This document shows, one piece after another, positions 1 through 64,000 of a DNA stretch of 64,000 nucleotides (the first letter of the stretch is position 1; every line of letters begins with the position of its first letter). The DNA comes from Actinopolyspora halophila DSM 43834 (GTDB lineage: Bacteria; Actinomycetota; Actinomycetes; Mycobacteriales; Pseudonocardiaceae). The stretch lies in contig NZ_AQUI01000002.1 of the NCBI RefSeq assembly GCF_000371785.1, positions 4,327,352 through 4,391,351 of the forward strand. The letters are read 5' to 3'. Below the pieces are notes generated by a model. It was not told the origin of the DNA, ran no database searches, and was given only the letters and a program-made list of their open reading frames with translations. The translations under genes were made by a program, and so were the position numbers.

Positions 1-855
1 GGCGGCGAGGTGCTCACCTCGACCGAGGTGGGGCTGCCGCTGGGGCCCGACGGCACGGCTGCCCTGCTGCCTGCCAACGTCGAGCGCTTCGGCCAGGGCC
101 TGGATCGTCCCGCCAGCGAGATAACCGTCTTCCTCGCGGCGCGGGAAGCCGCCCACCACCGCCTGTTCAGCCACGTCCCCTGGCTCCGCCAACAGCTGCT
201 CGCCACGGTGGAGGAGTACGCGCGCGGAATCCAGGTCGACACCTCCTCGCTGGAGGACCTCGCGAGCAGGATCGACCCGAGCGATCCGAGTTCGATGCAG
301 GAACTGATGAACTCCGGCATGCTCGAGCCGAAAACCACCGACGAGCAGCAGGCGGCTCTCGGCAGGTTGGAGAACCTGTTGGCCCTCGTCGAGGGCTGGG
401 TCGACGTGGTCGTGGCCGATGCGGTCGGGGACCGGCTGCCGGGCGCGGACGCGCTCGGGGAGACCGTGCGGCGCAGGCGCGCCAGCGGTGGCCCCGCCGA
501 GCAGACCTTCGCCACGCTCGTCGGGCTGCAGCTGCGGCCGCGCAGGCTTCGTGCGGCGGCCTCGCTGTGGCGACTGCTGACCGAACGCTACGGAGTGACC
601 GGGCGCGACCAGGTCTGGGACCACCCCGATCTGCTGCCGGACGGCTCCGACCTCGACGAACCGTTGGACTTCGCCGACCGTTGGGGCAAGGGCCACGAGG
701 ACCTGGACGACCCCATCGCCGCCATCCGACGCGCCGAGGCCGAGGAACAAGCCGCGGAGGGAAACTCGACCACCGAGGACGACGACTCGGACGAGCGGAA
801 CCGCGGGGACGACGAGGACAACGGGGACACGCAGCAGGGCGGCGCCGACCGCTGA
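1..855 (+). CDS. DUF2342 family zinc-dependent metalloprotease-like protein, 3' part
   Basis: The reading frame is open from base 1, so the gene begins left of the window; 284 C-terminal residues are present. The conserved REAAHHRLF segment (about residues 47-55) followed by HVPWLR is typical of the actinobacterial DUF2342 family, predicted zinc-dependent hydrolases often named after F420-associated proteins. The last 60 residues are strongly acidic and low complexity (runs of D and E), probably a disordered tail. The M. tuberculosis relative (Rv3195) also lies near the UbiB-like kinase and whiB7, which fits the genes to the right. Family assignment is solid; the cellular substrate is unknown. 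Confidence 0.85.
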   Translation, partial: GGEVLTSTEVGLPLGPDGTAALLPANVERFGQGLDRPASEITVFLAAREAAHHRLFSHVPWLRQQLLATVEEYARGIQVDTSSLEDLASRIDPSDPSSMQELMNSGMLEPKTTDEQQAALGRLENLLALVEGWVDVVVADAVGDRLPGADALGETVRRRRASGGPAEQTFATLVGLQLRPRRLRAAASLWRLLTERYGVTGRDQVWDHPDLLPDGSDLDEPLDFADRWGKGHEDLDDPIAAIRRAEAEEQAAEGNSTTEDDDSDERNRGDDEDNGDTQQGGADR

Positions 856-993
856 CCGGGGTCGCGGCGCCGCCGGTGCCGCGGACTCCCGGACCGAGCG
901 ACGACTCGACCGGAGACCACCGGCGAGTCGGCACCGATCCCGGCCGAACCGACCTCGGGATCGGCCGGGCCCCGGCCTCCGGGCGCCCGGCCG

Positions 994-1545
994 TCACAGG
1001 CCGATGCCGTCCTCCTCGTCGTCACCGTCGAGCTCCAGCTGTGCCGCCGCGGCCAGTCCCTCCAGGTAGCCGATGGCCCGCTCGGTCTTCGGATACCTGT
1101 GCACCCAGGCCCAGAAGTCCGCCCCGTGCCCGGGCACCAGCAGATGCGTCAGTTCGTGGACCAGCACGTAGTCGAGCACCCAGGACGGCACCTCGCGCAG
1201 TCTGCGACTGACCCTTATGGTGCCCTCGCTCGGTGTGCAGGAGGCCCATCTGGTGCGCATCGGCGCCACCCACCGAATGCCCGTGGGAACCGCCCTGCCC
1301 TCCAAGTACTGTTCCGCGAGTTCGCCGCACCTGTCGGACAGCGCGGTGTCGGACTCCCGTGCCGGCGACTTGCGTCGGGTCTCACTGCGGCGGAGTCTGC
1401 TGAGCATCTCCTCGACCCAGCGCTTCTCCTCGCTCCGGCTCATCCTGGCCGGTAGCAGCACGACCACCTTGCCGCCGTCGCGATAAGCACTGACCGTTTG
1501 ATGCCTGCGCTTGCTGCGGCGCACCTCCACTTGCGGTTCGGACAC
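994..1545 (-). CDS. YgjP-like (WHG domain) metal-dependent hydrolase
   Basis: A protein of 183 residues with a VLVHELTHLLVPGH segment, the HExxH zinc motif of M48-like YgjP/DUF45 peptidases. The following FWAWVHRYP matches the family's third zinc ligand region. The GTG at 1545 is chosen because homology starts there; the frame stays open 300 nt further upstream without family-like sequence. It is convergent with the DUF2342 gene. The C-terminal acidic run (DGDDEED) precedes the stop. Such proteins are soluble predicted metallopeptidases of unknown substrate. Family confidence is high; the exact start is less certain because no clear Shine-Dalgarno precedes it. Confidence 0.85.
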   Translation of the reverse strand: MSEPQVEVRRSKRRHQTVSAYRDGGKVVVLLPARMSRSEEKRWVEEMLSRLRRSETRRKSPARESDTALSDRCGELAEQYLEGRAVPTGIRWVAPMRTRWASCTPSEGTIRVSRRLREVPSWVLDYVLVHELTHLLVPGHGADFWAWVHRYPKTERAIGYLEGLAAAAQLELDGDDEEDGIGL

Positions 1546-1831
1546 GTCCCGGGAGCCTAGCCAGCCTCTTTCGGCTCCGGACGTCCGCTGTGATCCTACC
1601 CGCAGATCGACTCCGCCCCGGGCGGACACAACGGGCAGGATCATTCGGAGAACTTCCGGACGAACACGCAGAGTGTTTACGGTTCGCCCAACACTTTCAC
1701 ACGAACTCGCGACACTCCGAACACATGCGCGCCGCCCCGCCCACGGGTACCTTTTGCCCAGCGTAGTCCGGACAGGCACAACGGTGCGTACCGAAGATCC
1801 GGGCCTCGGGACGGCGACAGAGGAGGAAGCC

Positions 1832-1996
1832 TTGGCCGAAACGTACAACGGCTACTGCGTGAAGTGCCGGGAGAAGCGAGACTTCACCGGCGAGATCTCG
1901 GAAACCAACGGCAGGAGGATGGCCAAGGGGACCTGCCCAGTGTGCGGTACGAAAATGACACGCATCCTCGGAAAGGCGCACAACGCCCAGGGATAG
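1832..1996 (+). CDS. DUF5679 small zinc-ribbon protein
   Basis: A 54-residue protein starting at TTG 1832. The start is set by an AGGAGG at 1821-1826 five bases upstream. It carries two CxxC pairs (YCVKCREKR near residue 8 and TCPVCGTKM near residue 33), as expected of the DUF5679 zinc-ribbon family found across actinomycetes. Function is unknown; the fold is probably a single zinc-bound ribbon. It stands alone between a leftward hydrolase gene and a rightward kinase gene, so it is likely monocistronic. The longer in-frame extension upstream has no family similarity and is rejected. Confidence 0.85.
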   Translation: MAETYNGYCVKCREKRDFTGEISETNGRRMAKGTCPVCGTKMTRILGKAHNAQG

Positions 1997-2265
1997 ATCC
2001 CCTCCGGGGGGAATCTCCCCGCCCCGCTGCTCACCGACCGGAGGGCGACGATCGTTCCGACGCGGGTCGGAAACGCGACAACACAACAGCGCTGGTCAAC
2101 TCACCCGGGCTCGGGACGGGCGCTCCTGACCGTGAAAAAGAGCGAATTCGTCCGTGGCGATCTTGCACACGGCTATGCGAATACCTCTAACATGGCGGTG
2201 AGCCCGTAGGCGTGTGTTCGAAGGCCGATCCGCCTTCGCCACCTGCCGACTGGAAGGGAGTTCCC

Positions 2266-3576
2266 GTGACCGATGTTCCCCGCCGGGCAGCGCAGCGCAC
2301 CGCCAAACTGGCAAGTCTGCCTCTCGGTGCCGCAGGGAGGGTGGCCGCGGGATGGGGCAAGCGGCTGACCGGGCAGGACGCCGCCACGGTCAGCGCGGAC
2401 TTCTCCACAAGAACCGCCGAGCAGTTGTTCGCCGTCCTCGGACAGCTCAAGGGCGGCGCCATGAAGTTCGGGCAGGCGTTGAGCGTGTTCGAGGCGGCGG
2501 TTCCCGACGAACTGGCCGAACCGTACCGGCAGGCACTGTCCAAACTGCAGGCAACGGCGCCGCCGATGTCGGAAGCCAGCGTGCGGAGAACCCTGGACGA
2601 GCAGTTGGGCTCCGACTGGCACCGGCGTTTCGCCGAGTTCGACGACTCTCCCACCGCGGCGGCGAGTATCGGACAGGTGCACCGGGCCGTCTGGCACGAC
2701 GGCAGGGAGGTCGCGGTCAAGATCCAGTACCCCGGGGCCGACGAGGCACTGCGTTCCGATCTGCGCCAGCTGATGCGCTTTTCCAGGCTCTTCCAGTCCC
2801 TGCTCCCGGGGGCGGAGATAAAGCCGCTGCTCAACGAGCTGCAGGATCGGATGGTGGAGGAGCTCGACTACCGCATCGAGTCCGACAACCAACGTGCGTT
2901 CGCCGCGGCTTTCGCCGACGACGAGCTCGTGCGTGTTCCCGGGGTCGTCGCCAGCTCCCCCAAGGTCATGGTGACCGAGTGGGTTTCCGGTGAGCCCTTC
3001 GCCGAGATCATCGAGAACGGCTCGCGGGAGCAGCGCGACCGGGCGGGCAGGTTGCTCAGCGAGTTCCACTTCTCGTCCCCGGCGCGGGTCGGGCTGTTGC
3101 ACGCGGATCCGCATCCGGGCAACTTCCGGATGCTTCCGGACGGAAGACTGAGCGTGATCGACTTCGGTGCCGTGGCACGGCTCCCGGAAGGGCTGCCCAC
3201 CACGCTGGGCCGCATGCTGCGACTCGCGCTGGAGGACCGTTCCGAGGAGCTGATGGACCTGCTGCGCACCGATCGGTTCGTACAGACCGACTCCGCCCTC
3301 CGCGCCGAGGACGTGCAAGCTTATCTCGGCCCGTTCGTGGACCCGGTTCGCACGGAGACCTTCCACTTCACCCGCGCGTGGTTGCAGTACCAGGCGGATC
3401 GTGTCGGTGATCTGCGCAGTCCAGAATTCCGAACCGGGCGTTCGCTGAACCTGCCCCCGGACTACCTGTTGATCCACCGGGTGACTCTGGGCGCTACCGG
3501 GATCCTCTGCCAGCTCGACGCCGAGGTGGCGGCGAGGGAGATCATCGCCACCTGGCAACCCGGGTTCCTCGACTGA
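2266..3576 (+). CDS. ABC1/UbiB family atypical kinase
   Basis: A 436-residue protein with all ABC1/UbiB hallmarks: a KxGQ-type segment (GAMKFGQALS), the AAASIGQVHRA loop, the ATP-binding lysine in VAVKIQYPG, ELDYRIESDNQ, the catalytic-loop-like HADPHPGNF and the metal-binding IDFGAVARLP. GTG 2266 is chosen because GGAAGGGAG lies five bases upstream. UbiB-type proteins act in isoprenoid lipid or quinone metabolism and are usually membrane associated; the precise role in actinomycetes is not settled. The M. tuberculosis counterpart (Rv3197) also lies next to whiB7. The gene converges with a methyltransferase gene. Confidence 0.9.
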   Translation: MTDVPRRAAQRTAKLASLPLGAAGRVAAGWGKRLTGQDAATVSADFSTRTAEQLFAVLGQLKGGAMKFGQALSVFEAAVPDELAEPYRQALSKLQATAPPMSEASVRRTLDEQLGSDWHRRFAEFDDSPTAAASIGQVHRAVWHDGREVAVKIQYPGADEALRSDLRQLMRFSRLFQSLLPGAEIKPLLNELQDRMVEELDYRIESDNQRAFAAAFADDELVRVPGVVASSPKVMVTEWVSGEPFAEIIENGSREQRDRAGRLLSEFHFSSPARVGLLHADPHPGNFRMLPDGRLSVIDFGAVARLPEGLPTTLGRMLRLALEDRSEELMDLLRTDRFVQTDSALRAEDVQAYLGPFVDPVRTETFHFTRAWLQYQADRVGDLRSPEFRTGRSLNLPPDYLLIHRVTLGATGILCQLDAEVAAREIIATWQPGFLD

Positions 3577-3657
3577 CCCGGTCCGTTCCGGTGGCGGGAC
3601 TTCTCGAGCAACCGCTCGCCGCGCCGCAGGCCGGAGCTCGCGCCAACAAAAGCCGGG

Positions 3658-4521
3658 TCAGGGTTTCGTCCCCACGTACACGGTGTCGGCGGACAGGTAG
3701 TACAAATCGTCGCGACCGCCCGCGTAGTTCGGCCCGTTCTCGTCGAGCAGCTGGTCGAGCGCGTCGACGTCGGCCGCCGAGCACTCCGTCCACGCCGCCT
3801 CGCGCAACCAACGCAACCGCCGCAGGACGACGTTCAGCACCGGGCCCGCGGCCGGGGCGGGCCGATCCACCAGGTAACTCCACGAGGTGACCTCGTCCAG
3901 TCCCGCCTGACTCAGCGCTGTCGACCAGCCGACCGGCAACCGCACCGAACCGGGCATCTCCTCCCGCATCCTGCGGAACCACGTTTGCCGCGCGGCGAGC
4001 AGTCGATCCTCCAAGCCCGGTTGTCCGACTCCGACGTCCCAGGGCAGAGTCCGCGCCCACAAACCGGATTCCACGACGGCCAGCCTGCCACCGGGCCGCA
4101 CCAACCGGGAAAGCCTGCGCAGCCCGTCGAGCTGGTCCGGTAGGTGGTGGACCATCAGCGAGGCGAACACCAGGTCGGCCGGTTCCACCGAATCGCTCAG
4201 CTCCGCTGTGGCGGCATCACCTCGAACACCGCGGACCCGCACGTTCTCCCCCGCGGACTCCTCCGCGTGGCGCTGCGCTTCGGCCAGCAGCTCCGGTGCG
4301 GAGTCCACGAGGGTCACCAGACCGCTCGGCAGTGCCGAGGCGAATGCCGCGGCGGCCCCGCCGGCCCCCGAACCGACGTCGACGACCGATTCGCAGTTCC
4401 GCTCGCCGGAGACCAGAGCCGCCGCGAGCCGCCCGGTCTCGGCGGCGGCCAGCTCGTCCTCCTCACGCAGCTCTCGCAGGCGCGTGTCCCAGTCGATGTT
4501 GTCGTGTGAATGGCTGTGCAT
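3658..4521 (-). CDS. Class I SAM-dependent methyltransferase
   Basis: A 287-residue protein with a Rossmann-type motif I, VVDVGSGAGGAAAAFA (about residues 46-61), then LVTLVDSAPELL for the ribose-binding acidic residue, and ASLMVHHLPD in the motif IV position. This is a standard class I methyltransferase of the Methyltransf_25/12 kind. The N-terminus is His-rich (MHSHSHDN), and the protein begins at ATG 4521. The substrate cannot be deduced. It is on the same strand as, and downstream of, whiB7 and the small coupled gene, but about 190 bases separate them, so co-transcription is uncertain. Confidence 0.85.
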   Translation of the reverse strand: MHSHSHDNIDWDTRLRELREEDELAAAETGRLAAALVSGERNCESVVDVGSGAGGAAAAFASALPSGLVTLVDSAPELLAEAQRHAEESAGENVRVRGVRGDAATAELSDSVEPADLVFASLMVHHLPDQLDGLRRLSRLVRPGGRLAVVESGLWARTLPWDVGVGQPGLEDRLLAARQTWFRRMREEMPGSVRLPVGWSTALSQAGLDEVTSWSYLVDRPAPAAGPVLNVVLRRLRWLREAAWTECSAADVDALDQLLDENGPNYAGGRDDLYYLSADTVYVGTKP

Positions 4522-4707
4522 GCTCGGAGCCTACCGCGATCACGGGGTGTCCGAGCCGACGGAGAATCCGCACGGAACACATCAGCAGCACCGGTGAAGC
4601 GAACCGCCCTCTTTTCCCGCGGGCCGAACGCTTCCGGTGCATTTTCTTTCGATGCGAGTTTCCATCGCCCCAGGTCCTCAACGAACCGGCGGACCGACGC
4701 GGCGGAT

Positions 4708-4926
4708 TCAATTCCGCGGCAGTCGTCGTTCGACTCTCGCCGCGGCGAAGGCCGCGACGCGTCGCCAGAATCGAACGGCCTTCAACCGACGAGCCAGTCT
4801 CGCCTCCTCGGCCTCCTCCAACAACCGCCGACATCGTAATCGGGCCAACTCTTCGGGATACATTCTTCGCCTCAGCTCCTCGTTCCGTTCCGCCTCGTTC
4901 GTCCGGATCGCCCCTGCGGATGTCAT
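4708..4926 (-). CDS. Small basic helical protein, translationally coupled to whiB7
   Basis: A 72-residue protein rich in E, R, L and A, with the segment MYPEELARLRCRRLLEEAEEARLARR predicted to form a long amphipathic helix (only its pattern is inferred). Its ATG at 4926 overlaps the whiB7 TGA in an ATGA arrangement, so translation is probably coupled and the gene belongs to the WhiB7 transcription unit. Short proteins with a YPE-L-x-R-x-R head and alternating E/R helix are common in actinomycetes, but I do not know an assigned function. Reality is supported by the overlap and by composition; no homology search was possible. Confidence 0.65.
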   Translation of the reverse strand: MTSAGAIRTNEAERNEELRRRMYPEELARLRCRRLLEEAEEARLARRLKAVRFWRRVAAFAAARVERRLPRN

Positions 4927-5294
4927 GCCACTCGCCGTCCGTTCGTGGAGTTTCGCCCCGGGTCGGTGCCTTCCACCGGGTGTTTGCGCGGCCTTCCGCG
5001 CGGTTTCTTACGGTTGATCACCGTCCCCTGTTCGACGATCTCGCCACCCCAGACCCCCCAGGGTTCACCACGGGAGAGAGCTCCCGTCAGGCATTCGGAC
5101 CTGATCGGACAGTCACCGCACAGCCGCTTGGCTCTCTCGAGCTCCGACGGTTTCTCCGCGAACCACAGGTCCGGATCCCGGCGGCAGGGCAGGTAGTCGG
5201 TGGTGCTCGGTGCGGCGTTGAGCAGATCGGAAACGGTCTCACCGTGATTGCCGGTCTCGTCCCCGGTCACTGACGGGGCGCTGCCGGTCGCCAT
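4923..5294 (-). CDS. whiB7: WhiB7-type iron-sulfur transcriptional regulator
   Basis: A 123-residue WhiB-family protein. Cluster ligands are Cys37, Cys59, Cys62 and Cys68 (C-x21-C-x2-C-x5-C); GVWGG at 80-84 is the WhiB turn; KKPRGRPRK at about 96-104 is an AT-hook, the feature that marks WhiB7 among WhiB paralogues. In mycobacteria WhiB7 binds SigA and turns on intrinsic antibiotic-resistance genes, including its own, by contacting an AT-rich element next to the -35 box. ATG 5294 is fixed by AGGAGGA 6-12 bases upstream. A long leader with a predicted WhiB7-type promoter, an upstream ORF and a terminator precedes it, and uvrD2 lies upstream as in mycobacteria. Confidence 0.93.
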   Translation of the reverse strand: MATGSAPSVTGDETGNHGETVSDLLNAAPSTTDYLPCRRDPDLWFAEKPSELERAKRLCGDCPIRSECLTGALSRGEPWGVWGGEIVEQGTVINRKKPRGRPRKHPVEGTDPGRNSTNGRRVA

Positions 5295-5387
5295 GTGTCT
5301 TCCTCCTGATCGGTTGAATCAGCTCGTTCGTCGAGCGCTGCGGAATGTCCGTGAAGTACGAGTCGGTTCGCCACGTGGGGACACATC

Positions 5388-5421
5388 AAAAAGGCCGCGG
5401 ACCCTCGGTGGGTCCGCGGCC
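5388..5421 (-). terminator. Intrinsic terminator/attenuator in the whiB7 leader
   Basis: On the minus strand a perfect 12-bp stem (arms 5410-5421 and 5393-5404, GGCCGCGGACCC with its complement) closes a five-base loop and is followed by five T residues (5392-5388), then whiB7 begins about 94 nt further on. This is a strong intrinsic terminator placed inside the leader rather than after a gene, so it should attenuate whiB7. A further run of seven T precedes the stem. Leader attenuation of whiB7 is established in mycobacteria; that it operates here is inferred. Confidence 0.85.
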
Positions 5422-5453
5422 GAAAAAAAGCACCGGCTACTCGACAAGCAGCC

Positions 5454-5633
5454 TCAAAAACTTCGTTCCGGCACGGACCGCCCCCGACGGGGAATCCCCG
5501 ACTGTGCGACACGACGGAAGCACGGACCCACGACACAGCCTTTCTCGCCGTGGATGTCCCGGTGCATCCGCCACGCAGCGGTGTCCGCGAGACCGTGGTG
5601 GCCCGCCGACGCGTGAATGCCGTGCTCGCGCAT
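5454..5633 (-). CDS. Candidate regulatory upstream ORF in the whiB7 leader
   Basis: A 59-codon frame starting at ATG 5633, with GGAAAGGTGG 9-10 bases upstream, and ending 32 nt before the attenuator stem. It lies wholly between the predicted transcription start (about 5691) and the terminator, the position expected for a leader whose translation status controls termination. The peptide (MREHGIHASAG...) resembles nothing I know. An alternative frame ending at 5437 (last residues KFLRLLVE) comes even closer to the stem. The existence of an upstream ORF is known for mycobacterial whiB7; the choice of this frame is inference. Confidence 0.4.
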   Translation of the reverse strand: MREHGIHASAGHHGLADTAAWRMHRDIHGEKGCVVGPCFRRVAQSGIPRRGRSVPERSF

Positions 5634-5698
5634 TTCGAGCCACCACCTTTCCCTCGTCCGCCGCCGGAGGAGGCGAGTTCGTCCGGACTGCCGAAGGC

Positions 5699-5737
5699 AG
5701 ATTATTCCGCGAGGCACACACGGCGCAAGCGATTTTT
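5699..5737 (-). promoter_or_regulatory. WhiB7-autoregulated type promoter
   Basis: On the minus strand: AAAAAT (5737-5732), three bases, TTGCGC as -35 (5728-5723), an 18-bp spacer, and TAATCT as -10 (5704-5699). An AT-rich block exactly three bases upstream of the -35 box is the defining layout of WhiB7-dependent promoters in mycobacteria. Transcription would start near 5691, giving a leader of about 400 nt before whiB7. Confidence 0.75.
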
Positions 5738-5830
5738 CACACCGCCGTCCCCGGGTCGAACGACAGGCACGAGATTCTCACCAGGTAACGCACGCCGGCC
5801 GGAGCGGCGTCTTTCGACAGGATTTCACCC

Positions 5831-5860
5831 CGCCGGCGAGAAATCGCCACTCGCCGGGCG
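5831..5860 (-). terminator. Hairpin downstream of uvrD2
   Basis: CCGGCGAG (5833-5840) pairs with CTCGCCGG (5850-5857) around a nine-base AT-rich loop, about 20 nt past the uvrD2 stop. There is no clean T-run, as is common in actinomycetes. It would separate uvrD2 transcription from the whiB7 promoter that follows. Confidence 0.5.
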
Positions 5861-5878
5861 AATCCCCGCACGGGCGTC

Positions 5879-7966
5879 TCAGAGCTCGGCCGGGCCGTTC
5901 ACCAGGGACAGCACGTCCGCACCGAACCGCTCCAGCTTGGTGGGACCGACACCGGAAACCTGGCCGAGGGACTCGGTGTCGACGGGGCACTGCTCGGCGA
6001 TGGCGATCAGCGTGGCGTCCGAGAAAACCACATAGGCGGGTACTTTCAGCTCGTGGGCCCGCTCGGTGCGCCAACTGCGCAGCCTCGCCAGCAATTCGTC
6101 GTCCGCGTCCGAGGGACATTTCGCGCAACGACCGATCTTGACCTCGACCGCCGATTCCAACCGCGCGGAGCAGTTCCGGCATCGCGCGACATCCTTGCGA
6201 CGCCCCCGGTCCGAGTTCGTCCGCCGAGCCTTCCCGGAGCTCTCCGAGCCGTTTCCGGTGGAGGCCAACCCGTTCAGGAACCGACTGCGCCGACGTTTGC
6301 GTCCGCCACCCTGCCCCCTGGACAACGCCCAGGAGATCCGCAGATGCTTCCTGGCACGGGTCACTCCGACGTAGAACAGTCGGCGCTCCTCCTCCACCGA
6401 AGCGTCGTCACCGTCGGCGTGCTGGATCGGGAGCGTCCCCTCCGTCAGACCGACCAGGAAAACCGCGTCCCACTCGAGCCCCTTGGCAGCGTGCAACGAG
6501 GCCAGCGTCACCCCCTCCATCGTCGGGGGGTGTTGTGCGGCGGCGCGGGCGTCCAGCTCGCTCACGTAGCGGGTCAGGTCCGCGCCCTCCACCTCGCGGG
6601 AGAGCTCGTCGGCCAACTCGGCCAGCGCGTTCAGCGACTGCCAGCGCTCGCGAGCCGCTCCGCCCTCGGGGGACTTCCGGGTCAGGCCGACCCCGGAGAG
6701 CACCTCGCGCACCACCTCGGGCAGCTCGGTTCCCTCCGCGGGCCCCCTGCCCGCGGCGGTACGCAACGCCGCCATGGCCTGACGCACCTCGGTGCGTGCG
6801 AAGAAACGTTCCCCGCCACGTACCTGGTACGGAATTTCCGCATCGGACAACGCCTGCTCGTACACCTCGGACTGTGCGTTGACCCGGTACAGCACGGCCA
6901 TTTCGGACAGCGGGACACCGTTGCCCGCGAGCTCGGCGACCGTCCGGGCCACCGCCTGCGCCTCGGCCGCTTCGTTCTCGTGCTCGGCGAATCCCGGTTC
7001 CGGGCCGTCCGCGCGCTGCCCGACCAGGGTCAGACCGGTGTGCGACTTACCGGAACTCCCCACGGCGATGACCCTGTTGGCCAGTTCGACCACCTGCGGC
7101 GTGGACCGGTAGTCACGTTCCAGCCGAACCACCTCGGCCTTCGGATAGCGGCGCGGAAAGTCGACCAGCCATCTCGGGGAAGCTCCGGCGAACGAGTAGA
7201 TGGTCTGATTGGCGTCGCCCACGACGGTGAGGTCGTCCCGTCCACCCAGCCACGCGTCCAGAATCCGCTGCTGCAGCGGGGTGACGTCCTGGTACTCGTC
7301 GACGACGAAGGTGCGATACCGGGCTCGGAACTCCTCGGACACCTCGGAGTGCTCCTCCAACACCGCGGCGGTGTGCAGCAGCAGATCGTCGAAGTCGAGC
7401 ATCTTCGCGGAGTTCTTCGCCCGCTCGTAGGCCTCGAAGACCCGCACGAACTGTTCGGGGGCCACCGGAGCGCTGCGCCCGGTTCGGGCGGTTTCCGTCG
7501 GATACTGCTCCGGAGTCAGCAGCGCGGACTTGGCCCATTCGATCTCGGAGGCCAGATCGCGGACCGAATCCGAATCCGTGGACAGACCGACCCGGCTCGC
7601 GGCCTGCATCACGAGGCGGAACTTGTGCTCGACCAGCGGCCAGATCTCCCCGTCCAGCGCGCGCGGCCAGAAGTAGCGCAGCTGGCGGAAGGCGGCCGCG
7701 TGAAAGGTCTGCGCCTGTACACCGGAAGCGCCGAGTCCGCGCAGCCTGGTACGCATCTCCCCGGCGGCGCGTGCCGTGAAGGTCACGGCCAGCACCTGCT
7801 GGGGGACGACGAGACCGCGCTGCACCAGATGAGCGATGCGGTGCGTGATCGTGCGCGTCTTCCCGGTGCCCGCTCCCGCGAGCACGCAGACCGGACCGCG
7901 CGGAGCCGTCACAGCCGCACGCTGTTGTGGATCGAGTCCTTCCAGCAGTCGCGGTCGATCGGTCAT
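5879..7966 (-). CDS. uvrD2: ATP-dependent DNA helicase UvrD2 (SF1A, HRDC domain)
   Basis: A 695-residue superfamily 1 helicase. Walker A AGAGTGKT is at residues 30-37, motif II is VDEYQD, motif IV-VI segments include the DYRSTPQ and YVGVTRARKHL signatures. Near residue 590 is a tetracysteine module (CRNC...CAKC), and the last 70 residues form an HRDC domain (ELKVPAYVVFSDATLIAIAE), both diagnostic of mycobacterial-type UvrD2, an essential 3'-5' helicase in M. tuberculosis. ATG 7966 follows GAGGATG by nine bases. The length matches the family (about 700). It unwinds damaged or recombining DNA. A structured repeat lies upstream. Confidence 0.93.
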   Translation of the reverse strand: MTDRPRLLEGLDPQQRAAVTAPRGPVCVLAGAGTGKTRTITHRIAHLVQRGLVVPQQVLAVTFTARAAGEMRTRLRGLGASGVQAQTFHAAAFRQLRYFWPRALDGEIWPLVEHKFRLVMQAASRVGLSTDSDSVRDLASEIEWAKSALLTPEQYPTETARTGRSAPVAPEQFVRVFEAYERAKNSAKMLDFDDLLLHTAAVLEEHSEVSEEFRARYRTFVVDEYQDVTPLQQRILDAWLGGRDDLTVVGDANQTIYSFAGASPRWLVDFPRRYPKAEVVRLERDYRSTPQVVELANRVIAVGSSGKSHTGLTLVGQRADGPEPGFAEHENEAAEAQAVARTVAELAGNGVPLSEMAVLYRVNAQSEVYEQALSDAEIPYQVRGGERFFARTEVRQAMAALRTAAGRGPAEGTELPEVVREVLSGVGLTRKSPEGGAARERWQSLNALAELADELSREVEGADLTRYVSELDARAAAQHPPTMEGVTLASLHAAKGLEWDAVFLVGLTEGTLPIQHADGDDASVEEERRLFYVGVTRARKHLRISWALSRGQGGGRKRRRSRFLNGLASTGNGSESSGKARRTNSDRGRRKDVARCRNCSARLESAVEVKIGRCAKCPSDADDELLARLRSWRTERAHELKVPAYVVFSDATLIAIAEQCPVDTESLGQVSGVGPTKLERFGADVLSLVNGPAEL

Positions 7967-8124
7967 GATGCGCATCCTCGCAGAGGCGGGAGGTTGACGG
8001 CGGTCACACCCCACCGCGTGACCACGAGGCTTCGTCCGGCAAGCGGCGAAGCCGCTCGTCACCACCCCGGCAACTCACACCGCCGCACGGACGGAACCAG
8101 CACTTCCGACCAAAGGGCACCGCT

Positions 8125-8265
8125 CAACGCAGGCGCTTACGAGCCTGAGCAGTCGGCACCGCCGCGGGTTCTCCCGTGATGCTCTCGCAGGCAAGGCCCG
8201 ACGTTGTGTAGGTCGCTACCCGATGTCGGGCCTGGCCGCAGCGAGAGCCCGCGAAAGGTTCCGCC
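8125..8265 (-). repeat. Structured intergenic repeat, copy A (3' of nudC)
   Basis: Read on the minus strand it begins GGCGGAACC (8265), 34 nt after the nudC stop. Two perfect nested 8-bp stems are present: GCGAGAGC 8241-8248 with 8181-8188, and GTCGGGCC 8225-8232 with 8195-8202. The conserved apical segment ATCGGGTAGCG lies in the inner loop and can form a small GTAG/CTAC hairpin. The 28 nt at 8125-8152 are almost identical to those at the far end of copy B. Five other copies occur in this window. Confidence 0.85.
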
Positions 8266-8299
8266 ACCCGCACCGCCGAGCAAACCGAGCCGCCGACCC

Positions 8300-9241
8300 T
8301 CACCCCAAGGCCCAACCACGCAGCATCCGATGCGCTATGGAGATCCCGGGAGGCAGCCGCATGCCGTGCACGGAAGCGTTCGTTTCCAGGGCCTGGCGAA
8401 CGTGTTCCCTGTTCACCCAGTGTGCTTCGGCGATCTCCCCGTCCGCGGGGTGCAGTGGTGCCTCCGGATCGGCCACGGCGGCGAAGCCCACCATCAACGA
8501 ACGCGGGAACGGCCACGGTTGACTCCCCAGGTAGCGGATGTCGGAGACCTCCACCCCGACTTCCTCGCACACCTCGCGGCGTACGCACCCCTCGAGGGAC
8601 TCCCCCATCTCCACGAAACCGGCCAGCACCGAGAAACGTTCGTCCGGCCAGCCGGCCTTGCGGCCCAGCAGCACCCGGTCGGCCCCGTCGTGCACGAGGC
8701 AGATCATGGAGGGATCGGTGCGTGGGTACTCCTCGTGCCAGCACCCGCCGCAACGGCGGGCCCACCCGCTGCGGATCCGTTCCGTACCCGCGCCGCACAA
8801 CGCGCAGTAGCGCGCACGATCGTGCCAGGCGAGTAACCCGACGGCGGTGGCGAACAGCCCCGCCTCCGCGTCACCGAGCCAGTCCCCGAGTACGCGCAGA
8901 TCGCTCCAGAGAAGTTCGGAGTCACGTGCGCAAGCACGAACTCCCCAACGGGCCACACCCTGGTGCAGCCCGAGCAGGACGGCGTTCGTTCCGTCCCCGA
9001 CAGCCCCGGGAGCGTCCCAGGCCAGGCTTCCTTCCGCGTCGACGGGGGTGCGACCGTACTCGTCCACCAGCAGCACCTTGCCGCCGCGCCACAGTTCGGC
9101 CACCGTGTCCGGGTCGTCCCGGTGGGTGTCCGAGAGTTCCACCGGAGAGCTCGCCAGCAGGGGAGAACTGTCCAGCTGGAATCCTCCCCCGCTGGAGGCC
9201 CCTCCGAAGCCGATCCGCTCCGAATCCGAACGAGCTGTCAC
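8300..9241 (-). CDS. nudC: NAD(+)/NADH diphosphatase NudC
   Basis: A 313-residue Nudix hydrolase. A zinc ribbon (CALCG ... CGGC) is followed by the Nudix box GFVEMGESLEGCVRREVCEEVG, split here by no insertions, and then by SQPWPFP, the signature that separates NADH pyrophosphatases from other Nudix enzymes. The enzyme hydrolyses NAD(H) to NMN(H) and AMP; in mycobacteria it also degrades isoniazid- and ethionamide-NAD adducts. The GTG start overlaps the stop of the upstream M16 gene (GTGA at 9238-9241), so it is the third gene of an operon with the two peptidase genes. Repeat copy A follows the stop. Confidence 0.93.
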   Translation of the reverse strand: MTARSDSERIGFGGASSGGGFQLDSSPLLASSPVELSDTHRDDPDTVAELWRGGKVLLVDEYGRTPVDAEGSLAWDAPGAVGDGTNAVLLGLHQGVARWGVRACARDSELLWSDLRVLGDWLGDAEAGLFATAVGLLAWHDRARYCALCGAGTERIRSGWARRCGGCWHEEYPRTDPSMICLVHDGADRVLLGRKAGWPDERFSVLAGFVEMGESLEGCVRREVCEEVGVEVSDIRYLGSQPWPFPRSLMVGFAAVADPEAPLHPADGEIAEAHWVNREHVRQALETNASVHGMRLPPGISIAHRMLRGWALG

Positions 9242-10605
9242 GGCAGCGTCACACCACCGAGTCCACGTAGCTGGTCGCTCAACTGGTTCGCGTCACCGAC
9301 GATCACGCCGGTGAACGCGGTGGGCATGTACCACCGAGCCGCCTCGGCGATCTGATCCACCGTGACCGAACGCAACCGTTCCGGGTGCCCGGCGAGCCAT
9401 TCCTGCCCCAGCCCCACGGCCGCCAGGCCGATCAACATGGAGGCCAGCCCGGACTGGGAGGAAGTGGAGGTGAGCAAACCGCCGATGGCGTACTGTCGCG
9501 CCGACTCGACCTCGGGCTCCTTGGGCGGGTTCAGGGCGAGCCTGCCGAACTCGTAGCGGATCTCCATCAGCGCCGCGGCCGTCACCTCGCTGGCCGTGTC
9601 GGCGTCGACCAGGATCGTTCCGTTGCCCGGGGTGAACTCGAAGGCCGAATGAGCCCCGTAGGTGTAGCCCTTGTCCTCGCGGATGTTCTCGACCAACCGG
9701 GAGGAGAAGTAACCGCCGAAGATCAGATTGGCGATCTGGAGCGCGGGGTAGCGCTCGTCGGTGCGCGGAACGGCCTGCGCCGAGAAGCGGAGCTGCGACT
9801 GCACCGCGCCTTCCCGGTGAACCAGCCGGACGTTTCCGCCCTCGACCGGAGGCAGGGCGGGGACCTCGCGGGCGCTGTTCTCCGAGTTCCAGCCGGACAG
9901 CACCCTGCTCACGGTCTCCACCGTCCGCTGGGGATCGATGTCGCCGACGAGCACCAGGGTCGATCCGCGGGGGAGCACGGCGGAGCGGTGCAGTTCGCGG
10001 ACGTCGGCCGCCGTGACCTGCGCGACGTCGGCGGACTGCGGCACCTCCCTGGCGAACGGGTGATCACCGTAGCGGTGGCTCTGCAACTCCTCGCGTGCGA
10101 TCACCCGGGGTTGGGAACGGGCCACGGCGATCCGCTCGACGAGGCGGTCGCGTTCACCGCTGACCTCGTGTTCGGGGTAGGAAGCGCCGGTGAGCGCATC
10201 GTTGAGCACGTCGAGCAACGTGTCCGTCCCGCTGGCCAGGGCGTCGCCGGTGATGCTGAGGCGTTCCGGATCCACTGTGGCCTGGAGCGTCCCCCCGACC
10301 GCGGCCAGATCGGTGTCCATCCGGATCCGGTCCCGCCGGTCGGTTCCGGTCAGCAGGGTTTCGGCGAGCACCTCGGCTCGGGCCGGATGCTTCGGATCGT
10401 CGCCCGCGAACGGGATGCGGAGCCGCAATTCGACCATGGGCACGGACCCGTGCCTGGCCGCTATGACGCGCAGTCCGTTGTCCAGCACGGTGTCCACCGT
10501 TTCCGGCTGCCACCCCTGGCGCGGTTCGGCCAGCCCGGGCAGTGGCCGGGGGCCCTGCTCGGTGCGGCCGATCCGCTCGGCACTGCGATGGGTAGCGCTG
10601 GTCAT
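9238..10605 (-). CDS. M16 family metallopeptidase-like protein, non-catalytic subunit
   Basis: A 455-residue M16 (pitrilysin-like) protein. The position that should carry HxxEH instead reads DDPKHPARAEVLAETLL, so zinc ligands are missing and it is expected to be the inactive partner of the neighbouring catalytic protein. The C-terminal half keeps the family's substrate-binding RLVENIREDKGYTYGAHS segment. Start and stop overlap both neighbours by four bases (10602-10605 and 9238-9241), indicating tight translational coupling and a likely heterodimer, as in other bacterial two-gene M16 systems. The peptide substrate is unknown. Confidence 0.88.
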   Translation of the reverse strand: MTSATHRSAERIGRTEQGPRPLPGLAEPRQGWQPETVDTVLDNGLRVIAARHGSVPMVELRLRIPFAGDDPKHPARAEVLAETLLTGTDRRDRIRMDTDLAAVGGTLQATVDPERLSITGDALASGTDTLLDVLNDALTGASYPEHEVSGERDRLVERIAVARSQPRVIAREELQSHRYGDHPFAREVPQSADVAQVTAADVRELHRSAVLPRGSTLVLVGDIDPQRTVETVSRVLSGWNSENSAREVPALPPVEGGNVRLVHREGAVQSQLRFSAQAVPRTDERYPALQIANLIFGGYFSSRLVENIREDKGYTYGAHSAFEFTPGNGTILVDADTASEVTAAALMEIRYEFGRLALNPPKEPEVESARQYAIGGLLTSTSSQSGLASMLIGLAAVGLGQEWLAGHPERLRSVTVDQIAEAARWYMPTAFTGVIVGDANQLSDQLRGLGGVTLP

Positions 10606-11924
10606 GCCGCACCTCCGTCGGAGTCGCCTGTCGGTTCGATTTCGAGGACGGCCCGTGTCTCCGGGCGCAGGGCCTTGGCCGCCGAGGCCACGTCCTCGGT
10701 GGTGATCGCGCCGACCCGCCCGGGAAGCTCACCGACCAGCTCGGCCCTGCCGTGCAACAGCTCGGTGCTGCCCAGATCCAGGGTTCGCGAGATCAACCGG
10801 TCGTGGTCCCGGTACAGTCCGGCCGACCACCTGGCGGTGACCCTGGACAGTTCCTCGGAAGTGGGACCTTCGGTCGCCAGCCGGTCCAGCTCCGAGTCGA
10901 TGGCCTCCACCACCCTGTCGGTGGAAACCTCCGGGCTGTGCACCGCGGTGACCGTGAACGTGTCCGGATCGCGCGCGTCGAGCGGGGCCCCCATCAGTCC
11001 GGCACCGGCCTGGACGTCGACGACGAGGGAGTCCCGGTAGACCAGGCGCTGCTGCAGCCGGGAGGCGTCCCCGTCGCTGAGCACCTCTCCCAGCACCACG
11101 TTCGCCAGGTAGCTGTCGAGCTCGGCCACCGGGTCGGGCAGCCGGTAGCCCAGCGCCACCGCGGGCAGCGGGGCGTGGGGGTCCTGCTGCTTGTCGCGTT
11201 GCTCGCTCTCGAGGAGGGGCTCGGTGAAGGACGGGCGCTCCGGGACCGAGCGAGCCGGAACATCCCCGAAGTGCTTGTCCACCAGTTCGGTGGCGTGTTC
11301 GACGTCGATGTCGCCCGTTATGGTCAACACGGCGTTGCCCGGCGCGTAGAAGGTGTCGAAGAACGCGGCGCAGTCGTCCACGGTCGCGCGTTCGAGATCG
11401 GTGAAGTCACCGTAGCCGTTGTGCGCGTTGGCGAAGCTCGAGTACAGCACCGGCGGCAGGAGGATCCAGGGGAACCCGCCGTACGGCCGGTTCAGCACGT
11501 TGAGCCGGATCTCCTCCTTGACCACGTCCACCTGGTTGCGCAGGTTCTCCTCGGTCAGCCGCGGCGCACGCATCCTGTCCGCCTCCAGGAACAGCCCACG
11601 CTCCAGGGCGTTGGAGGGCAGCACCTGGAAGTAGTCCGTGTAGTCCTGATGCGTCGAACCGTTGAAGATCCCGCCGGAGCCCTGCACGTGACGGAAATGG
11701 GCGAGTTTCTCAAGGCTCTCGCTGCCCTGGAACATCAAGTGTTCGAACAGGTGCGCGAATCCCGTCCGCCCCTGCGGTTCGGAACGGAATCCCACGTCGT
11801 AGTGCACGCTGATGCCGACCACCGGAGGCCCGCCGGGTTCGGTTGATCCCGGTTCGGCGTTCGGAGCCAGCACCACGCGCAGCCCGTTGGGCAGGGTAAC
11901 GCGATGTGGTTGCGGTTCGACCAT
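10602..11924 (-). CDS. M16 family zinc metallopeptidase, catalytic subunit
   Basis: A 440-residue M16 peptidase with the inverted zinc motif in HLFEHLMFQGS (HxxEH) near residue 61 and the downstream glutamate in DVVKEEIRLNV. The N-terminus (VTLPNGLRVVLAPN) is the normal start of the M16 fold. It begins at ATG 11924 and is the first gene of a three-gene unit with the inactive M16 partner and nudC. Such pairs clear short peptides or transit-like fragments in the cytoplasm or envelope; no signal peptide is visible, suggesting a cytoplasmic protein. Confidence 0.92.
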   Translation of the reverse strand: MVEPQPHRVTLPNGLRVVLAPNAEPGSTEPGGPPVVGISVHYDVGFRSEPQGRTGFAHLFEHLMFQGSESLEKLAHFRHVQGSGGIFNGSTHQDYTDYFQVLPSNALERGLFLEADRMRAPRLTEENLRNQVDVVKEEIRLNVLNRPYGGFPWILLPPVLYSSFANAHNGYGDFTDLERATVDDCAAFFDTFYAPGNAVLTITGDIDVEHATELVDKHFGDVPARSVPERPSFTEPLLESEQRDKQQDPHAPLPAVALGYRLPDPVAELDSYLANVVLGEVLSDGDASRLQQRLVYRDSLVVDVQAGAGLMGAPLDARDPDTFTVTAVHSPEVSTDRVVEAIDSELDRLATEGPTSEELSRVTARWSAGLYRDHDRLISRTLDLGSTELLHGRAELVGELPGRVGAITTEDVASAAKALRPETRAVLEIEPTGDSDGGAA

Positions 11925-12093
11925 GTCCTCAGCCTACGTGCGTCCGGCGTCCTCGCGGTGAGCACCCTGGTGACCACTCGGCGTGTCGGAGCTCGAACGA
12001 TTCGTCGCCGCGGGAACCCTTTTCGAGGAGGAACCTTTCGAGCGGCAGGACCGAAACGCCCGTCTCCGGAGCCACGGACGAAAACCGAACCGG

Positions 12094-12549
12094 CTAGCCG
12101 GAGGTCCCGCGGCTGCCGCCCGCCAGCATCAGCACGTATCCGGCGCCGGAGACGGCGGCGAGCACGCACAGCACCGTGCCCGCTCTGTTGTCGAAGCCCA
12201 CGGGCCCCGCACCCCCCGTACCGTCGTCCCGCTCGTGCGGCCGAGCGCGGAACTCCCCGCTCGGCCGCACGGGCACGCGCACCTCCAGTCGGCTCCCCTC
12301 GGAATGTCCGCAACCGTCGAACGGGACGCGCAGTTGCCGCCCTTCGACACGGACCCGCACCAGGTCCCGCGCGTCGGATTCGCCGCAGGACGCCGAACGG
12401 ACCACGGTCGCCGTCGTGGTTCGCCACTCTCGCGCGCCGCCCCCGGAGTCCAGGACGGGCCAGCGGGCGAACGCGACCGCGGTCACGCCGAGCGCCCCGA
12501 GCACCACCAGGGTCAACAGCACCGATGCCGAACCACGCCCTCGCCCCAC
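12094..12549 (-). CDS. Small two-pass membrane protein, function unknown
   Basis: A 151-residue protein with an N-terminal hydrophobic helix (about 9-28, VLLTLVVLGALGVTAVAFA), an extracytoplasmic region with two cysteines that could form a disulfide (SASCGES, FDGCGHS), and a C-terminal helix (about 126-145, TVLCVLAAVSGAGYVLMLAG). The middle has beta-like TATVV and LRVPF segments similar to DUF3592-type proteins, but the match is weak. It follows the DUF2207 gene on the same strand by 81 bases, so the two may be co-transcribed. I cannot give a function. Confidence 0.65.
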   Translation of the reverse strand: MGRGRGSASVLLTLVVLGALGVTAVAFARWPVLDSGGGAREWRTTTATVVRSASCGESDARDLVRVRVEGRQLRVPFDGCGHSEGSRLEVRVPVRPSGEFRARPHERDDGTGGAGPVGFDNRAGTVLCVLAAVSGAGYVLMLAGGSRGTSG

Positions 12550-12630
12550 AGGGTGATACTGCCAGACCCGCTATCACTCGTTCCGGGGACGGATCGCCAC
12601 AGCGAGTGCTACAGGGCTTTTCCGTTCGAC

Positions 12631-14334
12631 TCAACGCAGTGAACGCACCTGCCCGGGTCGGGCGAGCGCGTCGTCCAGCACCGAGACCAGCATCGGGAAG
12701 TGCTCCCGGAAACGACGCATATCGGGCACCACGTGGCCGGTCCGTTCCACGAGTTCGCCGTACCAGTACAAACCGGGTGTGCCGTCGGCGGCAGGATCCA
12801 GCTCGGCGAACTCGCCCAACCAGCGCTCGGTCTCGCCGAGCACCACCGCGTACGGCAACGAACGGGAGAAGACCATCTCGCGATCGGTCAACGGGATCGA
12901 GTCCGCGGACGCGCTCCGCAGGTAGTCCCGCAACCCCCGGACCTGGGCGACCAGGGAACTCCCGCGCTTCGTCCGGGCGGGCATGATCCTGGCACCGAAG
13001 GTCAGGGCCACCCCGCCGACCAGCACACCGATACCGAGCAACGCGAACGAGGTGGTCGGCGCCAGCGCCGCTGTCAGCACGACACCGCAGGCCACGACCC
13101 CGAGACCGAGCCACCAGAAGAGGTTCCGCTCCGAATCGGGCCTGCGCGAGAACCAGCGCTGCGCGACCACATCGGAGTACATCCGATCACGAACCCTGGT
13201 CAGGTCAGGGGCGCTCCCACTGCGCAGCCGGGAAACCATCACCTGGTCCCGTTCGGCGCCGTCCACCCCGAACAGCATCTCGTGAACCGCGCGCTCGTAG
13301 GAACGCAACGACTCGTCCGGGGGATTCAGCAGCACGATCCGCCAGTCGCGTCCCTGCTGCTGCCCGGGGATCTCCTCGATCCACAGGTAGTTGCGCACGG
13401 CCAGGTCGATGATCGTCGCGGTCACGTCCACCACGTCGACGTACTCGTCGATGACGGTGCCGACCTGCCCGGGCAGCACACCGTCCGGGGACGCGAAACG
13501 CACATTGCCCTGTTCGTCGGTCATCAGCACGTCGACCGGCCCGACATCACCGCTGCTCACGCGCGCGTCGCGCCCTCGCGTGTACCAGAGCAGACCGAAC
13601 CCGCCGATCACCAGCAGCCCCAACGCGGCCAGCGCCGCCGCCACCATCGGACTCAGTTCGAAGGCGTCGTCCAGGCTGAACGTCTCGTCGAACTCGGCGT
13701 TGGCCGGGACCGTTCCCTCCGGCAGTTCCACCGAGAAGTCGATCCGGTCCCCCTCGGCCAGCTCGGTGTGCTCGGCCCTGGGGCCTCGTGTCGTGCCGAT
13801 CCGGAAATTGGTGCACTTGTCGTCGCTGCCGACGGGGCCGGCTCGACAGTCGATGGACTGGGCAGGATTCGGGGCTATGAAGGAGATCCGGCTCCGCTGG
13901 ACGGACACGTCCCAGCCGCCGGAAACACGCCAGTCGACCTGCTGGGTGCCACCCTGGGGATCGCCCACGGCACCGACCACCTGGTAATCCACAGTGGATT
14001 CACCTGGTGGCAGCGTCAGTTCGAGCCGCTCGTCGGTGACGCGTGCGCTTCCCGGTCCGCCCACTTCGGCACCGCGGATGTCGAACACCCGGTCCACGTC
14101 CTCCCCCGCGGCCTGACGCAGCGGAACGGTGCGATGCACCTCGGACCCCGGGGGCACCGTCACGCGTTCCGTGACGGACAGCTTTCCGTCACGTTCGAGC
14201 TTCAGGGAGACATCACTCGTCACGCCGCCTTCCTCCGTCTGAGCGACGGCCGCTTGCCGCACCTGGGGTAAGCAGGCGATCAGAGCCGCCAGTGCCACCA
14301 CGGCACAAGAGAGCAGGAACCGTTTTTTCAACAC
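12631..14334 (-). CDS. DUF2207 domain membrane protein
   Basis: A 567-residue protein. A signal-like N-terminus (LKKRFLLSCAVVALAALIA) is followed by a beta-rich extracytoplasmic DUF2207 domain, a transmembrane helix at about 230-252, a cytoplasmic stretch, and a pair of helices near 405-450, as in YciQ-like proteins. GTG 14334 is preferred because the signal peptide begins there and a TATCGT -10-like box ends seven bases upstream, suggesting a leaderless mRNA. An upstream TTG at 14385 would collide with the ribosome binding site of a rightward small ORF. Function is unknown. Confidence 0.82.
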   Translation of the reverse strand: MLKKRFLLSCAVVALAALIACLPQVRQAAVAQTEEGGVTSDVSLKLERDGKLSVTERVTVPPGSEVHRTVPLRQAAGEDVDRVFDIRGAEVGGPGSARVTDERLELTLPPGESTVDYQVVGAVGDPQGGTQQVDWRVSGGWDVSVQRSRISFIAPNPAQSIDCRAGPVGSDDKCTNFRIGTTRGPRAEHTELAEGDRIDFSVELPEGTVPANAEFDETFSLDDAFELSPMVAAALAALGLLVIGGFGLLWYTRGRDARVSSGDVGPVDVLMTDEQGNVRFASPDGVLPGQVGTVIDEYVDVVDVTATIIDLAVRNYLWIEEIPGQQQGRDWRIVLLNPPDESLRSYERAVHEMLFGVDGAERDQVMVSRLRSGSAPDLTRVRDRMYSDVVAQRWFSRRPDSERNLFWWLGLGVVACGVVLTAALAPTTSFALLGIGVLVGGVALTFGARIMPARTKRGSSLVAQVRGLRDYLRSASADSIPLTDREMVFSRSLPYAVVLGETERWLGEFAELDPAADGTPGLYWYGELVERTGHVVPDMRRFREHFPMLVSVLDDALARPGQVRSLR

Positions 14335-14403
14335 GCCACGAACGATAGCGAACAGTGGGTAGTGTTTTTGCCGAATTCTCTTCAAAGAGCAGGGGGAAGC
14401 ATT

Positions 14404-14580
14404 ATGAAGACGTCGCGATCCACTCGCGACCAGTTACTTTCCGGTCCTTTTAGGACTTGTGGCGGAACTTCGCGTAGCTGGCCGGACAACCGTCATGTGA
14501 GTCGGCACCCTGCTGCGTTGGAGGGCGCCTCGAGCAGCGAACTCAGGACGGTCCCGCGCGGAGCGGAGGTGGAGCGGTGA
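14404..14580 (+). CDS. Candidate 58-residue leader ORF coupled to the metallopeptidase gene
   Basis: An ATG at 14404 follows a strong AGGGGGAAG by four bases. The frame of 58 codons ends with TGA at 14578-14580, overlapping the GTG start of the next gene as GTGA. The peptide is Arg/Ser rich without recognisable domains. The strong ribosome site and exact overlap argue for translation; the lack of any recognisable fold leaves open that this is a leader whose only role is coupling. No homology evidence is available. Confidence 0.4.
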   Translation: MKTSRSTRDQLLSGPFRTCGGTSRSWPDNRHVSRHPAALEGASSSELRTVPRGAEVER

Positions 14581-15974
14581 CACCTCCGCGGCAACCGCCG
14601 GGTCAACCGTGGTCGTCGGGAGGTCCCCCGAATCCACCGGGGTCGGAACAGCACCGCAGGCCGACGTCTCCACCGATGGCCAGGCCTCTTCCACAGCATC
14701 CCGCCCAGGGGCCCGGCCCCGCACCCCAAGCGCCCAACTCACCGGCGCGTCCGCCCGGACCACAGCAGGGCGGGCCCCCGGCGCATCCGAACGCACCCGG
14801 CCCCGGGTACGGCCCCCCTCCGCACTCTCAACCGCCACCGCGGTCGGCGCCACCCCCACAGCAGGTGATGCCACCACCGGGAGTCGCTCCTGCCTGCGCT
14901 GTCCACCCCGGAACGCCACAGCGCTTCCCCGGACCCGTGCCACCGGGCTACAGAGGCGGTGCACCGCCCCGCAAGCGGACTCATCCGGCAGCGATCATCA
15001 TCCCGCTGGTGTGCGGCTTTCTGCTGCTGATCGTGATGCCGATGGGAATAGCGCTGGCCTCGCTCACCTCGGGAGCGAGTGCCTCCGCCGGAGGCGGGTA
15101 CGACTACAGCACCTACGAGTACAGCGAGACCGAGGACATCGGCGACACGGGAACCGGGGAGAACGGCACCGATTACCGGGACACCACGACCGCCACCGGA
15201 AGTGACCGGTCGGGCACGGCTGCCTCACCGACCACCTCCGCGACCGGACCGGAACCGGTACGCAAGACCGCGGACAACCCGATCGCCACAGCGGCCGTGC
15301 CGGTTCCGGACGTGCGGTGCGACCTGCCCGAGTGGCAAACCGATCCGCAGTCCTCGCAACGCTTCTTCCGCGCGGCGCTCCCGTGCCTGAACGAGGCCTG
15401 GAACAGCGTGCTGAGTCAGGCGGGCCTGCCGTTCGAACCTCCCGAGCTCGCCTTCCCCGGTGGCGGCAGCTGGTCGAGCCCGTGCGGTTCGGTCTCGAAG
15501 TCGGAGAACGTGTCCGCCTTCTACTGCGGCAGCAACCAGACGATCTACATGCCGTTCGCGGGATTGCAGACCGATGTCTACGGAGAACAGCCCGGTATCT
15601 ACCTCGGGGTCTTCGCCCACGAGTACGGCCATCACGTCCAGCAGCTCTCCGGCATCATGCCCGCCTGGCAGAGCGAGGCCTACGAGACCGGGGGTTACGA
15701 GACGCCCGAGGCCCTGGCGTTGAGCAGGCGCAGCGAGCTGCAGGCCCAGTGCTTCGCGGGGCAGTACCTCGCCAGCGCCGAACGGACGAACTCGCTGAGC
15801 ACGCAGGCCGCCTGGAACGGCATCCAGGACGGGTACAACCGCGGGGACCGGGGGAACCAGCCGCGCGATCACGGCCGCCCGCAGCACTACGGCAGCTGGA
15901 TGGAGGCGGGCTACAAACGCAACAACACCAGCGAGTGCAACACCTGGGCGGCGAACGCGAGCGATGTGAGCTGA
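14577..15974 (+). CDS. Membrane-anchored neutral zinc metallopeptidase (YpfJ-like)
   Basis: A 465-residue protein. Residues 1-130 are proline/glutamine rich and disordered; a transmembrane helix follows (about 138-160, AIIIPLVCGFLLLIVMPMGIA); a Ser/Thr/Gly linker leads to a C-terminal PF04228-type domain with the zinc motif HEYGHHVQ and the later conserved SRRSELQAQCFAGQYLA. The topology places the protease domain outside the membrane. GTG 14577 lies six bases after GGAGGTGGAG. Family members are called neutral zinc metallopeptidases on sequence grounds; the substrate is unknown. A 12-bp hairpin follows the gene. Confidence 0.9.
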   Translation: MTPPRQPPGQPWSSGGPPNPPGSEQHRRPTSPPMARPLPQHPAQGPGPAPQAPNSPARPPGPQQGGPPAHPNAPGPGYGPPPHSQPPPRSAPPPQQVMPPPGVAPACAVHPGTPQRFPGPVPPGYRGGAPPRKRTHPAAIIIPLVCGFLLLIVMPMGIALASLTSGASASAGGGYDYSTYEYSETEDIGDTGTGENGTDYRDTTTATGSDRSGTAASPTTSATGPEPVRKTADNPIATAAVPVPDVRCDLPEWQTDPQSSQRFFRAALPCLNEAWNSVLSQAGLPFEPPELAFPGGGSWSSPCGSVSKSENVSAFYCGSNQTIYMPFAGLQTDVYGEQPGIYLGVFAHEYGHHVQQLSGIMPAWQSEAYETGGYETPEALALSRRSELQAQCFAGQYLASAERTNSLSTQAAWNGIQDGYNRGDRGNQPRDHGRPQHYGSWMEAGYKRNNTSECNTWAANASDVS

Positions 15975-16107
15975 AGGTCCACTGTGGATTGGGCCGCGCA
16001 GCGGGTCGACTCGCTCGGGCGGACGGGAAGCGGCTCGCCCGCTTTCCGGACAACCGCTGACGCGACGCCGCGGATGAGAGCTCACAACGGGAACCCCGCG
16101 TGAGTGG

Positions 16108-16140
16108 CCGAGGTGCCGGTCACCCGAGCCGGCACCTCGG
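16108..16140. terminator. Perfect 12-bp hairpin between convergent genes
   Basis: CCGAGGTGCCGG (16108-16119) and its complement (16129-16140) flank a nine-base loop. No T-run follows on either strand, so it would be a symmetric, actinomycete-style terminator serving the metallopeptidase gene from the left and the two zinc-binding protein genes from the right. Confidence 0.6.
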
Positions 16141-16196
16141 AAGCATCACGAGGACAGCGCGAGAAGCATCGCGGCGCAGCACGAGCAGCGGCGAAA

Positions 16197-16454
16197 TCAC
16201 TCGCTCCCTTCACCGTGCCGGGCCACATCCTGCTCCACTATCAGGACATCGGTGCAGACCCGACAGGTCGGGGCCTGGAACCAGTCCAGCTCGTTGGGTT
16301 CGGCCATCGCACACCGCACGCCGCACACCGAGGTTCCGGCCGAATGCCCCTCCCAGCGCTTCCCGCGGAACGCATGGCGAATCTTCCGGGACTCGACGCG
16401 ACTGCTCACCGGCAGCCAGTATTGGTGATCCCCCATGCCGATCACGACTTCCAT
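16197..16454 (-). CDS. Small Cys-containing putative zinc-binding protein
   Basis: An 85-residue protein with RHAFR near the N-terminus, CGVRC at about 44-48 and CRVC at 64-67, the layout of short 'zinc finger' proteins seen repeatedly in Pseudonocardiales (HA-x-n-CG-x-n-TCxxC). Its ATG 16454 lies inside the last codons of the upstream gene, overlapping by 13 bases in another frame. The two therefore appear to be translated together. No function is known to me; the family assignment rests on pattern only. Confidence 0.6.
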   Translation of the reverse strand: MEVVIGMGDHQYWLPVSSRVESRKIRHAFRGKRWEGHSAGTSVCGVRCAMAEPNELDWFQAPTCRVCTDVLIVEQDVARHGEGSE

Positions 16455-16699
16455 TCCGGCCGAGCGATCGGAAGCTTCAGATAAGCCGTGAAGCACTCCT
16501 CGCAGAAAGGTCGGGTGTGCCACATCTGGTATCCCCGGCGATCTCTCACTTCCGGCGCGTGCACGGGGGTGTGCTCGCCGAGGACCTCCACCTCCCCGCC
16601 CTCGGCGGGAGGTTCGCACAACGTCGCGTGCTGCCTGGTGTCGTCTTCCGGGGTGATCCAGAAAACCTGGGTGCGTTCCATCGAGTGCGCGGTCACCAC
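16442..16699 (-). CDS. Small putative zinc-binding protein, overlaps its neighbour
   Basis: An 85-residue protein from GTG 16699 (an internal ATG at 16681 would give 79 residues). It shows VFWITPEDDTRQHATLC near the N-terminus and FCEECFTAYLKLP at the C-terminus, so Cys30, Cys69 and Cys72 with nearby histidines could bind a metal. The paired organisation with the following Cys-rich gene, together with the similar RHA/QHA plus Cys pattern, suggests the two arose from a common type of protein. No known function. Confidence 0.55.
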   Translation of the reverse strand: MVTAHSMERTQVFWITPEDDTRQHATLCEPPAEGGEVEVLGEHTPVHAPEVRDRRGYQMWHTRPFCEECFTAYLKLPIARPEWKS

Positions 16700-16953
16700 T
16701 TTCCGTTTCGTGCCGATTCACGCTGTTCGGTCGGACGGCACGGCACCGCGGGCACGGCACCGTGTCCTCCGTCACTTCCGAATATCGGCAGGGCGACGGC
16801 CGTGCCCCAGATCACGACGGTGTTCATCTGTTCGCCCGTAAGGGGGCACGGGAAACACCGCGTGGGCGCGCTCGACTCCTTCCGCGTTTCGGCCGAGCGG
16901 TCGGCCGCGGTCCGGTGGCGGGTGGATCGGCGACCGACCGGCTCGGACGAACT

Positions 16954-18063
16954 TCAGGAGCTCGCCACCTTCTTCACGTACAGCAGACGGTCCCCCTCCT
17001 CGATGGCGTCGGCCTCCGGGGCGTCCACCCGGTAGAGCTGTCCGTCCCGGACCAGACCCAGCACGATGTCGGAAAGGTGCCGGGGCGAGCCTCCGACTTC
17101 GGTCCTGTCGACTTCCCGCTCGGCGATGGCCAACCCGAGGTCGGGGCTGAGCAGGTCCTCGAACATCTCGACAACCGAAGGAGTCGAGGTCGCCATCCCG
17201 AGCAGCCTTCCCGAGGTCTCACTGGAGATGACCACCGAATCGGCCCCGGACTGCCGGAGCAGGTGAACGTTCTCGGCCTCCCGCACGGCCGCGACGATCT
17301 GCGCCTTGGGAGCGAGCTCGCGCGAGGTGAGCGTGACCAGCACGGCGGTGTCGTCGCGGGGTGGAGCCACCACCACCGCCCTGGCCCGTGGAATGCCTGC
17401 CACCCGGAGAACGTCCGAACGAGTACCGGAACCGTTCACGGTCACCAGACCGAGCGAGGAGGCCGCTTCCAGCACAGCGGGTTCGGTGTCGACCACCACG
17501 ATGTTGCCCGCTTCGACCCCGTCTCCGAGCAACGCGGTCACGGCGGATCTTCCCTTGGTGCCGTACCCGATGACGACCACGTGGTCGCGCACCCTGGACC
17601 TCCAGTGTTGGATCTTCAATGCCTGACGAGAGCGTTCGGTGAGCACCTCCAAGGTGGTGCCAACCAGCACGATCAGAAACAGTACCCGCAGCGGGGTGAT
17701 AACCAGTACGTTCACCAGCCTCGCCGAGGGCGAGAGCGGGGCGATGTCACCGTATCCGGTGGTCGACAACGAAACGGTGGCGTAGTAGAGGGCATCCAGC
17801 ACACTCAGCGGAGTGCCGTCCGTGTCGCTGTACCCTCCCCGATCGAAGTAGACCAGCAGCACGGTAACCGCGAGAGCCAGACTGGCCCCGATGATCCTGC
17901 GTATGATCGACTTGACGGGACCGACGGCGGTGGCCGGCATGCGGACCACCCCGACCAGCGCGTGGTCCGGTCGGTCGGTGAGTCGATCGGTCAGGGTCGA
18001 TTCGGAGCGACGTCCGGGCAACGAACGTCCGAAACGCGTGGTTCGGCTAGTGTGCTTGTCCAC
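16954..18063 (-). CDS. Two-TM potassium channel with RCK (TrkA-N/TrkA-C) domains
   Basis: A 369-residue channel protein. Two transmembrane helices (about 49-70 and 105-130) flank a pore loop ending in the potassium filter TTGYGD. Then come a TrkA-N Rossmann domain (HVVVIGYGTKGRSAVTALL) and a TrkA-C domain near the C-terminus. The N-terminal 45 residues are basic and cytoplasmic. GTG 18063 is the best start. Such channels conduct K+ and are gated by ligands binding RCK domains. The M. tuberculosis relative (Rv3200c) lies between nudC and adnB as here, but four other genes have been inserted in this genome. Confidence 0.88.
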   Translation of the reverse strand: MDKHTSRTTRFGRSLPGRRSESTLTDRLTDRPDHALVGVVRMPATAVGPVKSIIRRIIGASLALAVTVLLVYFDRGGYSDTDGTPLSVLDALYYATVSLSTTGYGDIAPLSPSARLVNVLVITPLRVLFLIVLVGTTLEVLTERSRQALKIQHWRSRVRDHVVVIGYGTKGRSAVTALLGDGVEAGNIVVVDTEPAVLEAASSLGLVTVNGSGTRSDVLRVAGIPRARAVVVAPPRDDTAVLVTLTSRELAPKAQIVAAVREAENVHLLRQSGADSVVISSETSGRLLGMATSTPSVVEMFEDLLSPDLGLAIAEREVDRTEVGGSPRHLSDIVLGLVRDGQLYRVDAPEADAIEEGDRLLYVKKVASS

Positions 18064-18163
18064 GAGCGAGCACCGTAACGCCTCGTCGCCGGACCGGACA
18101 CTCGTGGCCGTCCCGGCCGGTACCCGTGTTGTGTCCGGCCGAACCCTGTGCAATCTTTTCGTT

Positions 18164-18535
18164 GTGAAAAAAGCGAATTCCGCATTGTGCTTGGCGGCCG
18201 GCCTAACCGTGACCGGCAGCGCCCATTTCGTGCTCTCCCGCCGGTTCGACGAGATCGTCCCGCGTGGGCTCCCCGGAAGCCCCCGCACGTGGACCTACGT
18301 CTCGGGAGTGGCCGAACTGGCCTGCGCGGCGGCCCTGGCCGCGCCCCGGACCCGTCGCGCGGGGGCCACCGCGACGGCGCTGCTACTCGTCGCCGTCTTT
18401 CCCGCCAACGTCAAAATGGCCCTCGACCACCGGGCCCGAAACCTCCGTTCGCGCTACGCGGCCTACGCCAGACTACCGATACAGTTACCCTTGATTGGGT
18501 GGGCGCTACGCGTACGCCGCGACACCGGTAGATAA
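18164..18535 (+). CDS. DoxX-like four-helix membrane protein
   Basis: A 123-residue hydrophobic protein with about four transmembrane helices, and the DoxX-family landmarks GSAHFV near the first helix, the RTWTYVSGVAELACAAAL central helix and the FPANVKMALDH segment near the third. It starts at GTG 18164, 100 bases from the divergent channel gene. No Shine-Dalgarno is visible, so the transcript may be leaderless. DoxX relatives join membrane redox complexes in some actinomycetes, but that role cannot be assumed here. Confidence 0.78.
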   Translation: MKKANSALCLAAGLTVTGSAHFVLSRRFDEIVPRGLPGSPRTWTYVSGVAELACAAALAAPRTRRAGATATALLLVAVFPANVKMALDHRARNLRSRYAAYARLPIQLPLIGWALRVRRDTGR

Positions 18536-18572
18536 CACTTTGGTCCCCGAAAGCGTGTGGAGTTGTTGAATC

Positions 18573-19169
18573 TTGAGCTGTCCTGCTTACCATTCCGCGG
18601 TGCAGCAGCTTGAGCAGGCGGCTCGCGCCCTCGGCTGGCACGGCCATCTCGTCTCCGACATAGCGGCCCTCGGAGCACGATTCACCGCCGTGACCCGGCT
18701 ACGTTTCGACGTACATCAGTGGCGCAGCGTGAACGAGTGGCCCCCGGAGACCGATCCGGCCCGGGTGGAGGCCTGGTCCGAATCGGAATCCCCCGACCGA
18801 CTGCCCGTCCCCGCGGTCGAACTGGTCGGGCTGCTGGTACGCGTCTCCAAGGCCCGCAAGGCCACACGCGCGTGCGGAACGATGCTGACCATCGCTCCCT
18901 GCGTGGCGGTGCTGCCCGGTGACCACCCCTACCGCCCCTGGGCACTGACCGAAATGGACTACTACGGGATCGGAGCGGTAACCGCGGACCGCGACGGAGC
19001 GGCCGAACTCGTCCTCGCCCCGGAGGACCGCAGAACGGAGTTCGGCACCTCACTGTTCGAAAGGTGGCTGCTGGAAGTGCTCTACGAACGAGTGGTGCAC
19101 AGCCACCCGGAAAGCACTCAGAACGCGGGCAGACACACCAACGGGGACACCGCGCCACACCCCGAATGA
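18573..19169 (+). CDS. Hypothetical protein, 198 aa
   Basis: A soluble protein beginning at TTG 18573 with GGAG ten bases upstream. It contains two regions of alternating hydrophobic residues (VELVGLLVRVSKA and MLTIAPCVAVLPG) and a WALTEMDYYGIGAV segment, consistent with an alpha/beta fold, but no motif I can name. The C-terminal 25 residues are polar. It follows the DoxX-like gene by 37 bases on the same strand, so they may be co-transcribed, and converges with the next gene. Coding character looks genuine. Confidence 0.6.
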   Translation: MSCPAYHSAVQQLEQAARALGWHGHLVSDIAALGARFTAVTRLRFDVHQWRSVNEWPPETDPARVEAWSESESPDRLPVPAVELVGLLVRVSKARKATRACGTMLTIAPCVAVLPGDHPYRPWALTEMDYYGIGAVTADRDGAAELVLAPEDRRTEFGTSLFERWLLEVLYERVVHSHPESTQNAGRHTNGDTAPHPE

Positions 19170-19185
19170 ACCGGCCCGGGGCTGA

Positions 19186-19812
19186 TCAGACGGTCTCGTA
19201 CTCGTGCCAGTTGAGGCTGTCCGGGTTCCAGCGCAGCAGATAACCCGGCCGAACCGAGCGCAGCGCACGCATGGTGTGCGGCCAGCGCCGGATCACGTTG
19301 GCCAGGGCCACCGAGGTCATCTCCTCGCTCGAACGATTCTGCTCACCGGTTCCGAGCAGCGCGATCCTGCCGGAGGTGTGCAGGATGTCGGAAAGCGTCA
19401 CCTGCCCCGCCAGCGCGCTCTCCTCCACGCTCACGATCGTCTCCGGATCCAGCTCCGTGGGCCAGCTGCGCCGATCGAGATCCACGGGTTTCGGCTGTTC
19501 GCACTCACCACAGGTGCACTCGAACTCGCTGGTCCAGCCGTGACTCTGCCAGGACCAGACCGCGGAGGACCCCGGTTGCAACTCCGTCAACGCCGCCACG
19601 TGCGGCCAAGCGTTCACCACGGCGCCGAGCACCGTCAGCACGGCCGAACCGGAGTCCGCACCGCCGGGCCCCTCGAAGAACCATCCCCCCTGTTCGTCCC
19701 TTCGCACGAGCACGAGTGGAGCCTGCAGGGAGAGGACCTCCTCGTCCACGGACACCTCGGTCCGCAAGGAGGCGTCGAGCTTGGTTTCCGTAATCTGCGA
19801 CATCGCGGGCAT
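19186..19812 (-). CDS. Hypothetical protein with CxC-CxxC cluster, 208 aa
   Basis: An acidic protein with a central FECTCGECEQP segment (three cysteines in six residues) that could coordinate a metal, a WFFEGPGG beta hairpin and a C-terminal WNPDSLNWHEYE motif. ATG 19812 or ATG 19803 could start it; AGGA lies immediately upstream of the former and 11 bases from the latter. It is located directly downstream of adnB on the same strand, about 90 bases away. I do not recognise the family. Confidence 0.6.
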   Translation of the reverse strand: MPAMSQITETKLDASLRTEVSVDEEVLSLQAPLVLVRRDEQGGWFFEGPGGADSGSAVLTVLGAVVNAWPHVAALTELQPGSSAVWSWQSHGWTSEFECTCGECEQPKPVDLDRRSWPTELDPETIVSVEESALAGQVTLSDILHTSGRIALLGTGEQNRSSEEMTSVALANVIRRWPHTMRALRSVRPGYLLRWNPDSLNWHEYETV

Positions 19813-19903
19813 ATTCCTGGGTGAACACCCCCGAATACAAGCCGCACCACTCGAACGTGTGTTTTTTGTTCTGCTGCTTCACCGGACGGAACGGTGTGGC
19901 CGC

Positions 19904-22900
19904 TCACTCCTCGGAAGGCACGGACAGGATCAGCTTGCGCAACCCCTCCGCGTCCAGCAGGTCCGTCGGGCGCAGGGTGCGATCGTGTCGCACGTAGTGC
20001 ACCGCGGCACGCACCGACTCGACCGGCACCCCCGAGATCTCCGACCAGGCCAGCCGATACGCGGCGAGCTGCACCTCGGTCGCCGACATGCGCCGCTCGT
20101 CCGGAACGGAACCGGTCTTCCAGTCGACCACGGTCCACCCACCGTCCGAATCGGAGAAAACCGCGTCCATCCGACCACGTACGACGATCCCGGCTATCCG
20201 GGTCTCGAAGGGAACCTCGGTGCGGTGCGGAACCCTGTCCGCCCAGGAACCGGCCAGGAACGCGTCGCGGAGCCGTTCGAGGTGTTCGTCCGGAACGGCC
20301 GACTCGTCGGACGCACCGGGCAGCTCGTCCACCTCGAACAGCGCCTCCGAGGTGTACTGCCGTTCCAACCAGGCGTGGAAGGCCGTGCCGCGCCGCGCGA
20401 CCGGATTGGGCGGGGCGGGCAGGGGCCGCCGCAACCCCCGCGCGAAGCGTTCGGGCGAGTCGGCCAACTCGACCAGTTGACTAACCGAGAGCTGGTCGGG
20501 CAACCACACCCGCTCCTGCCTGCTACCACGCTCCCGCTCGGCCAGCAGCACGTCCACGTCACGCCGCCAACGCAGCACTTCCGGATCGAGCTCCGCCTCC
20601 TCGTCCGGCTCGCCCGTCTCCTGCTCGCCTGCCTCCTGCTCCCGGTTCAACTCGGCCCGGACCAGCTCGGCCCCCTCCACGACGGCGTTTCTGCGCCCCT
20701 CCAGGGGGTCCACCGGCCACAGCAGGCTCCTGCCCTTCTCCGCCAGCGGGTTCTCCGCGTCCTCGTCCGGTTCCGGGGCCCAGTGCTCGAGTACACCGTG
20801 GTCCTCCCGACCGGTCAGCTCCCGCGCGGTCTCCTCGAGGAATCCGGAGGGCCCCTTGGGCTTCCCCCCGCCTTCGCCCCACCAGTGCCCGGACAGCAGC
20901 AGGGTTCGTTCCGAACGCGTGAGCGCGACGTAGAAAAGCCTGCGCTCCTCCGTCAGCCGACGCCGCTCGAACTCGGCGTCGTGCTCGTCCAGCTCCCGCT
21001 GCAGCTCCTTGCGGGTGAAGCCCTCCAGCCGATCGAGGTCCAACCGCGGCAGGTCGGGGCCGTCCCCCCGCAGTTCGGGCGGGAGCTCGGTGACCGAGCG
21101 CAGCCAGCACGAGGACTTCCGCTTGCCGGGAAAGACCCCGGAGACCAGATGCGGCAGAGCCACGAGCTGCCACTCCAACCCCTTGGCCGCGTGCACGGTC
21201 AGCACCTGCACCCTGTCCTCGGCGACCTCCACCTCGCCGGGCTCCAGACCGTCCTCCGCGTGTTCCGCGGATTCCAGGTAGTCCAGCAGCGCGGGGAGCG
21301 TCGCGGTGGGGCTCGCGGTGGCGAACTCGGTCACCACTTCGGCCAGCGCGTCCAGATGAGCCCTGCCGACGCCGTCGGTGCGGGACATGCTCTCGATGTC
21401 CAGCAGCAGTGTGCGCTCCACGTCGGCGACCAGCTCCGGGAGGGGCTGCTCCAGCCGCTGCCGGAGCGCGGACAGCTCACCCCCCAGCCTGCGGATCCTG
21501 CGGTAGCCCTCCTCCGAGTAGCGCTGCCGATCCCCCGGATCGTCGAGCGCGTCGACCAGACCGGCCTGCTCCGCGCGCTCCCCGGGCAGAGCCGCGGCCA
21601 AGGTGTCCTCGACACCGGAATCGGAGCCGCCGGAAACGTTCCGCTCACCCAGTTCCCCGGCACGAGCGGAAAGGGCCGCGATGTCGGCCGCACCGAGGCG
21701 CCAGCGCGAACCGGTGAGCAACCGCATCGCCGCGGTGCCGGCCAACGGGTCGGTCAGCATGCGCAACGCGCTCACCAGATCCCGCACCTCGGGCTCGTCC
21801 AGCAGACCACCGAGGCCGACCACTTCGACGGGCAGTCCCTCGGCACGCAGCGCCTCGGCCATGTCCGCCATGTCCGCGCGACGCCGAACCAGCACCGCGG
21901 CCGTCGGCGGTGAACCGTCGGCCTCCACCCCGGCGCGCCAACACCGCGCCACCCGTTCGGCCACCCAACCGCGTTCCGTGCGGACGTCCTCCAGCAGGGC
22001 GGCGCTAATATCCGCGGCAGGTGCGTCCTGCTTGGCCCGCAGCTGCTCGACGTCCAACCCGGCCGCGCGCAACGGCTCGGCCACCACGTTGGCCAGCCGC
22101 AGTATTCCCGGAGGATTGCGGAAACTCGTGAGCAGGCCGTAGCGGGAGGCCGGTGTGGCCCGCCAGTCCTCGTCCCGGCACGGAAAGTCCGTGGTGAACC
22201 TGGGCAGGTTCGCCGCGCTGGCCCCGCGCCAGCCGTAGATGGCCTGCGCCGGATCGCCCACAGCCGTCACCGGCAACGGCGCGTCCCCTTCCGCGGAGCC
22301 GAACAGGTTCCGCAGCAGCACGCGCTGGGAATGCCCCGTGTCCTGGTACTCGTCCAGCAGAACGGCGGCGAAGCGCGTGCGCTCCCCCGCCGCCACCTCG
22401 GGGTGTTCCGCGGCCAACCGCGCGGCGAGGGACATCTGATCGGCGAAGTCCATCGCCGCCTCGCCGCGCTTGCGTGCCGTGTAGGCCTCGACCAGCGGAA
22501 GCAGCGCCGCGCGCAGCCGCTGCGCGGCCACCACCCGCTGCAGTTCCTGCGGCGGTTTCGTCCCCTGCCGCTTCTCGGGCGGCGCGTTCTCCACCAGGGA
22601 GGCCATCCGCTCGGCGTGTTCCCGCACCCGCTCCGGATCGACCAGGTGCTCGGCCAGCTCGTTCGTGAGCGAGAGCAGGTGCTCGGTCACCGTCGCCGGA
22701 ACCTTGTCGGTGTCCAGATCGGCGGTCCAGCCGGAAACGACGCGGTGGGCCAACTGCCACGACGCCGTCCCGGGCAGCAACCGCGCGCCGGGTTCGACCG
22801 GAACGCGCAACCCGTGCTCGGACACCAGTCTGCCCGCGTAGGCGTGGTACGTCAGCACGGTCGGCTCCTCGGCCAGCACCCTCGCGCGCAGTCCTCCCGA

Positions 22901-23194
22901 GGGATCGACCTCCTCCAGGAGTCCGGAGCCGGCCAGGCGACGCAGGCGCGCCCGCACCCGGTCGGCCAGCTGCCTGGCGGCTTTGCGGGTGAAGGTCAGT
23001 CCGAGCACCCGTTCGGGAGTGACGACACCGTTGGCGACGAGCCAGACGACCCGTGCCGCCATCGTCTCCGTCTTCCCCGCGCCCGCTCCGGCCACCACCA
23101 GGGCCGGTTGCGCCGGAGCCCCCGTGACCATGGCCTGTTCGGAAGTCGGCTCGGGCAGTCCGAGTGCCTGGGCGACACGTTGTGGAGTGATCAC
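19904..23194 (-). CDS. adnB: AdnB: helicase-nuclease subunit (UvrD-like motor plus RecB-like nuclease)
   Basis: A 1096-residue protein. N-terminal SF1 motor: Walker A AGAGAGKTETMAAR near residue 36, the LTFTRKAARQL motif Ia, DEYQDTGHSQ motif II and YVALTRSERTLLLSG motif VI. The C-terminal 200 residues form a PD-(D/E)XK nuclease with GRMDAVF and VVDWKTG, followed by QLAAYRLAW. This matches AdnB, the lead motor of the mycobacterial AdnAB double-strand-break resection machine. GTG 23194 overlaps the adnA stop in GTGA, so the subunits are co-translated. Length agrees with the family (about 1100). Confidence 0.93.
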   Translation of the reverse strand: MITPQRVAQALGLPEPTSEQAMVTGAPAQPALVVAGAGAGKTETMAARVVWLVANGVVTPERVLGLTFTRKAARQLADRVRARLRRLAGSGLLEEVDPSGGLRARVLAEEPTVLTYHAYAGRLVSEHGLRVPVEPGARLLPGTASWQLAHRVVSGWTADLDTDKVPATVTEHLLSLTNELAEHLVDPERVREHAERMASLVENAPPEKRQGTKPPQELQRVVAAQRLRAALLPLVEAYTARKRGEAAMDFADQMSLAARLAAEHPEVAAGERTRFAAVLLDEYQDTGHSQRVLLRNLFGSAEGDAPLPVTAVGDPAQAIYGWRGASAANLPRFTTDFPCRDEDWRATPASRYGLLTSFRNPPGILRLANVVAEPLRAAGLDVEQLRAKQDAPAADISAALLEDVRTERGWVAERVARCWRAGVEADGSPPTAAVLVRRRADMADMAEALRAEGLPVEVVGLGGLLDEPEVRDLVSALRMLTDPLAGTAAMRLLTGSRWRLGAADIAALSARAGELGERNVSGGSDSGVEDTLAAALPGERAEQAGLVDALDDPGDRQRYSEEGYRRIRRLGGELSALRQRLEQPLPELVADVERTLLLDIESMSRTDGVGRAHLDALAEVVTEFATASPTATLPALLDYLESAEHAEDGLEPGEVEVAEDRVQVLTVHAAKGLEWQLVALPHLVSGVFPGKRKSSCWLRSVTELPPELRGDGPDLPRLDLDRLEGFTRKELQRELDEHDAEFERRRLTEERRLFYVALTRSERTLLLSGHWWGEGGGKPKGPSGFLEETARELTGREDHGVLEHWAPEPDEDAENPLAEKGRSLLWPVDPLEGRRNAVVEGAELVRAELNREQEAGEQETGEPDEEAELDPEVLRWRRDVDVLLAERERGSRQERVWLPDQLSVSQLVELADSPERFARGLRRPLPAPPNPVARRGTAFHAWLERQYTSEALFEVDELPGASDESAVPDEHLERLRDAFLAGSWADRVPHRTEVPFETRIAGIVVRGRMDAVFSDSDGGWTVVDWKTGSVPDERRMSATEVQLAAYRLAWSEISGVPVESVRAAVHYVRHDRTLRPTDLLDAEGLRKLILSVPSEE

Positions 23195-26100
23195 TGGCCG
23201 ACCTGCCTTCCCGAGGAGTGCACCGGGCAACTGGTGCGAACCGGACAACGCGGGCAGTCCGCGTTCTCGACGGCGCGGAACTCCGGGCCGGTGCCTGCCG
23301 CGGCCGCGTCGTGCACCACCTCGAGCCAGCCGCGGAGCTCCTCGTCGTCGAATCCCTGCTGAACCCGCTCGGTGGCCGCACCGCTCCTGGACTCCGGCTT
23401 GGCCACGTAGACCAACCGTGCCCCGCCCGGATCGCTCTCCCCGTCCGCGCCGAAGGCACCCAGGGCCGCGGCCAGTTGGTAAACCGCCAGTTGAGTGTGC
23501 TGCCGGGCCTTGTCCTTGCTCACCGGTGTCTTGGATGTCTTGACGTCCACGATCACCGGTCTGCCGCTGCCGTCGTTCTCCAGCCGGTCCACCCGGCCCC
23601 GCAGCCGCAGCTGGTGTCCGTCCTCCCGCGCGGGCACCGTCAGGTCCAGATCGCGTTCCACCGCGACCTGTTCCAGCTCGGCGCGCGAGGAGTCCAGCCA
23701 CGTGAGGAACGAGTCCAGCATTCCGCGCACCCGCTCGCGCTCCCGGCGGGAGTACCAGGGAGCCCCCGCGTCCACGGACTCCCACGCGTGGTCCAGGGCC
23801 TGTTCGAGCCGTTGCCGGTCGGCTCCCTCGGCCGCGGCCTGGACCAGCGAGTGCACCACGGTACCGGCGACCGAAGCCAGTTCGGCCGCGTCCTGTCCGC
23901 CGTGTCGCTCGATCACCCACCGCAGCGGGCAGGTCGACAGCACCTCCACTGTGGACGGGCTCACCCGGACCGGCTCGTCCTCGCCGACCAGCGGAGCGGA
24001 GCTGGACGGTTCGGGCAGTCCGTACCAGCTGTCCGGATGCGCCCCCCGCACTCCGGCCGCCGCGAGCCTGGCCAACTGCGTGGCCGCGTGACGACGACGT
24101 CCCGTTTCCGCTGTGGCGTCGCCCACCACCTGACGCAGCTCGCCCACCAGCTCGGGCAGGCTCAGGCCACGCTCGGGCCTGGAGACCGGACGCTCCTCCG
24201 TCTCGGGGTCCTCGTCGGTTCCGTCCAACTCGTCCAGGAACCTGGAGGGCTGCTCCTCCTCACCGCGCACCGCGCCGACCAGCAGTGTCCTGCGGGCACG
24301 GCTGGCCGCGACCAGCAGCAACCGACGCTCCTCGGCCAGCAGCGGCGCGGAGGCGGAAACCACGTCCGGGGAGTCCACACCGGACAGGACGTCCACCAGG
24401 CGCTCGACCCCGAGCAACGAACCGCGCAACCGCAGGTCCGGCCAGATGCCCTCCTGCACGTCGGGTACCGCCACCACTTCCCACTCGCGCCCGACGGCCG
24501 CGTGCGCGGTCAGCACGGACACCGCGTCCCCGCCCGGGGCGCTCGGTGCCAACGTGTCCCCGGAGATGCGCTGGCTCTCCAGGTGATCGACGAACGAGGC
24601 CGCGTCCGCTCCGGTGAGGCGGTCCACGTACCGCGCAGCCTCGTCGAACAGCGCGACCACCGCGTCCAGGTCACGGTCGGCCCGCGCCCCGCCGACACCT
24701 CCCCGCTCGGAACGCGCCAACAGGGTCTGCTCCACCCCGCTGTCCTTCCAGATCCGCCACAGGACGTCCTCGACGCTCTGCCCGCGCGCGCAGGACCGCC
24801 CGGCCGAATCGAGCAGCGTGGCCACCCGGCGAGCCGGTTCCGCCGTGCTCCCCTCCAGCGCAGCCAGCCTGTCCGCGTCCCACAGCGCCTCGACCAGCAC
24901 CTCACCGCTCGGACGGTCGTTGCCCGCCTCCAGATCCAACCTGCGGAGCCCGCGCCGCAGTCGCCGCAGGGCCAGCGAGTCCGCACCCCCGAGCAGCGAA
25001 CCGAGCAGGTACTCGGCCGCGTCGGAGTCCAGATCGGATGGACGTGCCGCGCAGCGCAGCAGCGTCAGCAACGGGCGCACGGCCGGGCGCCGCGCCAGCG
25101 GGACCTCCTCGTCACCGAGCTCCAGCGGAACCCCGGCAGCGAGCAACGCCCTGCGCAGCACCGGAAGCGAGAGGCCTGTGGACTTTACGATCACGGCCAT
25201 GTCCGACCACGCCACCCCGCGCAGCAAGTGCGCTCGGCGTAGTTGGTCTGCCACCCACGCCGCCTGCTGGGCCTGCGAGGCCAGCAACCGAACCTGGACA
25301 CCCCCGTCCGAGGGCAGCTCGTCAGGTTCATCCGACTCACCGGCGTCCTCGGCGAGGTCCGCACCGAACATCCGTCGCTGCGCCCCCGAACCGGGAAGAC
25401 GCGCGGACAACCGGCGCACCGCCCTGCGCACACGCGTCGACATCCGGTGGTCGGCACCGAGCACCAGGGTCCGCTCCCCGTCCCGGTCCGCTTCGGACAG
25501 ACTGTCGGGGTCGGCGCCCCTGAAGGAGAAAACGGCCTGGTCGGGATCGCCACCGAGCAGGAACTCGGACGCCGTGTCACCGATGCGTCGGCACAACCGG
25601 TACTGCTGTGGAGCCAGGTTCTGGGCATCGTCCACCACCAGGTGCCGCACCCTGTCCCGCTCGGCTTCCAACAACTCCGCGTCGGAGTCGAAGGCGGACA
25701 GAGCCGCGGAAACCAGTTCGGCCGCGTCCAGCGGTGGTGCGGTGTCCCCGCCCGCCCCGCCGAGCTGGGTGACGCGTTCGTACTGCTCCCCGAAGGTCCC
25801 GGCCGCCACCCACTCGGGGCGTTCGTACCGCTCGCCGAGCGCCACCAGTTCGTTCGGCCCCACCTCGCGTTCGGCGGCCCGCATCAGCAGATCGCGAAGC
25901 TCGGTCACGAAACCGTCGGTCCGCAGTGCGGCACGTAGCGACTCCGGCCAGTACTCGGCTCCGTCCTCGATGTCCCCCTCGAGCAGCTCCCGAATCCGCA
26001 GGTCCTGTTCGGGGCCGTTGAGCAGCCTCGGCTGTGGTGTGCCGTCGCGGCCGGCCCGCAGCCTCAGCACACCGAACGCGTAGGAGTGCACCGTGCGCAC

Positions 26101-26412
26101 CAGCGGAGCACGCCCCGTGCTGGCGGAGGCGTCACCGGCCAGCAGGCGGCTGTTGATGGCGCCACGCATCAGCGCCGCCGTGGTGCGATTGGCGGTCAGC
26201 ACGAGGGTGTCATCGGCGGTGGCCCTACCGTCGAGCAACCGCTCGGCCACCATCTCGGCCAACAGCGTCGTCTTGCCGGTCCCCGGGCCTCCGAGGATTC
26301 GCAGGAATCCGTTCGCACCGTCGATTGCCCGGCGCTGTGCTTCGGACCACCGAAGGCGTGGAGCGCTCTGCTCACCGGAACGCACGAGAGTCGGAGCGGA
26401 GAAGGTCGACAC
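23191..26412 (-). CDS. adnA: AdnA: helicase-nuclease subunit
   Basis: A 1073-residue partner of AdnB. Walker A GGPGTGKT is at 41-48; motif II reads VVDDAQNL rather than DExQ, as usual for this less active motor; and RLLLVAASRARRTLL is the motif VI region. The C-terminal nuclease has GRVDRLE and VDVKTSK, then QLAVYQLA. One cysteine (STCPLRW) and a late trio (CPRCPVRTSC) match the four-cysteine iron-sulfur staple of AddB-type nucleases. AdnAB resects broken ends for recombination. The start is GTG 26412; the divergent alkyltransferase-like gene begins 90 bases away. Confidence 0.93.
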   Translation of the reverse strand: MSTFSAPTLVRSGEQSAPRLRWSEAQRRAIDGANGFLRILGGPGTGKTTLLAEMVAERLLDGRATADDTLVLTANRTTAALMRGAINSRLLAGDASASTGRAPLVRTVHSYAFGVLRLRAGRDGTPQPRLLNGPEQDLRIRELLEGDIEDGAEYWPESLRAALRTDGFVTELRDLLMRAAEREVGPNELVALGERYERPEWVAAGTFGEQYERVTQLGGAGGDTAPPLDAAELVSAALSAFDSDAELLEAERDRVRHLVVDDAQNLAPQQYRLCRRIGDTASEFLLGGDPDQAVFSFRGADPDSLSEADRDGERTLVLGADHRMSTRVRRAVRRLSARLPGSGAQRRMFGADLAEDAGESDEPDELPSDGGVQVRLLASQAQQAAWVADQLRRAHLLRGVAWSDMAVIVKSTGLSLPVLRRALLAAGVPLELGDEEVPLARRPAVRPLLTLLRCAARPSDLDSDAAEYLLGSLLGGADSLALRRLRRGLRRLDLEAGNDRPSGEVLVEALWDADRLAALEGSTAEPARRVATLLDSAGRSCARGQSVEDVLWRIWKDSGVEQTLLARSERGGVGGARADRDLDAVVALFDEAARYVDRLTGADAASFVDHLESQRISGDTLAPSAPGGDAVSVLTAHAAVGREWEVVAVPDVQEGIWPDLRLRGSLLGVERLVDVLSGVDSPDVVSASAPLLAEERRLLLVAASRARRTLLVGAVRGEEEQPSRFLDELDGTDEDPETEERPVSRPERGLSLPELVGELRQVVGDATAETGRRRHAATQLARLAAAGVRGAHPDSWYGLPEPSSSAPLVGEDEPVRVSPSTVEVLSTCPLRWVIERHGGQDAAELASVAGTVVHSLVQAAAEGADRQRLEQALDHAWESVDAGAPWYSRRERERVRGMLDSFLTWLDSSRAELEQVAVERDLDLTVPAREDGHQLRLRGRVDRLENDGSGRPVIVDVKTSKTPVSKDKARQHTQLAVYQLAAALGAFGADGESDPGGARLVYVAKPESRSGAATERVQQGFDDEELRGWLEVVHDAAAAGTGPEFRAVENADCPRCPVRTSCPVHSSGRQVGQ

Positions 26413-26501
26413 GTCCGCGATGGAACCATGCCGCCGTGATCGCTTTCCGCACCTGGTGACGAGCGTGTCGCCTGTACCACGTCCGGTTGTGCGAGACTTC
26501 C

Positions 26502-26822
26502 CGAGTGGACGAACAGACCTGGGAACACGTTCGAACGGTGGTCACCACCATCCCCCCGGGGCACGTCCTCGGTTACGGCGACGTCGCGCGGCACGCGGGG
26601 CTGCGTTCCGCCCGTGTGGTCGGACGGATCCTCGCCGAGGACGGCGCGGACCTCCCCTGGCACAGAGTGCTCCGCTCGAACGGGAGCGTGGCCGAGCACC
26701 TGCGCCACGAACAGCTGGAACGGCTCCGCGCCGAGGGAGTGCTCGCCGACAGGGGGCGGGTGGACATGCGTCGCTACCGGTGGAAACCGCCCGAACCCTT
26801 CGAACTCCCCGGCGCGGGATGA
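26502..26822 (+). CDS. Alkyltransferase-like DNA-binding protein (ATL)
   Basis: A 106-residue MGMT-fold protein with IPPGHVLGYGDVA, the arginine finger region ARVVGRIL and LPWHRVL. The reactive PCHR cysteine of O6-alkylguanine transferases is replaced by tryptophan, so it cannot accept alkyl groups. ATL proteins instead flag O6-alkylguanine lesions for nucleotide excision repair. It sits beside adnAB, with the M. tuberculosis counterpart (Rv3204) in the same place. GTG 26502 is used; GTG 26487 would add five residues. Confidence 0.88.
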   Translation, partial: RVDEQTWEHVRTVVTTIPPGHVLGYGDVARHAGLRSARVVGRILAEDGADLPWHRVLRSNGSVAEHLRHEQLERLRAEGVLADRGRVDMRRYRWKPPEPFELPGAG

Positions 26823-26839
26823 ACCGCAGCCGCAGCGGT

Positions 26840-27667
26840 TCAGCGCCGTTCGGGAAGCCGCTCCGCGATCAGGCGCACCAGAGAAGCGGTCCGCGCGCGC
26901 TCCGGTAACGCGCAGGACAAACCCGCTTCCACCAGCGGAGCCGCCGTCACCGAACCCACGCAGCCGAGCAGCACACCGCCGTTGACCGCCTCGTGCAACT
27001 CCGCGGAACGCCCGATCCGCTCCGCCCGCCCCAGCAGGTTCGCCGCGGCTGGGGCACTGGTGAAGGCCAGCGCGTGCACCCGGCCGTCGATCACCCGATC
27101 GATGAGGTCGTCCAGCTTCTCCGGCTCCAGGGGATCAGTCCATCGGTAGACCATCACGGCGATCACCTCCGCTCCCGCCTCCACGAGGCGTTCGCGGAAC
27201 CACGACATCGGGTCACCGTGCACCTGGACGACCACGCGCCTGCCACGCAGCTCGCGCGTCAGCAGGTGGTCCAGGACCTCACCCGCCTCCTCCGAAGGGG
27301 CGCTCCAAGCCACCTCGAGCCCGGCGCCGCGGATCGCACCCACGGCCTTGGAACCGCGCGCGAGCAGGGTCGCCGCGGACAGTCGCTCGCGCAACGCCGC
27401 CCCGTCCCCCGCGGTGTCGGCGGCCTCGAGCCATCCGCGGAACCCCACTCCCGTGGTGGCGACGACGTAGTCCACCTCGGCGGCGAGCACTTCGGCGGTG
27501 GACTCGGCCAACGCTCCGTCCCGCGGCAGCGGAACGGTGTGCATCGCGGGGGCCTGCACCACCTCCGCCCCGCGCCTGTTCAGCAACGACGCCAGTTCCT
27601 CGGCCTTGCGTTCCGCGGTCACTCCGACCGTGTAGCCGCGCAGCGGTTCCTCCGTTTTCGAACCCAC
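26840..27667 (-). CDS. Uroporphyrinogen-III synthase (HemD) family protein
   Basis: A 275-residue protein with the two-domain HemD fold: VGVTAERKAEELASLLNRRGAEVVQAPAM at the start, VDYVVATTGVGFRGWLE, and the second-domain ALAFTSAPAAANLL. HemD closes the linear tetrapyrrole hydroxymethylbilane to uroporphyrinogen III. No other haem genes are nearby, and many actinomycetes carry a second HemD-like protein outside the haem cluster, so this may be a paralogue with a regulatory or different role. GTG 27667 follows GGCGGA. It converges with the ATL gene. Confidence 0.8.
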   Translation of the reverse strand: MGSKTEEPLRGYTVGVTAERKAEELASLLNRRGAEVVQAPAMHTVPLPRDGALAESTAEVLAAEVDYVVATTGVGFRGWLEAADTAGDGAALRERLSAATLLARGSKAVGAIRGAGLEVAWSAPSEEAGEVLDHLLTRELRGRRVVVQVHGDPMSWFRERLVEAGAEVIAVMVYRWTDPLEPEKLDDLIDRVIDGRVHALAFTSAPAAANLLGRAERIGRSAELHEAVNGGVLLGCVGSVTAAPLVEAGLSCALPERARTASLVRLIAERLPERR

Positions 27668-27845
27668 TCCGCCATCTTCACACGAAAGGTCGACAAAAGT
27701 ACCGTCCCGCGGCGCGCTTTCACGAGAATCCGCCCCGAGCTCCCGCGTTCCGGCAACGGGTGCCCCTCACCCGAGCCGACCGAGCCGCCGAGATTCCGGT
27801 CCGCCGAAGTCCCGGACGGGAACTTCCAGCGAAAACCTCCGGCTC

Positions 27846-27986
27846 CAACGCAGGCGCTTTGAGCCTGAGCAGCCCGACCGACCGCGGGTTCTCAGTCACG
27901 GGTCTCGCGAGGACGGCCTCGACGTCGTGCAGGTGCCTACCCGATGTCGAGGATCGGAGCAGCGAGACCCCGACCGAGGTTCCGCC
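27846..27986 (-). repeat. Structured intergenic repeat, copy B (3' of the TIGR02569 gene)
   Basis: On the minus strand it begins GGCGGAACC at 27986, 36 nt after the TIGR02569 stop. Outer stem GCGAGACC 27962-27969 with 27901-27908 (8 bp) and inner stem GTCGAGG 27946-27952 with 27917-27923 (7 bp) match the stems of copy A with changed but still paired bases. The inner loop again holds CATCGGGTAG on this strand. Its 3' end (27846-27872) is nearly identical to that of copy A. Confidence 0.85.
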
Positions 27987-28022
27987 ACGCAACCACCCGA
28001 GCAGAGCACCGGCACAAGAGCT

Positions 28023-28829
28023 TCACAAAACTTCCAGGACCGTCTGCGAGGCGCTCTCGAGCCCCCCGAGCGAGGAGGTGCTCGCACGCGGGTGCAGCGC
28101 GTGCAACGCGAGGCGGAACAGCAGGGCCCGCAACAACATCTGGGGCCACTCCGCGAGATGCGACCACCGCTCGACTATCGCCGGGTCGGAACCTCCCCAG
28201 GCCAGCGCGTCGATCACCACCACCGCCGCTGCCCACTCCGCGGGGCGCCAGAACGGGACGAAGTCGATCAAACCGGGTGGAGCGTTGCCGGAGAACAGCA
28301 CGTTGCCGAACAGGTCGCCGTGCACCACCTGGGGGCGCAGTGCGACGTGTTTACGCGAGGCGGCCAGCACGTCGAACAGCCGCCCGCCCTTCTCCGGGGA
28401 CAGCGACATGTGCGCCTCGCCCCAGGCCATTCGGTCGGCGAGCGCGTAGATGTCCTGGCGGGAATCCACGAAACGCGGTTTGTCCAGGCGGCTGGTCGCG
28501 GTGTGCAGCCGCAGCGACATCGCGACGACCTCGTCGTGTCGCGGTTCGGGCCGCCCGACGAGATCACGCCGCGCGGACCATCCGGAAACCACCCACCTGC
28601 CGTCGGTGGACCGCAGCGGCCGCGCCAGACGCGTCTCCTCCGGCGCCAGCGTGTCCAACACCCGCGCCACCCAAGCGGCCTCGGCCGTGTTCGCCGCGAG
28701 CTTGAGCAGCACTCCGTCCTCTTCGCCGCAACGCCAGGCGAGTCCGCCCTCCAGCAGTTCGACCCCCTCCCCACGCGCACCGAACGCGGCGCGCACATGG
28801 GTCGGGGGTGGCTCGGCCGTAGCACTCAC
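28023..28829 (-). CDS. TIGR02569 family phosphotransferase-like protein
   Basis: A 268-residue protein of the actinobacterial TIGR02569 family. It has an aminoglycoside-phosphotransferase-like layout: VVHGDLFGNVLF carries the catalytic-loop aspartate and asparagine, followed by GLIDFVPFWRPAEWAAAVVVID with the metal-binding aspartate. Substrate unknown. GTG 28829 is the start. The M. tuberculosis equivalent (Rv3205c) sits next to moeZ as here, and the two genes point the same way with about 200 bases between them. Confidence 0.85.
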   Translation of the reverse strand: MSATAEPPPTHVRAAFGARGEGVELLEGGLAWRCGEEDGVLLKLAANTAEAAWVARVLDTLAPEETRLARPLRSTDGRWVVSGWSARRDLVGRPEPRHDEVVAMSLRLHTATSRLDKPRFVDSRQDIYALADRMAWGEAHMSLSPEKGGRLFDVLAASRKHVALRPQVVHGDLFGNVLFSGNAPPGLIDFVPFWRPAEWAAAVVVIDALAWGGSDPAIVERWSHLAEWPQMLLRALLFRLALHALHPRASTSSLGGLESASQTVLEVL

Positions 28830-28977
28830 GTGCGAGACGCTACCCGCAACGATGACGATCAAGTCGCAGACGCTCCGGGAGAGGTCGAGATCTGGAGCGA
28901 TCAAGGTGACACGCGGGCCCCGACCGGATTTCGCACCGGGTGGGCCACGGGCCTTGCGCGGTCGATCCCGGACCGGG

Positions 28978-29007
28978 ACGTTCCGGCCCGGGACCGGACC
29001 GGAACGT
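28978..29007 (-). terminator. Hairpin downstream of moeZ
   Basis: Arms 28978-28986 (ACGTTCCGG) and 28999-29007 form a 9-bp stem around a 12-base GC-rich loop, 23 nt after the moeZ stop. No T-run. It probably ends the moeZ transcript. Confidence 0.55.
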
Positions 29008-29029
29008 GCCGGTGTTCCACGAACCCCGA

Positions 29030-30232
29030 TCAGTAGGTCGGCAGGTCCGTGTCGACCTGGTTCGCCCAGCCGAGCACACCGCCACCGACGTGAACGGCAT
29101 CCGAGAAACCCGCCTTGTGCAGCGCGGAAAGCGCCTCGGCCGAGCGTCCGCCCGACTTGCAGTGCAGCACGATCTGCCGGTCCTGCGGCAGTTCGGCCAG
29201 TGCCTCACCGGACAGGATCCGGTCCTTGGGGATCAGCTTCGAACCGTCGATGTGCACGATCTCGTACTCGTGCGGCTCCCTGACGTCGACCAGCTCGAAC
29301 TTCTCGTCCGAGTCGAACTTGTCCTTCAGCTCCTGCGGAGTGATGGTGCTGTCCGCGGCGGCCTGCTGCGCGTCGTCCGAGACGACTCCGCAGAAGCTCT
29401 CGTAGTCGATGAGCTCGGTGACCTTGTCCGCGTTCGGATCCTTGCGGATCTTGACCGTGCGGTAGCTCATCTCCAGCGCGTCGTAGATCATCAGCCTGCC
29501 GAGCAGGGTTTCACCGATTCCGACGATGAGCTTGATCGCCTCGTTGACCATGATCGAGCCGATCGAGGCGCAGAGGACTCCGAGCACACCGCCCTCGGCG
29601 CACGACGGCACCATTCCCGGCGGCGGGGGCTCCGGGTAGAGGTCGCGGTAGTTCGGCCCGTAGGTCTCCCAGAAAACGCTCGCCTGGCCCTCGAACCGGA
29701 AGATCGAACCCCAGACGTAGGGCTTGCCCTGCAGCACCGCGGCGTCGTTGACCAGATAACGAGTCGCGAAGTTGTCGGTGCCGTCGAGGATCAGATCGTA
29801 GTCGGCGAAGATGCCGAGCGCGTTGTCCGAGGTCAGATGGGTCTGGTGCAGATTGACCTGAACGAACGGGTTGACATCGGCGATCGAGTCCCGCGCGGAC
29901 TCTGCCTTGGAACGCCCCAGGTCGGACTGACCGTGGATGATCTGGCGGTGCAGGTTCGACTCGTCGACCTCGTCGAACTCGACGATCCCGAGGGTGCCCA
30001 CACCCGCGGCGGCCAGGTACATCAGCGCGGGGCTGCCGAGCCCGCCCGCACCGATGACCAGCACCTTGGCGTTCTTCAGGCGCTTCTGACCCTCCATCCC
30101 GACGTCCGGGATGATCAGGTGCCTGCTGTAGCGCGCGACCTCGTCCTTGGTCAGCTCCGCGGCGGGCTCCACCAGCGGCGGGAGCACCGTCCCGCTACCG
30201 GCGGCCCCCTGAGGGGATGTGTTGCCGGTCAT
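29030..30232 (-). CDS. moeZ: MoeZ: adenylyltransferase/sulfurtransferase
   Basis: A 400-residue two-domain protein. The N-terminal E1-like ThiF/MoeB domain has the nucleotide loop VIGAGGLGSP, DEVDESNLHRQ and DGTDNFATRYL. The C-terminal rhodanese domain has the active cysteine in VLHCKSGGRSAEA. MoeZ adenylates and then thiocarboxylates small sulfur-carrier proteins such as MoaD, CysO and ThiS in molybdopterin, cysteine and thiamine synthesis. ATG 30232 follows AGGAGGAG by six bases. It sits between the DUF3152 and TIGR02569 genes, as in mycobacteria. Confidence 0.94.
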   Translation of the reverse strand: MTGNTSPQGAAGSGTVLPPLVEPAAELTKDEVARYSRHLIIPDVGMEGQKRLKNAKVLVIGAGGLGSPALMYLAAAGVGTLGIVEFDEVDESNLHRQIIHGQSDLGRSKAESARDSIADVNPFVQVNLHQTHLTSDNALGIFADYDLILDGTDNFATRYLVNDAAVLQGKPYVWGSIFRFEGQASVFWETYGPNYRDLYPEPPPPGMVPSCAEGGVLGVLCASIGSIMVNEAIKLIVGIGETLLGRLMIYDALEMSYRTVKIRKDPNADKVTELIDYESFCGVVSDDAQQAAADSTITPQELKDKFDSDEKFELVDVREPHEYEIVHIDGSKLIPKDRILSGEALAELPQDRQIVLHCKSGGRSAEALSALHKAGFSDAVHVGGGVLGWANQVDTDLPTY

Positions 30233-30403
30233 CTCCCAGCTCCTCCTGCGTTGCCTGGATATGCGTTGACGTGCGGCGGCCACGGCGTGCCGACCGGTAC
30301 GGCCTTCACAGCCCGCCTACCGCGCGCCACCACATCGTGTAACGCAAGCCTGGCCGATGGTCTTCCACGTCCCAAGCTGCTCCCACGAACTGGGACGAGT
30401 TCT

Positions 30404-31384
30404 CTACCGGCCCGCCTTGTTCCCCAGCGGGAACGGCCACGCGTTCGGCTTGCACACGAAACCGTTGGACGGAATCTCGGTGCCCTGGGAAACTCGTTCG
30501 TTCAGGTCGTGCAGTTCGTCGTTCGAGACGCTGAAGGTCTGCTGCATCATCACGGGAGCGAGCTGCCCCTGGGCCGGACATCCCACATGGCCGTTCCCGA
30601 AGAAGTGCCCGACCTCGTGATTGACGACATACCGCCGGTAGGTCCCGATGTCCCCGTCGAAGGAGACGGCGCCCCGCACCCAGCGTGCGGCGCTGATGTA
30701 GACGCGCTCGTCGATTCGGCAGGAGGCGTCGTAGGGCAGTCCGTTGCCGTATCCGCACACCTGCCTGGCGGTGTTCCTGCTGACCAGCGTGACCCGCAGG
30801 TCCGGCCGGGGCCCGTTGGGACCGACCCGACGCAGCGATATACCGCCCGCGCGGGGATTGGTCCAGCTGCGCGGATCGGCCAGGGTCTGTTCGGTAAGCC
30901 TGGCGAAGGTGTCGTTTCCCTCGATCAGCTCAACACCGGTCTCCGTCTCGACGGTGTACTTGTAGAGCTGTCCCGAGCCGACCGGATCCGTTTCCCCCGG
31001 CACGACCTCGAAAGTCCCCGATCCCGACTTCGGGATCGGCGCACCGGGAGGCAGTTCGGGAGATTTCATCCGGGAGTCGTACTCACCGCCCTTCTCCCCC
31101 TCCTCGACCACGGGAGCGGTGTCGTTCTCCGTCGTCCTGCCCGCCGATTCCACCGCACCTCCCCCTTGCTGGGACCGCTCCGGCACCCCGGCGACGGCGA
31201 AGACGGTGACCACCAGCAGCACCGGGACCGCGTAGATGCCCCAGCCGTAACGCAGCAACCCCCTCTTCCGGCGGCTCCTGCCGGAGCGTCGGCTTCCGCC
31301 GCCCTCGGGGCGTCGCTCGGGGCTCGGATACCAGGACGCCGCGAGCGGATCCCCCCGGTGCCGACCGCCTTCCCCGGATTCCAC
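30404..31384 (-). CDS. DUF3152 membrane-anchored metzincin-like protein
   Basis: A 326-residue protein. A basic cytoplasmic N-terminus with about 45 residues precedes one transmembrane helix (about 50-68, YAVPVLLVVTVFAVAGV), a linker, and a DUF3152 domain with HEVGHFFGNGHVGC, an HExxHxxxxxH zinc motif, followed by a late methionine turn-like VMMQQTF. This is a predicted extracellular zinc protease; the substrate is unknown. GTG 31384 follows GAGGAG closely. The M. tuberculosis relative (Rv3207c) has the same neighbours. A structured repeat (copy C) lies 119 bases upstream. Confidence 0.88.
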   Translation of the reverse strand: MESGEGGRHRGDPLAASWYPSPERRPEGGGSRRSGRSRRKRGLLRYGWGIYAVPVLLVVTVFAVAGVPERSQQGGGAVESAGRTTENDTAPVVEEGEKGGEYDSRMKSPELPPGAPIPKSGSGTFEVVPGETDPVGSGQLYKYTVETETGVELIEGNDTFARLTEQTLADPRSWTNPRAGGISLRRVGPNGPRPDLRVTLVSRNTARQVCGYGNGLPYDASCRIDERVYISAARWVRGAVSFDGDIGTYRRYVVNHEVGHFFGNGHVGCPAQGQLAPVMMQQTFSVSNDELHDLNERVSQGTEIPSNGFVCKPNAWPFPLGNKAGR

Positions 31385-31502
31385 TGATCTCCTCGAATCC
31401 CTACCGACTCACTGGTGCTCTTTCCTGCCGTGTCGACGACCGGTGTGGTGCTCCCGGCATCGGCAGCGCCGCGAGGCCCCACCGCGCGGCCCGCGCCTTC
31501 CA

Positions 31503-31604
31503 CGGGTTCTCCCCCGTCGCGCTCTCGAGAGGACGGCTCCGACGTCCTGTAGAACGCTACCCGATGTCGGGAGCCTCGCAGCGCGAGTCGACGGGAGGTT
31601 CCGC
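31503..31604 (-). repeat. Structured intergenic repeat, copy C (upstream of the DUF3152 gene)
   Basis: Inner arms 31566-31575 (GTCGGGAGCC) and 31535-31543 pair with one bulge. An outer 7-bp stem joins 31513-31519 with 31589-31595. The GTAG/CTAC mini-hairpin and CATCGGGTAG loop are conserved. The middle stem is imperfect compared with copies A and B. Unlike the other copies it does not follow a recognisable gene end: it lies in the divergent region between the DUF3152 gene and a TetR gene. Confidence 0.8.
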
Positions 31605-31700
31605 TCGGCGACCACCTACGACAACCCGAACGGCGAACCTCGCTCGGCGCACCGTTCAACCGAGCGGCCCGCCGAGCGCTTCCGTGGCCTCCAGGTTGCC

Positions 31701-31736
31701 ACAGTACGCAACTTGATCAGCGAATGCGGGTACTGT
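31701..31736. promoter_or_regulatory. Inverted repeat in the DUF3152/TetR divergent region
   Basis: ACAGTAC (31701-31707) is repeated as its exact complement at 31730-31736, 22 bases apart. A TTGATC box lies between the arms. The distance is long for one TetR dimer but could loop or mark two half-operators. Candidate site for the TetR regulator at 31909. Confidence 0.35.
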
Positions 31737-31908
31737 CCGTAGCCGGGCGTGGCGCGCGACGACCGAGCCCGTGCGGTGCGGATTCCGCATTCCTCGGCGG
31801 TCGATGAGCAGGTAAACAGCACAAACTCTCTACCGGCAAGTAAAGTTGGGTGGCCCGTACCGCACGACGACCCGACCGGAACCAGCATCATTCGGTGGAG
31901 GCTTAGAG

Positions 31909-32544
31909 ATGACCGAGACCGCGCAGCAGAGCACCGACCAGCCCAATCGCGGGGTCCGACTTCCGCGTGACGCACGAAGGGCGCAGCTGCTCTCCGCGGC
32001 TCAGGACGTGTTCGTGGCCAATGGTTACCACGCCGCGGCGATGGACGACATCGCCGACCGCGCGGGCGTCAGCAAACCCGTGCTCTACCAGCACTTCCCC
32101 GGCAAGCTCGAGTTGTACCTCGCTCTGCTGGAAACCCACGGAACCGAGCTGGTCGATCGGGTGCGCGAAGCCATCGAGTCCAATCCCGACAACAAACAAC
32201 GCGTACGAGCCGCCGTGGGCGCGCTCTACGAGTTCGTCGACCGGGAGGACCAGGCGTTCCGGCTGGTGTTCGAGTCCGACCTCCGGGGGGAGCCCGCAGT
32301 GGAACGCGCCGTCGAGCAGGCCTCCTCGGGCTGCATCGACGCGGTGGCCGAGGCCGTAACGGCGGACGCCGGACTCGACCACGAACGGGCGAGGCTGCTC
32401 GCCGTGGGACTGGTCGGGCTGAGCCAGGTGACCGCCAGGGACTGGTTGGACGGGGAGAACTCCATCTCCCGCGAGGAGGCCGTGAACCTCATGTCCACCC
32501 TGGCTTGGAAGGGACTGGCCGGCTTCCCGATGCAGCAGGGCTGA
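31909..32544 (+). CDS. TetR family transcriptional regulator (Rv3208-like)
   Basis: A 211-residue TetR regulator. The helix-turn-helix MDDIADRAGVSKPVLYQHF is at about residues 44-62, preceded by RRAQLLSAAQDVFVANGYHA. The C-terminal ligand domain is mostly helical. ATG 31909 lies eight bases after GGTGGAGG. It stands divergent to the DUF3152 gene. In M. tuberculosis a TetR gene (Rv3208) occupies the same site. Ligand and regulon are unknown; autoregulation is likely from position. Confidence 0.9.
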   Translation: MTETAQQSTDQPNRGVRLPRDARRAQLLSAAQDVFVANGYHAAAMDDIADRAGVSKPVLYQHFPGKLELYLALLETHGTELVDRVREAIESNPDNKQRVRAAVGALYEFVDREDQAFRLVFESDLRGEPAVERAVEQASSGCIDAVAEAVTADAGLDHERARLLAVGLVGLSQVTARDWLDGENSISREEAVNLMSTLAWKGLAGFPMQQG

Positions 32545-32746
32545 CTCCGCCCGCTGCCGCGCACGAGCGGGACGGGGTCCCGGACCGGTGGGCGCGGTCC
32601 CGGCGTCTCGCGAAGAAGCTCCGCGACGAGACCGGACGGGAGCGCCGACGGTCGTCGGGACGAACCACGGAGTTTTCCGGCAACTCCCCGCGGAGGACAT
32701 CGGCTCGGAAGGGGCCCGGCCCGCCGTCGTCGCCCCCTGCCCGACC

Positions 32747-33106
32747 TCACCGGCTACGCTTCTTACCTCCGACCGGAACCAGCGGGGTGGAGGCACAACG
32801 GCATTCGGCCTCGGGAACGGCCACCACGCTTATGGTCGGCCCGTGCAGCAGTCCGGTCGTGATCGTCTCACCGGAGTGGGCGTACTTGACCCACTGGTCC
32901 CACTCGTCGTCGAACGCGACCTCCTCCTCGGACCTGCCCATCGCGGCACGCAGCGTGCTCGCCAGCCACTGCGCCACTTCGTCGGGACTGTGCAGGATCT
33001 CCACCGCGTCGAGACGGGACAACCGCTCGTGCGCGGGCATGGCCTGATTGAGCGGCGTGTCCTCGACATAGCCGTGGTGGTGGATGCTGTTGGTGTGCTG
33101 TCCCAC
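32747..33106 (-). CDS. Hypothetical protein, 119 aa
   Basis: A protein beginning MGQHTNSIHHHG from GTG 33106, after AAAGGACCT. It has a helical region (LDAVEILHSPDEVAQWLASTLRAAMG), an acidic DDEWDQWVKYA segment, and a beta-rich C-terminal half with VVAVPEAECRC. No transmembrane region. I do not recognise the family; coding composition and the ribosome site support a real gene. It converges with the TetR gene. Confidence 0.6.
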   Translation of the reverse strand: MGQHTNSIHHHGYVEDTPLNQAMPAHERLSRLDAVEILHSPDEVAQWLASTLRAAMGRSEEEVAFDDEWDQWVKYAHSGETITTGLLHGPTISVVAVPEAECRCASTPLVPVGGKKRSR

Positions 33107-33306
33107 GGAGGTCCTTTCGTCCGGATGGTTCCCGTCACGGCGAGACGCACGGTTTCCGGAACGGGAACGAAGAACCGTCCCGCCGTGATATGCCGCCTCC
33201 GGTCACAGTACCGAACTCGAGAGGGACCGCGGCTCGGTTGTCGTGGGTGATTCCGTGGTTGGACCTCTCGCGGACTCCGGCTCCGGGCAGACCCGGGAGC
33301 GGGTAG

Positions 33307-33331
33307 CCGCGAGCGGCTTCGCCGCTCGCGG
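33307..33331 (-). terminator. Strong 10-bp hairpin downstream of the alpha/beta hydrolase gene
   Basis: CCGCGAGCGG (33307-33316) and its exact complement (33322-33331) enclose CTTCG, about 67 nt past the hydrolase stop. It is very stable and has no T-run. The flanking sequence on the minus strand (TCCGCGAGAGGTC near 33265) is reminiscent of one arm of the structured repeat, but the conserved loop is missing. Confidence 0.55.
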
Positions 33332-33397
33332 GACGACCGGGTCCCCGACCTCGGACACGGCACGTGGGAACCCGGTCGCACCGACCGCGGGAGAGGA

Positions 33398-34309
33398 TCA
33401 CTCCAGCGCGGAACGCGTGACGTCGGCTATCCGGCCGGTCACCTCCTCCGCCCGCTCCATGGGAAGCATGTGGCCAGCGCCCGCGTACACGAAGAAACCG
33501 GCGTGCGGAAGCCGCTCGGACATGACCCTGGCGTGCGGCAGCGGGCAGAGCCGGTCGGCGAGCCCGGCCAACACCACGGTGGGTACCCTGGGCAACTCGT
33601 CCAGGGCATCGCCGCGCTCGTGCTCGGCCAACGACTCGCGGAACCCCGCGAAACTGGCCGGATGACACCTGGCGACCCACTCGGCGCTCCTGGCCACGTC
33701 ACCGCCCGAGGCACCGCTGCCGAACAGCAGCCACCGCAGCCCCGGACGCATCCACGCGGAGCGGTCGCCGACCCTGCCGCGCTCCGAACGGGCCAGCACG
33801 GAGCGGAGCTTGCGCTCCCCCGCGTTGAACACGGCCGCGACCGGGCCCGGCAATCCGAGGTCGGGGGCCACCAGGCCGCCGCTCGACGTGGCGACCAGGG
33901 CCATGCCCCGCACTCGCTCCGCCATGAGACGGGGGTGTCGTTCGGCCAGGGCCATGATCGTCATTCCGCCCATCGAGTGACCGGCGAGCACCACGGGCCC
34001 GACGGGAGCCCTCTCCGCGATCAGCTCCGCCACGTCGTCCGCGCAGCGCGCGATCTCGGCCGTTCCACGCGGGGCGGGGTCCGAGTCACCGTGGCCGCGG
34101 TGATCGAACCGCACCACCCGCACCGAGCTCCCGACCGAACCGGGCAGGTCCGCCATCACCCGGTCCCAGGTGCGCCTGCTCAACGTCCAGCCGTGGACGA
34201 GCAGCACCGTGATCGGGGCGTTCGGGTCACCGCTCTCGTCCACGGCGAGCTCGACCCCGTCCGAGGTGGTCAGCGTGCTCTCCGCACGCTCCTGCTGTCC
34301 GAGAGTCAC
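33398..34309 (-). CDS. Alpha/beta hydrolase
   Basis: A 303-residue alpha/beta-fold hydrolase with the oxyanion region LLVHGWTLS, DHRGHGDSD, the nucleophile elbow GHSMGG, the acid in GLADRLCPLPHA and the late histidine in GAGHMLPMER. GTG 34309 is chosen because it overlaps the upstream diiron-oxygenase stop as GTGA; a GTG at 34333 would add eight residues. The coupling suggests it acts in the same pathway as the oxygenase, perhaps on an ester or acyl product. Substrate unknown. Confidence 0.88.
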   Translation of the reverse strand: MTLGQQERAESTLTTSDGVELAVDESGDPNAPITVLLVHGWTLSRRTWDRVMADLPGSVGSSVRVVRFDHRGHGDSDPAPRGTAEIARCADDVAELIAERAPVGPVVLAGHSMGGMTIMALAERHPRLMAERVRGMALVATSSGGLVAPDLGLPGPVAAVFNAGERKLRSVLARSERGRVGDRSAWMRPGLRWLLFGSGASGGDVARSAEWVARCHPASFAGFRESLAEHERGDALDELPRVPTVVLAGLADRLCPLPHARVMSERLPHAGFFVYAGAGHMLPMERAEEVTGRIADVTRSALE

Positions 34310-35205
34310 CGGATCAACCCCGCTTTCCGCCACAACGGCATTCCGGGGCCACCTATCAGACCCGCATCGTCGAGAAAGGTCATGATCTTCTCACCGCTCC
34401 ACCGGATGGTCTCCCGCCAGTGCGGGTTCTCCATTGCCACCCGGTAGGCGGTCCTGGGACGCAACCCCACAGCCTTGTAGACCCTCGGGTTGATCAGTGC
34501 CTTGACGATGGCGAAACCGACCAACGAGGTCATGAACTGGTGGTGGGCGCGCTCGGCCGGGCCGCACTCGCGCATCCCCCTGGTCACTTCCTCCCTGGCG
34601 AAGGTGACGTGCCGCGCCTCCTCCATGACGTGAATGCGGTTGACCATCCGCACCAGCGGCTGCACCTGCTCGTCGTACATCTGATCACGCTGTATCCGGT
34701 CGAGGATCTCCTCGGCGACGAGTATGGAGGCGTACGCCGAGGGCCCCTTCAGCACGGCAGGCAGGATCCTGCCGCCCTGGTGCAGAACGCGGACCGGCCC
34801 GTAAGCGGGTGCCCCGATCCGATCACAGGCCTTCGCGAACATGGTGGAGTGCCTGCACTCGTCCGCGACCTCGGTCAGCGCGTACTGGGCGTGGTTGGTG
34901 CGCGGATCGCGGTGGTAGAAGTCCTTGAGCAGCATCTGCATGAGCAGCACTTCGAACCAGAGGCCGTTCGAGGCGATGCTCGCGAACTCGTGCTTGGTCA
35001 GCTCGATGCGCTGCTGTTCGGTGAGTTGTTCCCACAACCTGGTTCCGTACAGCGTGCTCCGGTGGAACGGGAGGTAGGGCTTGTCCTCCGCGAGCGGGGC
35101 ATCCCAGTCGATGTCCACCTCAGGGTCGTAGCTGTTCTTGGCCGAGGACTTCAGCAGCCGTGAAGCGGTTCTTTCCCGGTCGTTGACCTGGAGAGTCTTG
35201 GTCAT
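34306..35205 (-). CDS. AurF-like diiron oxygenase
   Basis: A 299-residue ferritin-like protein of the AurF/DUF4873-linked diiron oxygenase family. Probable iron ligands lie in KHEFASIA, VADECRHS, VAEEILD and MEEARHVTF, giving the expected helix-borne E and ExxH pairs. AurF enzymes oxidise amines or related substrates. It starts at ATG 35205, opposite a TetR gene, with a double palindrome between them. The hydrolase that follows is translationally coupled, and the DUF4873 protein lies beyond the TetR gene; AurF-like and DUF4873 proteins are often neighbours in actinomycetes. Confidence 0.88.
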   Translation of the reverse strand: MTKTLQVNDRERTASRLLKSSAKNSYDPEVDIDWDAPLAEDKPYLPFHRSTLYGTRLWEQLTEQQRIELTKHEFASIASNGLWFEVLLMQMLLKDFYHRDPRTNHAQYALTEVADECRHSTMFAKACDRIGAPAYGPVRVLHQGGRILPAVLKGPSAYASILVAEEILDRIQRDQMYDEQVQPLVRMVNRIHVMEEARHVTFAREEVTRGMRECGPAERAHHQFMTSLVGFAIVKALINPRVYKAVGLRPRTAYRVAMENPHWRETIRWSGEKIMTFLDDAGLIGGPGMPLWRKAGLIR

Positions 35206-35251
35206 GATCGCTGATCACCCTTCCGGGGGGCGCCCGTGCCGAACATTGCGT

Positions 35252-35282
35252 GTTACCACAAGTAACAGCTACCTTGAGTAGC
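35252..35282. promoter_or_regulatory. Double palindromic operator between the diiron oxygenase and TetR genes
   Basis: GTTAC-N5-GTAAC (35252-35266, extendable by one base at each end) is followed after one base by GCTAC-N5-GTAGC (35268-35282). Both share the GNTAC-N5-GTANC pattern and their centres are 16 bp apart. The second abuts the GTG of the TetR gene. Two adjacent dyads in a divergent TetR intergenic region are a textbook operator layout; binding is inferred. Confidence 0.75.
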
Positions 35283-36014
35283 GTGAGCCACATCTCGCGG
35301 CCTGTCAAGGCCACGCAGCCACAGGGGCGCAACGATGCCCGGAGAGAACGCTGGAAGGGACACCGACAAGCGAGGCGGGCGGAGTTCGTCGAAGCCGCCA
35401 TCCGCGCGATCGGCAGCTACGGCGCCGAAGTGGGCATGGAGGACATCGCCGCGGAGGCGGGCGTGAGCAAACCCGTGCTCTACAGACACTTCAGCGACAA
35501 GAGCGATCTCTACCTCGCCGTCGGCGAGTGGGGGACCAACCTGCTGATGGAGCGGATAAAACCCGCCCTCGAGCAGGGCGGAACCGTCCGCGAGCGGATC
35601 GAACGAATCGTGAGCACCTACCTCGGGGTGATCGAGGAGTACCCGGAGCTGTACCGCTTCGTGGTGCGTCGCAATTTCGCCGATCGGCCGGTGCAGACCG
35701 ATCCGGTCAGCGCCGAGAAAACGATCATAGCCAACTCGCTGTCCCGGCTGCTCGGCGAGTACCTGCGCAGTCTCGAACTGGATTCCGGGGGTGTGGAGGC
35801 CTGGAGCCACGGGCTCGTGGGCATGGTGCAGGCCAGCGGCGACTGGTGGTTGGAACGCCATTCCATGAGCAGGGACGACCTCACCGAATACCTGACGAAG
35901 ATCATCTGGTTCGCCCTCGACGGAGTTCTCCGCTCGGGTGGGATCGTGATCGACCCGGACCAGCCGCTGGAGCTTCCCCCCGATCTGCAACTGGTCGAGA
36001 ACGAGGACGTTTGA
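35283..36014 (+). CDS. TetR family transcriptional regulator of the diiron-oxygenase locus
   Basis: A 243-residue TetR protein with the recognition segment MEDIAAEAGVSKPVLYRHFSDK (about 51-72) preceded by FVEAAIRAIGSYGAEVG. The C-terminal half matches the larger lipid-metabolism class of actinobacterial TetR proteins (SRLLGEYLRSLELD). GTG 35283 begins directly after the second operator palindrome, so the transcript may be nearly leaderless and repression direct. Likely ligands are acyl or aromatic metabolites, but none can be read from sequence. Confidence 0.9.
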   Translation: MSHISRPVKATQPQGRNDARRERWKGHRQARRAEFVEAAIRAIGSYGAEVGMEDIAAEAGVSKPVLYRHFSDKSDLYLAVGEWGTNLLMERIKPALEQGGTVRERIERIVSTYLGVIEEYPELYRFVVRRNFADRPVQTDPVSAEKTIIANSLSRLLGEYLRSLELDSGGVEAWSHGLVGMVQASGDWWLERHSMSRDDLTEYLTKIIWFALDGVLRSGGIVIDPDQPLELPPDLQLVENEDV

Positions 36015-36091
36015 ACACCGCTCCGGCCCGGCGACGCGGACCGAGCGGCCCGCCGGCGACCGCGAGCACGACGAACAACGGAGGCGAGACC

Positions 36092-36436
36092 GTGGTGGAA
36101 CAGCTCGAGGACGAGGAACGGCACGACGAAAACGACTACCTCGGCTCCGCCGTGGTGTTCACCGCCGACACGGAGATCGCCGTGAACGTCGTGCTGCGCG
36201 GCAACTTCCAGCCGATCGACGGGAGATTCCACTGGTACGGGCGCGCCGAGGCCGACGAGAAGCTGGACGAGCTGACCGCGGGCCGCAGAGTGGAGGTCGT
36301 GCTGCGCACTCCGCACGGCGATGCGGCCGCCACCCTGTCCGATCCGGACCCGTGGAACAGGTATCGCGTCACCGGACTGGGACGTCCACCGTTTCCGCTG
36401 GACACGGAACTGGCCGACTTGAACGAGGGTGGCTGA
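36092..36436 (+). CDS. DUF4873 domain protein
   Basis: A 114-residue protein with the DUF4873 core: YLGSAVVFTADTEIAVNVVLRG, IDGRFHWYGRA and VVLRTPHGDAAATLSDPDPW. Such domains occur alone or fused to flavin monooxygenases and near AurF-like oxygenases in actinomycetes, which fits the neighbouring locus. GTG 36092 follows GGAGG by seven bases. It lies 77 bases downstream of the TetR gene on the same strand, so the two probably share a transcript. Biochemical role unknown. Repeat copy D follows the stop. Confidence 0.85.
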   Translation: MVEQLEDEERHDENDYLGSAVVFTADTEIAVNVVLRGNFQPIDGRFHWYGRAEADEKLDELTAGRRVEVVLRTPHGDAAATLSDPDPWNRYRVTGLGRPPFPLDTELADLNEGG

Positions 36437-36472
36437 CGACCGTTCCCGCGTTCGGTTCGCGCGGGTTCGCCT

Positions 36473-36579
36473 GCGCGAAAAACCCGCTGCGCCGTGAGCG
36501 GGGCCCCGACATCGGGTAGCGGTGCCACACGACGTCGGGGCCGTCCTCGCCGGAGCACCCGCGGGAGACCCCGCGGCGG
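36473..36579 (+). repeat. Structured intergenic repeat, copy D (3' of the DUF4873 gene)
   Basis: It begins about 36 nt after the stop. The inner stem is the best of the family: GGCCCCGAC (36502-36510) with GTCGGGGCC (36534-36542), nine perfect pairs. The loop starts ATCGGGTAGCGG. The leading GGCGGAA of other copies is changed here. A 3' part rich in CCGCGG matches the family's distal end. Confidence 0.82.
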
Positions 36580-36710
36580 TGCGAGTCGCTCGAGTGGTTC
36601 TCGACGCCGGGAGCACCGGAGGGACCCCCGGTCCGATGCCCCGAGCCCATCCGGGACGGGGCCGGTCCGGCGGCCCCGGGACCGTTCACGCCTTACCGGG
36701 AGTGAGCGGG

Positions 36711-36938
36711 TCAGCCGACTCCGAAGCCGACGCGATGGGTCTCCGGCGCTCCGATCTCGACGTAGGCGACCTTGGAGGCGGGCACGATGTAGCGCCGCCC
36801 CTTGTCGTCGTCGATACGCAGGTGGCCGTCAGTGGTGGCCAACGCGTCCGAGACCAGCTTTTCGACCTCTTCCTGGCTCTGACCACTGTTCAGCGTGAGT
36901 TCGCGCGTGCCTTCCGCGACTCCGATCTTGACCTCCAC
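36711..36938 (-). CDS. DUF3107 small protein
   Basis: A 75-residue protein, VEVKIGVAEG at the start, then REL-x-L-x-S and VEKLVSDAL, ending with a YIVPASKVAYVEIG strand. This is the DUF3107 family (M. tuberculosis Rv3208A), short ATP-binding-like proteins of unknown role conserved beside the TetR and ferritin-like genes. GTG 36938 follows GGAGGTG by four to six bases. The conserved position between these neighbours, across actinomycetes, suggests a role with one of them. Confidence 0.9.
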   Translation of the reverse strand: MEVKIGVAEGTRELTLNSGQSQEEVEKLVSDALATTDGHLRIDDDKGRRYIVPASKVAYVEIGAPETHRVGFGVG

Positions 36939-37081
36939 CGCACACCTCCGTGAACGTTGCTGATTGTCGCCTTGCCTCAAGAGGCTATCTGCCCGCCCCG
37001 GAGCGGACCGGAAACGGCCGATGCCGCGGGAATGTCGCCTCCCGGCCTTCCGGGCGGAAGGCTTCGTCCGGCTCGGGGGGC

Positions 37082-37801
37082 TCAGCCCAGCCCCAGCCGC
37101 GACATCCGCTTGTTCTGGTTGTTCTGGAGCCTGCGCATCAGGGAACCTATTCCGGCCAGATCGCCGGACCCCCGGATGATCAGTTCGGAGAGCGCGTCGC
37201 GCTCTGCCACGACCCACTGCGCCTGGGTAACCGCCTCCCCCAGCAGCCTGCGCCCCCACAGGGTCAACCTGTCCCGCAGTGAATCGTCCTCGGCGCAGGC
37301 GGCGGAGACCTCGCGTTCCGCGAACGCCGAGTGTCCGGTGTCGGAGAGCACGGTCAGCACCAGCCCCCTCGTCTCCGGGTCCAGCCAGTTCGCGACCTCG
37401 CGGTAGAAGTCGGCGGCCAGCCCGTCCCCGACATAAGCCTTGACCAGCGACTCCAGCCACGAGTGGGGGGCGGTGGAAGCGTTGAAGGCGTCGAAGGGAG
37501 CGACGAAGGGCCGCATCGCGTCCTCGACCGCCACACCACGCTCGGAGAGTTTGTCCTGCAGCAGCCGGAAGTGCCCCATCTCGGCGGCGGCCATGCTCGC
37601 CAGCGCGGCCCTTCCCGTGAGCGTGGGGGCCTCCCTGGCGTCCTCGGCCAGCCGGTCGAAAGCGGAGAGCTCACCGTATGCCAGGGCGGCGAGCAGATCC
37701 GTCACCCCTTCCTCGTAGCCGGCGGAATCCGCTCCCTCTTCTTCCGGAGCCTCCGTGTCACGGACCCCGGAAGTCACGGCACTCTGGTCAGCCTCGGTCA
37801 T
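37082..37801 (-). CDS. Ferritin-like fold protein (MiaE-like)
   Basis: A 239-residue all-helical protein. YGELSAFDRLAEDA, MAAAEMGHFRLLQD and a later DTGHSAFAEREV supply the E, ExxH and H-x-x-x-E positions expected of a ferritin-like diiron site as in tRNA hydroxylase MiaE-type proteins. The N-terminal 28 residues are acidic and disordered. In M. tuberculosis the relative Rv3210c lies between DUF3107 and the DEAD-box helicase, as here. Its substrate is not known. Confidence 0.85.
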   Translation of the reverse strand: MTEADQSAVTSGVRDTEAPEEEGADSAGYEEGVTDLLAALAYGELSAFDRLAEDAREAPTLTGRAALASMAAAEMGHFRLLQDKLSERGVAVEDAMRPFVAPFDAFNASTAPHSWLESLVKAYVGDGLAADFYREVANWLDPETRGLVLTVLSDTGHSAFAEREVSAACAEDDSLRDRLTLWGRRLLGEAVTQAQWVVAERDALSELIIRGSGDLAGIGSLMRRLQNNQNKRMSRLGLG

Positions 37802-38652
37802 GGTGCGAGCCTACCGCTCTCGAGCTCGTTTCGAGTCCGTCCGTCCGACTCGGGGATCTCGCGCGGAGCGGCTCGCTCGGCGCGAGCACGCGAAGAACCG
37901 TCGAGAACGCTGCCGGGACCCGGGCACCCGAGCACGAGACATCAGTCCTTCTTTCGGGCCAACGAAACGGACCAGCCGCACGAAAGGAACTCAACGGGTG
38001 GCGTTCGCCATCCACGCCCCTCACGGTGAGATGTGCCAGGTATCCTCGCCCCAGGGAGGTTTATTGGCGTCAGGCAAGCACCCGCCCCGTCGGTCCCCCG
38101 ACCGTGGGAATGGAACTCCGCCGAACAGTGTTGCCCGTGCGGGGTCCCCCCGACAGCGGTTAGTGTGCCGACAGCTGGTGCGCTTCGAGTTCCCACCGGA
38201 CCGATTTCCGAGCCGGGGATCCTTCGCGCAGCCGCGGGCGGGTTCTTCCGCGGACCGGACGGCCGAGTCCGACCGGCCGGAACGGGAACGCCCACATTCC
38301 GAAACGGGGATGCCCTCGGCGGTTGTTTCCACCCCGACGGGGAGAACGGTCAACCGTGCCGGGCCCTCCCGAACACGAACGCCGTCTCACGGCGGTGGGC
38401 GACGCGAGTCGCCTCCGCCGGAGCAGGCCGTGAGCAAGCGGATGTCGCAGCGACGGACATGGCGCCCACACGACAGGCCGCCACCGCGCGGCGACGAACC
38501 GCGGCGGAACCGGTGGTCGACGTCGAGCGTCGCGCCGATTCCGCGGTCCGCATACGGCCACAAAACCAACATCGCCGCGCGGCCGTGTGCCCACGCATCG
38601 ATCCCGATCCGGCCACGCAATCGTGCGCGCGATCACGAAAGAGGCGATTACT
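37802..38652. other. Long intergenic region upstream of the DEAD-box helicase gene
   Basis: About 850 bases without a convincing gene. It includes a TATCCT box at 38041-38046 and an AGGGAGG at 38053-38059 before a TTG at 38064, but the frame that follows is an Arg/Pro-rich sequence with no recognisable fold. A long 5' leader for the RNA helicase, as seen for cold-induced helicases elsewhere, is the simplest explanation. Confidence 0.4.
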
Positions 38653-40341
38653 CTGACGAGCAACGAAACCCGGAGCACCGGTCATACCGGCGCCGAGGAC
38701 GAGAAACGAGCGGTCCAAGCCCGCGATTCGGAAAAGCACGAGACAGCTTCCGGACAATCCCAGGCAACGCAGGGCCGTGACCTGCACGCGGAGAACACCG
38801 GGGACTCCGAGAGCCCCACGTTCGCCGAGCTCGGGGCCTCCGAGGAGATCGTCCGCGCTCTCCGGGAAGCCGGGATCGAGCGGACGTTCATGATTCAGGA
38901 GATGACGCTGCCGCTGGCACTGCGCGGCGCCGACCTGATCGGGCAGGCGCGGACCGGGATGGGCAAAACCCTCGGCTTCGGCGTCCCGCTCCTGCAACAG
39001 ATGAACCTGCCCGGGGACGGAACCCCGCAGGCTCTGATCGTGGTACCGACCAGGGAACTGTGCATGCAGGTGACGCGGGACATCGAGGACGCGGCCAAGT
39101 ACCTCGGCGTGCGCACGCTGTCGGTCTACGGAGGCCGCCCCTACGAACCCCAGATCGAGGGACTGCGCGCCGGTGTGGACGTGGTTATCGGCACTCCGGG
39201 GCGGCTGCTCGACCTCGCCGAACAACAGCACCTGGTGCTCGGCAAGGTCTCCACCCTGGTGCTCGACGAAGCCGACGAGATGCTCGACCTCGGCTTCCTG
39301 CCGGACATCGAACGCATCCTCGGAATGGTGCCCGAGCAGCGGCAGACCATGCTCTTCTCGGCGACCATGCCGGACGCGATCATCCAGCTCGCCAGGAACT
39401 TCCTGCACCAGCCGACCCAGATACGGGCCGAGCAGTCCGATGAGAGCGCGGTGCACGAGCGAACCCACCAGTTCGTCTACCGTGCCCACGCCATGGACAA
39501 GCCCGAGCTGCTCGCCCGCGCGCTGCAGGCGAACGGACGCGGGCTGACGATGATCTTCAGCCGTACCAAGCGCTCGGCCCAGAAACTCGCGGACGAGCTG
39601 AACGAGCGCGGCTTCGCGGCCGGGTCCGTGCACGGCGACCTGGGGCAGGGGGCACGGGAGAAGTCGCTGCGCGCCTTCCGCACCGGCAAGATCGACATCC
39701 TGGTCGCCACCGACGTGGCCGCACGCGGCATCGACGTCGAGGGCGTCACACACGTGATCAACCTGCAGTGCCCCGAGGACTCGAAGACCTACGTGCACCG
39801 CATCGGGCGTACCGGACGTGCGGGGCGGACCGGAGTGGCCATCACCCTGGTCGACTGGGACGAGGAAACCCGGTGGAAGGTGATCAGCAAGGAGCTCGGC
39901 CTGGGGATGGACGATCCCGTCGAGACCTACTCCACTTCCGCGCACCTGTTCAACGATCTCGACATTCCCTCCGACGTGGGCGGCAGGCTGCCGCTGTCCA
40001 AGCGCACCCGCGTGGGGCTCGGCGCCGAGGCCGAGGAGCGCACCGAGTCCACGCCCAAGCGCAACAAGCGCCGGAACCGGCAGAGCTCCCGCGGTGATTC
40101 CTCCGGATCCCGTTCGAACGAGTCCGAGGAGACGGGAAACAGTCGCCCGAACGGACGCAGGAAGCGGAGGCGCACCAGGAACGGGAAGCCGGTCGAGGAG
40201 GCACAGACCTCCGGCGCGTCGACCGATTCCGAGCAGAGTTCGGAGACGAAGACCCAGCGTCCGGCACGCAGGAGGGTTCGCAGGCGGCGTGGCTCCGAGA
40301 ACGGGCCCGCCGAGGAAAAGGCTGACGCCACCAGTCAGTGA
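38653..40341 (+). CDS. DEAD-box ATP-dependent RNA helicase (RhlE-like)
   Basis: About 562 residues. Motifs in order: Q motif near FMIQEMTLP, ARTGMGKT, PTRELCMQ, GTPGRLLD, DEADEMLD, SATMP, ATDVAARGID and HRIGRTGRAG. A basic tail of about 130 residues (repeated KRRRR and RNR stretches) should bind RNA. Start choice is unusual: AAAGAGGC stands seven bases before a CTG at 38653, whereas in-frame GTGs at 38587 and 38623 lack ribosome sites. The enzyme remodels RNA, probably in ribosome assembly or decay. The M. tuberculosis relative is Rv3211. Confidence 0.92.
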   Translation: MTSNETRSTGHTGAEDEKRAVQARDSEKHETASGQSQATQGRDLHAENTGDSESPTFAELGASEEIVRALREAGIERTFMIQEMTLPLALRGADLIGQARTGMGKTLGFGVPLLQQMNLPGDGTPQALIVVPTRELCMQVTRDIEDAAKYLGVRTLSVYGGRPYEPQIEGLRAGVDVVIGTPGRLLDLAEQQHLVLGKVSTLVLDEADEMLDLGFLPDIERILGMVPEQRQTMLFSATMPDAIIQLARNFLHQPTQIRAEQSDESAVHERTHQFVYRAHAMDKPELLARALQANGRGLTMIFSRTKRSAQKLADELNERGFAAGSVHGDLGQGAREKSLRAFRTGKIDILVATDVAARGIDVEGVTHVINLQCPEDSKTYVHRIGRTGRAGRTGVAITLVDWDEETRWKVISKELGLGMDDPVETYSTSAHLFNDLDIPSDVGGRLPLSKRTRVGLGAEAEERTESTPKRNKRRNRQSSRGDSSGSRSNESEETGNSRPNGRRKRRRTRNGKPVEEAQTSGASTDSEQSSETKTQRPARRRVRRRRGSENGPAEEKADATSQ

Positions 40342-40586
40342 TTCGGGCGCTGTCCGGCCGAGTACGGGCGTGGCGACTCCGGTGACGCCGCGCCCGGACC
40401 AGTGCGGCCGCGACGGGGGACGATCCGGACCGACTCGCGTGGTGGTTCGCCCCGGCGGACTTCCCGGCCGAACCCGGCCACGGCGTCGTGACGGTGCCGA
40501 GGACGCCACCCGACCCTCCGGGCAAACCGACCCGCGCGACCTCGTAGTCTCACGTACGGGGACCTGTCGGACGAGCGGCAACCGGG

Positions 40587-41804
40587 GTGACATTGGTACG
40601 GCCGGAGCGACGCACGAAGGGCGACATCGTCGTGGCACTCGTGCTCACCATCGCCGTTCTCGGCGGGGCGGTCACCCTCTGGTGGTTCAGCTCCGCCCGG
40701 GCCACCGAGTCGAGTCCGGCGGCCGAACCCGTCGACCCCGCGTCCCCGGCGCGGAGGGTGCCCGACCGGCTGGAACAGGTGTGGCAGGCCCCCAGCTCCG
40801 CCACACCGCACCCCGTCCTGGCCGGACCGACCGTGGTGACCGGTCAGAACGGCGAGGTGCTCGGACGTGACCCGGCCGACGGCGAGGTCCGGTGGCGCTA
40901 CGGCAGGGACAAGAGCCTGTGCACCGTCGGGGCCGAGTGGGAACGCGCGATCGCGGTCTACCGAACCGGCGACCACTGCAACGCCGTCACCTCGTTGGAC
41001 GGCTCGGACGGCAGCCGCGAACCACAACGCAACAGCGATGTGGGCGTGGGAACCAGACTGCTCTCCGACGGCAACTACGTGACTGCCACCGGCAGTCGGC
41101 TCCTGGAGACGTGGCGCTCCGACCTGGTACGCACCCAGCAGTACGGCACCCCCACCGACATCAAGATCCCGGACAACAATCTGCGCCGTCCGGAGTGCGA
41201 CTACTCGGGAACCGCCGTCGGCGATCGACGTGTCGCCGTCATAGCCGAGTGCGCCGGTTCGCCCGGGGACCGGGTGACCGTGCTCGAGGCCCACCCCGAG
41301 GACAACGAGCAGCCCGAAGAAGTGATGAGCACCGTGCTGGGCAGCGAGCGGGCCGATGTGGTCGCGGTGACCGGGGAGCGGGTCGCCGTGGTGCTCCGTG
41401 ACCGGAAGCAGCTGGCTGTTTACGACATGTCCGGCGTGCTTCTGGAGAGCCACGCGGTACGGCTCGGGACACTTCCGGACACCGGTGCCAACGTCCGCAT
41501 CGAACCGACGACACGGGCCGGGGACGTCTACTGGTACACGGGAAAGGACACTCTCGCCCTCGACGGGGAGACGCTCGCCCCGGTGTGGACGGCCCGGAAC
41601 ACGCTCGGTCCCGCCACGAGGATGGCGAACGAGCGCCTGATTCCCGTACGGAACGGTCTGGCCGTGCACGACCCCGCATCCGGTGAGCGGACCAGGACCC
41701 TGGCACTCGATCGCTCCGGGGACGACGCCCCGGTCGTCTTCCCCGAAGCGGTGGGGAAAACGGTGTTGGAACAGCGGGGGGACCAGCTCTTCGCCTACCG
41801 GTGA
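40587..41804 (+). CDS. Membrane-anchored PQQ-like beta-propeller protein
   Basis: A 405-residue protein with one N-terminal transmembrane helix (about 15-37, IVVALVLTIAVLGGAVTLWWF) and a large extracytoplasmic region of repeated blades such as PTVVTGQNGEVLGRDPADGEVRWRY and DTLALDGETLAPVWTA, the pattern of PQQ-like WD-type propellers without a quinone site. It follows the RNA helicase gene, as the Rv3212 relative does. Probably a scaffold in the envelope; no enzymatic residues can be named. Confidence 0.85.
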   Translation: MTLVRPERRTKGDIVVALVLTIAVLGGAVTLWWFSSARATESSPAAEPVDPASPARRVPDRLEQVWQAPSSATPHPVLAGPTVVTGQNGEVLGRDPADGEVRWRYGRDKSLCTVGAEWERAIAVYRTGDHCNAVTSLDGSDGSREPQRNSDVGVGTRLLSDGNYVTATGSRLLETWRSDLVRTQQYGTPTDIKIPDNNLRRPECDYSGTAVGDRRVAVIAECAGSPGDRVTVLEAHPEDNEQPEEVMSTVLGSERADVVAVTGERVAVVLRDRKQLAVYDMSGVLLESHAVRLGTLPDTGANVRIEPTTRAGDVYWYTGKDTLALDGETLAPVWTARNTLGPATRMANERLIPVRNGLAVHDPASGERTRTLALDRSGDDAPVVFPEAVGKTVLEQRGDQLFAYR

Positions 41805-41907
41805 GGGCCCCGCCCGCTCACGGCGCGGGAGCGCACGGCCCCGCGACCCCGGCGGACGGGAGGTTCGTCGATGGGAACCCCGCCGAGCACGAACGAAAAA
41901 GCCCCGA

Positions 41908-42324
41908 TCAGAGCCACCACCAGTAGGCCAGGCTCGCGAGCACGAGCAGAGCGGCGCCGAGCGCCTGGAGCGCGCTCGCCGGAGTTCGCCCGCGATCGGC
42001 GCGAACCTGCAGGAACAGCGCCACGAGTGCGGAAACCCAGTGCCCGCACACGATGAGCCAGCCCGGACCGACACCACCGTTGCCGAGCCCCCAGAACTGA
42101 ACCCCGGTCAAGGTCACCGCCAGCACCAGCAGCCCGGCGACCAGAGCCCCGGTCACCCCGCGCAGCATCGTTCCCATCAGACCGTTCCCCCGTGCGGGAG
42201 CCCCTTCGAGATCCACGTGCGCGGGCGGTTCGAACGAAGGCCGTGTGGACATTTCCCCGAGTCTCTCCGTGCCGCGCGCCCCCGCCGCGATGTCCTCGGC
42301 AGGTTGACCAGATGATGCCCGCAT
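41908..42324 (-). CDS. Small integral membrane protein, 138 aa
   Basis: After a polar N-terminus of about 50 residues there are three hydrophobic helices: GALVAGLLVLAVTLTGVQF, WLIVCGHWVSALVALFLQV and ALQALGAALLVLASLAYWWW. Both ATG 42324 (after GAGGACGAGGC) and ATG 42252 (after GGGGAA) have plausible ribosome sites; the shorter version would be 114 residues. It lies 37 bases downstream of the RecB-like gene. No family recognised. Confidence 0.65.
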   Translation of the reverse strand: MRASSGQPAEDIAAGARGTERLGEMSTRPSFEPPAHVDLEGAPARGNGLMGTMLRGVTGALVAGLLVLAVTLTGVQFWGLGNGGVGPGWLIVCGHWVSALVALFLQVRADRGRTPASALQALGAALLVLASLAYWWWL

Positions 42325-42361
42325 TGCCTCGTCCTCACCGGCTTACGATCGATTGCACGGC

Positions 42362-43195
42362 TCACTCCCCCAGCAACGCCCAGGGGGCGATCTCCGGAGT
42401 GGCTCGCTGCCCTTCCGGACAGTGCCTCCGGAACTCGCACGCCGCGCACTGACCGCCGGGCCGCGCGGGGAACACCCGTTCCCGGTCCGCGCCCGCCTCG
42501 ACCGCGGCGGTCGCCTCCTCGAACTCACGGGCGAGCTCCTCGGCCCGTTCACGGTGCTCCGCCAGGGAATCGGTGCTGTGCCGCCACCCCACGACCTCGG
42601 CGGTGCGGAGATGATGCAGCTCGACCCGACGGCACCGGGTGTGCGACATCCCCTGCAGCGCCAGCGCGTACAGGGCCAGTGCCCGTGATTCCCGCACGTC
42701 GTCGACCTCGGGCGGATGCCTGCCCGCCTTGTAGTCGACGATCACGAATTCACCGTCGCGCTCGTCGACACGGTCCACCCGACCCTGCACGATGATCGTA
42801 CCTGTGGTCGCGCTGACCCGTTTTTCGACACCGACCGGTTTCGCGGCCGTGCCCCACCGCTCGACGTACTCCGCGAGCCAGCCCTGCGCACGCGCCATGA
42901 AATCGCCGGACTGCCGAGCCCCCGCGAAACCGTCGCTTTTCCAGTGCTCCCGCACCAGCTCCCGCGCCCTCGACGGAGTGCGCTGCCCCACCGGCGACTC
43001 GTACAGGGCGCGCAACGCGTTGTGCAGGACGGCTCCGAGAGTCGTGTGGGCCATGGCGGAACCGCGGGAAGGCCGGGGGCTGTCCACATAGCCGAACCGG
43101 TACCGGCGCGGACAGCTCGACCACGCGGCCAGTTTGGCCGGGGTCACCCGTACCAGTCTGTCCGGAACGCCGTAGAAGGCGAGTTGCCCTTGCAC
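42362..43195 (-). CDS. RecB-like PD-(D/E)XK nuclease with iron-sulfur motif
   Basis: A 277-residue stand-alone nuclease domain. SSCPRRYRFGY near the N-terminus and CAACEFRRHC near the C-terminus supply four cysteines for an iron-sulfur cluster as in Cas4 and AddB. GRVDRVDERDGEFVIVDYKAG holds the catalytic D-x-n-(D)xK, and ALALYALAL is the following conserved helix. No helicase domain is present. Probably a DNA exonuclease in repair; there is no CRISPR array or cas gene here, so a Cas4 role is not supported. Confidence 0.87.
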   Translation of the reverse strand: MQGQLAFYGVPDRLVRVTPAKLAAWSSCPRRYRFGYVDSPRPSRGSAMAHTTLGAVLHNALRALYESPVGQRTPSRARELVREHWKSDGFAGARQSGDFMARAQGWLAEYVERWGTAAKPVGVEKRVSATTGTIIVQGRVDRVDERDGEFVIVDYKAGRHPPEVDDVRESRALALYALALQGMSHTRCRRVELHHLRTAEVVGWRHSTDSLAEHRERAEELAREFEEATAAVEAGADRERVFPARPGGQCAACEFRRHCPEGQRATPEIAPWALLGE

Positions 43196-43293
43196 GCGTC
43201 CAACACTACGCAGTCCATCGGGTGTGCACCGCTTCCAGCCCCCGCCGTTTTCCCGCGCGCCGCCGTCGAGGACGCCGGGCGGGGATCACCGCT

Positions 43294-44163
43294 TCAACCG
43301 ATGATCGAGCTGCCGGTGCACTCCGCCGTCAGTCGTTCCAGGGACTGAGCCTCGGTGAGCCTGCTTCCCATGGCTATGCTCTTGTTCGTCCCGTGGTAGT
43401 CACTGCCTCCCGTGGGAACCAGTCCCAGTTCGGCCGCGAGTCCACGCAACCTCCCGCGCGCCTTGTCCTCGTGGTCCGGGTGTTCGACCTCGACACCGCT
43501 CAAACCGCGATCGGCCAGGTCGGCGATCACGTCCTCCGTGACGGACCGTCCCCTGGAAGCCGCGAAAGGATGGGCCAGGACCGTGACACCGCCGGCTTCG
43601 GTGATCATCTCGATGGCCCGTTCCACCGGGGTGTCGGTGCGCGGGAGGTAGTAGGGGCCTCCGGTGCGGAGATACCTGTCGAAAGCCTCGGTGACCGTTT
43701 CCACGCTTCCGCCCTCGACAAGAGCCCTGGCCAGATGTGGGCGTCCTCCGGGGGAGTCGGGTGGCAACCCCGCCATCAGGGCGTCCGGGTCCACCGGGAA
43801 GCCGTCCGCGGCCATCCTGCGGGCCATCTGCTCCAGCCGACCGCGCCTTTCGGAGCGCAGGCGAAGCTGTTCGTCGGCCAGCGCCTGCGATTCGGGGTCG
43901 AAGAGGTAGGCCAGCAGGTGGACCGTCACGCTTCCGCCGTGGCCGTCGTCGCTGCTGCAGGACAGCTCCGCACCGGGGACCACGCGGAGAGAAGTACGGT
44001 TCTGCTCGCGCACCGCCCGCTCGATCTCCCGCCACCCCGCGGTGGTGTCGTGATCGGTCAACGCGATGGTGTCGAGCCCGGCGTCGACGGCGGTCCGGAC
44101 GAGTTCGGCGGGTTCGTCCGTGCCGTCGGACTCGGTGGAATGCACATGCAGGTCTATTCGCAC
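43294..44163 (-). CDS. PHP domain phosphoesterase (YciV/RNase AM-like)
   Basis: A 289-residue PHP protein. RIDLHVHSTESDGT carries the first two histidine ligands, LTDHDTTAGW motif 2, VVPGAELSC motif 3, and GGSDYHGTNK motif 4. This arrangement matches YciV-type 3',5'-nucleotide or short RNA 5'-phosphoesterases, trinuclear metal enzymes that process RNA 5' ends or pAp. GTG 44163 is the start. The gene is in line with the RecB-like gene (98 bases apart) and may share its transcript. Confidence 0.9.
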   Translation of the reverse strand: MRIDLHVHSTESDGTDEPAELVRTAVDAGLDTIALTDHDTTAGWREIERAVREQNRTSLRVVPGAELSCSSDDGHGGSVTVHLLAYLFDPESQALADEQLRLRSERRGRLEQMARRMAADGFPVDPDALMAGLPPDSPGGRPHLARALVEGGSVETVTEAFDRYLRTGGPYYLPRTDTPVERAIEMITEAGGVTVLAHPFAASRGRSVTEDVIADLADRGLSGVEVEHPDHEDKARGRLRGLAAELGLVPTGGSDYHGTNKSIAMGSRLTEAQSLERLTAECTGSSIIG

Positions 44164-44301
44164 GTCCGCCAGTGTGACCGATGCTTCCGTTACGGAGGAG
44201 CCGCACCCGGAAAGTACCGGCGGAGCGCCCCGGCGCGGGCGAAACGCAGGCCACCGGCGGACAGAAGTCCTGCTACGCCCCGCACGGAAGACATCGGGGA
44301 C

Positions 44302-44871
44302 TCACTCGGTCAGTTTGGCCCTGCCGCGCCCGACGGCGGCTCTGCGGGCCTTGAGCATCGAGAAGCGGTCCTGCTGGGCCTTTTTCTCCCCGAAGACCAA
44401 CGAGGAGATCGCGTCGAAGACCTCTTCCGGATTGGGCAGGTACTCGATCCGGTTGAGCGCCTGGATCTGTCCCGCCGACTCGACGATCAACGTCCCGTAC
44501 CCGAACAACCTTCCCGGAATGCTGCGCGAGTAGGTCAGGTCGGTGACCTTGGTCACGGGCATCATCTGCACGGAAGTCGTGAAGATCCCCTCCGTGATCA
44601 TGAATCGCTTGTCCGTGACCACGATCCGCTCCACGTACCAGTCCAACACCTGGTAGATGAAGCGCAACAGCACGAACAGCCCACCGTACCAGAGGACGTT
44701 CTGCAGCAACCAGTTCCCCTCGGGCAGCAGAACGGAGATCATCATCACTCCGAGCAACAACCCGGCTGCCTCGAAGATGTCCCACACGAGACACGCCCAA
44801 TGCCTGCGAACCCGGATCACACGCCGCTCGGTGTCGAGTAGGTACTCCCCCGGATCCCTCGGTGCGAACAT
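44302..44871 (-). CDS. Bacterial PH domain membrane protein
   Basis: A 189-residue protein. Two transmembrane helices (about 30-50, FEAAGLLLGVMMISVLL, and 58-76) precede a bPH domain with VERIVVTDKRFMITEGIFTTSVQMMP and VTDLTYSRSIPGRLFGYGTLIVESAG, typical of the PH_2/YdbS-like family. The tail is basic. ATG 44871 follows GAGGGTG. These proteins are envelope components of unknown function in actinomycetes. The gene precedes the PHP gene on the same strand. Confidence 0.87.
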   Translation of the reverse strand: MFAPRDPGEYLLDTERRVIRVRRHWACLVWDIFEAAGLLLGVMMISVLLPEGNWLLQNVLWYGGLFVLLRFIYQVLDWYVERIVVTDKRFMITEGIFTTSVQMMPVTKVTDLTYSRSIPGRLFGYGTLIVESAGQIQALNRIEYLPNPEEVFDAISSLVFGEKKAQQDRFSMLKARRAAVGRGRAKLTE

Positions 44872-45032
44872 GGAAACCACCCTCGTGGCTCGTTTTCTTG
44901 CCTCTCACGGGGTCGATATGACGACCTCGGTACCGACCCCGAGTCGGGCTGTGCCTCGCTGAGCCGACGCCACCGGACCGTGAACGTCCGCGTCGGACAG
45001 CGCCCGATCGACGAGCGAAGCTTTCCGCTCGC

Positions 45033-45200
45033 TCACTCGAAGAGATTGCGCATGAACGTGATCACCGCCTCAGCCGCCTGCTGCAGACTCGAGAAGATGC
45101 CGTCGACCACGTCGCTCGCCTCAGATGGCGCCGAGATGAGGAAGAACAAAAGGAACGCGATCCCGGCCCAAGTGAGGATCTTCTTGATGTTCACTGTCAC
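45033..45200 (-). CDS. 55-residue membrane protein
   Basis: From GTG 45200 (or the GTG at 45194) the frame encodes a lysine-rich start (VNIKKIL), a single transmembrane helix (TWAGIAFLLFFLISAP, about residues 10-25) and an amphipathic helix ending ITFMRNLFE. Short proteins of this shape, with F/L-rich helix followed by a V-x-n-LQxAAE helix, occur in many actinomycetes. GGGGTGC precedes the start. No function is known to me. Confidence 0.7.
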   Translation of the reverse strand: MTVNIKKILTWAGIAFLLFFLISAPSEASDVVDGIFSSLQQAAEAVITFMRNLFE

Positions 45201-45339
45201 GCACCCCGTCTGAACTGACCTGTACTAGTGCTGGAACCTGCTGATCCGTTGTACCGCACTCAATGCCTGTACGGCAGGTTTTTAGCGCACTTGGGTCAGT
45301 AGCGTGGCACCGGTGCCGGAGTCGCTACCCTGCGTGTCC

Positions 45340-45768
45340 ATGAGGGACTTCGAGACTCCGCCGATCCGCTGCGTCGGAGCCGTGATACACGACCGGAACG
45401 GCAGGCTGCTGCTGATTCAGCGAGCCAACGAACCTGGTCAGGGCAAGTGGTCCCTGCCAGGAGGGCGGGTCGGGGACGGCGAGAGCGACCCGACCGCACT
45501 GCGGCGCGAGATCGCCGAGGAAACCGGACTCACCGTCGCGGTAGGACCCGCCGTCGGGCGTCTGACGAGATCCGGATCACAGCACTCCTACTACATAGTG
45601 GACTACTCCTGCCGCCCCTTGAGTCACGAACTTTGTGCAGGTGACGACGCTGCCGATGCAATGTGGACCGATGCTGCGACATTCACCACACTCGCCCGAT
45701 CGGGCGAACTAACCGAAGGACTTTCCGAACTGCTCTCCCAGTGGAACCAGCTACCCAGGGAGCCTTGA
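45340..45768 (+). CDS. Nudix hydrolase
   Basis: A 142-residue Nudix protein. The box GGRVGDGESDPTALRREIAEETG fits GX5EX7REUXEEXGU, and VGAVIHDRNGRLLLIQRAN is the usual opening strand pair. It could sanitise nucleotides or hydrolyse another NDP-X; nothing fixes the substrate. ATG 45340 is taken. The last third of the gene and the region after it are less GC-rich than their surroundings, which may point to recent acquisition. Confidence 0.88.
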   Translation: MRDFETPPIRCVGAVIHDRNGRLLLIQRANEPGQGKWSLPGGRVGDGESDPTALRREIAEETGLTVAVGPAVGRLTRSGSQHSYYIVDYSCRPLSHELCAGDDAADAMWTDAATFTTLARSGELTEGLSELLSQWNQLPREP

Positions 45769-46217
45769 CCCCAACAATCGGCCCCCTTTCAGGTGAAGAT
45801 CAGCAGAAGTTCACACACGTGTTGTTGACATCGCGGGGTGCTGCTGATCACAACACTGGCGCGCCGCCCCGTCAAATCCAAGAATTATCACTCGAAAGCA
45901 TTAGTCGTATACCGCCGCATGTCCGACGGGCTCACTCCGGCCGCTGTGTCGGGTGCGCCTCCGGAGCCGCCGCCGTGGAGCACCCGGGCGCCCCGCGCGC
46001 CACCGCGGCTCCGCCCGGTGAGCACGTGCCTCTCTCGGAGCGGGCCCCACCCGGCGCCGAGGATGCCGATTCCGCCGGGGCGAAGCCCCGGACACCGGGC
46101 AACGGGTAAGTCCCAACACACCACTTCGCACCGAGGCACATCGAACGAGTAGGATGACCGGGCGGTCGTCGACGGGCCGCAGGCCCCCGCAGCCGAGCTG
46201 ATTGGAGGTGAGGATAC
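45769..46217. other. Intergenic region with inverted repeat and lower GC content
   Basis: No confident gene. GATCAGCAG (45798-45806) recurs as its complement at 45841-45849 around a TTGACA (45825-45830). The stretch 45,860-45,920 is noticeably AT-richer than the rest of the window, and a CGGGGCGAAGCCCCG hairpin lies near 46,077. Possibly promoter material for the following small ORF and corA. Confidence 0.35.
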
Positions 46218-46334
46218 GTGCCGAACACCGCGGAAAGCAGCAACGCGGACAGTGCATCGCCTTGCAGTACCGGCCGCGTCCCCGCCGGGAAGATCAGCCT
46301 CGAAGGACCGGGGGTTCCCGCGGAAGCGGGTTGA
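46218..46334 (+). CDS. Candidate 38-residue leader ORF upstream of corA
   Basis: GTG 46218 follows GGAGGTGAGG by four to nine bases, a very strong ribosome site. The 38-codon frame (VPNTAESSNAD..., ending GPGVPAEAG) stops 109 bases before the corA start. It is polar with several prolines near the end. Translation-sensed leaders control some magnesium transporters in enterobacteria, so a leader role is conceivable, but no structure or homology has been shown here. Confidence 0.4.
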   Translation: MPNTAESSNADSASPCSTGRVPAGKISLEGPGVPAEAG

Positions 46335-46443
46335 TCCGCCGAACTCGCCGACCGGTGAGTGGTCGGGATCCGGCAGGGACGCGCACGTGACGCCGATTCC
46401 CGTCGCGCGTTGGCTCGCGACGTGTCCCACCCCGGAGGTCCCC

Positions 46444-47529
46444 GTGTTCAGCATCCCTGCGCTCGGCCTGCGCAACAGGTCCACACGCAACGGCCACCGC
46501 AGCCGTCCGGTTACCACGGCGTCGAATCACTCCACACCGGTCGTCGACTGCGCGGTCTACGTGGACGGGCTCAGGCTCCCCGGTGAGTGGACGCACGAGC
46601 AGGCCATGACCGAGGTACGTGAAAGGCACGGCGGTTTCGTCTGGATCGGACTGCACGAACCGGACCAGCAGCAGATAAACGGAGTCGCCGAGACCTTCGG
46701 GCTGCACGAGCTCGCCGTCGAGGACGCCGTGCACGCCCACCAGCGCCCCAAGCTGGAGCGTTATGACGAAACACTGTTCATGGTGCTCAAGACGGTGCGC
46801 TACGTCCCGAACCGCGCGCGGGCGACCAACAGCGACATCGTCGAGAGCGGCGAGCTGATGATCTTCCTCGGCCGCGACTTCGTGATCACCGTCCGCCACG
46901 GGCAGCAGGCCGAGCTGACCCGCGTGCGCAACGAACTGGAACAGTCCCCCGATCACCTGGCGCTGGGCCCCGCTGCGGTGGTGCACGGCATAGCCGACCA
47001 CGTGGTCGACAGCTACCTCGGGGTCACCGAGTCGGTCCAGGACGACATCGACTCGATCGAGACCGAGGTGTTCGCACCGCGCACGAGCGTGGAGGCCGAG
47101 CAGATCTACTTGATGAAGCGCGAGGTCATGCAACTGCGCCGGGCCGTCATGCCGCTGTCGCAACCGCTGCAGCGACTCGCGGGCGGGTACACGGCCCACG
47201 TCCCCGATCAGGTGCGTTCCTACTTCAGAAACGTGGAGGACCACCTGGCCACGGTCTCGGAACGGGTGGCATCCTTCGACGAGTTGCTGACCACGCTGGT
47301 CGACGCGACCCTCGCGAAGATCACGCTGCAGCAGAACACCGACATGCGCAAGATATCGGCCTGGGTCGCCATCATATCGACGCCCACGATGATCGCCGGT
47401 ATCTACGGAATGAATTTCGACGAGATGCCGGAAACCCAGTGGGCTTTCGGCTATCCGGTGACGCTGCTGGTGATGATGCTGGCCTGCGTCATGCTGTTCA
47501 AGATCTTCAGAAGGAACAACTGGTTGTGA
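46444..47529 (+). CDS. corA: CorA family magnesium/cobalt transporter
   Basis: A 361-residue CorA. A long cytoplasmic domain with VDGLRLPGEW and helical EAEQIYLMKREVMQLRRAVMPL leads to two C-terminal membrane helices separated by the selectivity motif YGMNF; the tail is basic (KIFRRNNWL). CorA pentamers take up Mg2+ down its gradient. GTG 46444 follows GGAGG by five bases. Length and tail agree with actinobacterial CorA (Rv1239c). Confidence 0.94.
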   Translation: MFSIPALGLRNRSTRNGHRSRPVTTASNHSTPVVDCAVYVDGLRLPGEWTHEQAMTEVRERHGGFVWIGLHEPDQQQINGVAETFGLHELAVEDAVHAHQRPKLERYDETLFMVLKTVRYVPNRARATNSDIVESGELMIFLGRDFVITVRHGQQAELTRVRNELEQSPDHLALGPAAVVHGIADHVVDSYLGVTESVQDDIDSIETEVFAPRTSVEAEQIYLMKREVMQLRRAVMPLSQPLQRLAGGYTAHVPDQVRSYFRNVEDHLATVSERVASFDELLTTLVDATLAKITLQQNTDMRKISAWVAIISTPTMIAGIYGMNFDEMPETQWAFGYPVTLLVMMLACVMLFKIFRRNNWL

Positions 47530-47999
47530 GCCCGGGAGTAACGAACAGCGGGGTCGTGACGACATCACGGTCAGGGCCGCCGGAACGACCGGCCGCCCGG
47601 TGCACGACCACGCCGGCACACGACCACGTGCGGTTCGTTCGCACTACCCGGCTCACACGCCCCGGGCACGAAGACGACGATCGCGGTTGGGAGGGAATCG
47701 TGCGCGACACCGGAACCGGAAAGTCGACGAACACGCCGCGGGCGAAGTCGGAACGGACTTCCACTGCGACCGGTGAACGCCAACCGGATTCACCTCGCCT
47801 GCGGCGGACCTCCCGCGACGTAAGGCACCAGCGAAAACCCGGCGCGGTGTGGCACGTGACTCCCACGAGCACGCGCGCCGAACTCTCGGCACACTGATTC
47901 GGGGAGCACCACGGGCCACATCGTGCGGCGAATTCCGCGCGTCCGGTGATTGCGTTCGGACGTGGTTTCCGTTTCGAGCTGCGCACTGGGAGGAATGGC
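47530..47999. other. Intergenic region after corA
   Basis: About 470 bases in which I see no gene with a recognisable fold or ribosome site, and no strong hairpin. It ends with the ribosome binding site of the 31-residue gene. Confidence 0.4.
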
Positions 48000-48095
48000 A
48001 TGTCCCGTCTGGTGACCAACAAACCCGCCGTGCTTTTCACGCTGATCAACGGCTGGATACTCACACTGTTTCTGATCATCGCCAATCAGGTCTGA
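48000..48095 (+). CDS. 31-residue membrane protein
   Basis: ATG 48000 follows GGGAGGA by five bases. The peptide has a short basic head (MSRLVTNKPAV) and one strongly hydrophobic helix (LFTLINGWILTLFLIIANQ), so it is a single-pass membrane miniprotein. It is too short for most annotation pipelines. Structured repeat copy E starts 39 nt after its stop, as it does after longer genes elsewhere, which independently supports this being a real gene end. Confidence 0.7.
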   Translation: MSRLVTNKPAVLFTLINGWILTLFLIIANQV

Positions 48096-48134
48096 TCCGA
48101 GTTCTCCGGTCGCCCCTTTCGCAGGTGGTTTCTC

Positions 48135-48240
48135 GGCGGAAACTACCGCGGTCTCGTGAGCGGGCGCCCCGACGTCGGGAAGCGCTCCACACAGCGCCGG
48201 GGCCGTCCTCGGGAGAGCACCACGGGCGAACCCGCGGCGG
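48135..48240 (+). repeat. Structured intergenic repeat, copy E (3' of the 31-residue gene)
   Basis: It begins GGCGGAAAC at 48135. Left arm 48163-48173 pairs with 48196-48204 with a two-base bulge and one mismatch; the loop contains GACGTCGGGAAGCG. Outer GTCTCGTGAG (48151-48160) can partly pair with GGGAGAGCAC (48211-48220). The distal CCCGCGGCGG is the same as in copies A and B. Confidence 0.82.
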
Positions 48241-48528
48241 TCTCGGTGGGCGGAGTGTTTCGGCGCTTCCGGGGCCGAAGAAAAAACCTCGGGCCAACCA
48301 ACAACTCGTCGGGAAACATCATCGAGCGTGTCCCGGGAGGATCCCGGTATCCCGGGGCACGCTACCGCGAAAACGCGAACCTCGGACATTTTCCGAACGA
48401 TCTCTTCCCCTGAGCGAGTGGTTTTTCCGTGGCGCGCGTCGCACGGTGGAGATCGCACGGAACAACGCGGGCGTGCGGTGCTGTAGAAAACCGCGAGAGC
48501 ACCTCACGCGACTGGGAAAGGCACTCGC

Positions 48529-49026
48529 ATGAGAACGAAAACGAGCCGGGTACTCCTCCTTCTCGTCCCCGCCACGCTGCTCCTGCCCCTACCGGCCCAC
48601 GGGACCACCACCCGTGCGGAACCCACGGGCGGAGCCGAGCGGATACTGGAGCTGACCAATCGGGCCAGAGCCGGCGCGGGTTGTCCGCGAGTCCGGTTGA
48701 ACCCGTCGCTGACCAGAACGGCCCAACGGCACAGCACCGACATGGCCCGCAACGACTACCTGGGGCACATCGGGAGCAGGGGCACGGACCACATAACCAG
48801 AGCACGCCGCGCGGGCTACCCGTCCTCGTACGTGGGGGAGAACGTGGCCGCGGGCAACGCGGACGCGTCCACGACCTTCGCCCAGTGGAGCACCAGTCGG
48901 CAGCACCGGAAGAACATCCTGGACTGCTCCTTCACCGAGCTCGGGGTAGGACACGCGGCGAACCCGAACAGCGAGTGGGGACACTACTGGACACAGCTCT
49001 TCGGAAGCACCGGTGCGCGGGACTGA
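48529..49026 (+). CDS. Secreted CAP (SCP-like) domain protein
   Basis: A 165-residue protein with a signal peptide (MRTKTSRVLLLLVPATLLL, cleavage likely after PAHG). The CAP domain has LTNRARAGAGCP, DYLGHIGS, GYPSSYVGENVAAG and WSTSRQHRKNIL, which provide the conserved histidine and glutamate cavity residues. Two cysteines (CPRV and DCSF) may form a disulfide. Bacterial CAP proteins are extracellular and of unclear function. The start is ATG 48529. Confidence 0.9.
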   Translation: MRTKTSRVLLLLVPATLLLPLPAHGTTTRAEPTGGAERILELTNRARAGAGCPRVRLNPSLTRTAQRHSTDMARNDYLGHIGSRGTDHITRARRAGYPSSYVGENVAAGNADASTTFAQWSTSRQHRKNILDCSFTELGVGHAANPNSEWGHYWTQLFGSTGARD

Positions 49027-49097
49027 CCGCACCTCGTCGAGGTTCTCCGTTCGCCCCGGCGAGGTGTTTCGTCGGCGGTCCCCTCCGCCGCGCGGTG

Positions 49098-49622
49098 CTA
49101 CTGCTGCGTAGCAGGTCCCCCCATCGCGAGCCGAGCCAGCATGTCCCGCGCCTGCTCGGCATGGCTGGGCTGGCTCAGCACGTCGTAGCGCCCCGCGACT
49201 ATCTGACTCGAGGAGGAGAAGTCCCGCCGTCCCTTCGTGGAGTAATAGGTGACGGCCGCGAAGATCAGACCGAACACCACACCGATCCCCAGACCGAACA
49301 ACAGCGGCCCGAGCCAGGCGTTCTGCGCCGAGAAGATCCCCATGATCAACCCGACGAACAGGCCGAACCACGCCCCCGAAGCGGCACCACCGCCCAACAC
49401 ACGCGCCCAGGTCAACCTTCCCGTCACGCGTTCGACGAGCATCAGATCGACACCCACGATGGTGACTTCCTGCACGGGGAAATCGTTGTCCGCGAGGTGG
49501 TCCACGGCGCGCTGGGCTTCCTCGTAGGTGCCATAGGAGCCGATGGGCCAACCTGTCGGCGGGGTGGGCAAGCTGGGTAGCCCCTGGGTTGACCGGGCGG
49601 AGCCGGAAAACGGGCTGCTCAC
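49098..49622 (-). CDS. General stress protein 17M-like membrane protein
   Basis: A 174-residue protein. The N-terminal GSYGTYEEAQRAVDHLADNDFPVQEVTIVG is the 17M domain of stress proteins, followed by two glycine-rich transmembrane helices (GLFVGLIMGIF and LGIGVVFGLIFAAVTYY) and a C-terminal SQIVAGRYDVL strand. GTG 49622 is chosen because GGAGGTG lies seven bases upstream. The relative in M. tuberculosis (Rv1234) lies between mrp and corA, as here. Likely stress induced; function unknown. Confidence 0.85.
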   Translation of the reverse strand: MSSPFSGSARSTQGLPSLPTPPTGWPIGSYGTYEEAQRAVDHLADNDFPVQEVTIVGVDLMLVERVTGRLTWARVLGGGAASGAWFGLFVGLIMGIFSAQNAWLGPLLFGLGIGVVFGLIFAAVTYYSTKGRRDFSSSSQIVAGRYDVLSQPSHAEQARDMLARLAMGGPATQQ

Positions 49623-49798
49623 CGTAGACACCTCCGTTACGGCCGACGTCCGAGCACTGGACGTCGTGCGTACTGCTCGCCGGGCGGACACGGCCGAAGA
49701 AACCGGGCCTACCACCACTCGAGCGCGGCCCGCCTGCGCGACCGCACCCCAGGATGCTCGCCATGGCTCGGTCCGAAACCTGCCCAATGTCCTGTCGA

Positions 49799-50887
49799 CT
49801 ACGAGTTTACCCCCTCCGTAGTGCGGGATTCAGCCCGCGAGGACCCCCGGGGACGCAGGGTCACCGGATGGATCGGTTCCCGTCCCCCGACGACTGTGTG
49901 CAGACCACGGCGAGCCGCGCTCCTGTCCACCAGCCACGTGTACACCACGACAGCGACCATGAGAGGGATCACCTGGGTGAGCGGGTAGTTCCCGCCCTGC
50001 TCGACACCGGGAACCCCCGACAGTCCCGCTATGAACAAACTCAGGCTGTTGTTGCTCACGTGCAGTGCGACGGCCGCTTCCAAACCTCCGGTGCGGATGC
50101 TGAGCCAGCACATGGCCCCGGCCATCAGAAGCAGTTCGCCCCACACCGCGGGATCCGTGTACCCGTGTCCGGACAGGAAGACCAAGGAGGACACCACGAT
50201 GCCCAACCACGGCACCCGGAACCAGGCGTTGAGCGTCTGCAGCAGCAACCCGCGGAAAACCAGCTCCTCGGCCGCGCTCTGCACCGGAACGACGATCACG
50301 GCTATCAGCACGATCGACGAGTACGACCACCAGCCGGGAAAACCCTCGAGGAGGGGGACCCCCGCGAACACCTGGAGCAGCAGGCTGACACCGAACATCG
50401 TGCCGAAGACGAGCAGGCCCCACAGCAGAGTCGAACCGAGCCAACGGCCCCGGAAACCCCCCGCCACACTCACCAGGCTCGCCGGGCTTCGACGCTGAGT
50501 CCAGCGAGCCGTCAGCACTGCAGCGGGAATCAGCGCCACGAGCAACGCGAAGCTGAAAAACAGCATCAGCAACGGATCACGCAACAAGTCATCGACGCTC
50601 AGCGCCGGATCGACCACGACACCCAGCACCTGGGTGGGCATCCCCATCAGAATCATGCCGACGAACAGCACGGTCATGCAGATCAACGCGAGCACGGCGG
50701 TTCCGGCGAAGACCAGCAGCGTCACCAGCGGGCGCCACCAGCGGTGTGCCGGATTGCGCGCGAGCATGTCGAACGGCGTTCCCGGCACCGCCCGAAGTAC
50801 GCCACGAGGCGGCGGGGGCTCCGCCGCGAGTGGGGGATTCTCCCCCGTGGGGCCTGGTTGGTCGGCGCGTGCGAAATGATCGGACAC
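49799..50887 (-). CDS. CPBP family intramembrane metalloprotease
   Basis: A 362-residue protein with about eight transmembrane helices. The Rce1/CPBP signature AAEELVFRGLLLQ (EExxxR) is near residue 203, FLSGHGYTD gives the second-motif histidine and ALHVSNNSL (HxxxN) the third. These are membrane-embedded proteases, some linked to bacteriocin self-protection or prenyl-protein-like processing. The N-terminal 45 residues are proline rich and cytoplasmic. GTG 50887 is used. No associated peptide gene is visible nearby. Confidence 0.9.
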   Translation of the reverse strand: MSDHFARADQPGPTGENPPLAAEPPPPRGVLRAVPGTPFDMLARNPAHRWWRPLVTLLVFAGTAVLALICMTVLFVGMILMGMPTQVLGVVVDPALSVDDLLRDPLLMLFFSFALLVALIPAAVLTARWTQRRSPASLVSVAGGFRGRWLGSTLLWGLLVFGTMFGVSLLLQVFAGVPLLEGFPGWWSYSSIVLIAVIVVPVQSAAEELVFRGLLLQTLNAWFRVPWLGIVVSSLVFLSGHGYTDPAVWGELLLMAGAMCWLSIRTGGLEAAVALHVSNNSLSLFIAGLSGVPGVEQGGNYPLTQVIPLMVAVVVYTWLVDRSAARRGLHTVVGGREPIHPVTLRPRGSSRAESRTTEGVNS

Positions 50888-51018
50888 ACCGGAATCGTAG
50901 GCCCACTCCCGCTCCGCTCACCCGATACACCCGAAACTCGGACCACCCCGGCGGCGCACGAGCCGGACGCACCGACGGACTCGGTCCCGGAGGAGTACCC
51001 GCTCCGAGCCCCTCCCGA

Positions 51019-54000
51019 TCACCCGCTTCCCGCGCCCACCGCGCTGGTCTCGGAACTCCGCACCGTGGCTGTTCGGCCCCCGCCGACAAGTCCGCCCCGC
51101 GCCCGCGGACGCGGGCGGAGCACGTCGGCGACGCTCAGCAGCAGGGTCTGCGCACAAGCCGTCGAGATCGTGGCCAGCGACATCCAACCGGGAACCGACC
51201 AGTCGAAGGCGACCGCCACGCCGAGCGTGGTCCCGAAAGAGACCAGCGCGAGCACCGTCGCGGCGATTCTGCCGCCTTTTCGCAGGGCGAAGCTCGCGTA
51301 CCAGACCATCCACACGGCCACGAGCAGCACGCCGAGCGCCCCCAGTCGCGGTCCCGCGCCGAGCACCCAGTAGCCGAGGGCCGCGAGCAGTCCCCCGGCC
51401 ACGAGTCCGCCGAGCCAGCGCGTGGCGTTCGAACCGGAACGTGGCACGGACAACCACCCCCAGCGAGCGGCCGCGAGCACGGCGAGGAGAGCGGCCGCGC
51501 CGCCGACCACCCCGACCCCCGTGCCGGAGAGCTCGTAGAGCCGTAGCCAGCCCCACACCCCGTCCCCGTCCGCCGACCCGGCGAGAACCGTCGCGGCCGC
51601 ACCGGTCATCACGCAGACCGCGGTGCGGCGCGGCGCGGCCAACCCGAAAGCGATCAACAGGAGTACGGGTTTCGCGACCGTCACGGCCAGCGCGGCCAGC
51701 ACGCCGCGGAAGCCCTTCCACCGCGGTAGGAGAGCGCGGTGGGCCAGCAGGGTGAACCGGGTCGCCATCGAAGCCGCACGGTCCTCGGCGAGATCGTCGC
51801 AACGCTGTTTGCCCACGTCGTAGCTCCGCACAGCGGAGTCCAGCGCACGTGGATCACGCCTGATCGGCACGTCCCCCGCCGTGGGGTCGGCTCCGGAGTC
51901 GACCGCCTCCACGAACGGCAGTTCCTCGGCCACGGCGGTCCACTGCAAGCGTTCCGTCACGGCCGCTCTGGTGGCCGTCAACGGGTGCTCGTCCGCGGGA
52001 TTCGCGAACAGGGCCTCCAGTTCCGCCCGCACCGCACCGGAGCGCTCGGCCCAGCGTTCCGTCAGGAACTCGCGCCACTGTCCGATCGTGGACTCGTCCA
52101 TCTCCCCGAGCTCGGCGGTGGTGGGCTCGCACAGGATCGCCTGGAGCTCGTCGCCCGTCCGGGAAGCGTCGGAAGCACCGTGCCAGCGCAACCGCCCCGG
52201 TTCGATCAGCATCTCCACGATGCTCGCCACGGCATCGAGCCGTCCCCACATCCAGTCGTTGGCCCGCCACTTGGCCGAGAGGAAGGCCGCGAAATTCCCC
52301 ATCCCCGACCCCCGGACCTTGTCCGGAACCGGTATCCGGCCGTTCCCGTCGCGCAGCGCCGTGAACGGCAACGGGCTGGACTGGTCCCCGGCCAAACGGT
52401 GCAGCAGCACCCGCGACTCGTCGCCGTCCCCCACCCCCAGCGGAACCCCGATGACCACCAGCGCGCGCAGCAACCGCGCCGCGTCCCCGTCGGAGGCGGT
52501 CTCCAGGAAGGCTCGCGTCACCCGGTCGAGGTCCGCGAGCCCTTCCTCGCTCGTGGCTTCCAGCACCTTCCCCGCGATACGGTCCAACACCGCCCAGCCC
52601 TCGGCGACCGGGTCCACCCCGGTGTCGGAATCGGCCGCCTCGAACCCCGGGGACTCCACGACGGAGGCCAGCTCGGCCGCGAAATCGGCCAGTCGTCGCT
52701 GGAAAACCGTGCCGAACCCCGGTTCCGCTGCCGGGACGCTGTCCAGCAGCGGATCCAGCAGCGCCCCCATGGGAGAGGGAAGTGCGTGTTGCAGCCGGTA
52801 CCGCCGCTGCCACACGCACTCGATCCAACCGTCCAGCTCCGCCCGGACGAAGACCGGCTCGGTGCGCGCCGCGTGTACCCAGCAACGGGCGGCGTACCCT
52901 TCCAGGGTCTCGAAGACGGCGCGCAACCGGTACAGGCTCCCCTTGAGCACGCCGAACCGTTCCGTGGGCAGCGCGCAGTGAGCTTCGAGCTCGCGGGTCC
53001 AGCGCAGGCACTCGTCCACCGCGGCCAGCAACGTGTCCGAGTCGCCGAAGACCTCGGCCGGTCGCCGGAAGGCCTCGCCGCGGTGGTGGTGCACGAGTCG
53101 TTCGCGCAACCCGGTGCAGGCGGTCCCGGGCCAGTCCAGCAGGGGCTGTTTGGGCAGCGGGGACAGCAGCGGGGTTCCCGCGGTGTCCTTCGGAGCCGTC
53201 AGCAGCTCGTACACGCTTTCGGCGCGGGCCTCGGCGAACCGCTCGGCGTGCTCCACGCGGACCGCGCTCATACGGGCGCTCAGCCAGCCCCAGCGCTCCG
53301 GCCGCGGCGTCTCGGCCAGCTCCGTGAAAACGGCTTCGCGTCTGCCGGACGCCTCGCGCGCACGGCGATTGTGCTCTTCGATGGCCTCGATGTCGGTGAG
53401 CAGGCTCTCCTGCCCGAGTTTCGCCCGCAGCGCCGTGGCCGTGACCGCACGTGCGAAACCGGCCGTGCGTTCGGAGGGCTCCTTCGGGGTCGGTTCGGGG
53501 TTGAGGTAGAGCAGCCATCGTTCCGTGGGGGTGTCGGCCTCGACCTGCCGTATCGCCTCGACCGCGGCCGTGACGGGTATGTTGTCCAACACCCCGCCGT
53601 CCATGGCCCGGAAGCGCGCACCGTCCGAACGGGTCGTCTCGGAGAACTTTCCGTACATGTTGGGCGCCCCGGAGGGACTGTCCGCAGTGGGCTGTCCGTT
53701 CGCGCGCTCCGTGCCGTCACGGGCCGTGGACCGGAAGACCGCGGGCTCGAAGGCGAACGGGAAGGAGGAGGTGGTCCGGGCCGCCTGGGCGAGCAGTCGC
53801 GCCGTGTCCGCCGGGCGCTCCGCCGAACCGAAATCGCTGAGCGGCTCCCCCGGCCGCCCCCTGTGCCTGAACCGGAACATCGCCTGGCGACGTGCCTTGT
53901 CGAACTCCGTGCCCGCCGCGTCGAAATGCCGCTCGGAGACCGGGTCCAGCAGCGTGGCCGTCAGCAGCAGCTCCACACGCCGGACCGCCTCCTCGTCGGA

Positions 54001-54459
54001 GCCGTTCCCGATCCCCTCGGCCAGCAGTTCGTTCAGCTCGGCGCGGAAGTAGCCGTCGCCCTCCAGCAACGACTCGGGGCGCGATTCCCAGGGACGGGGA
54101 ACGGGACGCGCCATGGCCTCCAGATCGGCCAACCTGATCCACGCGCGCCGCATGACCCCGAACGGCATCCCGTAGACGAGCGAGGTGGCCAGCAGCGTGG
54201 CGTTGAGCCCGCCCGCGGAGGTCCCGGCGAGCACGTCCAGCTCGACCGAGTCGTACCCGGCGAGCTCGGCCAGCGCGGCCCAGGGGTGCCGGGAGCGGGG
54301 GCCCGACTCCCGTTCCTGTTCGTGGGAGACCCAACGCCGCAGCCGGTCCGTCTCGGCTACGGCTCCCCCGATCCACACGGCCATGCTGGCCCCGCCACGC
54401 AGCGCCAGCGCGAGACGCAGTTGCCGGGAGGACCGCGAATTCGACTCGTGGCTGGACAC
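51019..54459 (-). CDS. Large patatin-like phospholipase, DUF3376-type
   Basis: A 1146-residue protein. The N-terminal patatin domain has the oxyanion loop LRGGASMAVWIGG (about 19-31), the nucleophile GTSAGG near residue 80 and the DGG aspartate in MDGGVLDNIPV near 290. A long helical middle follows, and the last 200 residues hold roughly seven membrane helices, giving an unusual soluble-plus-membrane architecture known from actinobacterial patatin-like proteins with DUF3376. It probably acts on membrane lipids at the inner leaflet. No biochemical role is established. Confidence 0.88.
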   Translation of the reverse strand: MSSHESNSRSSRQLRLALALRGGASMAVWIGGAVAETDRLRRWVSHEQERESGPRSRHPWAALAELAGYDSVELDVLAGTSAGGLNATLLATSLVYGMPFGVMRRAWIRLADLEAMARPVPRPWESRPESLLEGDGYFRAELNELLAEGIGNGSDEEAVRRVELLLTATLLDPVSERHFDAAGTEFDKARRQAMFRFRHRGRPGEPLSDFGSAERPADTARLLAQAARTTSSFPFAFEPAVFRSTARDGTERANGQPTADSPSGAPNMYGKFSETTRSDGARFRAMDGGVLDNIPVTAAVEAIRQVEADTPTERWLLYLNPEPTPKEPSERTAGFARAVTATALRAKLGQESLLTDIEAIEEHNRRAREASGRREAVFTELAETPRPERWGWLSARMSAVRVEHAERFAEARAESVYELLTAPKDTAGTPLLSPLPKQPLLDWPGTACTGLRERLVHHHRGEAFRRPAEVFGDSDTLLAAVDECLRWTRELEAHCALPTERFGVLKGSLYRLRAVFETLEGYAARCWVHAARTEPVFVRAELDGWIECVWQRRYRLQHALPSPMGALLDPLLDSVPAAEPGFGTVFQRRLADFAAELASVVESPGFEAADSDTGVDPVAEGWAVLDRIAGKVLEATSEEGLADLDRVTRAFLETASDGDAARLLRALVVIGVPLGVGDGDESRVLLHRLAGDQSSPLPFTALRDGNGRIPVPDKVRGSGMGNFAAFLSAKWRANDWMWGRLDAVASIVEMLIEPGRLRWHGASDASRTGDELQAILCEPTTAELGEMDESTIGQWREFLTERWAERSGAVRAELEALFANPADEHPLTATRAAVTERLQWTAVAEELPFVEAVDSGADPTAGDVPIRRDPRALDSAVRSYDVGKQRCDDLAEDRAASMATRFTLLAHRALLPRWKGFRGVLAALAVTVAKPVLLLIAFGLAAPRRTAVCVMTGAAATVLAGSADGDGVWGWLRLYELSGTGVGVVGGAAALLAVLAAARWGWLSVPRSGSNATRWLGGLVAGGLLAALGYWVLGAGPRLGALGVLLVAVWMVWYASFALRKGGRIAATVLALVSFGTTLGVAVAFDWSVPGWMSLATISTACAQTLLLSVADVLRPRPRARGGLVGGGRTATVRSSETSAVGAGSG

Positions 54460-54701
54460 TTCGGACTCGCCCCTCGATCGACACGTCCGGTTGCGCCCCG
54501 CAAACTACCCTTCACACGGACCGAGCGGGAACTGCCGACCGGGCGATTCGACCGAACGCACCACGAATCGACGACCTCCTGGCGTGGCTGGAGGGGTCGG
54601 CTGCTCCGGCTGCGCAGGTGGCGGGAAGCGGCGACGACCGGCTCAGCCGAATGAGTGCTCGCCCGACCGAACCCCACGACGAAGGAGAGCAGAAAAACCA
54701 G

Positions 54702-55481
54702 TCAGCCGAAGCGGCCGGAGATGTACTCCTCCGTGTCCGTGTGGGCGGGGGTCGAGAAAATCGTCGGTGTCTCGTCGAGCTCGACCAGTTCCCCCGGTTC
54801 CCCGGTGCCGCCGATGTTGAAGAACCCCGTGTAGTTGCTCACCCGCGCGGCCTGCTGCATGTTGTGGGTGACGATGACGATGGTGTAGTTCTCCTTGAGC
54901 TCGGCCATCAGGTCCTCGATCGCGTGCGTCGAGATGGGGTCGAGCGCCGAACAGGGCTCGTCCATCAGCAACACCTCGGGCTTGACGGCGATGGCCCGCG
55001 CTATGCAGAGCCGCTGCTGTTGCCCACCGGAGAGTCCGGAACCCGGCTTGTCGAGGCGGTCCTTGACCTCCTCCCAGAGGTTGGCACCACGCAACGACTC
55101 CTCGACGACCCCGTCCATTTCGGACTTCCGCATCCGCTTGTGGTTGAGTCGCAGCCCCGCCGCCACGTTCTCGTAGACCGACATCGTCGGGAACGGGTTC
55201 GGCCGCTGGAAGACCATGCCGACGTGTTTGCGCACGTCGACCGGGTCCACGCCGGGCGCGTACAGGTCCTGATCGTCCATGACGACCCGCCCCTCCACGC
55301 GGGCGGCGGGGATGAGCTCGTGCATCCGGTTGAGCGCCCGCAGATAGGTGGATTTGCCACACCCGGAGGGGCCGATCAACGCGGTGATCGCGCGCGGATG
55401 GATCGTCATGGACACGTTCCGCACCGCGCGGAAGGAGCCGTAGTAGATGTCCAGGTCCTCGACTTCGATGCGTTTCGCCAT
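54702..55481 (-). CDS. pstB: Phosphate ABC transporter ATP-binding protein PstB
   Basis: A 259-residue ABC ATPase with Walker [11 protein letters not shown]-loop VFQRPNPFP, signature LSGGQQQR, Walker [13 protein letters not shown] and the H-loop VTHNMQQA. The FQRPNPFP motif and the tail [18 protein letters not shown] are specific to PstB. It powers high-affinity phosphate import through PstC/PstA. It is the last gene of pstSCAB, 26 bases after pstA. No phoU follows; a separate locus must supply it if present. Confidence 0.95.
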
Positions 55482-55507
55482 TGCTGGCTCCTATCCGGTT
55501 CGGCGAT

Positions 55508-56596
55508 TCAGCTGCGAGTTTTCGGCGCGAAGAACAGGGAGATCGACCGGGCCACCAGGTTGAGCACCATCACGATGAGCATGAGGGTCAGCGCGGCGGT
55601 CCAGGCACGCGCCAGATAGGGCTCGGGGGGCACCCCCGGACTCGCGTACTCGTAGTAGGAGAAGACCGAGAGAGTGGCCATCTGCCCGGAGAAGGGGTTG
55701 AGGTTGGTGCTCGCCGTCGTACCCGTGGCGATGAGCAGCGGGGCGGTCTCGCCGATCACACGCGCTATGGCCAGCGTCACGCCGGTGCTGATACCGGCGA
55801 CGGCCGTCGGCAGCACCACGCGCAGAATCACCTTCCACTTCGGCGTTCCCAGCGCGAAGGCGGCTTCGCGCAGGTCGTCCGGAACCAGCTTGATCATTTC
55901 CTCGCTGGACCGCACCACGATGGGGATCATCAGCACGCTCAGGGCGACGGCTCCGGCGAAACCGTTGATGGTCCCGGCGCCGAACACCAGGGTGAACAGC
56001 GCGTAGGCGAACAGACCGGCCACGATGGAGGGAATGCCCGTCATCACGTCCACGAAGAACGTGATCGCACTGGACAGACGCCCTCCGCCGTACTCGACCA
56101 GGTAGACCGCGGTGGCCAGTCCGATGGGCACCGACATCAGCGTGGCCAGCCCGCTGGTGATCAGCGTGCCCATGATCGCGTGGTAGGCGCCGCCACCGTC
56201 CCCGACCACTCCGCGCATCGAGTAGGAGAAGAACTTTCCGTCGAACCGCTCCGCACCCCGCGAGATCACCGTGATCACCACGGAGATCAGTGGAGTCAAC
56301 GCGATCAGGAAGGCCGAGGCGACCACGGAGGTGAAGGCGCGGTCGGCGGCTTTGCGCCTTCCCTCCGCCGAGCGTGACCACACGTACGTCCCCGCCGTGT
56401 ACAGCACCACGACGAGGAGCACGAACAGCGTGACGGAAAAACCCGTCAGGGCAGCGACGACCGCGGCCACCAGGGCCGCCGCGCCCAGGGCGCCCCACGG
56501 CGCCCACCGCGGCAGCGAACCGCGGACCAGCCGTGTGGAGTCGCCGGGCGGGACCGTTTCCGGGGACGCGGGGCGGGATTTGGTGGGGGTGCTCAT
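55508..56596 (-). CDS. pstA: Phosphate ABC transporter permease PstA
   Basis: A 362-residue permease. After a polar N-terminus come two closely spaced helices, a third, and then the six-helix permease core with the EAA-type loop EAAFALGTPKWKVILRVVLP. The N-terminal helical extension is longer than in enterobacterial PstA but common in actinomycetes. ATG 56596 overlaps the pstC stop by one base (TGATG), so translation is coupled. Confidence 0.94.
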   Translation of the reverse strand: MSTPTKSRPASPETVPPGDSTRLVRGSLPRWAPWGALGAAALVAAVVAALTGFSVTLFVLLVVVLYTAGTYVWSRSAEGRRKAADRAFTSVVASAFLIALTPLISVVITVISRGAERFDGKFFSYSMRGVVGDGGGAYHAIMGTLITSGLATLMSVPIGLATAVYLVEYGGGRLSSAITFFVDVMTGIPSIVAGLFAYALFTLVFGAGTINGFAGAVALSVLMIPIVVRSSEEMIKLVPDDLREAAFALGTPKWKVILRVVLPTAVAGISTGVTLAIARVIGETAPLLIATGTTASTNLNPFSGQMATLSVFSYYEYASPGVPPEPYLARAWTAALTLMLIVMVLNLVARSISLFFAPKTRS

Positions 56597-57543
56597 CAAC
56601 TGGCTCCGGAGAAGTCGGTGCGGCGGTTGATGACCGCTCGGGCGATCATGTTGACGACAAGCGTTATGGCGAACAGCACCAGGCCGGACGCGATCAGGGT
56701 GTCGATGGCGATGCCGGAGGACTCGGGGAACTCGAGCGCGATGTTGGCCGCGATCGTCGCCGGGTTGCCGGAGCTGACCAGGTTGAAGGTGATTCCTCCC
56801 GAGGCCGAGAGCACGATCGCCACGGCCATCGTCTCCCCCAGCGCACGTCCCAGACCGAGCATGGAACCGCTCAGGATGCTGGACCCTCCGAACGGGAGCA
56901 CGGCCATTCTGATCATTTCCAGCCGGGTCGCCCCGAGTGCCAGGGAGGCCTCCTCGAAGAGCTTCGGGGTCTGCAGGAAGGCCTCGCGGATCACCGCCGT
57001 GATGATCGGAAGGATCATCACGGCCAGCACCAGCACGGTGGTGAACATGGTGCGGCCGGTGGTGGAGGCCGGACCCGCGAAGAGCGGGATGAAACCGAGG
57101 TTCTCGGCCAGCCATCCCGTCGGGGCCAGTGTGGCGGGGGCCAGCACCGTGAAGCCCCAGAGCCCGTAGATGATGCTCGGAACGGCCGCGAGCAGGTCGA
57201 TCACGTAGCCCAGCAGCTGGGCGAGCCTGCGCGGGGCGTAGTGCGTGATGAACAGGGCGATGAGCACGGCGAGCGGGGCGGCGAGCACCAGGGCCAGCGC
57301 CGCGGCCAGCAGGGTGCCGAACACCAGCGGCCAGATGTAGACGACGAGACCACCCTCACCGGGAATCTCCTCCGCGGGCGCCGCGAAGGCCGGCCAGGCC
57401 TCGATCAGCAAGAAGGCGGCCACCCCCGCCAACACCACCAGGATCAGCACACCGGCCCCGGTGGTGACCCCTCTGAAGGCCTGGTCGGCGGGCCGCTTGC
57501 GTGCACGACGGCCTTGCACGGCGTCTTGTCCGATACTGCTCAC
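56596..57543 (-). CDS. pstC: Phosphate ABC transporter permease PstC
   Basis: A 315-residue permease with six helices and the EAA loop EASLALGATRLEMIRMAVLP. The extracytoplasmic and membrane layout matches PstC, and the protein pairs with PstA. It starts at 57543, 216 bases after pstS; a stem-loop in that gap probably lowers expression of the membrane components relative to the binding protein. Confidence 0.94.
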   Translation of the reverse strand: MSSIGQDAVQGRRARKRPADQAFRGVTTGAGVLILVVLAGVAAFLLIEAWPAFAAPAEEIPGEGGLVVYIWPLVFGTLLAAALALVLAAPLAVLIALFITHYAPRRLAQLLGYVIDLLAAVPSIIYGLWGFTVLAPATLAPTGWLAENLGFIPLFAGPASTTGRTMFTTVLVLAVMILPIITAVIREAFLQTPKLFEEASLALGATRLEMIRMAVLPFGGSSILSGSMLGLGRALGETMAVAIVLSASGGITFNLVSSGNPATIAANIALEFPESSGIAIDTLIASGLVLFAITLVVNMIARAVINRRTDFSGAS

Positions 57544-57706
57544 GGACGGTCCCTTCGGATATTCCCGGTCGGAGGACGGTGTTTCACTGCCGGAACCCGC
57601 CGTCGAGCCGAGCCCTCTCGGGGGCGCAGCGGCCCGGGGTGGAACCGTCCCGGGCCGCTGCGGTCACCGTTCGTCGAGATCTCGGCCGGTGGGGGCCGCG
57701 GCCGGA

Positions 57707-57722
57707 CCCCGCGTTCGCGGGG
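57707..57722 (-). terminator. Hairpin between pstS and pstC
   Basis: CCCCGC at 57707-57712 pairs with GCGGGG at 57717-57722 across a four-base loop, 37 nt after the pstS stop. With no T-run it could be a partial terminator or a 3'-end stabiliser for the abundant pstS message. Confidence 0.5.
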
Positions 57723-57759
57723 CTCCTTTCGTTCCCCTCCGGCGTGGGGAACGAGCGGG

Positions 57760-58851
57760 TCAGCCGTTCGCGCCGATGGCTTCGACGGCTGGGCGCAGTT
57801 CTTCGCGCAGTGCCTGGGAGATCGGGGCGGAGCCCGCCGAGTCGGCCGCCTTCCGCTGCCCCTCCTCGCTCAGGACGTAGTCGAAGTAGGAGCGGACGAG
57901 CTCACCCGTCTCGGCGTTCTCGTAGTTCGCGCAGGCCATCCCGTAGGAGACCAGCACGATGGGGTAGGTCCCCGACTGGGTGGTGTCCCGCGCCAGGTCG
58001 TAGGCGAACACGTGCTCGCCCTGGTTCTCCTTGCGTTCGGAGACCTCCAGCACCTTGGCGGCCGCCTCGGGGGAGTAGGAAACGAACTCGTCACCGACCC
58101 CGACGGCCACCTGCCCCAGGTCACCGGCCTGACTGGCGTCCAGGTAACCGATGGTTCCCTGGCCGGCGTCGATGGCGCTCTTGACTCCGGAGGTCCCCTT
58201 GGCCGCCTCTCCGCCGGGAACCGGCCAGTCACCGCTCACCTCGTGGGGCCAGGCGTTCGGCGCGGCCGTGGACAGGTAGTCGGTGAAGTTCTCCGTCGTA
58301 CCGGACTCGTCGGAGCGGTTCACCGGGGTGATGGGGGTGTCCGGCAGGTCGACGCCCGGGTTGGCCTCGGCGATCTCCGGGGCGTTCCACTTGGTGATCT
58401 GCTGGTTGAAGATCTTCGCGATCGTCGCGGGGCGAAGGTTCAGCTTCTCGATGCCCTCGAGGTTGAAGGACACCGCGACCGGGGAGACGTACACCGGGAG
58501 CTCGACGAGCTCGCCGCAGCGCTCCTTGGCCTTGGACAGCTCCTCGCCCTCCAGCGCGGCGTCGGTACCGCCGAAGTCGCTGGCCCCCGAGACGAAGCGC
58601 TCGCGCCCACCTCCGGAACCGATGGGCGAGTAATTGATCGTGAGGTCGGGATTCTTCTCGGAGAAAGCCGCGCGCCAGGCCTGCTGTGCGGCCTCTTGGG
58701 AACTGGCACCGGCGCCGTCGAGAGTTCCGGACAGTCCCGAACCGTCGCCCGAGCCGGACTCCTCGTTGGCGGCGCCACATGCCCCGAGAACCAGGGTCAG
58801 CGTCGTCGCCGCCGCACCGGCGACGACACGTCTGACAATACTGCGCTGCAC
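57760..58851 (-). CDS. pstS: Phosphate-binding lipoprotein PstS
   Basis: A 363-residue periplasmic-type binding protein. The signal peptide ends in the lipobox LGAC (Cys25), so it is a lipoprotein. Phosphate ligands are in DGAGASSQ, SDFGGTDA and RSDESGTTENF, all typical PstS loops. First gene of pstSCAB, starting at ATG 58851, with a PHO-box-like array upstream. Confidence 0.95.
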   Translation of the reverse strand: MQRSIVRRVVAGAAATTLTLVLGACGAANEESGSGDGSGLSGTLDGAGASSQEAAQQAWRAAFSEKNPDLTINYSPIGSGGGRERFVSGASDFGGTDAALEGEELSKAKERCGELVELPVYVSPVAVSFNLEGIEKLNLRPATIAKIFNQQITKWNAPEIAEANPGVDLPDTPITPVNRSDESGTTENFTDYLSTAAPNAWPHEVSGDWPVPGGEAAKGTSGVKSAIDAGQGTIGYLDASQAGDLGQVAVGVGDEFVSYSPEAAAKVLEVSERKENQGEHVFAYDLARDTTQSGTYPIVLVSYGMACANYENAETGELVRSYFDYVLSEEGQRKAADSAGSAPISQALREELRPAVEAIGANG

Positions 58852-58908
58852 AGGTAGCCCCTTTTCACACTGCTGCGACCGGGCTTACCGGCCGAGGTCT
58901 GCACTGGC

Positions 58909-58959
58909 AGTGAAAACGTTAAACCGAAAAGGTGACGTGGCGAATCAACCGAGATGAAC
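58909..58959 (-). promoter_or_regulatory. PHO-box-like direct repeat array upstream of pstS
   Basis: Read on the minus strand, 7-bp units spaced every 11 bp run GTTCATC, TTGATTC, CGTCACC, CGGTTTA, TTTCACT. The 7+4 periodicity and GTTCACC-like units match PhoP (actinomycete) or RegX3 binding arrays upstream of pst operons. Individual units are imperfect. Phosphate-starvation control is inferred from this and from the gene it precedes. Confidence 0.6.
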
Positions 58960-59247
58960 AGAAATGGAATAACAAACCACGGAAATCGTTCATCACACCG
59001 GAACGACGAAGAGGACACACTGTGGAACCACACCGGAAACAAGTGGACACCTCCGCTCCACGTCACGAGGAAACGGATCCCGCGGACGGGAGCGAACACA
59101 CGACAACAACGCGAACACTCAGGGTTACTGGGCGTTTCCGGGCATCCGTGACGGAATTGCCGACAGCGCTCCGTCCGGTATCTTCGTTCGAACGCTCGAC
59201 ACCGCCCTTTCGAAAACGAGCGGCGCCGGAACGGAAGGAACGCTCCG

Positions 59248-59814
59248 TCAGAGTTCCCCGGAAACGGTGAACAGGCGCCGCGCGGTCACCCGCAGGGCCA
59301 GGGCGCGGTCCAACCGGGAAACCACCGCCTCGGCCCCCGCCGCGCGCAACCGCGCCCCGGGGACCCCGCCGCCGGAGAAACCGAACGCGAGCACCCCCGC
59401 GCCTCGCGCGGCACGAATCTCCTCCTCGGAACCGACCACCCGCGCCAGGCACGGGTACTCGGCCGCCAGCGCGCGCAGCTCGGCGGCCTCGTCCCCCACC
59501 CCGGCGATCACGATGGAGAGCCCGTCCGCGACGCGCAGCCTGCGCGCCTCGAAAGCCACGCGCTCCACAGTCGTCCGGGTCAGCACCACGACCGGGATGG
59601 ACGCCGCGCGCGCTCCCCGCAGGAGCTCGTCAGCGCCGCGGGTCAGTCGAGCACCACCTCGTTCCCGCACGACCAGGGTGCCGTCCCAACCCAACGCCAC
59701 CGCGCGATCCGATCCGACGAACACCGCGGTCTCCCAGTACCGGCGAACAGACACGCACAGCCTGCGCACCGGCGGGGCGCCGACACCACGCACGCGGGGT
59801 GAACGAAAAGCCAA
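59248..59814 (-). CDS. Degenerate HAD-like protein
   Basis: A 188-residue protein with a HAD-like beginning VALGWDGTLVV, a middle IPVVVLTRTT in the motif II position (Thr present) and a late GVGDEAAELRAL. The nucleophile aspartate of the DxDGT motif is replaced by glycine (GWDGT), so phosphatase chemistry should be lost. TTG 59814 is supported by AAGGA five bases upstream. It lies 46 bases downstream of the CoA-ester lyase gene on the same strand and is probably co-transcribed. Family assignment is moderate. Confidence 0.6.
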   Translation of the reverse strand: MAFRSPRVRGVGAPPVRRLCVSVRRYWETAVFVGSDRAVALGWDGTLVVRERGGARLTRGADELLRGARAASIPVVVLTRTTVERVAFEARRLRVADGLSIVIAGVGDEAAELRALAAEYPCLARVVGSEEEIRAARGAGVLAFGFSGGGVPGARLRAAGAEAVVSRLDRALALRVTARRLFTVSGEL

Positions 59815-59860
59815 GGATTCCTTACGACACGGCTCGTGCGCCCGGGGTGCGGCGCTCGAA

Positions 59861-60820
59861 TCAGTCGCGCGGGGGTTGCCAGGGCTCGGTGCGGCTCAAT
59901 CCGGCCGCGCGTCCCTTACCGGCCACCATCAGGGCCATCTTGCGGGAGGCCTCGTCGATCATCTCGTCGCCCAGCATGGCCGCCCCGCGCCTGCCGCCCT
60001 CCTCGGAGGTGTACCAGGCGTAGGCGTCGAGAATGTTCTCCGCCCGGTCGTAGTCCCGCTGCTTCGGCGAGAAGATCCCGTTCACCTCCTCCACCTGCGC
60101 GGGGTGCAGCACCCACTTGCCGTCCAGACCGAGCGCGGCGGAACGTCCCGCGACACGACGCAACCCCTCCGCATCCCTGATCTGCAGGTAGGGGCCGTCG
60201 ACGGCCTGCAGCCCGTTCGCCCGCGCGGCGGTCAGCAGCCGCATGAGCACGTAGTGATAGGCATCGCCGACGTCGTATCCGGGTGGCTGCTCCCCCACGA
60301 CGAGCGAAGGCATGTTGATCGAGGCCATGAAATCGGCAGGCCCGAAGATCAACGCCTCGAGCCGGGACGAGGAGGCCGCGATCGAGTCGACCTCGGCCAG
60401 CCCCTTCGCGTCCTCGATCTGCGCCTCGATCCCTATCGAGGCGGCGGGCAGCCCGAGGGCCTTCTCCAGCTGGAAGAGCGTCAGATCCAGCCAGCGGACC
60501 TGGTCCGCACCGGAGACCTTGGGCAGCATGAGGGTGTCCAACGAGCCACCCGCGCCTTCGACCACGTCCACCACGTCGCGGTAGGTCCACGCGGTGTCCA
60601 GCGCGTTCACCCGAACCGTGCGGATCTTGCCCCCCCAGCCTCCCGCGTTCAACGCGTCGACGACCGCGCCGCGCGCCTCGGCCTTGGCGAGCGGGGCCAC
60701 CGCGTCCTCCAGGTCCAGGAAGAACTGGTCCACGGACAGTCCGCGCGCCTTCTCGATCCTCCTGGGTGCGGAGCCGGGAACGGCGAGGCAACTACGTCGG
60801 GAGCGCTGTGCGGCGGTCAA
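59861..60820 (-). CDS. HpcH/HpaI family CoA-ester lyase (CitE/malyl-CoA lyase-like)
   Basis: A 319-residue TIM-barrel lyase. RRSCLAVPGSAPRRIEKA opens the barrel, FLDLEDAV gives the metal-binding acidic residues, RVNALDT the substrate arginine, LPKVSGADQ, IGIEAQIEDAKG the second glutamate, and GKWVLHPAQVEEVN the C-terminal signature. It cleaves or forms malyl-CoA or related 3-hydroxyacyl-CoA thioesters. TTG 60820 is taken because GGAGG lies ten bases upstream; homology starts there. Confidence 0.9.
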   Translation of the reverse strand: MTAAQRSRRSCLAVPGSAPRRIEKARGLSVDQFFLDLEDAVAPLAKAEARGAVVDALNAGGWGGKIRTVRVNALDTAWTYRDVVDVVEGAGGSLDTLMLPKVSGADQVRWLDLTLFQLEKALGLPAASIGIEAQIEDAKGLAEVDSIAASSSRLEALIFGPADFMASINMPSLVVGEQPPGYDVGDAYHYVLMRLLTAARANGLQAVDGPYLQIRDAEGLRRVAGRSAALGLDGKWVLHPAQVEEVNGIFSPKQRDYDRAENILDAYAWYTSEEGGRRGAAMLGDEMIDEASRKMALMVAGKGRAAGLSRTEPWQPPRD

Positions 60821-61126
60821 ATGAAGTACACCTCCTACCGGGGCGGAAAACCGGTCCGGGCCCGTCCGGGAGGAGCTCTCACGAGTCGGCCCGACCGCGG
60901 GCCGGAGTATATTCGCCGCGACCGCGACGCCGTCCCGCGGACTTCCACGAACTGCAGCCGAGATCTCCACCGTCGACACGGCCCGCGGCCGCACCGGGGA
61001 ACCGGCGCCGTCGGGCACTACCATGGCCGGCGAGGACGAGACTCGCGCCGCCCGGCCACCCCGGGGACGAGCTTCCGAACGGCTCAGGGGCGCGCGGAGA
61101 ACACCCGAAACGGGAGACGAGACGAC
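60821..61126. other. Divergent intergenic region
   Basis: About 300 bases between the lyase gene and a rightward small gene. It must hold both promoters, but I cannot pick out convincing -35/-10 pairs or any strong palindrome. Confidence 0.35.
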
Positions 61127-61462
61127 ATGGCACCGATCGAGGAAGTCCGGGAGGCGACGGCTCGTCTCGACAAGCTCGAAACCGTTCCCGAGTCAGCCGG
61201 CAGCAGCCTCACCGCACTGTTCACCAGGCTCCGCGGGATCGTGCTCGAGGAGGGCACCGATCAGCAGTGGCGGGACCTGGTCGAGTCGGCGAGTTCCGCG
61301 GATCCCTCGAAGGCCGCCGAGGTGGCCGAGCTGATCCGTTCCCTGCAGGCGGCTCCCAGTACACCGCTGCCGCCGAACGGGTGGTTGTTCGCCGACCTGG
61401 CCGTGCTCGACCTGGCACGGGCGGTGAACTCCTCGTCCGAGGCACCTCCCGTCGAGCAATGA
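61127..61462 (+). CDS. Small helical protein, function unknown
   Basis: A 111-residue mostly helical protein (EEVREATARLDKLE, SSLTALFTRLRGIVLEEG, SKAAEVAELIRSLQ) with no membrane segments or cysteines. ATG 61127 follows GGGAGACGAGA. It is the gene before mrp on the same strand, about 200 bases away. No family recognised; the coding bias looks genuine. Confidence 0.6.
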   Translation: MAPIEEVREATARLDKLETVPESAGSSLTALFTRLRGIVLEEGTDQQWRDLVESASSADPSKAAEVAELIRSLQAAPSTPLPPNGWLFADLAVLDLARAVNSSSEAPPVEQ

Positions 61463-61536
61463 CCCGGACCGCCGCGCGCCGCGGACCGCCCGGCTCGGCA
61501 CGGACACCACCCGCGGGAGGAGTGACTCTCCGGCGG

Positions 61537-61571
61537 TCCGCCGACGCGGAATCGGGATCCGCCGACGCGGA
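61537..61571. promoter_or_regulatory. Two identical palindromes upstream of mrp
   Basis: TCCGCCGACGCGGA occurs at 61537-61550 and again at 61558-61571, exactly 21 bp apart. Each is TCCGC-N4-GCGGA. The 21-bp period puts both on the same DNA face, as for a cooperative dimeric regulator. A TAGCAT box near 61,610 could be the mrp -10. No such operator is known to me. Confidence 0.6.
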
Positions 61572-61658
61572 AGGCAGGTCGGGCTGTGACCCCACCCGTA
61601 CTCGCCCGTAGCATATGGGGTGGCACACCAGCGCAGGAAAGGTCGGTGTCGCGTAGCC

Positions 61659-62798
61659 GTGACCACAACTCAGCCCACTCCCACCGAGGACGCGGTGCGG
61701 CAGGCCCTCACCAAGGTGGAGGACCCGGAGATCCACAAGCCGATCACCGAGCTCGGGATGGTCAAGGACGTGACCATCGGTTCCGAAGGTGACGTCAAGG
61801 TCGGTGTTTACCTGACCGTGCAAGGGTGCCCGATGCGGGAGACCATCACCCAGCGGGTCGATTCGGCGGTCTCCGAGGTCACCGGCGTCGGCTCGGTCGA
61901 GGTCGAACTCGACGTGATGAGCGACGAGCAACGCACCGAACTCCGCAAGCAGCTGCGGGGTGACGCGGAGGAACCCCGCATCCCGTTCGCCGAGCCAGGC
62001 TCGCTGACCAGGGTCTACTGCGTCGCCTCCGGGAAGGGCGGTGTAGGCAAGTCCAGCGTGACGGTCAACCTCGCCGCTTCCATGGCCGAACGCGGACTCT
62101 CCGTCGGTGTCGTCGACGCCGACATCTACGGCCACTCCGTACCGCGGATGCTGGGAACCGAGAGCAAGCCCACCCAGGTCGAGAACATGATCATGCCGCC
62201 GCAGGCACACGGGGTCAAGCTGATCTCCATCGGCATGTTCACCCCCGGCAACACGCCGGTCGTGTGGCGTGGTCCGATGCTGCACCGGGCACTCCAGCAG
62301 TTCCTGTCCGACGTCTTCTGGGGAGACCTCGACGTCCTGCTGCTCGACCTCCCGCCAGGTACGGGCGACGTGGCGCTGTCGACGGCCCAGCTGATCCCGA
62401 ACGCGGAGATCCTCGTCGTCACCACCCCGCAGCAGGCCGCGGCCGAGGTGGCCGAGCGCGCCGGTGCGATCGCCATGCAGACGCGTCAACGGATCGCCGG
62501 GGTCGTCGAGAACATGTCCTGGATGGAACTCGAGGACGGCCAGCGCGTCGAGGTCTTCGGGTCCGGAGGCGGTCAGATCGTCTCGGACTCGCTGACCCGC
62601 TCGGTCGGCTCGGATGTCCCGCTGCTGGGACAGGTCCCGCTCGACACACGTCTCCGGGAATCCGGCGACAGCGGTGCTCCGCTCGTCCTGCAGGATCCCG
62701 ATTCCCCCGCGAGCACGGTGCTCAGCGACGTGGCCCAGAAGCTCTCCACCAGAGCACGCGGGCTGGCGGGCCAGCTGTTGTCCGTTTCGCCCGCCTGA
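61659..62798 (+). CDS. mrp: Mrp/ApbC family iron-sulfur cluster carrier ATPase
   Basis: A 379-residue protein. The N-terminal MIP18/DUF59 domain (ITELGMVKDVTI, VQGCPMRE) is followed by a P-loop NTPase with ASGKGGVGKSS, DADIYGHSVP, LIDLPPGTGD-like LLLDLPPGTGD and VENMSWM. The C-terminal CxxC present in enterobacterial Mrp is absent, as in other actinomycetes. It carries or inserts Fe-S clusters. GTG 61659 fits the usual length of about 380. Truncated repeat copy F follows the stop. Confidence 0.92.
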   Translation: MTTTQPTPTEDAVRQALTKVEDPEIHKPITELGMVKDVTIGSEGDVKVGVYLTVQGCPMRETITQRVDSAVSEVTGVGSVEVELDVMSDEQRTELRKQLRGDAEEPRIPFAEPGSLTRVYCVASGKGGVGKSSVTVNLAASMAERGLSVGVVDADIYGHSVPRMLGTESKPTQVENMIMPPQAHGVKLISIGMFTPGNTPVVWRGPMLHRALQQFLSDVFWGDLDVLLLDLPPGTGDVALSTAQLIPNAEILVVTTPQQAAAEVAERAGAIAMQTRQRIAGVVENMSWMELEDGQRVEVFGSGGGQIVSDSLTRSVGSDVPLLGQVPLDTRLRESGDSGAPLVLQDPDSPASTVLSDVAQKLSTRARGLAGQLLSVSPA

Positions 62799-62839
62799 TC
62801 GGGGTTCTCCGTTCGAGGTCGCGCGAGTGCACCTCGCAC

Positions 62840-62887
62840 GGCGGAATCTCTCGCCTGCTCGTGGGCGGGTACCCGACGTCGAACGGC
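62840..62887 (+). repeat. Structured intergenic repeat, truncated copy F (3' of mrp)
   Basis: It begins GGCGGAATC at 62840, 41 nt after the mrp stop, and aligns with the first half of copy E (GGCGGAA, GCTCGTG-GCGGG, CCCGACGTCG). The second half, which would complete the stems, is missing or diverged. Confidence 0.6.
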
Positions 62888-62912
62888 CCCGAGCCCGGCG
62901 GGTCGGCGGGGA

Positions 62913-63590
62913 TCAGTCGCGAGCGATCGCGAGCAGCCCGCTTCCCGTCGGCAGGGCCACCGGAACGAGACGGGGGTCCGTGTGGATCGCGTGCAACACC
63001 TCGCGCGGCATGCGCGGACTCCCGTCCGCTCCGAAGCGGTCGGGGCCCTGGTCCCGCTCGAACGCCCCGTTGAGGATCAGCGTCCCGCCCGGGCGCAACA
63101 ACGGCGTCGCGAGTTCCAGCAAGGAGGCCGTGCTGGCGCTGCCGACCACGATGTGCACCAGGTCGTAGGTTCCCTCCGCCAGTTTGGGCAACACTCCGGA
63201 GGCCACCTCGGTGATCATGCGCAGCCGGTGGGTCGACATCTCGGCCTCGGCGACGGCGCTGCGCACGGCACGCTGCACCTCCGTGTCCAGCGTGATGCAG
63301 GTCAGTGTGCCTTCCGCGACCATTCCCTCGCACAACGCGAGCGCGGTGGGGGTCGAACCGTCGACCTCGACCACGGACTTCGCCCGGAGCACGGCGGCCA
63401 GGAAGCGCAGCATCGCCTCGGGAGACCCGAAACGCTCGGCGACGCCCCACTCCGCGCCGTGATCGCTGTCGACCAGCTCCACGGGAGCGCGCCCGGAGGT
63501 TCGAGCACGACCTGACACGTCCCCGACGTTGTTCCGGGGGGACGGCGCACCGCCGCCCCTCGGCGCGGGGGAGGAAATTTCGGGTTGCAC
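62913..63590 (-). CDS. O-methyltransferase (Rv1220c-like)
   Basis: A 225-residue SAM-dependent O-methyltransferase of the caffeoyl-CoA type: VVEVDGSTPTALALCEGM replaces the usual motif I, then TLTCITLDTEVQRAV and YDLVHIVVGSAST, and LLRPGGTLILNGAF. Motif I and the metal-binding region are atypical (VDGST instead of VGTxTG), so activity is uncertain. The M. tuberculosis relative Rv1220c is divergent from sigE, which would place sigE just right of this window. GTG 63590 is the start. Confidence 0.82.
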   Translation of the reverse strand: MQPEISSPAPRGGGAPSPRNNVGDVSGRARTSGRAPVELVDSDHGAEWGVAERFGSPEAMLRFLAAVLRAKSVVEVDGSTPTALALCEGMVAEGTLTCITLDTEVQRAVRSAVAEAEMSTHRLRMITEVASGVLPKLAEGTYDLVHIVVGSASTASLLELATPLLRPGGTLILNGAFERDQGPDRFGADGSPRMPREVLHAIHTDPRLVPVALPTGSGLLAIARD

Positions 63591-64000
63591 GGTTGAACAG
63601 GTTATCGTCGAACCGGGGCGGTCCCCGCGAGGTGGGTCACAACGATTTCGAAACGGATCGTGCCACGTCCGAACTTCGGAGTAACGTCGCGGCCACGCTC
63701 CACGATCACCCGGGTCCTCCGCCGGGCGCGTCTTCCACCACTCCTGTCCACGGCGCGGAAACAGCCGTCGAAACGACCCGCTCGTCCCGTGTCGAACCGG
63801 CCCGCGAGGGGTACCTTCGAAGGCGAAACGCCGGAAACGAGCCCGGGGGATTCCGACCGGTCGACCGCGTTTCCCTCCCCGACGGTCCGAGCCTCGGACA
63901 AGTTCTCAGCGGTTTCTCAGAGTTCTATCACGGTCAGCTCACCCGCGAGGGGGACAGTGGAGGCGTCACATCCGGCGGTTCGTGATCCCCTCCCGTGAGG
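63591..64000. other. Intergenic region at the right edge, probable upstream region of sigE
   Basis: No gene with a convincing fold is present in these 410 bases. Several frames are open but rich in Arg, Pro and Ser. By gene order, an extracytoplasmic-function sigma factor gene (sigE) is expected to begin just past base 64,000 on the plus strand. The region contains the direct repeat described at 63903-63921. Confidence 0.5.
63903..63921 (+). promoter_or_regulatory. 8+3+8 direct repeat, MprA-box-like
   Basis: TTCTCAGC, GGT, TTCTCAGA: two near-identical 8-bp subunits separated by three bases, 19 bp in all. This is the architecture described for MprA boxes in mycobacteria, where MprAB directly controls sigE. 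Since sigE is the expected next gene, the site is well placed, but both the regulator and the target are outside the window. Confidence 0.4.

Follow-up and report, generated by a model that had tools for sequence, protein, structure and literature searches.

Within a 64,000-nt stretch of the Actinopolyspora halophila DSM 43834 genome, here called the window, several intergenic sequences can fold into long hairpins, and the question is what kind of element they represent. The sequence-only reading had described five full copies and one truncated copy of a dispersed structured family, and these copies were real. Copies A to E were recovered with the covariance model R1, i.e., 30 sequences with 27 base pairs, which was built from copies A, B, C and E plus 26 further loci picked for an exact hairpin tip, with D left out. 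R1 gave no match at copy F, which was recognized by eye as a 5' half. The coordinates are listed in Table 1. The repeat, named H1, is probably a non-autonomous family of palindromic DNA hairpins which resembles REP/BIME sequences and, in the collections searched, is restricted to its genus.

Table 1. Repeat copies and associated features in the window
Feature	Position	Strand	Evidence
Copy A, core hairpin, full	8162..8263	-	R1, 105.5 bits
Leader of A, between stop codon of NUDIX gene (8300-9142, -) and core	8264..8299	-	gene call, Pfam, leader profile
Tail hairpin of A (CAGGC/GCCTG)	8130..8147	-	
5' half of second hairpin family H2, approximate ends	14488..14550	+	
Copy B, core hairpin, full	27882..27984	-	R1, 103.3 bits
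Leader of B, after stop codon of gene 28023-28796 (-)	27985..28022	-	gene call
Tail hairpin of B	27851..27867	-	
Copy C, core hairpin, full; divergent spacer, upstream gene 305 nt away	31500..31603	-	R1, 86.1 bits
Further 5'-half copy, ends at hairpin tip	33222..33308	+	profile match, 7.2e-9; breakpoint at core position 52
Leader position of D, after stop codon of gene 36092-36436 (+)	36437..36475	+	gene call; no leader profile match
Copy D, core hairpin, outer 5' arm diverged	36476..36576	+	R1, 51.8 bits, outside training set
Leader of E, after conserved 49-aa ORF (47946-48095)	48096..48136	+	gene call, weak leader profile match
Copy E, core hairpin, full	48137..48237	+	R1, 67.6 bits
Copy F, 5' half only, 41 nt after stop codon of gene 61659-62798 (+)	62840..62887	+	by eye, gene call

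The unit is composed of a leader (about 36-41 nt), a hairpin of roughly 103 nt and a tail, which is able to form a small hairpin. Three stems (outer, second and inner) make up the hairpin together with a conserved tip (ATCGGGTAGCGNCCTACACAAC), in which GTAG faces CTAC. In the folds, the tip is extended by flanking GCGG and CCGC with facing AAC triplets. The whole element is longer than the about 100-140 nt proposed earlier, with the leader lying between stop codon and core; A and B had been given as 141 nt because of the tail hairpin. The motifs described as shared, i.e., a GGCGGAA start, a conserved loop and a CCGCGG end, are majority features and not invariant: D is without the GGCGGAA start, the loop of E is GTCGGGAAGC and C ends in CCCGTGG. 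The gap from stop codon to core was 36, 38, 39, 41 and 41 nt in A, B, D, E and F, respectively. The leader profile matched at A (8259-8301, E 4.8e-6), at B over 27980-28007 only (E 7e-4) and weakly at E and C (0.03), and no match was obtained at D or F. The 49-codon ORF directly before E has an end conserved in three species. A GC-rich inverted pair (window 8032-8067 and 33301-33336) adjoins repeat copies and resembles the hairpins found after many copies.

A second hairpin family, H2, has other arms on the same GTAG-CTAC tip, with similar leader and tail, and 19 full copies were found in the 607 kb searched. H1 copies were also matched by the H2 model, R2, with scores of about 30-64 bits, and therefore H1 and H2 share features. 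At E 1e-8 or better, R2 gave 30-66 matches per carrier genome, cross-matches included, and one in the genome G006. The two families are also found combined: in a chimera, the 5' half of H2 is joined at the tip to the 3' half of H1, and an H1 tip was also seen on H2 arms. The placement at stop codons, leader, tail, H2, module exchange and tip breaks are additions to the earlier description.

The dispersal of the family was confirmed in the whole genome. Allowing up to one mismatch, the core motif CCGACRTCGGGTAGCG was found at 106 sites in A. halophila (5.35 Mb, two contigs), far beyond chance, versus one site for the reversed pattern. The genome search with R1 gave at least 149 matches, from 150 scored candidates, of which 145 were at E 2.1e-5 or better. 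Across the genus, R1 gave at least 129-147 matches per genome in nine of the ten genomes; G006 had three, i.e., two real copies, one of them read on both strands. The plain pattern occurred at 23-94 sites in eight of the nine other genus genomes and at none in G006, and 31 other genomes of the family and order had 0-3 sites, i.e., the control level. Searched exactly in a collection of named genomes, the pattern gave 94 stretches, and all 80 listed were from Actinopolyspora (five named species). The H1 hairpin family is confined to Actinopolyspora in the collections searched. A query of one copy plus flanks (201 bases) found nothing in plasmids and phages, and the exact pattern was not found in viral contigs. 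G006 (4.23 Mb, one contig) lies near the A. halophila clade by one protein, i.e., ThiF with 96% identity. With two H1 copies and one H2 match, it is a natural near-absence control.

The earlier reading recognized no named family, and the same result was obtained here. Rfam at gathering score gave no match in the 64-kb window. Seven chance-level Rfam matches were present, none overlapping a core, and one of them (31630-31682) touches the leader side of C. Rfam membership was rejected on this result, and the repeat matches no named family among those tested. In the open-access literature searched, no such repeat in Actinopolyspora was found.

The stems covary, as had been claimed. Among 100 copies (98 distinct), in an alignment that was fitted to the structure with a model from loci chosen for the exact tip, 90.8% of the cells pair and 20 of 27 pairs are changed on both sides. 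In this same fitted alignment, doubly changed cells numbered 286, versus 117 in shuffles and 10-50 with the pairing slid, and the covariation score was 0.284, versus 0.111 shuffled and 0.046-0.065 slid. A MAFFT alignment independent of the model was also used. The outer arms were mismatched, i.e., at two or three of the three variable pairs, in 10 of 104 copies, versus 54 on average (minimum 40) over 200 shuffles. Normalised mutual information between the arms was 0.36 in the outer stem and 0.25 in the second stem over a shuffled background of 0.043; from the outer 3' arm it was 0.08 to the adjacent tail and 0.03-0.06 to the leader. The outer and second stems couple mutually at non-pairing positions (0.17-0.40), and both stems therefore travel as one block. 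The two sides of the inner stem couple only at 0.14, no more than the inner stem does with the outer one, and some copies join arms of different type (e.g., L008 and L028). Leader, core and tail assort nearly independently.

Under the reading as a DNA hairpin family, the arms would stay matched because a folded single strand is the unit that is propagated or tolerated. This strand is more likely DNA, as a cruciform or behind the replication fork, and possibly RNA. Snap-back copying of the 5' arm was rejected, as inspection by eye showed no complementarity between the internal loops of the two arms. It seems improbable that the copies are neutral relics, i.e., once mobile and now drifting, homogenised by gene conversion and with arm matches left from a few founding variants. 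Such relics fit the dominance of few arm types, the outer and second stems moving as a block and the common half copies. However, the leader and tail assort in this free manner while arms about 75 nt apart stay matched, and every helix has pairs changed on both sides in some copies.

The structure had been proposed to be a selected RNA or a cruciform. The strong covariation supports a structured family; for the RNA nature, the strand test was mixed. In the outer stem, G-U and A-C cells on the sense strand numbered 33 and 43; 33 of the A-C cells lie in one column, and without it the counts are 29 and 10. The inner stem had 12 G-U versus 27 A-C cells. With RNA energies, the antisense strand gave the better fold in 90 of 104 copies, and with DNA energies in 86 of 104. 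A strand-specific RNA signature is weakened by these mixed results. These counts bear on a rival explanation, in which the repeat is a sense-strand RNA module of mRNA 3' ends, i.e., a stem-loop between stop codon and terminator that would protect transcripts, end transcription or bind a protein, and that is selected and spread by recombination. We consider this rather unlikely. The excess of G-U in the outer stem without the one column agrees with it, but the inner stem and the better folding of the antisense strand (90/104) do not.

The placement behind genes is relevant to the same rival. Genes were called by a codon-usage script, so their starts are approximate, and the 106 copies studied came from 41 regions chosen where copies cluster. 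Nearly all were intergenic (104/106). The upstream gene was co-oriented with the copy in 80 of these 104 and opposed in 24. Among the 80 co-oriented copies, 69 have a core that starts 28-54 nt after the stop codon, and leader-like sequence fills most gaps. Four further named species gave a similar picture: of 84 copies that have a gene upstream, 67 were co-oriented with it, and 59 of these 67 lay within 28-54 nt, six pairs of the loci being orthologous between species. H2 is placed likewise (17/19 co-oriented, 16 of the 17 in the same interval). A further perfect hairpin (stem of 8 or more) followed downstream of 35 of 73 copies, versus 9.6 in mononucleotide shuffles, with a median start 104 nt after the core. 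Stops without a repeat had such a hairpin in 69 of 246 cases, versus 28.3 shuffled, and nearer to the stop.

The sense orientation, the narrow spacing after stop codons and the further downstream hairpin (35/73 versus 9.6) are consistent with the RNA module, and so is the likeness of the copies that six species carry at one orthologous site. On the other side, the 24 opposed copies are antisense to their upstream gene, G006 manages almost without the repeat, and one copy is situated after a tRNA gene that has a terminator-like hairpin of its own. The repeat as the only terminator was rejected by this tRNA copy and by the other hairpins after 35 of 73 copies. In the locus L069, 1240-2057 (C2:4320535-4321352), two tRNA-Met genes (1240-1314 and 1686-1760, minus strand) each have a near-identical repeat copy before them (1501-1602 and 1956-2057, minus strand). 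If the family is instead a DNA hairpin, as preferred here, insertion or retention beside stop codons would be favoured because it is a harmless, transcribed gene end.

At the sites compared, the copies turn over between species. B, C and D are missing from six more distant species and from G006, and one or both close species have them: B is present in G002 and missing from G001, C is common to both, and D is common to G001, with only remnant-like sequence in G002. The site of A in G002 is occupied by a copy of another arm type. At the site of E, the G001 copy was matched on the opposite strand (53.3 bits), and G002 had none. In four orthologous spacers compared, the same genes were found with and without the repeat. 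From one sister species to the next, the leader, core or tail behind the same stop codon is often of a different kind, or H2 replaces H1. No target-site duplication was seen in eight aligned site sets.

A copy roughly 40 nt behind the ThiF gene is common to six distant species and missing from the A. halophila clade. Its inner stem is CCCGAC/GTCGGG in four species and GGAGAC/GTCTCC in two, and this change as a matched block between clades is a further point against neutral relics. Core identity between the two clades was 0.88-0.95, and that of four-fold sites 0.70-0.71; this conservation could reflect a host function. Within groups, core and four-fold sites are closer, and G005-G009 is reversed (0.931 versus 0.968). 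The arm type of this site is common in the distant clade (49/85 copies), and homogenisation may therefore explain the likeness of the cores. The idea of a locus-specific arm kept at the ThiF site is weakened by the same count.

Half copies are nearly always of one polarity. The profile rows comprised 219 full copies, 38 with only the 5' half and five with only the 3' part (215, 38 and 4 distinct by sequence); three of the five 3'-only rows represent D and its ortholog in G001, one duplicate included, and count as 3'-only because of low-scoring 5' arms. The ends of the 5' halves lie within core positions 44-58 in 21 of 38 rows, at least three of these 21 being orthologs or repeats of one place; none lies between 30 and 40, and three lie between 60 and 80. 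One half copy of G001, beside full sister copies, looks by eye like a deletion from the tip outward. SbcCD of Escherichia coli cleaves palindromes and hairpins, which would leave ends at the tip. By this analogy, an SbcCD-like cleavage might act at the hairpin tips described here. The polarity may reflect selection protecting the upstream gene.

In the DNA hairpin reading, the tip would occasionally be opened; mosaics would then result from repair on another copy, and half copies from end joining. A bolder version, to which we give little credit, is that the family persists without any transposase: in vivo the tips would be opened and then mended from sister copies, with whole matched tips or arm pairs swapped in a leader-tail socket. 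The breaks would nearly always leave the 5' half, and the socket would stay fixed behind stop codons.

RAYT transposases are commonly held responsible for the spread of REP/BIME sequences. A rival explanation is a REPIN-type element with a REP-associated HUH (Y1) transposase as its mover, which would read the GTAG of the tip and cut at the CT nearby; this appears improbable. TnpAREP is described to need GTAG and to cut at CT beside the REP (PMC8266576). The GTAG in the tip and several half copies which end, by eye, beside the following CT resemble this, and Y1 matches were present in eight of the ten genus genomes. However, these eight include the near-empty G006, and at E 0.001 or better there was no Y1 match in G002 and G008, both rich carriers, where a lost or diverged enzyme is possible. 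A repeat copy lay within about 2 kb of one of 18 Y1 loci, leaving 17 with no copy nearby. The GTAG lies inside the tip and is paired, and is not at the stem foot. A Y1/RAYT enzyme as the present mover was rejected by its phyletic pattern and neighbourhood. No transposase, integrase or autonomous parent was found, Y1 being the sole mobile-element family searched. By eye, the Y1 proteins look like ordinary IS200/IS605 TnpA. Two Y1 genes with identical translation, L208 and L209 (C2:2.80 and 3.41 Mb), lie in the half far from dnaA, which is repeat-poor.

Comparison with known repeats shows which features are new. REPs are described as units of 20-50 nt in which a tetranucleotide, e.g., GTAG, precedes the stem (PMC8266576), and REP/BIME sequences as high-copy, intergenic and palindromic with alternative complementary stems, sitting between co-directional or convergent genes near ORF 3' ends (PMC3733652). 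The Actinopolyspora repeat is also high-copy, palindromic, intergenic and near ORF 3' ends. It differs in its core of roughly 103 nt, in GTAG placed in the tip and not at the stem foot, in variable arms, and in leader and tail. Actinobacteria are not among the phyla named for GTAG and CGTC repeats in PMC3733652, and a word search of that paper gave no mention of them. REPINs are described as REP pairs 71 or 110 bp apart in inverse order, forming a long extragenic hairpin in which compensatory changes are common (PMC3116915). A long extragenic hairpin with compensatory changes is thus common to both. In REPINs, however, the ends are conserved, the inner part varies and a RAYT is associated, whereas in Actinopolyspora the tip is conserved and the arms vary, among copies found with a model from tip-selected loci, and Y1 does not track the family. 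The family works like REP/BIME, yet it fails the defining features of REP units and REPINs. A position near ORF 3' ends and compensatory stems are known from REPs and REPINs, and these two features are therefore less surprising. More distinctive are the exchangeable arms around a conserved tip, the breaks at the tip and that no matching enzyme was found.

Two other systems are placed at stop codons. The MIRU of mycobacteria are actinobacterial intergenic repeats, which are said to sit at stop codons in gene orientation. They are direct repeats with small ORFs, not long palindromes, and on this description would differ from the Actinopolyspora repeat. The attC sites of integrons are structured hairpin sites of variable sequence behind stop codons. 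In Actinopolyspora, the genes at four spacers are orthologous with and without the repeat, and there is no cassette-wise gain or loss there. In an actinobacterial genus, the family occupies the REP/BIME niche, i.e., gene 3' ends; its hairpin is larger and of another build, and no RAYT-type enzyme was found that tracks it. The G006 control and the copy number allow base-pair selection, hairpin breakage and recombination to be tested as causes of the arm matching.

On the chromosome, the copies cluster toward dnaA, which lies at C2:165,220 in A. halophila. The origin half, by distance from dnaA, holds at least 122 of at least 149 copies in A. halophila and, among the matches listed, 45 of 57 in G003 and 75 of 93 in G009. 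The fifth farthest from dnaA has five, one and no copies, respectively, among the matches listed. The full pattern list for A. halophila showed the same clustering. Among the listed copies, 99 of 149 in A. halophila, 43 of 57 in G003 and 63 of 93 in G009 are co-oriented with replication. The genes in the regions read are likewise co-oriented (336 versus 194), and therefore only the convergent spacers, with 27 versus 12 copies co-oriented with replication, hint at an effect of replication.
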